DNA of 32,314 nt, taken from contig MGTI01000008.1 in the NCBI GenBank assembly GCA_001799365.1, positions 1 to 32,314 of the forward strand. The letters are read 5' to 3'. The DNA is from Desulfobacterales bacterium GWB2_56_26 (GTDB taxonomy: Bacteria; Desulfobacterota; Desulfobulbia; Desulfobulbales; Desulfocapsaceae). The first letter of the stretch is position 1. Each line of letters opens with the position of its first letter. The notes beneath the pieces were generated by a model, which made no database searches, was not told where the DNA came from, and was given only the letters and a program-made list of their open reading frames with translations. Below are positions 1-32,314 of the stretch, one piece after another. The position numbers and the translations under genes were made by a program.

Positions 1-38
1 ATTGAGAATCGTTTTTAGTCACAAGTATTAAAAACTAC

Positions 39-129
39 TATCTGAAAAAGGCTACCTTACCGAAAGGTGAGGACGCAAAATCACCGGTCTAAGGGGGATG
101 TTGCCCTAGGACAGCGGGATTGCCAGATA
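39..129 (+). promoter_or_regulatory. Cyclic di-GMP-I (GEMM-I) type riboswitch aptamer
   Basis: Visible elements: a closing P1 stem of TATCTG (39-44) with CAGATA (124-129); a 7-bp hairpin (55-61 with 66-72) capped by a GAAA tetraloop (62-65); the conserved GGACGCAAA stretch that follows it (71-79); a tetraloop-receptor-like CCGGTCTAAG (84-93); a P3 stem with GGG/CCC (95-97 with 104-106); and AGGACAGCGGGATTGCC (108-124). These match the GEMM-I class as known from Geobacter and relatives, which binds c-di-GMP or, in the Ib variant, 3',3'-cGAMP. I cannot assign the ligand by eye, because the junction that holds position 20 is one base shorter than usual and aligns ambiguously. The aptamer ends about 70 nt before the start codon at 200, and no terminator lies between, so translational control is more likely than attenuation. 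Confidence 0.85.
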
Positions 130-199
130 TGTACACTACATATTCTGTTTATCTTCCTGCTGGACAAGACATGGATTGGTACCAACAGGAATCTGAGAT

Positions 200-1198
200 A
201 TGCAGAATCATTGTTCGTTGTTCAAAAACTTTCTTCATGCCCCATTTTCACTCTGCGCAGGCAAATCATGCCGCAGACCGTCCAACGCCATAATTTTTCT
301 CTTGTCCGCGTGGTTGTATGTGCTGACGATGGTTCTGCCCGTTACCGCAATGGCAAGTACTCCCCCCGTGGCAGGATTCTCCGACATGCCGCTCGAATAC
401 GGCAAGGTGATTTATCGTATCAACGAAAACAGCCCCAAGCAGCTCTATATCATAGGGATCAGTCACCGCGATCCGGAGACCGGACGCAACGGCAGTACCA
501 CCATCCAGACCCAGACCGATATCTTTCGTATCGGTGAATGGCTGCACCGGAACAGGGAATTGCAGCTGCTGTTGCCGGAGGGGTATTTCACTGCAGCCGA
601 AACCTGTCCCCCGGCGCTTGCCCACAGCTCATCGAGCCAGCTGGACAGTTATCTCCTCCGCCAGAAACTTGCCGATGAGAGCCGGTTCGTCAATGCCGAG
701 ATGCTCCTCAAGGAAAATTGCCGATTGCGGGTTTCCCAGGTGGAGGATCGCAGTATCTATGATGCAGTTTTCCAAAGTCTGCGCAACCTGAAGACCACCG
801 GCACCGCCCAGTCATCGCCGCAGGAACGACTGGCCCAGCTGCAATATCTGCAGGAAGTCCGGACAGCGGTGCTGCTCCAGAAAATTCCGGCGATCGTCGA
901 CAGGGAGCTCAATGATGGCATGATCCATAACCAATCCGCCATGTTTACCATCGGTCTCAATCATCTTCAGGATATAGTTCGCTATTTTCAGAACAACGCG
1001 ATCAAGATCAATTCCCCGGACGCCGGCCGGATGCAGCCGGCAAATTACACAGCTGAATTGAATCTGCTGAAAAACGGCTTCGGAGTGACCATCATCATTC
1101 CCCGTACCCTGGCCGATGACAGGAGACTGTTGCAGATGACCAATCTCGACCGGATCCTCCTGGCCTATGGCCGGACCGGACAAGAATGGCTGAACTGA
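200..1198 (+). CDS. Exported protein of unknown function, downstream of a GEMM riboswitch (TraB/GumN-like fold possible)
   Basis: This gene encodes 332 residues. I chose ATG 200 because AGGA lies at 187-190. The N-terminus has a basic stretch around residues 15-27, then a hydrophobic segment (about 32-52) ending in an AMA-like site, so export or membrane anchoring is likely. The mature part begins with a YIIGISHRD segment, has an LLLPEGYF segment about 40 residues later, and carries FTIGLNHLQDIVRYF near its C-terminus. That spacing recalls the Gx(S/T)H, E and GxxH blocks of TraB/GumN/ChaN-like proteins. This is an inference by pattern; I do not recognise the family firmly. The gene stands alone: the next gene on the same strand has its own promoter motif. 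The leader carries a cyclic-dinucleotide riboswitch, so expression should follow c-di-GMP or cGAMP. Confidence 0.8.
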   Translation: MQNHCSLFKNFLHAPFSLCAGKSCRRPSNAIIFLLSAWLYVLTMVLPVTAMASTPPVAGFSDMPLEYGKVIYRINENSPKQLYIIGISHRDPETGRNGSTTIQTQTDIFRIGEWLHRNRELQLLLPEGYFTAAETCPPALAHSSSSQLDSYLLRQKLADESRFVNAEMLLKENCRLRVSQVEDRSIYDAVFQSLRNLKTTGTAQSSPQERLAQLQYLQEVRTAVLLQKIPAIVDRELNDGMIHNQSAMFTIGLNHLQDIVRYFQNNAIKINSPDAGRMQPANYTAELNLLKNGFGVTIIIPRTLADDRRLLQMTNLDRILLAYGRTGQEWLN

Positions 1199-1358
1199 CC
1201 GCATCGGTCCGCTCCATCCCCCCCCGCATCAATACTCGTCCTTTGTGACAGGAAAGATTCCTGAAATACCGGAATTCATCAGCCTGAACGCCGCAGTTTT
1301 ACTGGTACAATTTTAATATTGCCAAGATGTTGGCGGCGTTGTTGTCCTCTTTTTACCC

Positions 1359-1375
1359 CTGGCATGGAACTTGCT
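1359..1375 (+). promoter_or_regulatory. Sigma-54 (-24/-12) promoter motif
   Basis: The bases CTGGCATGGAACTTGCT fit the RpoN consensus YTGGCACGNNNNTTGCW with one mismatch (C to T), and the GG and GC dinucleotides are exactly 12 bases apart. The motif lies about 93 nt upstream of the PRC-barrel gene start at 1468. Sigma-54 promoters need an enhancer-binding activator; none is encoded in this window. Confidence 0.7.
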
Positions 1376-1467
1376 GAATGAGGGGTATCTTGGATACGAG
1401 TCTTCAATGTTCTCTATCCAGGCTCAAAGGCAAGTAGAATTGCATTTCCAAGTACAGGAGGATGAAA

Positions 1468-2022
1468 ATGAAAAAAATTACGGTTTCCATAGTGACCATG
1501 TTTGCCGCACTGGCATTGACTGCCCCGGTATATGCAGCAGGTGAATACAAAGGAACATCTGGCGCAAAAACCGAAAGCGGGGAGCTCAAAGCCGGTAGCG
1601 GCCAGCAGCAGCGGTCGATGTCGCAAGCGCAATCGGCCGAGGAGATTCTCGGGATGTCTGTGGTCTCTCGGGATGGAGAAAATATCGGCGAGATCCAGGA
1701 TATCAAACTCGATACCCGCACCGGCCGGGTCAATTACGTGACCGTTCAGAAAGGCGGCGTAATGGGCATTGGCGGTGAAGAGGGTATCCCCGTGCCGCTG
1801 GAAGCTTTCCAGTTCACTCAAGAAAACGCCAAGCTGACAGTCGATAAGAGCAAGCTGGACAATGCCCCGAAACAGTCCGGCATGTCGGATCAGGAATTCC
1901 AGCGCGGTCTGCAGAGCCACTACGGCATTTCGCCGGCATGGCAGGAGGGTCAACCCGGTATGCAGTCTCCCGGCACCCAGTCCCCGCAGATGAAGATGGA
2001 ACAGCAGCAGAGAAGTCAATAA
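1468..2022 (+). CDS. Secreted PRC-barrel domain protein (copy 1)
   Basis: This gene encodes 184 residues. Two ATGs compete: 1462 directly abuts the AGGAGG at 1456-1461, whereas 1468 has a 6-nt spacing, so I take 1468. Residues 1-24 form a Sec signal peptide with a cleavage site near VYAA. A low-complexity Gly/Ser/Gln linker follows, then a PRC-barrel at about 58-131 with the GENIGEIQDIKLD and VPLEAFQF blocks, and a Met/Gln/Ser/Pro-rich tail. PRC-barrels are small beta-barrel modules found in photosynthetic reaction centre H subunits, in RimM, and in many stress-induced secreted bacterial proteins; the ligand here is unknown. The paralogue at 2421 has the same architecture and its own -24/-12 motif, so the two look co-regulated but separately transcribed. 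Location is probably periplasmic. Confidence 0.9.
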   Translation: MKKITVSIVTMFAALALTAPVYAAGEYKGTSGAKTESGELKAGSGQQQRSMSQAQSAEEILGMSVVSRDGENIGEIQDIKLDTRTGRVNYVTVQKGGVMGIGGEEGIPVPLEAFQFTQENAKLTVDKSKLDNAPKQSGMSDQEFQRGLQSHYGISPAWQEGQPGMQSPGTQSPQMKMEQQQRSQ

Positions 2023-2031
2023 TATCACATA

Positions 2032-2067
2032 GGCCGAGGTCTTGTTGCTGAGACAGGGCACTCGGCC
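2032..2067. terminator. Nested hairpin after PRC-barrel gene 1 (possible terminator)
   Basis: GGCCGAG (2032-2038) pairs with CTCGGCC (2061-2067), and GTCT (2039-2042) can pair with AGAC (2051-2054) inside. It starts 10 nt after the stop codon. There is no U tract, so this could be a 3'-end stabiliser rather than an intrinsic terminator. Confidence 0.4.
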
Positions 2068-2295
2068 CCATCACATTGCATACTTGCCTGAAAGGAGCGT
2101 CACGTGACGCTTCCGGGGAATGAAAAATCCCCTGAAACTGCCGGACCGGTTCAATAGGCCTGTCCGGCGGTTCTCTTTGCGAATTTGTCTTTTTCCGCCG
2201 CATCTCACAACCGTATTCCGCCGAATCCTGTGACAGGAAGCGAGAGTTGTCGGTAATCTATGGCAGCTCTATTTTCACTGTCGTTTCTGGTTCCA
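2068..2295. other. Non-coding spacer between the two PRC-barrel genes
   Basis: No convincing coding region is visible here. A second hairpin has arms GCCGGAC (2140-2146) and GTCCGGC (2162-2168) and is followed by a moderately T-rich stretch (about 2171-2195), so it is a further candidate terminator for the first PRC-barrel gene. A smaller stem, GGGGA/TCCCC, sits around 2115-2132. Otherwise I see nothing before the -24/-12 motif at 2296. Confidence 0.4.
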
Positions 2296-2311
2296 TGGCA
2301 GGAATATTGCA
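2296..2311 (+). promoter_or_regulatory. Sigma-54 (-24/-12) promoter motif
   Basis: TGGCAGGAATATTGCA matches TGGCACGNNNNTTGCW with one mismatch (C to G), with 12 bases from GG to GC. It lies about 110 nt upstream of the start of PRC-barrel gene 2 at 2421. The motif upstream of the paralogue has the same spacing relative to its gene. Confidence 0.65.
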
Positions 2312-2420
2312 AGAAAAAAAGTGTGTTTGGATGAGAAGCCGAACTCTTATGAGAGAGTGGAAGGTTCTTGTCCCATTCGAACAGATCGCATGATTATATG
2401 CAGATGTAAGGAGGTTTTAT

Positions 2421-2990
2421 ATGAAAAGGATCACACATTCCGTACTGACTGTATTGGCATCGCTGGCCTTGGTAAGCCCGCTGTATGCTGCAGAACAATG
2501 GAGTCATCAAGCTAGAGGAACAACATTCAACCAGAATACCATGCTGGAGGACAATAACACGGATTCGATCGATCAGACAGGCGGTCGAACCGTAGAGGTG
2601 CGCTCAGGCCTGTCGCGCACAGATTCGGCTGGACAGCTGATCGGACTGCCGGTAGTAGCCCAGGATGGCGAAAATATCGGTGAGGTCCAGGATCTGAAGG
2701 TCGATACCAGTACCGGCAGAATCGATTACGTGATAGTTGAGAAAGAGGACGCCATGGGTGCCGGAGAATCTATAGCGGTCGCCGTGCCGCTCGGAGCTCT
2801 CCAGTTCACCGATGACAATGCCCGGCTGACGGTTGACAAATCGAAGCTGAATAATGTGCCGAATCCTGCACTTATGTCGGAGTCGGAATTTCATCAGGGG
2901 CTTCACACCCACTACGGCATAGCCCCCACCTTCCAGGAGGAAAAGACGATTATCCATAGGGAAGAACGTAGTAAAACACTGAAGCCGTGA
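2421..2990 (+). CDS. Secreted PRC-barrel domain protein (copy 2)
   Basis: This gene encodes 189 residues. ATG 2421 is preceded by AAGGAGG (2406-2412) at an 8-nt spacing. Residues 1-24 are a Sec signal peptide (hydrophobic core followed by PLYAAE). A polar linker leads to a PRC-barrel at about 65-140 that is clearly homologous to copy 1, sharing GENIGE(I/V)QDLK, VPLGALQF and the C-terminal HYGI(S/A)P segment. The tail is more charged than in copy 1. A tandem duplication followed by divergence explains the pair. The two coding sequences differ at many third positions, so the duplication is not recent. The function of the mature domain is not visible; a periplasmic stress-related role is only a guess from the family. 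Confidence 0.9.
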   Translation: MKRITHSVLTVLASLALVSPLYAAEQWSHQARGTTFNQNTMLEDNNTDSIDQTGGRTVEVRSGLSRTDSAGQLIGLPVVAQDGENIGEVQDLKVDTSTGRIDYVIVEKEDAMGAGESIAVAVPLGALQFTDDNARLTVDKSKLNNVPNPALMSESEFHQGLHTHYGIAPTFQEEKTIIHREERSKTLKP

Positions 2991-3003
2991 CGATGATCGC
3001 TCA

Positions 3004-3039
3004 CTCCCGCGGGAAAAGGTCGATTGACCGCCGCGGGAG
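3004..3039. terminator. Strong hairpin between convergent genes (bidirectional terminator candidate)
   Basis: CTCCCGCGG (3004-3012) is perfectly complementary to CCGCGGGAG (3031-3039). Inside the loop, GGTC (3018-3021) pairs with GACC (3026-3029). The structure sits 13 nt after the PRC-barrel stop codon and 11 nt after the FAD-subunit gene on the other strand. On the minus strand the loop contains TTTT, but no T tract follows the stem. Confidence 0.55.
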
Positions 3040-3050
3040 ATCATGCCGGT

Positions 3051-4049
3051 TCATCCGGCCTCTTCATTCTTCCCTTTCTTCACCTTGTGCAGTTCCTCTT
3101 TCAGCATGCCCTGAAACATCGCAATCTTATAGCCGTTGGCCCGAAGGGGCTGGGCGCCGGCCACCGCCGCCTGTGCTGCGGCAGCTATACTGTCGTCGGT
3201 AAGCGGATGGCCGGTGAGAAGTTGTTCCGCTTCCCGGCTGCGCCAGGGGATCGGCGCTGCGCCGGAGAGAACGATATTCGCCCGGACCACTTTATCTCCC
3301 TCCCTGACGAGGGCGAGTGCCGCGCCGGCGAGAGAAAAATCCCAGGACTGCCGGGCCCGGATCTTTCGGTATGAAGTGGAGAGGCCTTTTGCCGGCGGCG
3401 GGACTTCGATATGGGTGATGATTTCGCCTTGCCCGAGGACCGTCTCCGCCCGGACGTTCACCGCCGGCAGCACGTGGAGGTCGGCCACCGCAATCGTTCT
3501 TTCACCCTGCGGTCCGGTCACCAGCGCTTTGGCATCAAGGGCGACCAGCATCGGTGCGGTATCGGACGGGTGGACGATGGCGCAGATATGGTCGTGGCCG
3601 AAGATGGCATGGAACTGATTTTCGCCGGCCATGGCAAAGCACCGGTCGCCGCCCTTGCGCAGGCAGTGGAAATCGCCGCGGTAATACCAGCAGCGCGGCT
3701 TCTGGCAGAGGTTGCCGCCGACGGTTCCCTGGTTGCGCAGCTGAGGACTGGCAACCTCGGCGGCCGCGCCGGCGAGCCCCGGGAAGTTGGTCCTTACCGT
3801 CGCATTTTCGGCGAGCTCGGTGATGGTGGTCAGGGTGCCGATGCGCAGCCCGCCGCCCGGCGTGGTTTTTATCCCGGCAAGTTCGGTAAGACCGCTGATG
3901 CTGACGATCTTGTCACAGGCAATTATTCTCTCGCGGAGACAGCCGAGCAGGTCGGTGCCGCCGGCATGAAGGGCCGCGCCTTCGGCCTGCAGATGTTTGA
4001 CCGCATTGCTCAGCATGTCCGGGCGCACATAGGAAAATTTCGGTAACAT
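3051..4049 (-). CDS. Aldehyde oxidoreductase / xanthine dehydrogenase family, FAD-binding subunit with [4Fe-4S] site (PaoB-like)
   Basis: This gene encodes 332 residues. The N-terminal half has the FAD-binding signatures LHAGGTDLLG (about 27-36) and LRNQGTVGGNLCQ, and the C-terminal half is the CO-dehydrogenase flavoprotein domain. Just after GGNLCQ comes a cysteine-rich insert, PRCWYYRG then FHCLRKGGDRCFA. This insert is typical of PaoB/YagS-like and HcrB-like subunits, which carry an additional [4Fe-4S] cluster. The protein should pass electrons from the [2Fe-2S] subunit to FAD. ATG 4049 follows the molybdopterin-subunit stop codon by 3 nt, with GGGAGGG upstream, so translation is probably coupled. 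It is the last gene of the three-gene operon, whereas in E. coli paoABC the FAD subunit is second. Confidence 0.92.
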   Translation of the reverse strand: MLPKFSYVRPDMLSNAVKHLQAEGAALHAGGTDLLGCLRERIIACDKIVSISGLTELAGIKTTPGGGLRIGTLTTITELAENATVRTNFPGLAGAAAEVASPQLRNQGTVGGNLCQKPRCWYYRGDFHCLRKGGDRCFAMAGENQFHAIFGHDHICAIVHPSDTAPMLVALDAKALVTGPQGERTIAVADLHVLPAVNVRAETVLGQGEIITHIEVPPPAKGLSTSYRKIRARQSWDFSLAGAALALVREGDKVVRANIVLSGAAPIPWRSREAEQLLTGHPLTDDSIAAAAQAAVAGAQPLRANGYKIAMFQGMLKEELHKVKKGKNEEAG

Positions 4050-4052
4050 CGT

Positions 4053-6374
4053 TTAGCCCTCCCGCCGTGTAAGTTTTCGGATCACCTCCATCGGCGTCAC
4101 CGGTGCCGAAGTGAACCGGATGCCGGTGGCCATATGGAGGGCGTTGGCGATGGCGGCCGCCGTCGGGATAGTGACCGGCTCGCCTAAGCCTTTAGCCCCG
4201 GTGTTGTTGCATTCCCGGTCGCCCATTTCAATCGGTAGACTCGCCATTTCACGCGGTATATCGAGGGCGGTGGGCAGCTTGTAATCGTGCCAGTTCCTGT
4301 TGCATAATTTGCCGGTCTGGCGCTCGTCCAGCCGGCGTTCTTCGGTCAGGCCGAAGCCGATGCCCATGACGATGCCGCCATAGACCTGGTTGTCGTAGGT
4401 CAGCCGGTTCATGACCCGGCCGCTGTCATGGACGCCGAGGAAACGCAGCAGCCCGATCTCGCCGGTCAGGGTGTCGACCTCCAGTTCGCAGAACTGGGCG
4501 GCAAAGGGCGTGACCGCCTTGCCTTCCGGATTGGGGCCGCGATAGCCCACGCCGATCACTTCGCCGCGTTTCTTGAGCCTGGTGATCTCGGTGATTGGAA
4601 TCTTTTTGTTCGGATCCCTGCGTGAGACTATTTCCTTGCCGGTGTAGACCAGCTCCTGCCGGTCGACCTGCAGGTCTTCGGCTGCCATACGCAGCAGCTC
4701 CTGTTTCAGGGCGATGGCGGCGTTGCGGACGGCCGGCGCCTCGGTGGGCACGGTTTTGCTGCCGCCGCTCGGGGTGGCGAACTGGGTGGTGGCGGTATCG
4801 GCATGCTCGATCTGGATGACGGACGGCTGCACGCCAAGTTCCTCGGCCACGACGAGAGCCATCACCGTTTTGGTGCCGGTGCCGATGTCGCTCGCCCCCA
4901 TGTTGAGATTGATCGAGCCGTCCTTGAACAGTTTGACGATGACCGTGGACGGCGGATCGCCGCCGCCGGCGATCCACAGGCAGGCCGCGACGCCCACCCC
5001 GCGCTTGACATGGGCGGACTGGCGGTTGAATTCCTTGATTTTCGCCAGCGACGACTGCCACCGGAACTCTTCGGCCCCCTTTGTAAGACACTCGCGTAAG
5101 CCGGTACTGGTGTAAGGGGGATTATTTTCCCGGCCCTGACTGGTTTCGGAGATATTCTTCAGGCGCAGTTCCACCGGATCCATGCCGATTTTCCCGGCCA
5201 GCTCATCGATCATCTGTTCGAGCGCCCAGGCGCCCTGGGGATGTCCCGGGGCGCGGAAGGGCCGGGCCGGACCGGCATTTATCAGGACATCCCGGCTTGT
5301 GGTCCGGACGTTGTCGCACCGGTAGAGATCCCGCACCAGCCAGTCCACCAGCTGGGCGCCGCCGGCGGGGTAGGCCCCGCTCGGTCCGATACAGTCGAAG
5401 TCCAGGGCGGTGAGCCGGCCGTCTCTCGTGACGCCCGCCTTGAGCCGCATGGTGTTTGGCGGCCGATTGCCGACACAGAGGTAGGTTTCTTCCCGGGTGA
5501 GCAGCAGTTTGACCGGCTTGGCCGCTTTTTTGGCGAGCAGGGCGCAGATTGCCGTATATTTGCCCGGCTGCAGTTTGCTGCCGAAACCGCCGCCGACGTA
5601 ATGGCCGATCACCCGCACCCGGGCGAGCGGCAGGCCGAGAACGCCGGCAATCGTCGACTGGACGGCAAAGACGCCCTGGCTCGATTCCCAGAGGGTCAAA
5701 CGGCTGCCGTCCCAGTCGGCCACGCAGCCGTGGAGTTCTACGGGGGTCTGCAATTCGCTGGAGGTCCGGTAAGTTTCCTCCAGCACGGTATCCGCCGCGG
5801 CAAAGCCTTGTTCGACCGAGCCCCGCTGGTGGCTGTCTTCGCCCACAAGATTACCTTCATCCCCGACTTTGGCCGCGTTCTGATCGAGTGCCTTCTCGTA
5901 GTCGGCGACAAAGGGTAGCACCTCATAGTCGACCGCGATGGCCCGGACGGCATCGGCTGCCTGGTACCAGGAATCGGCCGCCACCGCCGCTATCTCCTCA
6001 CCCTCGAAGCGGCAGTGCGCATCGAAGAGGGCGACCTGCCGGTCCTGATAATTCCATCGCACGCCTTGAGTTTCCATCGACTCGCCGGTGAGGATCGCCC
6101 TGACCCCCGGCATTTTTGCCGCCGTGGCGGAATCCACCTTCCTTACCAGGGCATGGGGATGGGGGCAGCGCAGAATGGCGCCGTAGAGCATGCCCGGCAA
6201 GAGGATGTCGGACGGATAGACCGCTGAGCCGCTGACCCGGGCGTAGCCGTCCACCCGGGGCAGCGGTTTGCCGATCAGGTCGGTCTGCTGCCACGGCTCC
6301 GGAGCCTGTCCTTCCGCCGGAGTTTCCGGCACCGGCAGGCCTGCAGTGTAATAAATGGTGTCGTCGTTTGCCAT
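4053..6374 (-). CDS. Aldehyde oxidoreductase / xanthine dehydrogenase family, molybdopterin-binding subunit (PaoC-like)
   Basis: This gene encodes 773 residues. The reading frame stays open to 6560 upstream, but ATG 6374 is preferred because AAGGAGC lies just before it and the upstream part overlaps the [2Fe-2S] gene. The protein shows the N-terminal aldehyde oxidase a/b hammerhead domain (from about residue 40, GKPLPRVDGYARVSGSAVY) and the molybdopterin-binding domains with YVGGGFGSK and the ASDIGTGT block. Near the C-terminus is GAKGLGEP, whose Glu is the conserved catalytic base of this family. The substrate is probably an aldehyde, given the PaoABC-like subunit set, but substrate cannot be read from sequence. 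No signal peptide is seen, so export would be by hitch-hiking on the Tat signal of the small subunit. Confidence 0.93.
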   Translation of the reverse strand: MANDDTIYYTAGLPVPETPAEGQAPEPWQQTDLIGKPLPRVDGYARVSGSAVYPSDILLPGMLYGAILRCPHPHALVRKVDSATAAKMPGVRAILTGESMETQGVRWNYQDRQVALFDAHCRFEGEEIAAVAADSWYQAADAVRAIAVDYEVLPFVADYEKALDQNAAKVGDEGNLVGEDSHQRGSVEQGFAAADTVLEETYRTSSELQTPVELHGCVADWDGSRLTLWESSQGVFAVQSTIAGVLGLPLARVRVIGHYVGGGFGSKLQPGKYTAICALLAKKAAKPVKLLLTREETYLCVGNRPPNTMRLKAGVTRDGRLTALDFDCIGPSGAYPAGGAQLVDWLVRDLYRCDNVRTTSRDVLINAGPARPFRAPGHPQGAWALEQMIDELAGKIGMDPVELRLKNISETSQGRENNPPYTSTGLRECLTKGAEEFRWQSSLAKIKEFNRQSAHVKRGVGVAACLWIAGGGDPPSTVIVKLFKDGSINLNMGASDIGTGTKTVMALVVAEELGVQPSVIQIEHADTATTQFATPSGGSKTVPTEAPAVRNAAIALKQELLRMAAEDLQVDRQELVYTGKEIVSRRDPNKKIPITEITRLKKRGEVIGVGYRGPNPEGKAVTPFAAQFCELEVDTLTGEIGLLRFLGVHDSGRVMNRLTYDNQVYGGIVMGIGFGLTEERRLDERQTGKLCNRNWHDYKLPTALDIPREMASLPIEMGDRECNNTGAKGLGEPVTIPTAAAIANALHMATGIRFTSAPVTPMEVIRKLTRREG

Positions 6375-6385
6375 GAACGCTCCTT

Positions 6386-7024
6386 TCAGGTCTTTTTCAG
6401 CCGGGCAGCCTTGTCGGCCGCGGCGAAGATGTTTTTGTAGGCCCCGCAGCGGCAGAGATTGCCGGAACAACCTTGGCGGATTTCCGCGGCGGAGGGTGAC
6501 GGGTTCCGGCGCAAGAGACCCTCCACAGCCATGATCTGGCCGGGGGTGCAGTAGCCGCACTGAAAACCATCCTCCAGGGCGAAGGCGGTCTGCACCGGGC
6601 CGAGTTGCTCGCCGTCAAGCAGTCCTTCGACGGTGGTTATGGCCCGGTCCTGCGCTTCCACGGCGAGCGTCAGGCAGGAATAGTGCGGCACGCCGTCGAG
6701 AAGGACCGTACAGGCCCCGCACTCACCCCGGTCGCAGCCGATCTTGCTGCCGGTGAGTCCGAAGATTTCCCGCAGAACGTAGAGCAGGGACCAGCGCGGC
6801 TCGACCGTAGCGGTCCGGGAGCTGCCGTTGACGGTCAGCTTGATCATGACCATGTCGTCCGCGGCCAGGACCTGTTCGGGAGAATGGGCCAGCAGGGGCC
6901 TTCTGAGCGGCGGAGCCATCAGCGTCGCGCCGACCATCCCAACCCCGACCCCGATCAACTGCATGAAATTCCTGCGGGAACAACCTCCCTCGCCCATCCC
7001 TGCCTCGTGTTCATGAATTGCCAT
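6386..7024 (-). CDS. Aldehyde oxidoreductase [2Fe-2S] subunit with Tat signal (PaoA-like)
   Basis: This gene encodes 212 residues. ATG 7024 is preceded by GGAGG at a suitable distance; the frame extends upstream to 7138 without better support. Residues 16-21 read SRRNFM, a twin-arginine motif, followed by a hydrophobic stretch (23-38). The first plant-type cluster is ligated by C97, C102, C105 and C117. The second cluster uses C156, C159, C191 and C193 in the CGYCTPGQ and NLCRCG blocks. This is the two-domain small subunit of the xanthine oxidase family. The Tat signal places the enzyme in the periplasm, as for E. coli PaoABC. The gene is first in the operon, 11 nt ahead of the molybdopterin subunit. 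A -24/-12-like motif lies about 80 nt upstream. Confidence 0.93.
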   Translation of the reverse strand: MAIHEHEAGMGEGGCSRRNFMQLIGVGVGMVGATLMAPPLRRPLLAHSPEQVLAADDMVMIKLTVNGSSRTATVEPRWSLLYVLREIFGLTGSKIGCDRGECGACTVLLDGVPHYSCLTLAVEAQDRAITTVEGLLDGEQLGPVQTAFALEDGFQCGYCTPGQIMAVEGLLRRNPSPSAAEIRQGCSGNLCRCGAYKNIFAAADKAARLKKT

Positions 7025-7103
7025 AGGTTTCCTCCATGGAGATGCAGTACCGGAGTGAAAATTCAAAAGCATATTCTGTGTCAGGAAACAATCTCTGATG
7101 GAA

Positions 7104-7119
7104 AGCAATTCGCATTCCA
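7104..7119 (-). promoter_or_regulatory. Possible sigma-54 promoter for the aldehyde oxidoreductase operon
   Basis: Read on the minus strand, the bases TGGAATGCGAATTGCT keep the GG and GC dinucleotides 12 bases apart and a perfect TTGCT, with two mismatches in the -24 block (consensus TGGCACG). It lies 80 nt upstream of the start at 7024. It is weaker than the two motifs before the PRC-barrel genes. Confidence 0.35.
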
Positions 7120-7205
7120 TTTCCGGGAAGGCCGACAAATCCGGTCCATACTGCGGGAAACTGTGGAAAACTTGGGTTTTGGCAGGAGGTCATCAAGTCC
7201 AATGC

Positions 7206-7223
7206 GACAGGATACGTCCTGTC
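7206..7223. promoter_or_regulatory. Operator-like inverted repeat upstream of the aldehyde oxidoreductase operon
   Basis: GACAGGA (7206-7212) and TCCTGTC (7217-7223) are perfect inverted arms around TACG. A further CAGGA at 7228-7232 forms an overlapping inverted repeat with TCCTG (7217-7221). The element sits roughly 100 nt upstream of the -24/-12-like motif, where an enhancer-binding activator site would be expected. No regulator gene is adjacent, so the assignment is speculative. Confidence 0.3.
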
Positions 7224-7306
7224 CGTCAGGACGATGATCATCGCCCTGCACCGGTGCCGGCATCGGCGACGAGTCCCCGGACTTTCGGGCGACCGTCGGT
7301 TTTCAG

Positions 7307-7324
7307 CGGTCGTTTTAACGACCG
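7307..7324. terminator. Short palindrome overlapping the stop codon of the TIM-barrel gene
   Basis: CGGTCG (7307-7312) pairs with CGACCG (7319-7324) around TTTTAA, which contains the TAA stop codon of the minus-strand gene. It may form a hairpin in the transcript end. There is no U tract after it, so terminator function is uncertain. Confidence 0.3.
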
Positions 7325-8109
7325 AACAGGGCCTCGATCCTTCGCCGGCTGTCGACCAGCAATTGCCGGTCCTGTTCGAAGATTTCCAGGGTCAGCGTGT
7401 CGTCGTAGCCTATCTTTTTCAGGCGACGGACCAGTTCGGTGAAATTTACCGTGCCGCGGCCGACGGCCAGATGGTCGTCCCGTTTGCCGCGGTTGTCGGA
7501 GAAATGCAGATGGCCGAGCCGGTCGCCGAACTGCTCGACCAACTGCAGCAGCCGACTGTTGCCTTCGCTGTCGATATTGGCGTGGCCGGTGTCGAGGGTG
7601 AGGCGCAGGGACGGATGGGCGGCGAAGATCTCACCAAAATCCTCGGGCGTCACGCCAATGCGGTTGCGGGGAAACATGTTTTCCAGGCAAATGGTGATCT
7701 GCGGTTCCTCGGCGGCGGCGACCATCTGCGCGAAAAATTCGAAGGCATAGCCTTTGGCCGTAGCGGGCACGAAGGCCCCCATGCCGCCCACCATACTGGG
7801 GTGCAGCACCACCTTGTTCGCCCCAAGGGCATGGGCCGTTTCGAGCGACCGGCGCATCTCGTCGACCGAGGCCTGCCGCAGACTTTCGGTGAGATCGGCG
7901 GTGGAGACGAAGGTCGGCAGGTGACAGACGAGGCCGAGGCCGGTGTCGGCGAGGGTCTTGGCGATTGCCGTTCGATTCGCCGTCAGCACGCTGTGATGGG
8001 CCATGGGCGGGTCCATGGCCAGTTCCACATAATCAAAGCCCAGCCGGGCGATATTCTCGATTTCTTCCAGGACCGGCATAACCGGGAAATTCATAGCACC
8101 GTACTGCAT
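7315..8109 (-). CDS. Sugar phosphate isomerase/epimerase-like TIM-barrel protein (AP endonuclease 2 superfamily)
   Basis: This gene encodes 264 residues. I prefer ATG 8109 because AGGAGG lies 6 nt upstream; the frame continues to 8136 without support. The protein is a single xylose-isomerase-like TIM barrel. Candidate metal ligands are spaced as in the family: H63, H103, E143 (CLENM), D173 and H176 (LTLDTGHAN), H200/H202 with D205 (GHLHFSDN), and E242 (LEIF). It probably isomerises or epimerises a keto-sugar, or acts as a related metal-dependent lyase. No sugar pathway genes lie next to it, so the substrate is unknown. It is last in a likely operon with the lipoprotein hydrolase and yceH (gaps of 45 and about 17 nt). 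Confidence 0.85.
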   Translation of the reverse strand: MQYGAMNFPVMPVLEEIENIARLGFDYVELAMDPPMAHHSVLTANRTAIAKTLADTGLGLVCHLPTFVSTADLTESLRQASVDEMRRSLETAHALGANKVVLHPSMVGGMGAFVPATAKGYAFEFFAQMVAAAEEPQITICLENMFPRNRIGVTPEDFGEIFAAHPSLRLTLDTGHANIDSEGNSRLLQLVEQFGDRLGHLHFSDNRGKRDDHLAVGRGTVNFTELVRRLKKIGYDDTLTLEIFEQDRQLLVDSRRRIEALFGR

Positions 8110-8154
8110 CGCTGCCTCCTGTGTTGTTTTCTGCATCTCCGTCGAATGCAGTTT

Positions 8155-9735
8155 TTAGAGCCTGTCTCGGTTCGGATACTCCTTCACAAAACGTATCCAG
8201 GATTCTTCGATCGGCGTGTTCGGAGACTCCTCGCCCCGACAGACTTGAACAAAATGGGCATTATATTGATCCATCGGGGCGATTCGCCCTGCCGCCAGGG
8301 CGTCCAGCCAGTGGCCGAAACGAGTAATGATGTACTTTCCTAAGGGATGGTAATCGTCGCTCAGGGTCACCTGATAACCACCTTTCATAAACTCGTTCAT
8401 ATGATCTTCGGGATAGGGGCCTTTGACCGTCTCGATCACGCCGAGCAGCCGCTTGATTGCCTCGCGGTTCCTGAGGATGCCGGTATGGGTGTCGTTGAAG
8501 CCGAACTGGGCGGCGGATTCGTCCTGGGCCCGGCTGCAGAGTTGGCTGGCCAGCGGCACCACCCCGTCGCTGTTGTCGCCGAGCTTGACCATGCTTTCGT
8601 TGCCGAAGGCGTAGATGAGGTGGTACTCAAGGCCGTCGGGCAATTTCTTTCGCCATAGCCGCTGCATGAACTCGCTGTTCGGATCGACGTCCCGCCAGGA
8701 AGGGAGCACCATCGGGCCCTGGGAGGACATGGCCGCAGCCGGATGGCCGCCCAGTGGACTGGCGACGGTGACGAGGCGGGCAACCCTGTTCTCATCCTTT
8801 TTGCCGGACTGCCTGTTCAAGGCATCCCGCACCACCAGACCGCCCATGCTGTGGGCGACGATCACCAGCGGCATTTCGCCCAGCGGAATGGTCTTGCCGG
8901 AAAGGAAGATCTTGTAGAACATCTCGCTCAGCTGGCCGAGATCCTCACCGGAGGGATAGAAAAAGAACCAGGGGCTGTAGTGCCGGCGATCGAGGCCGGC
9001 GACGATGTCGGCGAAGTCCCGGGCGCTGCCGTCGATGCCGTGGACGAAAACCACCGGCACCTTATACCCCGCATTCTCCTCCAGGGCGTAGAACATCATC
9101 GGCGCCTCCTCAAGGAAGGCGGCCGGCTGATACATGCCGAGCGTCGCCATCTGTCGGCCGAAGATCTCGTCGTCGAGGCTTCTGATCGACCCTTTGGGAT
9201 AAAAGAGGGACTCGGTCAGGGCTTCGGACTTTTTGGTTTCCACCTGAAAAACGACGGGAGAGGAGGGGGCAAGTGGGGTGGCCAGATCGATGTCGAAGTC
9301 GCCCACTACCTTCTCCGGCATGGACTTGGGGTCGAGTGTCACCTGCCGACCGCCCACCACCTCCTTTTCATCGTAATGCCCGTCGCGGTTCAGGTCGCCG
9401 ACCACCAGCAGTCGAAATTCCCCGGCCGGCAGGTTGAGGCCGTAGAAGGAGCTGTTTCGGGAAAAATGGCAGACATCGACCACCTCGTTTTCCTGGTAGA
9501 GATTGGAGACGGCGATCACGGCTGTCGCCTCCTCACTTTTGCCGTCGCCGTTTTCGATCTTGCCGAAGACGAAGAAATTGTCGGCGGCGAGCATATGCTT
9601 GTAGACCCTCTGGGCCGGCGATTGCCGGAAGAGGGCCGACAACCCGGCCTGTTTGACGGTATTGCCGAGGTACGAGCAGCCGCAGAGGGCGAGAGACAGG
9701 GCGAAGATGATAACCAGGTTGCGCATGGAGAACAT
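8155..9735 (-). CDS. Alpha/beta-hydrolase lipoprotein
   Basis: This gene encodes 526 residues; a second ATG at 9726 would give 523, and neither start has a strong ribosome binding site. The N-terminus is a signal sequence ending in LCGC, a plausible lipobox, so the protein should be membrane-anchored outside the cytoplasm. The first 200 residues are an unassigned domain with a calcium-loop-like GDLNRDGHYDEKE segment. The catalytic domain follows with VFVHGIDGS (oxyanion loop region), AHSMGGLVV (nucleophile Ser near residue 295), a candidate acid in GDNSDGVVP and a His in the DTHTGI block. This is the layout of PGAP1-like or lipase-class serine hydrolases. The substrate is unknown, with lipid esters the likeliest guess. 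The gene lies between yceH and the TIM-barrel gene on the same strand. Confidence 0.85.
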   Translation of the reverse strand: MFSMRNLVIIFALSLALCGCSYLGNTVKQAGLSALFRQSPAQRVYKHMLAADNFFVFGKIENGDGKSEEATAVIAVSNLYQENEVVDVCHFSRNSSFYGLNLPAGEFRLLVVGDLNRDGHYDEKEVVGGRQVTLDPKSMPEKVVGDFDIDLATPLAPSSPVVFQVETKKSEALTESLFYPKGSIRSLDDEIFGRQMATLGMYQPAAFLEEAPMMFYALEENAGYKVPVVFVHGIDGSARDFADIVAGLDRRHYSPWFFFYPSGEDLGQLSEMFYKIFLSGKTIPLGEMPLVIVAHSMGGLVVRDALNRQSGKKDENRVARLVTVASPLGGHPAAAMSSQGPMVLPSWRDVDPNSEFMQRLWRKKLPDGLEYHLIYAFGNESMVKLGDNSDGVVPLASQLCSRAQDESAAQFGFNDTHTGILRNREAIKRLLGVIETVKGPYPEDHMNEFMKGGYQVTLSDDYHPLGKYIITRFGHWLDALAAGRIAPMDQYNAHFVQVCRGEESPNTPIEESWIRFVKEYPNRDRL

Positions 9736-9752
9736 CGTTATTTCATCAATGA

Positions 9753-10400
9753 TTATTGAAATTCTTTCTTGAACAACACAAACTCATTCTTCAGCATCTC
9801 AAGATCTTCCTTCAGGGATGCCACCGATTTTTCCAGCTCGGCGAGGCGATCGTTATCCGCATCTGACGTCATTATCACCGGTACGCAATAGGCGGCCGAC
9901 TGGTCGAGGTTCTCAGGTTCGCCGGCCAGCAGATGGGCGTAGCGCTGTTCCTTCCGGCCGGGCTGCCGAGGGAGTCTTTCGACCAGCCCGATCGCCGAGA
10001 GATTGTCCAGAGCCTGGCCTACTTCCTCAAGGCTGTCAAAGGTACAAAGCCTCTCCGTCCGGCTGCGCAACTCTCCCGCCGTCTGCGGTCCGCGCAGCAG
10101 CAGGGTGCAGAGCAGCGCCGCCTCGCGTCTGATCAGGTTATGTTCTTTGCCGAAATTGTGCAGGTATTTCGGCACTCGGCTGGCGTCGCTTTGAAAGACC
10201 AGCCGCTTGTCTTTCAGGGACTGCAGCGCCCCGGCCACCTCCCCCTCGTCAAGGGACATCACCGGTAAGCGGGAAGTCTTCTGGTTGCAGGCGTTGATCA
10301 ACCCGTTTAGCGAAAGGGGGTAGTATTCAGGCGTAGCCAGCTCTTTTTCCATCAGGCTGCCCAGCACCCGGACTTCGATTGCATCGAGGATTATATCCAT
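9753..10400 (-). CDS. yceH: YceH family protein (UPF0502/DUF480)
   Basis: This gene encodes 215 residues, the usual length for the family. The sequence opens with EVRVLGSLMEKELATPEYYPLS and continues with NACNQKTSR, both hallmark blocks of DUF480. The fold is two tandem winged-helix domains, with a coiled-coil-like C-terminal helix (about 185-215) rich in Leu, Glu and Lys. The family's function is not established; a DNA-binding role is inferred from the winged helices. The ATG at 10400 is preceded by GGGAG on the minus strand. It is probably the first gene of the operon with the lipoprotein hydrolase (17-nt gap) and the TIM-barrel protein. Confidence 0.92.
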   Translation of the reverse strand: MDIILDAIEVRVLGSLMEKELATPEYYPLSLNGLINACNQKTSRLPVMSLDEGEVAGALQSLKDKRLVFQSDASRVPKYLHNFGKEHNLIRREAALLCTLLLRGPQTAGELRSRTERLCTFDSLEEVGQALDNLSAIGLVERLPRQPGRKEQRYAHLLAGEPENLDQSAAYCVPVIMTSDADNDRLAELEKSVASLKEDLEMLKNEFVLFKKEFQ

Positions 10401-10619
10401 GGGTGATCTCCCGAAGGTTTCGTGTATTTCAGTTATGATATGCCGTCAGTAGGATTCAACTCGAAAAATTATGGGAATGAACAAAAAAGAATAGCCAATT
10501 GATCGAGATTTGTCCCTGTTTTCGGTAGCTGTCCTTCAGCTTTTCTTTCTATAGGCATCGAGTTAATGCATATAATACGAGTAGCGGGAAAAAGATTATC
10601 AACCAAAACCGGATTAATT

Positions 10620-11717
10620 ATGTCATCACTCACCGACCTCACGCCCTTCATCGCCGATATCCAGCATAACTGCGATATCTCCGATGCCCGGGATCACGGC
10701 ATCTATTCGATGTGTACCATGGTGCTGAAACTTCGCAACCTCTACAAATGGGAAAAGAACCTGCAGCCGTGGGAAGAGCCGGAAGCGGCCGACCTCCTCG
10801 ACTGGATCGACGGCAAAGAGAATTATTGGGCCACCATTGCCGGGGAGCCGTTTCGCTCTCTTGCGGCTGGCGGGAAGCGGCTTGAGCCGCTGGAGCTCGA
10901 AGAGATCAACGGGGCGCTGCAGGACGAGACGCTGCTCTATGGCGCAGGCTTTGGGCGGTCGATGAAGGCGGTTTTTTTTCTCGCCGAAAAGCTCGAAGAG
11001 CGCCGGGCGGAAGGCTGCCCGGTTTTAATCCTAGGCCGGGAGCGGGCAAGGGAGATGGCCAGCCCTTTTGCCATGGTTCAGGACGGCCTGATCATCATCC
11101 GCCGGGAGTCGCTTCGCTTCTTCTTATGGGACCAGATTCAGGAGGTGCGCTCCTCCTGCCGGAAATCATTGCAATACGCGCTGCAGTACTACGGTGTATT
11201 CCGGGACGGGAGCCTTGATCGGGAGCTGCTGCGGGCGAAACTGGATACCATGGTCGAAGAAGAGATGGATCTGTTCATCGCGCATGAAGTCGGAGAAATT
11301 CTGCAAACCACCTTGAAGTCCGAGACTCTGCAGACAGTTATTGGCCATTTTCCTGGCACCGTGATCGAATTTGTCGGCCGGTCGATCAAGGATATCCTGG
11401 CCGATACCCATCCGCAGGGGCTCCTTGCCTATCTTGTCAGGGAGCAGCGGGATGCCTCACTCGGCTTTTATCTCACCTTCCTCGACGGTCTTCGCAGCAA
11501 GCTTTTTCCGGAGATCATCGAGGCCTGGCAGCAGTTTGTTGCCGATCGGGACTGGCGTCGCATCGAGCAGGCGCGACGCACCTGCTGGGCGCGCAACAGC
11601 CGGATTGCAGGGCAGATCGAGGAAATTGCCGAAACGATCGGTCACGATCCGGACGAAAGAGTCATGGGCCGCTTCAACCGCGAGATTCTTGAACCCCTGG
11701 GCCTGGCGACGCCCTGA
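10620..11717 (+). CDS. Conserved hypothetical protein (possibly the Sfum_1244 family)
   Basis: This gene encodes 365 residues from ATG 10620; an upstream in-frame ATG at 10566 is less likely because a TATAAT at 10571-10576 falls just after it and could be the -10 element. No signal peptide or membrane segment is seen, so the protein is cytoplasmic. The N-terminus reads IQHNCDISDARDHGIYSMC and then LRNLYKWEKNLQPWEEP. A largely helical middle contains an FIAHEVGE block (about residue 220) that looks like an HExxH-type variant, but I do not claim catalysis. It resembles proteins I recall annotated as Sfum_1244 family in deltaproteobacteria, function unknown. The gene is divergent from yceH and convergent with the glutamine amidotransferase gene. 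Confidence 0.8.
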   Translation: MSSLTDLTPFIADIQHNCDISDARDHGIYSMCTMVLKLRNLYKWEKNLQPWEEPEAADLLDWIDGKENYWATIAGEPFRSLAAGGKRLEPLELEEINGALQDETLLYGAGFGRSMKAVFFLAEKLEERRAEGCPVLILGRERAREMASPFAMVQDGLIIIRRESLRFFLWDQIQEVRSSCRKSLQYALQYYGVFRDGSLDRELLRAKLDTMVEEEMDLFIAHEVGEILQTTLKSETLQTVIGHFPGTVIEFVGRSIKDILADTHPQGLLAYLVREQRDASLGFYLTFLDGLRSKLFPEIIEAWQQFVADRDWRRIEQARRTCWARNSRIAGQIEEIAETIGHDPDERVMGRFNREILEPLGLATP

Positions 11718-11737
11718 GCGCTGCCGATTCTCCGTGA

Positions 11738-12478
11738 TCAGCGAGCCTGGCCGATAAAGAAGCGGAAAAGGCTGCGGTGCTCGTGATACCGCTCCGTCAT
11801 CATTTCCGGATGCCACTGGACGCCGAAGACCTTGCCGGTGTGGTGCTGGAAGCCTTCGATCAATCCCTCCCGGCTCACCGCCGCGGGGATGAGATCCGGG
11901 GCCAGCGTGGCCACGCCCTGATGGTGCAGGCTGTTCACCCAGAGGGTTTCCGTTGTGTAGCACGACCGCAGGACGGTACCTTCCGCGAGCGCCACCTCGT
12001 GCACCAGCGCCTCCCGCCCTAGATGGGCGCTGAAGTGGGGGATTTCAGTGTTGTAGCAGGTTGCCAGATCCTGATGAAGGGTCCCGCCGAAGTAGACGTT
12101 GATGAGTTGAAAGCCCCGGCAGATGCCGAAAACCGGAATCCCCTTGGCCAGCGCCGCCGTGAGCAGTGCCCATTCGTGCCGGTCGCGCCGTTCGATAACC
12201 GGCCCGAGCCCCGGCTGAGGCTCCTGCCGGAACAGCGCCGGGGCCAGATCCTCGCCGCCCGCGAGCAACAGGCCGTCCAGCCGTTCGATCAGTTCGGCGG
12301 CCGCCTCCGGCCCCTCCAGGGTCGGCAGGGCCACGGGAATGCCGCCCCCTTCGTAGACGCTCCGGGCGTAGTCGAGGTTGGACATCAGCATATCCTGGCC
12401 GACTGTGCCTCGCACCCGGCGCCCGTCAAGTTCCTTATCTGCAACAAAATAGGTGGTGATTCCGATCAGCGGTTTCAT
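11738..12478 (-). CDS. Class I glutamine amidotransferase, gamma-glutamyl-GABA hydrolase-like (PuuD family)
   Basis: This gene encodes 246 residues from ATG 12478; the open frame reaches 12646 but MKPLIGITTYF is the classical start of the family. The catalytic triad is visible: C120 in FGICRGFQ, and H223 and E225 in VQWHPE. The LLLAGGEDLAP block forms the oxyanion region. Family members hydrolyse gamma-glutamyl amides such as gamma-glutamyl-GABA in putrescine degradation, but no other puu gene is present, so the substrate may be different. The gene diverges from the large helicase gene across a 200-nt spacer that includes a 6-bp inverted repeat. Confidence 0.88.
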   Translation of the reverse strand: MKPLIGITTYFVADKELDGRRVRGTVGQDMLMSNLDYARSVYEGGGIPVALPTLEGPEAAAELIERLDGLLLAGGEDLAPALFRQEPQPGLGPVIERRDRHEWALLTAALAKGIPVFGICRGFQLINVYFGGTLHQDLATCYNTEIPHFSAHLGREALVHEVALAEGTVLRSCYTTETLWVNSLHHQGVATLAPDLIPAAVSREGLIEGFQHHTGKVFGVQWHPEMMTERYHEHRSLFRFFIGQAR

Positions 12479-12521
12479 ACAGGTTCTTCGTTCTGCAGGG
12501 TTTTTGATGTTACTTCTCCTG

Positions 12522-12539
12522 AAACGGTTATAGCCGTTT
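12522..12539. promoter_or_regulatory. Inverted repeat in the divergent promoter region
   Basis: AAACGG (12522-12527) and CCGTTT (12534-12539) flank TTATAG. The repeat sits between the divergent amidotransferase and helicase genes and may be an operator; on the plus strand it is followed by a pyrimidine stretch (TTTTCTCTCT), so a short terminator-like hairpin is also possible. Confidence 0.3.
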
Positions 12540-12678
12540 TCTCTCTCTATGAAAAGGTGAAGATGGTCCATTCTTTCGGGGAGAGAGGTGACAAAAAGAT
12601 GGATGTTGACCAATAGTTGCGGTAGATACAAAACATTGCCCCGCAAGAACCTGGATCAATCAACGCGACCGCCGGATT

Positions 12679-15600
12679 ATGCCGATTCTCAACACCTGCC
12701 GGGAATTCCTGGACCAGTGTCTGCTGTTTGACATCGAAGTAGGCGAAAATAAACGCATCTACTCCATCGGCGCATCGTTTTGCGGCAAATCGTTCCTGAT
12801 CCCGCCAGGCAAATCGATCGGTCCGCGGCAGCTTGACGAGTTCGAGGCTTTCGGCGCGGCGGCCTCCTTCATCCTCGGCCACAATGTCCTGGCCCACGAT
12901 ATCCCGAGGTTGTGGGAGATCGCCCCGTCCCTTGCCATCCTGGAGAAGCCGGCCGTCGATACCCTCTACCTCTCGCCTCTCGCCTTTCCGGCCAATCCCT
13001 ACCATAAACTGGTCAAGAACTACCGGATCGTCCGGGACAGCGTCAACGATCCGGTCCAGGATGCCCTGCTGGCCGGACGGGTCTTTGAAGAACAATGGCA
13101 GGCCTTCGCCGAGCAGCTGACGGCGGGGGCCGATGGGCCGCTGCTGTATCGGGCGTTGCTGCACCGGGACGAGGGGTTCGCCGGGACCGCCGAGGCCCTG
13201 GCGGCCATGGGTATTCCTTTGTTGCCGGATGACGATCTTGTTGAGGCCTTTGCCTGGCTGGCCAGAAAGAAGAGCTGTCTGTCGGCGGTGGACCGTATCG
13301 TCGAGCAGCTGCAGGACGGCACGCTTGATCCTGCCCCTCTCGCCTATGTCGCCGCCTGGCTGACGGTCGCCGGCAGCAATTCGGTCCTGCCGCCCTGGGT
13401 GCGGCATCGCTTTCCCCAGGTGCCGGTCATTCTCCACCAGCTGCGGGATAGCCCCTGCGAAAGTCCGCACTGCGCCTACTGCCGGGAGCACCACGAGCCG
13501 CTCACCGTGCTGCGGAAGTACTACGGTTTTGAGGCCTTCCGGCCGGAGCCGGCGACGGCTGCGGGTGACAGCCTGCAGGAGGCGATCGTTTCCGCCGCGG
13601 CCAGGGACGCCACGCTCTTTGCCACTTTGCCCACCGGCGGCGGCAAGTCGCTCTGCTATCTGCTCCCCGCCCTGATGCGCTACCAGCGGCGCAATCTGCT
13701 GACCATCGTCGTCTCGCCGCTCCAGGCCCTGATGAAGGATCAGGTGGATAATTTCTCCCGGCAGACCGGCACCCGGATGGCCGCCGCCCTGTCCGGGATG
13801 CTCACCCTGCCGGAACGGGGCGAGGTGCTGGAGGCGGTGCGGCTGGGCGATGTCGGCATGCTCTACATCTCGCCCGAGCAGCTCCGCAACCGCAGCTTTG
13901 CCGTAACCGTCAGCCAGCGGGAGATCGGCGCCTGGGTGTTCGACGAGGCGCACTGCCTCTCCAAGTGGGGTCATGACTTTCGGCCGGATTACCTCTATGC
14001 GATCCGTTTCATCCGCGAATTCGCCAGGAAGGAAAAGACCGCCATCCCGCCGGTGCAGTGCTTTACAGCCACCGCCAAGCAGGACGTGACCTCGGAAATC
14101 GTCGACATCGTCGAGAGCGAGCTCGGCCTGCGGATGGTCAAATTTGCCGGCGGCCATGAGCGCAGCAATCTGCACTACGAGGTCTGGCCGGTGGAGGCGC
14201 GCGAGAAGTATCCGACGATTCTGGGACTCCTCAAGGCCCGCTACCGCAGCGGCAGTGCCGTCATCTACTGCGCCAAGAGGAAACAGACCGAGAGGTTGGC
14301 CGAATTCCTGCAGCAGGAGGGTTATCAGGCCGAAGCCTTCCATGCCGGTCTTGAACCGTCTCTGAAGAAGCGCATCCAGGAAAATTTCATCGACGGAACC
14401 ACGCCCGTCATCTGTGCCACCAACGCCTTCGGCATGGGCATCGACAAGGACGATGTCCGCCTCGTCATCCATGCCGACATTCCGGGGTCGCTGGAAAACT
14501 ATCTGCAGGAAGCCGGCCGGGCAGGGCGGGACCGCGACGAGGCCGAGTGCATTCTGATCTTCACCGAGCAGGATATCGAAAGCCAGTTCCGCTTGAGTGC
14601 CAGCTCACGGCTCAGCCAACGGGAAATCGCCCAGCTGCTGCGCGGCATCCGTTTTGCCGCCCGAAGCGGTGAGGAGGGGGTGCTAACCGCAGGCGAATTG
14701 CTGCGGCTCGAGGTGGTCGATATCGATCCGCAGCAGCTGGCGGACGGCGACACCCGGGTGCGGACCGCCGTCTCGTGGCTCGAACGGGCGGGGTATCTGC
14801 AGCGCAACGAAAACGAAACAAGGATCTTCCAGGGCAAGCCGCGGGTCAGGAGCCTTACGGAGGCGGAAACAAAGATCGACGAGCTGAACCTTTCGGCGCG
14901 GCAGCGGGCGCGGTGGCTTTCGATCCTTGCCGCCATGATGGAGAAAAGGCCAGGCAACAAGGGCTTCAGCGCCGACGAACTGGCCAGCCTTCCATCCTTT
15001 GCCAAGGCGGAAGGGGAAGAAGATTCGGAGACGGAGCGGGTTCTCCGCACCCTCCACGACATGGCCGAGCAAGGCCTGCTCACCAAGGAAACCATCCTTT
15101 CCGCCTATGTGCGGCACAAGGTGCAGAACAGCGCCGAAAGGCATCTTACTCGGGTGACGGCGCTGGAGCGGGATTTCCTCAAGGTGCTGGAAGAGGCGGC
15201 TCCGGACCTGGCCTTAGAGGCCCCGGCCGAACTCGATCTCCGCCAGCTCAATCAGCTGCTGCTCGACCGGGGGCACGACTCTACCACGCCCCACAGCCTG
15301 AGACTTATCCTCTACGGCCTGTCCCGGGACGGCAAGGGGCTGGCCGGACAGCGGGGCAGCATCACCGTCCGGGCGACCGGCAACAACAGGTTCAATCTGC
15401 TGTTGCACCGCGACTGGGAATCGCTGGTCAAGACCGTCCGCGTGCGGCAACAGGCCGCGGCCGTCGCGCTGCAGGTTATTATCGGCAGGATTCCGGCGGA
15501 AGCGGGTGCGAGTGCCAGTCTCTTGGTCGAGTTCACCCTGGAGGCGATCGTCGAGGGGCTGAAGGGCGACCTGCTCCTCTTTCCCTTGCTGAAGGATCCG

Positions 15601-17841
15601 CTGGCCGCCGCCGAACGGGCGCTGACCTTCATGCACGAGCAGGGGGTCATCGATCTCCAGCAGGGCCTCGCCGTCTTTCGCCAGGCCATGACCCTGCGGC
15701 TGAGTCCTGCAGCGAAAGCCCGACGCTACTCCCAGGCCGATTTCGCTCCGCTCGACACCCATTACACCGAGCGCAACTTCCAAATCCATGTGATGAACGA
15801 ATACGCCCGCCGGGCCCTCGACAAGCTCAGCGCGGCCATGGGCCTGGTCGCCTCCTACTTCAACGACGATAAGGAGGATTTCATCCGTCGCTTCTTTGCC
15901 GGACGGACCAGAATGTTGAAACGGGCCACCAGCGAACAATCCTTCCAGCGGATCGTCGACGACCTGAAAAACGATAGCCAGGAACGGATCGTCGGCGAAA
16001 GCCCCGAGCAGAACATGCTGATCCTGGCCGGGCCGGGGGCAGGCAAGACCCGGGTGGTCGCCCACCGGGTGGCCTTTCTGCTGCGGGTGAAACGGGTCAA
16101 GCCGCAGGCGATTCTGGTACTCTCTTTCAACCGCAGCGCGGTTCTCGGCTTGCGCCGGAGGCTGCGGGAGCTGGTCGGCGAAGAGATGAACGGCGTCACC
16201 ACCCTCACCTTCCATGGTCTCGCCCTGCGTCTCGCCGGCAGATCGCTGGTCACCTCGGCTGGTTTACGAAACGGCGATGCGGACTTTGCCGGGGTGATCC
16301 GGGAGGCGGTGGCCCTCTTGAAAGGGGAAAAGGAGGTGCTGGGGCTGGGCGAGATGCCTGTGCGGGATGTTCTGATCGGCAGGTTCAGTCACATCCTGGT
16401 CGACGAATACCAGGACATCGACGGCGAGCAGTACGAGCTGGTCGCCCTGCTCGCAGGCAAGCAGCTCGAAGAAGTCGACCGGAAGCTGACGATCCTCGCG
16501 GTGGGCGACGACGACCAGAACATCTACCGATTTCGCGGGGCAAGCGTCGAGTTTATCAGGAGATTTTCTGCCGACTATGAGGCGGCTACCCATTATCTCA
16601 TCGAAAACTACCGGTCCACCGGCCATATCATCGCCGCTGCCAACTGCCTGATCGCCCATAACACCGAAAGGATGAAGACCGGCCACCCGATCCGGATAAA
16701 CGAGGCACGACGCGGGTTGGCGCCCGGCGGCAACTGGCAGAGCAGGGATCCGGTGGCGGGCGGTAAAGTGCAACGGCTGATAGTCGCCGATCGGGACGAC
16801 CAGGCCCTGGTCCTCCTGGAGGAGATTCAGCGGCTGCGGCGGCTGGAGAGCAGCTTCGACCTCGACAGCTGCGCGGTGCTGGCCCGGGAATGGAAGGATC
16901 TCGACCGGGTCAGGGCGGCCTTCGAGACGGCGGGGATACCGATCAGCTTCAGCTGGGGGCGGAGCGATTCATTTCCGCGGCTGACAAGGGTCCGGGAAAA
17001 TGCGGTGCTGCTCGAATATCTGCTGGAAAACCGGTTGGCGATGCTGACCGCCGGCTCGCTTTTTGCCTTCCTGCCGAAGAAGGCGGCAGACGATTCGCCC
17101 TGGCAGGCCAATCTGCGGCGGCTGCTCGAAGATTTCCGTGACGAAACGGGGGACATCCCGCAGCAGGTTCCGGCGATCGAGGAATATCTCTACGAGGCGC
17201 TCGCCGATCAGGGCCGGGCGAAAAATATCGGCAGCGGCCTCTTTCTATCCACCGTCCATTCCGTCAAGGGGCTGGAGTTCGATCATGTCTTCATGCTGGG
17301 CGACAGCTGGCAGGCGAAAGAGGGTCAGGAAGGGGAGGAAGAGCGGCGGCTGTTCTATGTCGGTATGTCGAGGGCACGGCAGACCCTTGCACTCTTCAGC
17401 CTGGAGAATACCGGAAATCCCCACGCAGTACTGCTGGACGGCGACTTCCAGGTGGTGCGGCGGCTCCGCCCGGCGCAACGGCATCAGCCGGTCGACCGGC
17501 GGTACGCCCTTCTTGGTCTTGAGGATATGTTTCTCGATTTTGCCGGGATGAGGAAGGAAAACCATCCCGCTCGGCAGGCCCTGGCAGGACTTGCAGCAGG
17601 GGATGTCCTGACGGCGGAGATCCGAGGCGAGCACATCGAACTGATCGACGCCCGCGGCGTTGCCGTCGCCCGCCTGTCCAGGGCCGCGCGGGAAAAATGG
17701 GCGGGACGGCTGGGGAAGATCGGGACAATCCGGATCGTCGCCATCATTCGCCGGTATCGCGGCGATATCGCTGAAAAGGAGTACGGCGACCGGTGTTACG
17801 GCAATGTCTGGGAAGTGCCTGTCGTTGAGATGGTATGGTGA
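12679..17841 (+). CDS. Giant DEDD exonuclease - RecQ helicase - UvrD/Rep helicase fusion protein
   Basis: This gene encodes 1720 residues. ATG 12679 is the only usable start after the in-frame stop at 12607, although the ribosome binding site is weak. Domains in order: (1) DEDD 3'-5' exonuclease, about 10-140, with D18/E20, D74 in the GHNVLAHD block and D128 in DPVQDALL; (2) a cysteine cluster, C260, C265 and C268 with nearby His 264, 271 and 272; (3) SF2 RecQ core with LPTGGGKS (about 317-324), DEAH 422-425 and QEAGRAGRDR (610 on); (4) winged-helix-like region, about 655-735; (5) helical linker; (6) SF1A UvrD/Rep helicase with AGPGAGKT (1117-1124), VDEYQD (1241-1246), GDDDQNIYRFRG (about 1276) and TVHSVKGLEF (1525-1534). 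All motor motifs look intact. It probably unwinds and trims DNA during repair or recombination. Confidence 0.95.
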   Translation: MPILNTCREFLDQCLLFDIEVGENKRIYSIGASFCGKSFLIPPGKSIGPRQLDEFEAFGAAASFILGHNVLAHDIPRLWEIAPSLAILEKPAVDTLYLSPLAFPANPYHKLVKNYRIVRDSVNDPVQDALLAGRVFEEQWQAFAEQLTAGADGPLLYRALLHRDEGFAGTAEALAAMGIPLLPDDDLVEAFAWLARKKSCLSAVDRIVEQLQDGTLDPAPLAYVAAWLTVAGSNSVLPPWVRHRFPQVPVILHQLRDSPCESPHCAYCREHHEPLTVLRKYYGFEAFRPEPATAAGDSLQEAIVSAAARDATLFATLPTGGGKSLCYLLPALMRYQRRNLLTIVVSPLQALMKDQVDNFSRQTGTRMAAALSGMLTLPERGEVLEAVRLGDVGMLYISPEQLRNRSFAVTVSQREIGAWVFDEAHCLSKWGHDFRPDYLYAIRFIREFARKEKTAIPPVQCFTATAKQDVTSEIVDIVESELGLRMVKFAGGHERSNLHYEVWPVEAREKYPTILGLLKARYRSGSAVIYCAKRKQTERLAEFLQQEGYQAEAFHAGLEPSLKKRIQENFIDGTTPVICATNAFGMGIDKDDVRLVIHADIPGSLENYLQEAGRAGRDRDEAECILIFTEQDIESQFRLSASSRLSQREIAQLLRGIRFAARSGEEGVLTAGELLRLEVVDIDPQQLADGDTRVRTAVSWLERAGYLQRNENETRIFQGKPRVRSLTEAETKIDELNLSARQRARWLSILAAMMEKRPGNKGFSADELASLPSFAKAEGEEDSETERVLRTLHDMAEQGLLTKETILSAYVRHKVQNSAERHLTRVTALERDFLKVLEEAAPDLALEAPAELDLRQLNQLLLDRGHDSTTPHSLRLILYGLSRDGKGLAGQRGSITVRATGNNRFNLLLHRDWESLVKTVRVRQQAAAVALQVIIGRIPAEAGASASLLVEFTLEAIVEGLKGDLLLFPLLKDPLAAAERALTFMHEQGVIDLQQGLAVFRQAMTLRLSPAAKARRYSQADFAPLDTHYTERNFQIHVMNEYARRALDKLSAAMGLVASYFNDDKEDFIRRFFAGRTRMLKRATSEQSFQRIVDDLKNDSQERIVGESPEQNMLILAGPGAGKTRVVAHRVAFLLRVKRVKPQAILVLSFNRSAVLGLRRRLRELVGEEMNGVTTLTFHGLALRLAGRSLVTSAGLRNGDADFAGVIREAVALLKGEKEVLGLGEMPVRDVLIGRFSHILVDEYQDIDGEQYELVALLAGKQLEEVDRKLTILAVGDDDQNIYRFRGASVEFIRRFSADYEAATHYLIENYRSTGHIIAAANCLIAHNTERMKTGHPIRINEARRGLAPGGNWQSRDPVAGGKVQRLIVADRDDQALVLLEEIQRLRRLESSFDLDSCAVLAREWKDLDRVRAAFETAGIPISFSWGRSDSFPRLTRVRENAVLLEYLLENRLAMLTAGSLFAFLPKKAADDSPWQANLRRLLEDFRDETGDIPQQVPAIEEYLYEALADQGRAKNIGSGLFLSTVHSVKGLEFDHVFMLGDSWQAKEGQEGEEERRLFYVGMSRARQTLALFSLENTGNPHAVLLDGDFQVVRRLRPAQRHQPVDRRYALLGLEDMFLDFAGMRKENHPARQALAGLAAGDVLTAEIRGEHIELIDARGVAVARLSRAAREKWAGRLGKIGTIRIVAIIRRYRGDIAEKEYGDRCYGNVWEVPVVEMVW

Positions 17842-17856
17842 AGCAGCTTCCTGCCG

Positions 17857-18339
17857 CTACTCCTCGCCGGGATCTTCGCCGCGCAGGATGGCGGCGATCA
17901 AGGCCTTGCGTTTTTCATCAGTGATAAAGGGACGCATGCGGACTTCCAGGATTTTCGTCTCGCGCTCCCTGCGCTGGCTGGCCGCCTCCTCGATATAGGC
18001 GATGAGGTCTTCGATCTTGCACGGTTTACCCAAATAATTGTAGGCCCCGAGTTTGATCGATTCCACCGCGGTATGCACCGTGCCCTGACCGGTCAGCATG
18101 ATGACTTCCAGGAGAGGATTGGCCTTCTTCATGGCCCCCAGCGTCTCGATGCCGTCCATTCCCGGCATGGCGATATCGAGCACGGCAACCTCGATTGCAT
18201 GATCCTCCTCCACCTGGCGCACAGCCGTCGCGCCGTCCAGGGCAGTTTTCACCACACATCCGCGTTTGCCGAGACGTACAGCCAGGGTTTCGGTGAACGC
18301 CTCCTCGTCGTCGACGATAATGAGTGAAATTGGTTGCAT
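17857..18339 (-). CDS. Stand-alone response regulator receiver protein
   Basis: This gene encodes 160 residues. The receiver domain (about 1-120) is complete: the acidic pair D10/D11 with E12, phospho-acceptor D55 in LDIAMPGMDG, T83, and K105 in GKPC. The last 40 residues are charged and helical, with no DNA-binding or enzymatic output domain. It resembles the receivers of NtrC-type regulators. A histidine kinase partner is not present in the window. The gene is convergent with the large helicase gene (15-nt gap) and lies downstream of the lipoprotein gene on the same strand, separated by an inverted REP doublet. The ribosome binding site is weak. Confidence 0.9.
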   Translation of the reverse strand: MQPISLIIVDDEEAFTETLAVRLGKRGCVVKTALDGATAVRQVEEDHAIEVAVLDIAMPGMDGIETLGAMKKANPLLEVIMLTGQGTVHTAVESIKLGAYNYLGKPCKIEDLIAYIEEAASQRRERETKILEVRMRPFITDEKRKALIAAILRGEDPGEE

Positions 18340-18386
18340 AAGATTGCCCGCCCCGTTTGCTAAGCGCTCATCTTCAATGGGCTTTC

Positions 18387-18442
18387 GTAGGGTGCACTCT
18401 GTGCACCATCTCTATTACATTGGTGCACAGAGTGCATCCTAC
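18387..18442. repeat. Inverted REP doublet (REPIN/BIME-like)
   Basis: The left arm (18387-18408) and right arm (18421-18442) are 22-nt inverted copies with one mismatch. Each starts, read inward, with a GTAG head. The left arm contains the small hairpin GGTGCAC-TCT-GTGCACC; the right arm has the same hairpin except for the one mismatch. A GTAG head plus a short palindrome, twice in opposite orientation, is the design of RAYT-mobilised REP elements. The TAG of the right head is the stop codon of the lipoprotein gene. A related doublet lies at 28808-28901. Confidence 0.8.
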
Positions 18443-18954
18443 TTCAGGAGACCGCTCACCTTGTCGAGTGCCCGTCGGTTCAGGGTCTGGGCACAGTAGG
18501 TGCCGCCCTTGCTTGAGCCGACTCCGTCCCGCCACTCGGACAGAAGGGCGCCGTTCTCATCGAGCAGCTTGTGGCTGAGATCAAGAGACGCGGCCCCCGC
18601 ACCGAAACCGACAAAGGCCCTCGCGGCCCGGTTGCCGGCATTAAAGCGCTCGACCTCGATCACCAGCAGTTTTCCCATGTTCGGTTTATAGCCCTGCATC
18701 TCCTTGATCAGCACCGGTTCAAAACCGGCCTGTCTCATGATCTTGATAATATCGCGGTCCATCCACTGCATCACCATGTCCAGTTCCCTTGCCTGGTCGG
18801 CGGTTTGACCGGCAAGATCGCCGTCCAGGGTGAGCACGGCAATTTTTGTCCCGACCTGCGGCTTGACTTCAGCCTGCTTTGTGCCGTTTTTACCACAGCC
18901 GCCGGTCAGGCCGACCAGCAGAACGAGGGAAAGTATCAGGGTGAGGTGTTTCAT
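18439..18954 (-). CDS. Putative lipoprotein (DUF4410-like)
   Basis: This gene encodes 171 residues. ATG 18954 has AAGGAGC upstream at normal spacing. The N-terminus is a lipoprotein signal with the lipobox LTGGC (Cys about residue 19). The C-terminal half reads VERFNAGNRAARAFVGFGAGAASL followed by a LLDENGALLSEW strand; the Gly/Ala-rich FGAGAA segment resembles DUF4410 lipoproteins, but I am not certain. The role is unknown. The stop codon TAG is the core of the GTAG head of a REP doublet, so the present C-terminus may have been set by insertion of that element. It diverges from the peptidase gene at 19132. Confidence 0.8.
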   Translation of the reverse strand: MKHLTLILSLVLLVGLTGGCGKNGTKQAEVKPQVGTKIAVLTLDGDLAGQTADQARELDMVMQWMDRDIIKIMRQAGFEPVLIKEMQGYKPNMGKLLVIEVERFNAGNRAARAFVGFGAGAASLDLSHKLLDENGALLSEWRDGVGSSKGGTYCAQTLNRRALDKVSGLLK

Positions 18955-19025
18955 TGCTGCTCCTTTTCGATTCGCGCCGCATCGGCTTTCAAAATTGTAC
19001 ATCATGGTTATACCAAAGAAACCGC

Positions 19026-19053
19026 ATTATACCCAAATGCCAGGTAAAGTCAT
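19026..19053 (-). promoter_or_regulatory. Candidate sigma-70 promoter for the lipoprotein gene
   Basis: On the minus strand, a perfect TATAAT (plus positions 19026-19031) has ATGACT (19048-19053) 16 bp upstream as a partial -35. Transcription would start near 19019, giving a leader of about 65 nt to ATG 18954. Confidence 0.4.
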
Positions 19054-19100
19054 GTCGATTGTGTTGGCTATGCCTGGCCAACTTCGGGTAATAGTGAAAA

Positions 19101-19118
19101 GAAATTGTATACAATTTC
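19101..19118. promoter_or_regulatory. GntR-family-type operator palindrome
   Basis: GAAATTGTATACAATTTC is a perfect 18-bp palindrome centred on TTGTATACAA, the kind of site bound by FadR/VanR-subfamily GntR repressors. It lies 13 nt before the peptidase start codon and 147 nt from the divergent lipoprotein start. Repression by steric block of the peptidase promoter is the natural reading. No GntR gene is in the window. Confidence 0.6.
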
Positions 19119-19131
19119 ATCTGGAGGAACC

Positions 19132-20241
19132 ATGTCCAATACACGATTGTCCAAATTGACGAAGCAACTGCAGGAAAAGGGTTTTGCCGCCCTGGCCGTC
19201 AATGCAGGGCCGACGCTTACCTATCTGACCGGACTGCATTTCCATCTGATGGAGCGGCCGGTAGTCATGCTTTTTTGCATCGACCAGGAGCCGACGATTA
19301 TCCTGCCGGAACTGGAACAGGCCAAGCTCGACCGTCTGCCTTTCCCGGCACGGGTCTTTGCCTACGGGGAGAATCCGGACGCCTGGGGGGAGATCTTCGG
19401 CGAGGCCCTGGCAGGGCTCGGTCTTGCCGGCCGGAAGGTGGGGGTAGAGCCTCGGCAGCTGCGGCTTCTGGAATACGACTACCTGCGTTCCGCCTGCGGC
19501 GAGGCGGTATTCACCGACGGTTCGGCCATCGTGACACCCTTGAGAGCGCGCAAGGATGATGAAGAGATCGCCTGCATGCGCCGGGCGGTGAGAATCGCCG
19601 AGGCTGCCCTCACGGCCACCCTGCCGCTCGCAAAAGTGGGCGTCAGCGAAAAGGATATCGCCGCCGAACTCTTTCTTCAGCTGATACGTCATGGGGCCGA
19701 CACCGCGCTGCCGTTTGCCCCGATCGTCGCCGCCGGACCGAACGGGGCCAATCCCCATGCCCAGCCGTCGGACCGGCAGCTGACCGCGGGCGATCTGCTC
19801 ATCGTCGACTGGGGGGCAGCCTACGGCGGGTATGCTGCCGATCTGACCCGGACCTTTGCCGTGGGGGAATCACTGGACGCGGAGGCTGAGAAGATCCATA
19901 AACTGGTCCAGGCCGCCAACCGTGCTGGGCGGGAGGCGGGCGGTCCCGGCGTGCCCTGTGCCAGGGTCGATGAGGCGGCGCGCCGGGTGATCGCGGCAGC
20001 GGGCTACGGGGCCTACTTCACCCACCGCACCGGCCACGGCATCGGCATGGAGTGCCACGAGGAGCCTTACATTCGCGGCGATAACGAGCAGCTCCTGGAA
20101 ATCGGCATGGCTTACACGGTCGAGCCGGGCATCTATCTCCCCTGCAAAAACGGTGTCCGCATCGAGGACGACGTGGTGGTCACGGCAACCGGGAGCGAAT
20201 CGCTCAGCACCATGAGCCGGGAGATCCGGTTTGTCGGGTAG
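19132..20241 (+). CDS. M24B metallopeptidase, Xaa-Pro dipeptidase/aminopeptidase P family
   Basis: This gene encodes 369 residues. ATG 19132 follows GGAGG (19123-19127). The N-terminal creatinase-like domain spans about 1-130 (LTYLTGLHFH early on). The pita-bread catalytic domain holds all five metal ligands: D226 (VDWGAAYGG), D237 (ADLTRTF), H302 (TGHGIGMECHE), E331 (TVEPGIYLP) and E345 (RIEDDVVVT). It should cleave X-Pro bonds in peptides in the cytoplasm using two divalent metals. The gene appears monocistronic and carries a GntR-type palindrome just upstream, so it may be controlled by a small acid or amino-acid effector. It is convergent with the secreted-protein gene at 20363. Confidence 0.93.
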   Translation: MSNTRLSKLTKQLQEKGFAALAVNAGPTLTYLTGLHFHLMERPVVMLFCIDQEPTIILPELEQAKLDRLPFPARVFAYGENPDAWGEIFGEALAGLGLAGRKVGVEPRQLRLLEYDYLRSACGEAVFTDGSAIVTPLRARKDDEEIACMRRAVRIAEAALTATLPLAKVGVSEKDIAAELFLQLIRHGADTALPFAPIVAAGPNGANPHAQPSDRQLTAGDLLIVDWGAAYGGYAADLTRTFAVGESLDAEAEKIHKLVQAANRAGREAGGPGVPCARVDEAARRVIAAAGYGAYFTHRTGHGIGMECHEEPYIRGDNEQLLEIGMAYTVEPGIYLPCKNGVRIEDDVVVTATGSESLSTMSREIRFVG

Positions 20242-20288
20242 AACCTCGGCACCCTTACTCACCTGCCCGGCGACAGCTATTTGAACGA

Positions 20289-20350
20289 CTCGCAGCACCC
20301 TGGTATGATTTTCTCACCAGCGCTGCGAGCAGGAAGCGACCCTGCTCGCA
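20289..20350. terminator. Overlapping alternative hairpins between convergent genes
   Basis: Stem A pairs CTCGCAGC (20289-20296) with GCTGCGAG (20322-20329). Stem B pairs TGCGAGCAGG (20324-20333) with CCTGCTCGCA (20341-20350) around a 7-nt loop. They share bases 20324-20329, so only one can form at a time. The position between two gene ends suits termination or mRNA protection, although no T tract is present. Confidence 0.5.
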
Positions 20351-20362
20351 ACAGAATTCAAC

Positions 20363-20821
20363 TCATTGTTTGGCATAGACCAGCCGCTGCTTTCTCTCGC
20401 CACTCGGCATGTGCATCGACAGCTCAAGTACCATCTCCCGGCCACCCGCACTGAGGCTGCGTTTATCCGCCATTTTCATCTCGGAACCGTTGATGGTGGA
20501 AACGGTCTTGCCGACTAAGGTATCCCCCGACCAAGTCATGACGGTTTTTGATTGTCCGCCGTTCGGCAAGGTGTTTACGCTTTCGCTGCCGTCGAGTTTG
20601 TAGAGGGCAACGTCCCCGGTTGCCCGCTGAATGCTCAGTGTGTTTTCCGTCTGTTTGATGACCAGGACCACCTTCATTTGGGTTTTGGCGGCAGGAGTGC
20701 CGAGATCGCTTTTACTTCCATCAAGCGCCCAGGTGCCGGAAAAATCGGCAACGGCATGGGCCCGGACAGAAGTACCGAAGACCATGACAACTGCCAGTAC
20801 TGCCAGAAAAAATCCTCTCAT
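20363..20821 (-). CDS. Small secreted hypothetical protein
   Basis: This gene encodes 152 residues. ATG 20821 has GAGGAGG upstream; an extension to 20875 is open but unsupported. Residues 1-24 are a Sec signal peptide ending near AHA. The mature protein starts with DFSGTWALDGSKSD, a motif shared by a group of lipocalin-like secreted bacterial proteins of unknown function. The rest alternates short beta strands (LSIQRATGD, VMTWSGDTLVGKT, MVLELSM), fitting a small beta barrel. No catalytic residues are recognisable. It lies downstream of the endonuclease V-like gene on the same strand. Confidence 0.82.
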   Translation of the reverse strand: MRGFFLAVLAVVMVFGTSVRAHAVADFSGTWALDGSKSDLGTPAAKTQMKVVLVIKQTENTLSIQRATGDVALYKLDGSESVNTLPNGGQSKTVMTWSGDTLVGKTVSTINGSEMKMADKRSLSAGGREMVLELSMHMPSGERKQRLVYAKQ

Positions 20822-20887
20822 TTTCTCCTCCTCGTAAATTGGCTTAAAGCTACGGTTACTTGTAATCTCACCCATTTTCAGTTTTCC

Positions 20888-21415
20888 TCAAGGGTTGTCA
20901 ACGGCAAATCTTCCTGGCACCGATCCTCTTGCTTTCGATAATCGGTCGACCTCTTTGAGCAGGGTCGGCATCCGATAGCTGCCGTGCATCGACGCTATCA
21001 ACTCCCCGGCATCTTCGGGTTTGATGCCGCAGGCTGTGATAAATAAAGGATTCTTGCTCCTTCCACGTTTAACTTCCACGGGATTGCTTCCCGCGAAATA
21101 TTTCTTGGCCACCCCAATTATCGGAATGGCCGAATTGAGCGATTTACTGAGATGCTTGCCGAGGCCGGGACGATCTCCCAGAAAAACGTAGCCGTCAACT
21201 ATGATAATATCAATGATCTCGTTGATCTCGGAGAAGAGTTCCAGGATGCAGGGCAGCTCTCGTTTGTAAAAAGAACCCGGCACATATTCTTCGACGTGGA
21301 CAATCCTTTTCCGATAGCTGCGTCGAGGTTTGGCATCGAAGAAATGCTCGAACACCACTGCAGCGGCCTGGGCGCTCCCGTCATCCGGATAGCCGACATC
21401 GAATGCTGCAATCAT
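20888..21415 (-). CDS. Endonuclease V family protein (divergent, lacking a conserved His)
   Basis: This gene encodes 175 residues from ATG 21415. A TTG at 21442 overlaps the upstream TGA (TTGA) and could be a coupled start that adds nine residues. The core of endonuclease V is present: D6 in AFDVGY, the YVPGSFYKRELP block with Y44 and E53, D74 in VDGYVFLG, IGVAKK, and the C-terminal NPLFITACG followed by YRMPTLLKEVDRLS. Aligned by eye to E. coli Nfi, D35, Y80, E89 and D110 correspond, but the GH containing H214 is GI here. It is shorter than the usual 220 residues, missing the N-terminal helices. If active it would nick DNA (or RNA) beside deoxyinosine or inosine. Confidence 0.8.
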   Translation of the reverse strand: MIAAFDVGYPDDGSAQAAAVVFEHFFDAKPRRSYRKRIVHVEEYVPGSFYKRELPCILELFSEINEIIDIIIVDGYVFLGDRPGLGKHLSKSLNSAIPIIGVAKKYFAGSNPVEVKRGRSKNPLFITACGIKPEDAGELIASMHGSYRMPTLLKEVDRLSKARGSVPGRFAVDNP

Positions 21416-21438
21416 GGGCAATAAAGAAGAGCGTGAGA

Positions 21439-21918
21439 TCAAAAAACATAGGCGAGGATGAAGATTCCCACCATGGAAAAGGCAAGCATCAGCTTGGCCG
21501 CGATGCCCAGAACGAAACCGATCCAGGTGCCCACGCCCACTCGGCCGGCCATTCCCAGGTTACGGCCTACGAGCAGCTCGCCGATCACTGCGCCGATAAA
21601 GGGTCCGAAAAAGATGCCCACGAAGCCGAAGAAGATGCCGACGACAGCGCCGAGAGCAGCTCCAATCACCGCCTCACGGCTGGCGCCTATCCGTTTGGCG
21701 CCGAGGCTGCCAGCGACGAAATCGGTCGCAAAGGCGACAATCGTCAGAATCGCCAGCACGATCATCGTCACGACGCTCACGTTCTGAAAGTTATCGGCCC
21801 AGGCGGTCAGCAGCAATCCGGCAAAAATCAATGGGGTCCCCGGGAGTCCGGGAATAAGAATGCCGGCAATGCCGACTCCGACTAAAAGCAGGCTTGCTAC
21901 CCACAGTAAAGGTGTCAT
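21439..21918 (-). CDS. DUF456 family membrane protein
   Basis: This gene encodes 159 residues and is almost entirely hydrophobic, with four to five transmembrane segments. It opens with an LLVGVGIAGILIPGLPGTPLIF block, in which GxxxPxLPGxPL is the DUF456 signature, and continues with glycine-rich helices (GAALGAVVGIFFG, GPFIGAVIGEL). Function is unknown; it sits in the inner membrane. The stop codon overlaps a possible TTG start of the endonuclease V-like gene by two bases, so the two may be co-translated. Confidence 0.9.
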   Translation of the reverse strand: MTPLLWVASLLLVGVGIAGILIPGLPGTPLIFAGLLLTAWADNFQNVSVVTMIVLAILTIVAFATDFVAGSLGAKRIGASREAVIGAALGAVVGIFFGFVGIFFGPFIGAVIGELLVGRNLGMAGRVGVGTWIGFVLGIAAKLMLAFSMVGIFILAYVF

Positions 21919-21933
21919 ACGTATTTCTCTATC

Positions 21934-22164
21934 TTAGAACTCGATTGAAAATTTGAGCATGCTCTTGTTTTTGGCAATGTAGGTGGATAACCCACGACCT
22001 GCCGCGGCAAATGATTTCATGAGGTCGACATGTTGCTTTCCGGTAATGGCATAGCTGTAGACATACAGCTTGTCATCGTCTTTGAATTGAACGGTGATCG
22101 AGTCTTCCGCAGGTAAGAATTCAGACACACCGGAGTTTCCATGAAAATTTGCATATTTTCGCAT
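21934..22164 (-). CDS. Small KTSC-like protein
   Basis: This gene encodes 76 residues. ATG 22164 is preceded by an excellent ribosome binding site, GGGAGGTGA, five bases upstream. The sequence has a strand pair around DSITVQFKDDDKLYVYSYA, then a helix with MKSFAAAGRGLSTYIAKN. The pattern of a short basic protein with V.F.d...Y.Y and a terminal AGrGL.tyI segment resembles KTSC-type or related small proteins of unknown function. It lies 15 nt ahead of the DUF456 gene. Confidence 0.75.
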   Translation of the reverse strand: MRKYANFHGNSGVSEFLPAEDSITVQFKDDDKLYVYSYAITGKQHVDLMKSFAAAGRGLSTYIAKNKSMLKFSIEF

Positions 22165-22226
22165 GCAATCACCTCCCTCTCACAGGGGCCAGGTCGTCAG
22201 GGCGATGGTGAGTCTAACGTATTTAT

Positions 22227-22730
22227 TTACCAGGATTTGTCAAATACGCCCTGTTCTTTTTCCAGGGTAAAACCCAGGTTTTGGTAAAACGTGCGGGCTT
22301 CATCCCTGCCATAACGTACGCGAACGCGGACGCGAAGCTTTGCCGTACCGCAGTCAACCGACCATTCTTCTGCTCGTGCCAGGAGGCGTCGACCGATACC
22401 ATGCCGGCGATGCGATTCCGCGACCACCAATCCGCCGAGTTCGGCAAACGGCTCGGACTCAATCCGCTGGGCAAGAAAAACGTGGACCCAGCCGACTACT
22501 TGATCATCGAGGTAGGCAGCAAACACTGCATGACTTTTCGATCCGAGTATCGCGTCCAACCTGCTTTCAGCTTGACGGATCGTTGTGGGATATCCCAGTT
22601 GACCCGACAAGTGCGCGATTGTTCTTGCGTCCGCCGAGTTGGCCGGCCGGATTTCTATTTCCGGCGGCTTTACGATTGGGCAAGCTTGCGGCTTTTTACC
22701 GGGGGAATCTGCTTTGTTTTTCAGATCCAT
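22227..22730 (-). CDS. GNAT family N-acetyltransferase
   Basis: This gene encodes 167 residues from ATG 22730; an in-frame TTG at 22742 is also possible. The start overlaps the end of the upstream gene by 35 nt, with no clear ribosome binding site, so coupling is likely. The GNAT core starts at about residue 25 (EIRPANSADARTIAHLSGQLGYP). Motif A is LGGLVVAESHRRHGIGRRLL (acetyl-CoA pyrophosphate loop R-R-H-G-I-G), and motif B includes YGRDEARTFYQNLGF. The substrate is unknown; the LGYP/LGF pattern is common in small-molecule or antibiotic acetyltransferases. The first 25 residues are a polar extension rich in Lys and Pro. Confidence 0.88.
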   Translation of the reverse strand: MDLKNKADSPGKKPQACPIVKPPEIEIRPANSADARTIAHLSGQLGYPTTIRQAESRLDAILGSKSHAVFAAYLDDQVVGWVHVFLAQRIESEPFAELGGLVVAESHRRHGIGRRLLARAEEWSVDCGTAKLRVRVRVRYGRDEARTFYQNLGFTLEKEQGVFDKSW

Positions 22731-23175
22731 CTGAAAATGCAACGATTATGAGAATTTCATCTGTGGTGAGTTGAAAGGTAACCTGCTCATCGGATGTACC
22801 GGTTTGCCAGGCGTCATCTCCCTTTGCCAAAAGGATCTTTTTCCCTTCTATCTTGCAGGAGTACTGCTGCAATGAGCTGTTCGTCGGCAAGGTGTACGAA
22901 AGACGCATCATACCTTTTTCAATGCTATCGACGTTGATGGTCGAGGTTGGTCGATTGAACAAGGTTGAGATGGCGGCGGTGCAGATATTCTGCATGTCCT
23001 TGTTGGTTATGCCGATTTTATCAGGCTGCCTGGATTGAATGTTTTTAATGACCGGCACTTGGGCTGCAAGACGAGACTCCCAGCCAAATACCCCGGCTAT
23101 CAGACATGTCGTCACGCTCATGAAGAGAAGGAACGTCCGGAAACCACGGCGAAAAATATTCGTAGAAGATTTCAT
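22696..23175 (-). CDS. Membrane-anchored or secreted hypothetical protein
   Basis: This gene encodes 159 residues. ATG 23175 follows GGAGG at 5 nt. A basic N-terminus (Lys2, Arg9, Arg10, Arg13) precedes one hydrophobic helix at about 14-31, so the protein is exported or anchored with the rest outside the cytoplasm. The remainder contains two Cys (in NICTAAISTLF and YSCKIEGKK) that could form a disulfide, and several beta strands. The layout suggests a small extracytoplasmic beta domain. I do not recognise a family. It overlaps the acetyltransferase gene. Confidence 0.75.
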   Translation of the reverse strand: MKSSTNIFRRGFRTFLLFMSVTTCLIAGVFGWESRLAAQVPVIKNIQSRQPDKIGITNKDMQNICTAAISTLFNRPTSTINVDSIEKGMMRLSYTLPTNSSLQQYSCKIEGKKILLAKGDDAWQTGTSDEQVTFQLTTDEILIIVAFSDGSEKQSRFPR

Positions 23176-23350
23176 TTTTCCTCCGATCGGACCCTTGGGT
23201 ACTCTCGAACAATCAATTCAAGACAAGTTCAACGTCACACTCTACCATAAGGGTAATGCGTTAGGCTGCAATTTGCTTGAGTACCTTCTCCTTTCATTCG
23301 TGACCAATATTTCCCGGTTTCTGCAAGCGACTCCGGGGCTTGTGGTAATC

Positions 23351-23379
23351 GGCGGGCTCTTCTCAGTCAAGAACCCGCC
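23351..23379 (-). terminator. Hairpin downstream of the lysine-rich small gene
   Basis: The arms GGCGGGCTCTT (23351-23361) and AAGAACCCGCC (23369-23379) form an 11-bp stem with one G-U pair, starting 24 nt after the minus-strand stop codon at 23403. There is no U tract on the 3' side. Confidence 0.45.
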
Positions 23380-23402
23380 CTCGCGTCCGGCCCTGCTGAT
23401 TT

Positions 23403-23501
23403 CTACTTGTTCTTTTTTTCCTGTTTTGCCTGCTTTTTCTCTTTTGCAGTTTTCTGAGGCTTTTTCTTCTCGGACTTTTGGGTGTCTTTTGACTTGGCCA
23501 T
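23403..23501 (-). CDS. Lysine-rich 32-residue small protein
   Basis: This is a short gene that a 60-residue cutoff would miss. ATG 23501 has AAGGAG six bases upstream, and the frame closes at TAG 23403-23405. The product begins MAKSKDTQKSEKKKP and continues with Lys, Gln, Glu and Ala to the end. About 44 per cent of residues are Lys, and there are no hydrophobic segments. It should be a highly basic, probably disordered or helical cytoplasmic peptide that could bind nucleic acid. I believe similar short MAKSK-type proteins occur in other Proteobacteria, without known function. A stem-loop follows the stop codon, consistent with a real transcription unit. Confidence 0.7.
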   Translation of the reverse strand: MAKSKDTQKSEKKKPQKTAKEKKQAKQEKKNK

Positions 23502-23914
23502 GTGGTTCTCCTTTGATGTCAGATTCTTTAAAATTCCACTGCTATTTTCCCTTCTGCGGCTTCTGCTTGGTAGTCAGTAAAACTGAGCGCGGCCGAGTTG
23601 CCTTGGAAGAGAGAAACTCTTTAAACGACAGTATGAAGTTGAGCAAGGTTATTCTTTTACACCGGCTTCGACGAGAATTCTTTCACTCTTTTTATCGTTT
23701 CCCTCTCTTAGTTGAATTATACCTTGGTAAGAAGGGCATGAGGCGCTTTTGTCAAGATTAAAGATCTGACCCCTTGTTCTGGCCCCGGCTTCGACGAGAA
23801 TTCTTTCAATTTCACAGCACCGCATGTCCAATCCTAGCCGAAACGGCAACTTTTTCCAATGCTCGACTGGCTGGCTTCTTTGAGATGGGGCTCATTGGCG
23901 GCGAGTGTTGTGAC
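23502..23914. other. Non-coding stretch with a duplicated segment
   Basis: No supported gene was found in these 413 bases. It holds the 24-bp direct repeat described separately, an inverted CAGT/ACTG (about 23575-23585) upstream of the lysine-rich gene, and the run GATCTGACCCCTTG (23764-23777). That run resembles sequence I have seen beside REP-associated or IS200-like elements, so this may be a relic of mobile DNA. A 66-residue frame on the minus strand (23649-23849) exists only because the repeat is encoded twice. Confidence 0.4.
23662..23808. repeat. 24-bp direct repeat, 123-bp period
   Basis: The 24 bases at 23662-23685 recur exactly at 23785-23808; the core is CGGCTTCGACGAGAATTC. The region between is 99 bp and includes TGTCAAGATTAAAGATCTGA. 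An exact match of this length within 150 bp points to a partial tandem duplication or footprints of an element insertion. Confidence 0.75.
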
Positions 23915-26398
23915 TCAGCTCTCTTTTGCTGTTCTATGGCAGGCAAGGACATATTTGATCTCTCCGTAGGTGCATGCATCGCCGAGTGCCTCTTTGATCT
24001 CGCCGAGTCTTTGGTCCTTCATCGGCAGGATGAGAGGTTCGAGTGTCTGGCGCCTTGCCGGGTCGATAAGACGGTCGATGTCGAGTTCTCCCTGTTCTAC
24101 GCATTGGGTGAGGTGGCTTTCGATGGTGGTGATGGCAAAGCCGCGGCGTTCGGCGATCTGGGGAATGGTCAGGCCCTGGTTGAAGAGTTCGACGGTGAGG
24201 AGGCGGGTGGGGATTTTCGGGCCTTTTTCCGGTTTGGGTTGGTCCGCTTCTTCGGGAGTTGCCGATTCCCGTTGAGGCGGAGCGGGGAGGATGACCTCGG
24301 TGATATCGTTTTTGGCGCGGTATTCCGAGACGAGGAGGACAAGTTCTTCGCCGTATTTTTCCCCGAGCTTCTGGCCGATGCCCTTGATCTTGGTCAGCGC
24401 CTTGAGCGTCTCGGGCAGGTTGACGGCGATTTGGACGAGGGTCTTCTGGTGCATGACCTGGAAGTGGGCGACGTTTTCTTCTTTTGCCTTTCGGCTCCGC
24501 CACTCCTTCAGGGTCTGGAAGAGTTCGGGGTGGCCGACGTCGGCTTCGGAGTAGATGACGGCCGAGGCTTTTTCTCTCTTCGGCGGCTTGATGTTGATCT
24601 CGGCTCTGGCGATGGCCTGCAGGTAGCCGGCGGTGGAAAAACCGGAGGCGCAGCATTGCACGGCGGCGAGTTTCACCGCGGTTTCTTCCTGGAGTCGTTT
24701 GACCAGGTCTTTCACTTTTTTACGGATCTCTTTATTGTCGGTTTCGACCTGCAGCAGGGGGACTGTCTCGCCGATACCAGCCGCAAATTTTTCCTGGAAG
24801 TAGGCGGAAGCCTTCTGCAGCCGTTCGCGGATCGTCGCATCGCCCTCGGGGGGGACATTTTCCGAGAACATCCCGTTGAGTTGCTTGCGAAAATTCACGC
24901 CGACGTTGCAGATGTCGTTCACCGTCCTGGCCTGCAGCTCGCGCAGATTGCCCGCGCCCGTCACCCGCACCAGTTCGCCGTTCCGCTCCACGATCATGGC
25001 CAGCCGGCCGAGCGTCCCCTGCAGCCGCTGGAAATCGAAGCATTCGAGCAGCAGCTGCTGTTGGTAGCGGATCTTGGCCGCCGAGAGTTTCTCCCTGGTC
25101 GGGACGTTACCCCCCGCCTCCTCGGTGAAACGGCGCACCGTGGCGTCGGTTTTCACGGCTCTCGCCGAGAGCGGCGAGCTGAGAACGATGCCCTCCAGGG
25201 TTCGGCAGCGGCTGAGCGCGACATAGACCTGGCCGTGGGCAAAGGCGGCCTGGGCGTCGATGATCGCCCGGTCGAAGGTGAGGCCCTGGCTCTTGTGGAT
25301 GGTGATGGCCCAGGCCAGCCGCAGCGGATACTGGATAAAGGCGCCGATCTTGTTTTCGGTGACTTCAAGCGTCTCTTCGTTCAGCGAATACTCGATATTC
25401 TCCCAGGTGGCCGGTTCGACCACGATCTCCTCGTCGTCACCTGCGCATTTGATAAAGATCAGGTCGTCCCTGAGCCGGGTGATCGTGCCGATCTTGCCGT
25501 TGAAGAAGCGTTTCTCGGGCGAGACGTCGTTCTTCACGAACATCACCTGGGCATCCGTCTTCAGCTCCAGCGTGGGAGCGGTGGGGAAGGAATGCTCCGG
25601 AAATTCCCCTTCGATCTCGGCCTCGAAGCGGTGGGTTTTGGCTGAAAGTTTGGCGAGCCGTGCCTGGTTGATGGCATCGGCGCGGCTGTTGTGGGTGCAG
25701 AGGGTGATGTAACCGAGGTTTTGCTCGTCGGTGAAGCCCTCGCTATGGCGGAGGTTCAATTCCGTCAGCGTTGCCGGGTCGAGCCGGTTGTCGCGGACCC
25801 GGTTGAGCAGGTCGATGAAATGGCTATCCGCCTGGCGGTAGATGTGCTGCAGTTCGATGGCGACGAGCTCGGTCTTCGCCAGGCTCTGGCTGCTGAAGAA
25901 ATAGGGCGATTCGTAGTGGGGCTGCAGGAGGCGCCAGTCGGCATCTTTGACCACCGGGGGCAGCTGGTGCAGGTCGCCGATCAGGAGCAGCTGGACTCCG
26001 CCGAAGGGCAGGCTGCTGCGGCGCAGACGGCGCAGGACGCTGTCGACGCCGTCCAGCAGATCGGCCCGGACCATGCTGATCTCATCGATCACCAGGAGGT
26101 CGAGGCTCTTGATAAGAGTGACCTTTTCCCGGCTGAACTTGTACCGCTCCTCGCCATCGCTGCCCGGCACGAAGGGGCCGAAAGGCAACTGGAAGAAGGA
26201 GTGCAGGGTGACGCCGCCGGCGTTGATCGCAGCCACGCCGGTGGGCGCAGTGACGACCATCCGCTTCGGGCTTTCTTTCCTCAGGTTGTGCAGGAAGGTA
26301 GTCTTGCCGGTGCCGGCCTTGCCGGTCAGGAAGATATTGCAGCCGGTGTCGCGAACAAACTCCTCGGCCAGCGTAAGCAGCGGGTTTGGCGTCGTCAT
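23915..26398 (-). CDS. Pif1-like SF1B helicase with HRDC and C-terminal helix-turn-helix
   Basis: This gene encodes 827 residues. The Pif1/RecD2-type core has Walker A GKAGTGKTT (26-34), the Pif1 GVAAINAGG segment, the Walker B-like VIDEISM (about 103-108), QLPPVV and the IHKSQGLTFDRAIID motif near residue 365. After the motor comes a long helical linker. An HRDC domain follows at about 620-700 (LPETLKALTKIKGIGQKLGEKYGEELV), then a charged linker and an HTH_40-like domain (TRLLTVELFNQGLTIPQIAERRG). HRDC and HTH_40 are accessory modules usually seen in RecQ helicases. The protein should translocate 5' to 3' on DNA and resolve structures such as G-quadruplexes. ATG 26398 is 9 nt after the stop codon of the upstream gene, so the pair is probably translationally coupled. 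Confidence 0.93.
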   Translation of the reverse strand: MTTPNPLLTLAEEFVRDTGCNIFLTGKAGTGKTTFLHNLRKESPKRMVVTAPTGVAAINAGGVTLHSFFQLPFGPFVPGSDGEERYKFSREKVTLIKSLDLLVIDEISMVRADLLDGVDSVLRRLRRSSLPFGGVQLLLIGDLHQLPPVVKDADWRLLQPHYESPYFFSSQSLAKTELVAIELQHIYRQADSHFIDLLNRVRDNRLDPATLTELNLRHSEGFTDEQNLGYITLCTHNSRADAINQARLAKLSAKTHRFEAEIEGEFPEHSFPTAPTLELKTDAQVMFVKNDVSPEKRFFNGKIGTITRLRDDLIFIKCAGDDEEIVVEPATWENIEYSLNEETLEVTENKIGAFIQYPLRLAWAITIHKSQGLTFDRAIIDAQAAFAHGQVYVALSRCRTLEGIVLSSPLSARAVKTDATVRRFTEEAGGNVPTREKLSAAKIRYQQQLLLECFDFQRLQGTLGRLAMIVERNGELVRVTGAGNLRELQARTVNDICNVGVNFRKQLNGMFSENVPPEGDATIRERLQKASAYFQEKFAAGIGETVPLLQVETDNKEIRKKVKDLVKRLQEETAVKLAAVQCCASGFSTAGYLQAIARAEINIKPPKREKASAVIYSEADVGHPELFQTLKEWRSRKAKEENVAHFQVMHQKTLVQIAVNLPETLKALTKIKGIGQKLGEKYGEELVLLVSEYRAKNDITEVILPAPPQRESATPEEADQPKPEKGPKIPTRLLTVELFNQGLTIPQIAERRGFAITTIESHLTQCVEQGELDIDRLIDPARRQTLEPLILPMKDQRLGEIKEALGDACTYGEIKYVLACHRTAKES

Positions 26399-26407
26399 CG
26401 GTGGTCC

Positions 26408-27820
26408 CTACGAGTAAACTTCCTCCAGTACAGCATTGATCAGGCTGATCTCTTCCTTGCCGAAACGTTCGGCGGCGAAATCCTCGCCCAGCCACTCTTT
26501 GTATTCCTGAAACTCGTCATTGTTCGGATCGGCAAGGATCTTCAGAAGACGGAGATACCCGGGAATTCCGCCGACATCCTCCGGCGGGCAGGCGCGTTTG
26601 CCGGCAACGAGGACGGGATAGGGTTTGCCCTGGCCCGGCTCGATAACCTTTTCCACCGTTATCTGGTGCGCCCAGTCGTCGCCGAAATCGTAGATGTAGT
26701 AGAACCCGTCGGAGATTTTTTCACCGAGGGCGGCAAGGGTAAACTTCGCCTCGTTTTTCGGTTTGCCGATTCGCTCGGAACTCTCCTCTTCGGGAAGACT
26801 GTAACAGGTGCTGTCGATCAGGAACTCGTGCATATGGCTGTCGGTCCAGCCCATGCAGAGCTGAATGACCTTGTGCAGCTGAACGAGGGTAAAGTCGCCG
26901 GGCACGAGAATACGCCGCCAGATAGGCGGTTTCGCCCCCTCCAGGGACACCTTCAGTTGGTAAACGGCACCATCTTTGCCGGTTTTTTCCCGGTGCTGCG
27001 GGAAATCGACCTTGATCACGTTGGATTTCTTCGCCCCTGTCGGCCGCTGGGCTCGGGTCTGTCCCGCGCCGCTGCCGCAGCATGAACCGGGCTGCCCGGC
27101 GCTGCTGCAATGACATGAAGCGGACTGCCGGCTGGCCTTCGACTTGAAGGAGGACAACTGCACCGGCTTGTTCCCCGCCTGCTGCCGTTTCTTTTCGATG
27201 GCCCGGGCATGATTCTGCAGGGTCCGGACGGCCAGCGGCAGGGAGGCGAGCAGGAAAAGCTGGATCTGCATGTCCCGGTCCATCTCTTCGGCATCCATCC
27301 CGGGAAAGCTTTCCCGCAGGAATTCTTCCGGCATGTTGTCGAAGAAATCCGTCAGCTCTTCGGGGTCGACCAGGCCCTGGATAATCATCAGGCTGAAATA
27401 GAGCTCTTCCCGTTTTATCTTGTTCAGCTTGGGAAAAAATTCCGGATCCCACACGGATTCGCGCATGGCGAGAGCCTCGTCGAAACCCGACACCCATTCG
27501 TAGACGGCGAGGAGCTGATCGTCGACGAGGCCGGTGATATCGAAGGGGAAGTCGAGCGTATTGGCATGATAGGAGTCGACGAACCGGTTGTAGAGGCGGA
27601 GGAGGCAATCTATCATCTCCGCCGCCTGCTTCGCCGATTTGAAGGCCGGTTCCTCTCCGCCGAAGATGCAGGGGATCCATTCGTCGGGAAGGACGATCTC
27701 GGGAGTCATGGCCAGGCCGAAGAGGAAGCCGAGCAATTCATCGTAACTGAAGGTGTCTTCGGGGTTTGAAGATAACAATAGGAGTTTTTTGAGTTTTTTC
27801 TCTTCGTCGGGAAGCGGCAT
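26408..27820 (-). CDS. UPF0149/YecA-like and plasmid pRiA4b ORF-3-like fusion protein
   Basis: This gene encodes 470 residues from ATG 27820; the frame is open to 27991 but MPLPDEEKKLKK is the natural start. Residues 15-205 resemble the UPF0149/YecA helical domain (SYDELLGFLFGLAMTPEIV, WIPCIFGG). A linker at about 232-250 holds C-H-C then C-C separated by seven residues, close to the CxC-x8-C(C/H) pattern of SEC-C zinc motifs. The C-terminal 185 residues are a pRiA4b ORF-3 domain (YQLKVSLEGAKPPIWRRILV, MGWTDSHMHEF, YIYDFGDDWAHQI, CPPEDVGG). None of these domains has a proven biochemical role. The gene directly precedes the Pif1-like helicase gene, suggesting a joint function in DNA or RNA handling. 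Confidence 0.88.
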   Translation of the reverse strand: MPLPDEEKKLKKLLLLSSNPEDTFSYDELLGFLFGLAMTPEIVLPDEWIPCIFGGEEPAFKSAKQAAEMIDCLLRLYNRFVDSYHANTLDFPFDITGLVDDQLLAVYEWVSGFDEALAMRESVWDPEFFPKLNKIKREELYFSLMIIQGLVDPEELTDFFDNMPEEFLRESFPGMDAEEMDRDMQIQLFLLASLPLAVRTLQNHARAIEKKRQQAGNKPVQLSSFKSKASRQSASCHCSSAGQPGSCCGSGAGQTRAQRPTGAKKSNVIKVDFPQHREKTGKDGAVYQLKVSLEGAKPPIWRRILVPGDFTLVQLHKVIQLCMGWTDSHMHEFLIDSTCYSLPEEESSERIGKPKNEAKFTLAALGEKISDGFYYIYDFGDDWAHQITVEKVIEPGQGKPYPVLVAGKRACPPEDVGGIPGYLRLLKILADPNNDEFQEYKEWLGEDFAAERFGKEEISLINAVLEEVYS

Positions 27821-28052
27821 TGAAAGGGGTGATCCTGTTTTTGGGTTGCGGGATAAGGATTTTGACGATCGACCCCTACCATTAGCGGAAAAGGGGGGTA
27901 AAGGAAAGAAAAAACTGGCCGTACGGGCAAATACCCGCCGCCCCGGGCGCTGTTGGCCCGCATGGTGCGGGATGTTTGCTATTGTCGGCAAACTGATTTA
28001 TATCCTAGGAAAGATCATCAAAAAGGAGAACCCGCCGAGGGCATCGAGAAAT

Positions 28053-28066
28053 TCCCGATTTCGGGA
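28053..28066. promoter_or_regulatory. Small inverted repeat just before the phosphoesterase gene
   Basis: TCCCGA and TCGGGA are separated by TT, and the element ends 10 nt before ATG 28077, overlapping the GGGATGGTGA that would serve as ribosome binding site. A two-base gap is too tight for a clean RNA hairpin, so a protein-binding palindrome is the better guess. Confidence 0.25.
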
Positions 28067-28076
28067 TGGTGACGCC

Positions 28077-28811
28077 ATGAGAGTTGCAGTTTTTTCGGAT
28101 ATTCACGCCAACCTGGAAGCGCTCGAAGCGGTGCTGGACCACGCTGCCCGGCACCAGGCCGACCGCTATATCTGCCTCGGCGATGTGGTGGGCTATGGCG
28201 CGAATCCCAACGAATGCATCCAACTGCTGCAGTCCCTGCCGGACTGTCCCTGCCTGCTCGGCAACCACGACGCCGCCGTGCTGGGCATTCCCATCAACAT
28301 GAAAAACGAGGCGCGGCAGGCCATCAATTGGACCCGCGGGGTGATCTCCCATGCGGCGACCTGGTTTCTCCGCGAGATGGAGGATCTGGTCAAATGGCAG
28401 AACCTCTCCTTTTGCCACTCCAACCCTTACCGGCCGCGCAACTGGTATTACGTTTCGGAAAAGACTTACATTTCCAGTTCGTTTGCCCGTTCCAAGGCCA
28501 AAATCCTGTTCGTCGGCCACACCCATGTGCCGATAGCAATCACCCGCAAAAATTTCTTCTGCGTCTATATCCGCTTACCCCAGCATTCCATGGTGGTGCC
28601 GGCGGCGGAACTCAACCGGCAGATCTTCAACTGCGGCAGCGTCGGCCAGCCGCGGGACGGCGATCCCCGAGCCTCCTATCTCATCTACGACGATAAACGG
28701 CGGACGATCGAGTTCTACCGGGTCGCCTACGATCACGACCGGGCGGCGGCCAAGATCCTGGCGGCGGGTCTCCCCAGGGCCTTTGCCCTGCGTCTGGCCG
28801 ACGGGCTGTAG
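28077..28811 (+). CDS. Metallophosphoesterase
   Basis: This gene encodes 244 residues from ATG 28077. The calcineurin-like dimetal motifs are in order: D8 and H10 in FSDIHANLEAL, GDVVGYG, GNHD followed by an Ala, H in the SFCHS segment, and GHTHVP. The C-terminus has NCGSVGQPRDGDPRASY, typical of the YfcE/MJ0936 and prpE-like group that hydrolyses phosphodiesters or dinucleotides, or dephosphorylates proteins. The protein is cytoplasmic. It ends with the TAG of a REP doublet head. The next gene, convergent, encodes a Ser/Thr kinase, so an opposing kinase/phosphatase pair is conceivable, but separate transcription makes this only a suggestion. Confidence 0.9.
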   Translation: MRVAVFSDIHANLEALEAVLDHAARHQADRYICLGDVVGYGANPNECIQLLQSLPDCPCLLGNHDAAVLGIPINMKNEARQAINWTRGVISHAATWFLREMEDLVKWQNLSFCHSNPYRPRNWYYVSEKTYISSSFARSKAKILFVGHTHVPIAITRKNFFCVYIRLPQHSMVVPAAELNRQIFNCGSVGQPRDGDPRASYLIYDDKRRTIEFYRVAYDHDRAAAKILAAGLPRAFALRLADGL

Positions 28812-28901
28812 GGTGCGCCGTGCGCACCAACATCCGGTCATCCGTGGGACAGAATTATCTGTCCCACGGGACGAATTAGCGTTGCGCACGGCGCACCCTA
28901 C
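28808..28901. repeat. Inverted REP doublet with internal 11-bp hairpin
   Basis: The left arm (28808-28831) starts GTAGGGTGCGCCGTGCGCACC; the right arm (28881-28901) is its inverse and ends in CTAC. Each arm folds as GGTGCGC/GCGCACC around CGT. Between the arms, CCGTGGGACAG pairs perfectly with CTGTCCCACGG around AATTAT (about 28841-28868). The GTAG head of the left arm supplies the stop codon of the phosphoesterase gene. It is related in design, not in exact sequence, to the doublet at 18387-18442. Confidence 0.8.
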
Positions 28902-28930
28902 GTGGCAAGAATTCTCTGTTTTCCCCCGAC

Positions 28931-30274
28931 TCAATCGGGCAATATCCGGCCCATGCCGAATTGCGGGAAAGAGGCCCGCAGGTCACTCTCCAATTCAGTG
29001 GCGTTGTGGTAGCGCATATCCAGGTCTTTCTGCAGGCAGCGCATGATGATCCGATCAAGCTGTTCGTCGAGACTCGGATTGATCAGCCGCGGGGCCCGGC
29101 TCTCGACCTCCACCTCGATATCCGCCGGATAGGCGTCGTTCACCTGACTGTAGGGCACGGCATTGGTGGCAAAGATGTAAAGGATGACGCCCAGTGCCCA
29201 GACGTCGCTGGCGATGCAGCTTTTACCCAGGAATTGCTCCGGCGGCATAAAGTTGACGGTGCCGGCGGAGCTGTCGTCCGCTTCCTGCCAGGAGAGGTCG
29301 CGTGCGATACCGAAGTCGAGCAGCTTCAGTCGGCCGGTAGCGGTGATGATGACGTTCTCCGGTTTGATGTCCCGGTGGATGATCTTGTGCTTATGGGCGT
29401 AGGAGACGACCGAGAGCAGCTGGAGAAAATAGCTCTCCTTGTCAAGCGCCGGCACCCCCTTCTCCAGTAGCTGCTGGAGGGTGGGACCCTCCGCATATTC
29501 CTGAACGAGAATGAACCTGCCCTGGTCTTTGACTACCTCGACCAGGTGGACCACATTCGGGTGGTGGACCAGCCTTTTCAGGATGGCCGCAGACCGCAGG
29601 ACGCTGATATTGAGGATGGGCGAGTGGGGGGTTTTGGCCACGGCGATCCGCCCGGTCGCCACCTCCTTGACCAGCCAGACCGTGCCGAAGCCGCCGACGC
29701 CGAGGCGGCGCAGCCGCTGCCACCGGTCCGAGATGTTTTCCGGCCTGACGCTCCGGATCAGGGACTTCGGGGCAAAGTAGCTGAGCCCGTCCTGGATGTA
29801 ATCGACAACCCTGCTCCAGCCGTCCCGTTCGACCGGAACTTCCCGGTCGACGGCCACGGTCGGCCGCAGCTCGCGATACCGGGGTAAAGCCTGGCCCATC
29901 TCCAGGAGGATCAGAAAGCTGATGGAAAAGCGCTCCTCGTTCAGCGGCAGTTCGACGAAGTCGTCGGCCCCGGCCTGCAGCAGTTTTTTCAGCTCGCCCA
30001 TCTTTTCCTGCGGGACGAGAATGAGAAAGGGGACGATCTCGCCGACAAAGTCGCGGATCAGCTGAATGACCCGGTCCTGCTTCGGGTGTTCGGGATTCAC
30101 ATGGTAGACGACCAGATCGATCTTCTTGGCCGGATTGTTCTTGACGAAATTGCGGACGGTGGCGATGGCCAGGGGCGTTGTTTCTATTTCGAAGGAGGAA
30201 ACCAGCCGGTCGACCAGGGTCATCTCGGCGTCCGACAAGCCGAAGGTCAGTATGGTTTCTATGGGCGTCTGCAA
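28931..30274 (-). CDS. Pseudo-receiver / Ser-Thr protein kinase fusion
   Basis: This gene encodes 447 residues from TTG 30274. No ATG or GTG lies between it and the upstream in-frame stop (TGA, plus positions 30335-30337), and the first internal ATG would cut the first beta strand. Residues 1-125 look like a receiver fold: the phospho-acceptor position (end of beta 3, DLVVYHVN) is H58 and the conserved Lys position (DDFVELPL) is L109. The kinase domain (about 185-440) has GVGGFGTVW (192-200), K214, HRDIKPEN (300-307), DFG (320-322) and PPE (344-346). The usual Glu of helix C appears to be replaced in the LRSAAILKRL segment. No transmembrane or sensor domain follows, so the kinase is cytoplasmic. 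Confidence 0.92.
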   Translation of the reverse strand: MQTPIETILTFGLSDAEMTLVDRLVSSFEIETTPLAIATVRNFVKNNPAKKIDLVVYHVNPEHPKQDRVIQLIRDFVGEIVPFLILVPQEKMGELKKLLQAGADDFVELPLNEERFSISFLILLEMGQALPRYRELRPTVAVDREVPVERDGWSRVVDYIQDGLSYFAPKSLIRSVRPENISDRWQRLRRLGVGGFGTVWLVKEVATGRIAVAKTPHSPILNISVLRSAAILKRLVHHPNVVHLVEVVKDQGRFILVQEYAEGPTLQQLLEKGVPALDKESYFLQLLSVVSYAHKHKIIHRDIKPENVIITATGRLKLLDFGIARDLSWQEADDSSAGTVNFMPPEQFLGKSCIASDVWALGVILYIFATNAVPYSQVNDAYPADIEVEVESRAPRLINPSLDEQLDRIIMRCLQKDLDMRYHNATELESDLRASFPQFGMGRILPD

Positions 30275-30449
30275 AGAATTCCCCGCTGGCCGGATTGACT
30301 GCCGTCGTCCACGATTTTTCCAGGGGCCGCTTGTTCACGGCGATAATTAGAGCCTATCAGATGAACCGCTTGCCGGGCAAATGATTTTTGCGAAAGGATG
30401 GGCGTTCTTCAAGAACTCAGGGAATCGGGCGGCGGAGGATGGTCATTGC

Positions 30450-30478
30450 TTGCTAAAGTGACGGAGAACCAATAGTAT
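30450..30478 (+). promoter_or_regulatory. Weak sigma-70-like promoter candidate
   Basis: TTGCTA (30450-30455) and TAGTAT (30473-30478) are 17 bp apart and match the -35 and -10 consensus at four of six bases each. Transcription would begin near 30485, about 55 nt before the CoA-transferase start. Confidence 0.3.
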
Positions 30479-30539
30479 TCCAGACAGATGCTGGCGGAGG
30501 ATGGCGGGTTGAAAAAATACTTAAGAGCTGGGGATTATC

Positions 30540-32314
30540 ATGACGAGAGATTCGGGTTACTGGGCGGACAACTATCAGAGAAATAAACTCTCGGTCGAAA
30601 AGGCGATCGCCAAGATCAATTCCGGGCAGCGGATCTTCATCGGCTCCTCCTGCGGCGAACCGCAGCGGCTGGTCAAGGGACTGGCCGATGCCAGTCTCAA
30701 TTACACCGATCTCGAAATCGTCCGTATGTTCAGCGGCGAGACCACCTCGCTGTCCCGGATCGCCGAGAAATCGAAATCCCAGAACGTCAATATCCGCTCC
30801 TTCTATCTGGGTTCTGCCAACTCCAAGAGCTTTAAGGGCGACCTGCGTTTCATCACCCCGATCAACCTTTCCGCCGTCCACAAGCTGATCAAGTCCCGTC
30901 TGATGCCGATCCAGGTGGCCCTCATCCAGGTCACCCCGCCCGACGATTTCGGCTGGATGAGCCTCGGCATCTCGGTCGATGTCACCGCTTCGGCTGTCGC
31001 CGCGGCCGACCTGGTCATCGCCCAGGTCAACCGGCGGATGCCGCGGGTGCTGGGCCGCAGTTACATCCATGTGAACGATATTGATTACTTCGTCGAACAC
31101 GACGAGGAACTGATCGAGATCGGCACCTACCCGGATGTGGCCACCGCCGGCAAGATCGCCCGCTACCTGTCGCGCCTCGTGGAAGACGGCTCGACCATGC
31201 AGCTGTCGCTCGGCGGCACGTCGGACGCCAGCATCGCGGCCATGACGGAGAAAAACGACCTGGGCATCCATACCCAGTATGTGACCAATACCATCATGAA
31301 GCTGGTGGCCATGGGGGTGGTCACCAATCGCAGGAAGGGTTTCAACAACGGCAAGATCATCTGCAGCAACGCCATCGGCAACCGCGATCTCTACGACCTG
31401 CTCGACAACAATCCGGCGGTGGAGTTCCATCCCTCCAAGTACGTCAACGATCCCCGCAAGATCGCCAAAAACAACAAGATGGTGGCGATGAACGTCTGTC
31501 GGGCGATCGACCTGACCGGCCAGGTGGCGGCCGATGCTTTGCCCTTCAACTATTTTTCCGGGGTGACCGGCATCCTCGATTTCTTCCGGGGGGCATCCCT
31601 TTCCAAGGGCGGCAAGTCGATTCTCATGATGACCTCGACCCGCAATGGCGGCAAGGACAGCCGGATCGTGCCGATGCTCCAGAACGCCGCGGTGGTGGTG
31701 CCGCGCAGCGAGGTGCAGTACGTGGTGACCGAGTACGGCTCGGTGAACCTGTTCGGCAAGTCGATCCAGGAGCGGGCCGTCGCCCTGATCAGCATCGCCC
31801 ACCCCGATTTCCGCGACCGGCTGTTCGAGGAGGCCAAAGATCTCGGCCTGCTGGGGCCCGAACGTTCGCTCCGGGAGGAGATGAATTCGATCTATCCTTT
31901 GGGCCTTGAGGAAACCAGGGTGCTGGACCGGCACCCCATCACCTTCCGGCCGGTGAAACTGACGGACGAGCGGATCATCCAGGAGCATTACTACGGGCTC
32001 GACACCATCGATGTGGTCTCCCGGTTTTTCCACGAGAAAAAGAGTTTTGTCAGAAAGCAGATCGAGCACACCTTCATGATCGACTACGTCAAGGACCTGA
32101 CTATCCTTGCGGTCGAAGGCCCGCCCGGCTTCGAGCGGGTGCTGGCGGTGGGCGAGTATTACCTCAATCCGGAGACGCTGCTGGCCGAGATCGCCTTCTC
32201 GGTGGTCAAGAAGTGGCAGGGCAAGGGCTTGTCGTCGATCGTCATCAGGAAGCTGGCGGAGGCCGCCAAAAGAAACGGCATCAAGGGTCTCACCGCCTAT
32301 ACTTCAAAGGAAAA
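30540..32314 (+). CDS. Acetyl-CoA hydrolase/transferase with C-terminal GNAT domain (truncated by the window end)
   Basis: At least 591 residues are visible; the gene runs off the right edge. ATG 30540 follows GGGGA. Residues 10-450 are a class I CoA-transferase of the acetyl-CoA hydrolase / 4-hydroxybutyrate CoA-transferase group: SGQRIFIGSSCGEPQ near the start, LIQVTPPDDFGWMSLG, and E398 in the TEYGSVNLFGKS block, the position of the catalytic Glu that forms the CoA thioester. From about 464 a GNAT domain begins (ITFRPVKLTDE), with the acetyl-CoA loop KKWQGKGLSS at the visible end. This pairing could link acyl-CoA transfer to protein or small-molecule acetylation, a role not established from sequence. 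The strand and spacer suggest an independent unit. Confidence 0.92.
   Translation, partial: MTRDSGYWADNYQRNKLSVEKAIAKINSGQRIFIGSSCGEPQRLVKGLADASLNYTDLEIVRMFSGETTSLSRIAEKSKSQNVNIRSFYLGSANSKSFKGDLRFITPINLSAVHKLIKSRLMPIQVALIQVTPPDDFGWMSLGISVDVTASAVAAADLVIAQVNRRMPRVLGRSYIHVNDIDYFVEHDEELIEIGTYPDVATAGKIARYLSRLVEDGSTMQLSLGGTSDASIAAMTEKNDLGIHTQYVTNTIMKLVAMGVVTNRRKGFNNGKIICSNAIGNRDLYDLLDNNPAVEFHPSKYVNDPRKIAKNNKMVAMNVCRAIDLTGQVAADALPFNYFSGVTGILDFFRGASLSKGGKSILMMTSTRNGGKDSRIVPMLQNAAVVVPRSEVQYVVTEYGSVNLFGKSIQERAVALISIAHPDFRDRLFEEAKDLGLLGPERSLREEMNSIYPLGLEETRVLDRHPITFRPVKLTDERIIQEHYYGLDTIDVVSRFFHEKKSFVRKQIEHTFMIDYVKDLTILAVEGPPGFERVLAVGEYYLNPETLLAEIAFSVVKKWQGKGLSSIVIRKLAEAAKRNGIKGLTAYTSKE

Follow-up and report, generated by a model that had tools for sequence, protein, structure and literature searches.

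A patchily distributed bacterial gene family that joins a TREX-like DEDD exonuclease domain to RecQ-type and UvrD-type motors in one putative DNA-processing protein

RecQ and UvrD/Rep motors both belong to families of 3'-5' translocases. A first-pass annotation of the window, by which we mean the entire 32,314-nucleotide stretch of DNA analyzed here (from a host assembly of 4.5 Mb in 263 contigs), proposed that one of its genes joins both motors to a 3'-5' exonuclease. This raises the question of whether such a polypeptide truly exists and, if so, what it might do. The open reading frame at 12679-17841 on the plus strand begins with ATG, is free of internal stops and encodes 1720 residues. We divided it and its immediate upstream region as follows, with the basis of each assignment in brackets.

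12593-12678, plus strand: upstream stretch homologous to the copy on contig C68 of the nearest relative, genome G003, and perhaps a promoter (comparison with the nearest relative)
12679-17841, plus strand: whole gene, a fusion of exonuclease, RecQ, middle, UvrD and C-terminal parts, 1720 residues (open reading frame, domain and family alignment)
12706-13122, plus strand: DEDD exonuclease domain, residues 10-148, with D18, E20, H68-N69, D74, D94-T95-L96 and N123-D-P-x-x-D128 (conservation, hhalign, model, fold match)
13126-13503, plus strand: all-helical linker, residues 150-275, with invariant C200 (conservation, model)
13456-13494, plus strand: C260-x4-C265-x2-C268-x3-H272, a candidate zinc site just ahead of the RecQ core (conservation)
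13504-14598, plus strand: RecQ helicase core, residues 276-640, with K323, DEAH at 422-425, GMG at 585-587 and QEAGRAGR (Pfam, NCBIfam, conservation, tree)
14599-15948, plus strand: middle region, residues 641-1090, without the RQC zinc motif and perhaps winged-helix-like (motif count, hhalign, model, fold matches)
15961-17412, plus strand: UvrD/Rep-type SF1A motor with shortened inserts, residues 1095-1578, with Q1101, K1123, DEYQD at 1242-1246, GDDDQ, NYRS, KGLE and RR..YV..SRA (Pfam, conservation, tree, spacing)
17446-17838, plus strand: C-terminal domain, residues 1590-1720, with LGL..LFLDYAG ... GD.L ... VARLS ... WEVP.VE (pattern; also covered by the match to a stand-alone Sphaerotilus helicase)

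A Pfam scan, as the first-pass annotation had suggested, recovered both motors of the window protein, namely DEAD at residues 299-470 (1.2e-23) with Helicase_C at 511-618 (4.1e-21), and UvrD-helicase from 1098 (1.1e-40) with UvrD_C to 1572 (9.7e-25), and missed the exonuclease. The protein exceeded the NCBIfam recQ_fam model TIGR00614 (284.7 bits against a cut-off of 219.8), and, within the 25 NCBIfam rows listed out of 53, it fell below the equivalog cut-offs for RecQ, UvrD, PcrA and Rep. Several database records name the fusion 'RecQ family ATP-dependent DNA helicase', and because that name is generic the family is easily overlooked.

Our search of a genome collection retained the best 80 of at least 584 relatives, and within these the closest named loci carry the label Desulfobulbaceae. 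The loci from the collection and from relatives of the window genome held 89 open-reading-frame hits of at least 900 residues; after removal of the copy in the window itself, of hits that failed to cover residues 30-1690 and of copies resembling one another across residues 100-400, 69 remained, giving 70 full-length, non-redundant rows together with the window protein. Each of these rows, the window included, is read in one frame and carries both Walker lysines. The same domain order recurs in Proteobacteria, Desulfobacterota, Verrucomicrobiota, Bacteroidota, Cyanobacteria, Deinococcota and Campylobacterota. Plasmid records yielded six further members beyond the 70-row set, and the distant ones (Cyanobacteria, Bacteroidota, Deinococcota and Campylobacterota) likewise hold the three parts in one coding sequence. 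Homologues that are always split, the pattern by which the first-pass annotation would have recognized a joining artefact, were looked for and not found, although a few copies are broken. The 70 single-frame rows and six plasmid members thus establish one real polypeptide with a DEDD nuclease domain and two motors of 3'-5' families, as originally proposed, and the residues singled out for mutation (D18, K323 and K1123) were correctly placed, each being kept in 70 of 70 rows. Taken together, these results confirm one intact gene that encodes an exonuclease domain and two motors in one chain, and no artefact.

The phylogeny that the annotation had called for set both motors apart from their canonical counterparts. 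In a RecQ-core tree, 73 fusion rows were split from 9 canonical RecQs by a 100/100 branch, and in a UvrD-core tree the same 73 rows stood apart from 8 canonical UvrD/PcrA sequences at 100/100; the outgroups were drawn solely from relatives of the window genome (9 of 10 RecQ and 8 of 10 UvrD stretches passed a motif filter, the rest being dropped), the bootstrap of the RecQ tree was unsettled, and long branches were seen for L091, L119 and L120 and, in the UvrD tree, for Sphaerotilus. Pairwise distances correlated between parts, with r values of 0.904 for RecQ and UvrD, 0.745 for exonuclease and RecQ, and 0.637 for the lowest pair, exonuclease and C-terminal domain. These values fit co-inheritance of the parts, and the trees agree with one old fusion. 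Every part displayed dN/dS below 1 in 8 of 8 pairs (0.062-0.225 for the exonuclease, with a maximum of 0.4 in the C-terminal domain), dS being near saturation in several pairs and one linker value being undefined. A stand-alone helicase of 684 residues encoded on a Sphaerotilus plasmid (L121:6788-8842) matches residues 1083-1719, that is, the UvrD motor and C-terminal half, and nests among the fusion rows in the UvrD tree (support of 97/86 for its grouping with the copies from Allochromatium and Cereibacter). Its position inside the fusion rows suggests that it is a fusion which lost its front half. Two individual loci deserve mention. The copy on a contig labelled Puia sp. (L013) sits firmly among Desulfobulbaceae and Desulfofustis copies, perhaps owing to a binning error. 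At L097 (G237:C50:14793-15680) a 365-residue open frame carries the exonuclease profile, and the same genome has a 1726-residue frame with that profile.

We asked which kind of nuclease the N-terminal domain resembles. Pfam RNase_T matched 1 of 67 family members (E 0.002). In hhalign comparisons the domain aligned with four RNase_T/DEDDh sequences over residues 13-137, approximately, at a probability of 97% (E 9.4e-11), compared to 23.8% (E 8.5e-4) for 12 RNase_H_2 sequences and 0.3% for 14 PolA/RNase D-type sequences; the templates were motif-selected open reading frames (4 of 6 RNase_T, 14 of 14 PolA-type and 12 of 12 RNase_H_2), a selection that forces a His into the RNase_T set. A sequence profile run against the PDB gave weak rows only, the top one being fortuitous and lying outside the domain (E 0.021) and the second the 'exodeoxyribonuclease III' entries 9mrc/9mrd (E 0.13). 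An AlphaFold2 model of residues 1-300 had a mean pLDDT of 93.0, with a weak loop at 111-120. Its top Foldseek match in the PDB was the TREX1 homologue Plex9.1 (probability 1.00, E 1.7e-3), followed in the ranking by Pol II, S. aureus DinG (rank 11), Cap18 and TREX1; no PDB match reached E 0.001, and 5 matches from the viral library passed it. Judged by title, the 50 matches listed are either DEDD exonucleases or polymerases with such a domain, and DEDDy enzymes occur among them. Since the DEDDy members Rrp6 (rank 6) and EXD2 (rank 40) are among them, the fold alone cannot separate DEDDh from DEDDy. A WRN-type (DEDDy) exonuclease is instead ruled out by the 0.3% hhalign result together with the lack of a Tyr in place: the site expected to hold the DEDDy Tyr, four residues ahead of the final Asp, has D in 51, N in 17, H in 1 and K in 1 of the 70 rows. 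The likeness to WRN drawn in the first-pass annotation therefore does not extend to the nuclease, and we describe the domain as TREX/RNase_T-like rather than WRN-like.

The annotation had also regarded all catalytic motifs as intact. The four acidic residues (D18, E20, D74 and D128) and the Walker lysines are indeed kept in 70 of 70 rows. However, the position of the DEDDh general-base His, five residues before the last Asp and equated with N123 through the hhalign alignment, is N in 55, S in 13 and A in 2 of the 70 rows, so that the claim was too strong. By eye, N also occupies this position in the Deinococcus, Allochromatium, Cereibacter, Bacteroides, Nostoc and Aliarcobacter members. Given that Asn, Ser or Ala stands in for the His, the nuclease may cut slowly, rely on a different base or lack activity altogether. 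If the domain were degenerate, it would bind metal and the 3' end without cutting, and the protein would act as a double translocase with a 3'-end clamp. Replacement of the His throughout the 70 rows and in the six plasmid members speaks for such a clamp, but complete retention of the four acidic residues and the low dN/dS of the exonuclease seem to exceed what pure binding would need, and we regard this account as doubtful.

Between the nuclease and the first motor, C260, C265 and C268 of the candidate zinc site are each present in 70 of 70 rows and H272 in 64 of 70; judged by eye, the site is absent from the Deinococcus, Nostoc and Aliarcobacter members. The following core has what defines the RecQ family, the window protein combining the TIGR00614 match with a DEAH motif (D, E and H in 70 of 70 rows, A in 69 of 70) and the HC.S.WGHDFR loop after it, which is conserved across the fusion rows. 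The middle region was examined for an RQC domain, and none was found: the RQC zinc motif follows the core in 0 of 70 fusion rows versus 9 of 9 canonical RecQs, and hhalign against 8 of the 9 canonical RecQ tails gave 2.9%, a weak test given so few templates. Sequence profiles of the middle region and of the C-terminus found no PDB match at E≤1. A model of residues 640-1112 (pLDDT 85.1, pTM 0.61) returned poor fold matches (best E 0.042), in which the winged-helix proteins RPC62, ROQ and Cdt1 were mixed with unrelated folds. As the region matches nothing well, we suggest from this model that it is perhaps winged-helix-like.

The second motor of the window protein displays all of the SF1A motifs Q, I, II, III, IV, V and VI. 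Motifs I and II are 125 residues apart compared to 196-197 in 8 canonical UvrD/PcrA proteins, and motifs IV and V are 215 apart compared to 258-263; judged by this spacing, the window protein falls short of full-size 1B and 2B inserts. In the C-terminal domain, none of the columns is invariant across 40 rows. Its pattern suggested a HIRAN domain, an identity that hhalign did not bear out (probability 2.0%, three templates).

We next consider where the gene occurs. A full-length copy is present in 12 of 57 relatives, one of them with an internal TGA, and several others hold pieces; decayed or broken copies were found in G017, G020 and G044. Within the genus, 7 of 15 genomes carry the gene (two of the non-carriers are less than 90% complete), and in a sample of the phylum the exonuclease profile matched 5 of 297 genomes, the window's own included, 2 of these 5 being partial or bearing stops. 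The gene is thus patchy rather than core. Canonical RecQ exceeded its cut-off in 2 of the 12 full-length carriers compared to 18 of the 45 other relatives, and all 15 genomes in the genus lacked one above it. In contrast, it was present in 8 of 12 chosen named carrier genomes and in pieces in a ninth (at least one of these 12, L014/G035, shares its matches with one of the 57 relatives), which rules out a general replacement of RecQ. A replacement of RecBCD is likewise ruled out by the presence of RecC in 51 of the 57 relatives. Because the fusion coexists with canonical RecQ and with RecC, it fills no evident gap.

What, then, might the protein do? We propose, with a probability of roughly 0.55, that it is an ATP-driven accessory enzyme of genome maintenance, a single chain performing work like that of RecQ, UvrD and an exonuclease. 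The architecture, its conservation, the exonuclease fold and the shared descent of the motors are what we observed, and from these we infer the activities, substrate and pathway. The middle region, together with the helical and zinc linker, may hold branched or gapped DNA; one motor would separate the strands, the other would draw in the same strand or strip off bound protein, and the DEDD domain would trim or grip the freed 3' end. The fusion would in this way unite what E. coli has separately, namely RecQ, UvrD (helicase II) and an enzyme like exonuclease I that digests DNA 3'-5'. One source (PMC2806897) ties RecQ, helicase II and helicase IV together in the RecF pathway of E. coli, against which exonuclease I (sbcB) works, and another (PMC12525004) describes DinG of B. 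subtilis as a DEDD exonuclease fused to a helicase and tied to replication stress. It is on account of this literature and the anatomy of the protein that we favor accessory repair or fork processing. Motif residues that are invariant or almost so in all three parts across the 70 rows, low dN/dS, co-descended motors and a TREX/DinG-like DEDD fold count for a role in genome maintenance; the absent general base, the patchy gene and the lack of an evident gap count against it.

Patchy presence (7 of 15 genomes in the genus, 5 of 297 in the phylum) means that a role in conflict fits as well. We place second to genome maintenance, as rather unlikely, a single-gene defence that would unwind DNA from ends or nicks and trim 3' ends, degrading or blocking phage or plasmid DNA. 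In the nearest relative, G003, the window flanks adjoin on contig C72 (L181) without the fusion, the last aligned points being 115 nt apart, and a 78%-identical copy lies elsewhere, on C68, homology being confined to window positions 12593-17842. Since the start of PuuD in the C72 flank looks diverged or shortened, it is possible, from this single comparison, that the C72 site arose by deletion of the fusion gene. The defence reading also draws on the 16 plasmid records in which one place covers at least 80% of the query, on a type I restriction-modification operon downstream of one plasmid copy and a BrnT toxin gene downstream of another, and on HipA (2) and PIN (3) matches among 140 near genes. 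Yet the neighbours surveyed give no support to the defence setting raised by the first-pass annotation. Across 81 loci, many with short flanks, just one neighbour cluster recurs beyond 3 loci, a loose grouping seen in 13 at scattered distances, which includes the response regulator of the window. Near genes are mixed and many are metabolic, and no Pfam family occurs in more than 3 among the 140 of 236 eligible genes scanned (the first in file order, from L053-L090 and L011-L021). Matches to PADLOC (25 of 89 rows listed) each had their best stretch confined to a single motor, either RecQ or UvrD, and therefore reflect general helicase likeness.

In the window itself the neighbours encode DUF6866, peptidase C26, response-regulator, DUF4410 and M24 proteins, the protein at 10566-11717 carrying both DUF6866 halves. 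The minus strand encodes an Endonuclease V-like protein at 20888-21442, some 3 kb away from the fusion gene. About 60 nt at 18383-18444 match many genomic sites across the genus, on either strand, and resemble a REP-type palindrome. No transposon ends or SOS-like boxes were recognized at the fusion gene, the upstream search having applied a few fixed patterns to 66 stretches. By eye, a GATATTGACCA..TGCGGTA-like stretch was seen upstream of the gene, at about 12600-12640, ahead of the window region 12770-12810; it is partly common to the window, L019, L041 and L012, and absent from L021.

We consider it improbable that the protein is a helper for the replication and upkeep of plasmids or other mobile elements. 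Copies do reside on plasmids of eight genera (Thiothrix, Cereibacter, Allochromatium, Rhizobium, Nostoc, Aliarcobacter, Deinococcus and Bacteroides), and the copies from Aliarcobacter, Deinococcus and Bacteroides have, no more than 8 kb away, genes for ParA/ParB, a replication initiator, or ParA and SSB. On the other side, the titles of the 80 genome-collection loci, judged as titles alone, name no plasmid, the near genes are of the mixed, often metabolic kind described above, and among 50,697 phage records there were 23 matches, none spanning 80% of the query, the 20 listed covering the RecQ part only. Finally, the notion that a frameshift or assembly error joined two or three genes, to which only the few decayed or broken copies lend any color, has a negligible chance of being correct and is already refuted by the 70 full-length single-frame rows and the co-inheritance of the parts.

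No published description of such a fusion was found in the literature searched, which left subscription papers mostly outside and is hence no proof that none exists; PMC5512222 describes UvrD within giant plasmid proteins, a different arrangement. 'Self-contained unwinding and trimming machine', the wording of the first-pass annotation, is a fair name for what is, on sequence grounds, a putative activity. More speculatively, and with a low probability, the family could be a lone-gene, spreading processor of DNA ends, in which tandem motors of the same polarity on one strand would pass the 3' end on to a DEDD nuclease whose chemistry is unusual (H-x4-D being replaced, for the most part, by N-[DN]-P-x-x-D), as an alternative to multi-gene repair or defence nucleases. 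That two helicase superfamilies and a nuclease domain stay fused across distant phyla argues for coupling of RecQ-, UvrD- and exonuclease-type work on one substrate. Cooperation or competition between RecQ, UvrD and a 3' exonuclease is an old question that becomes testable with a single protein, and a nuclease domain with four acidic residues but without the usual general base offers a clean test of DEDD chemistry.

How does the fusion compare to known systems? WRN, a eukaryotic RecQ, has an N-terminal exonuclease followed by RecQ. The fusion similarly places a DEDD-superfamily exonuclease before its RecQ core, and that core (residues 271-641) matches WRN chains in the PDB. In contrast to WRN, its exonuclease is RNase_T/TREX-like rather than PolA/DEDDy-like, the RQC zinc motif is absent and a whole UvrD-type motor is added. 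With bacterial RecQ (TIGR01389) the fusion has the SF2 core motifs in common, but the window protein scores 335.8 bits against a cut-off of 640.2, has no RQC zinc motif and falls in a separate clade. RqlH, of a RecQ-like clade, may resemble the fusion in having a RecQ-like core without RQC and HRDC. UvrD, PcrA and Rep have the SF1A motifs in common with the fusion, whereas the window protein has shorter inserts, belongs to a separate clade and lies far below their equivalog cut-offs. RecBCD and AddAB also combine nuclease and helicase in one machine; unlike these, the fusion has no RecB/AddB nuclease or RecC part among its Pfam matches, and both of its motors belong to 3'-5' families, while the host genome has a RecC gene at another place. 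The DinG proteins of B. subtilis and S. aureus resemble the fusion in bearing an N-terminal DEDD exonuclease on a helicase, but the helicase is of the DinG/XPD type according to PMC12525004, whereas the fusion joins its exonuclease to RecQ and UvrD motors.
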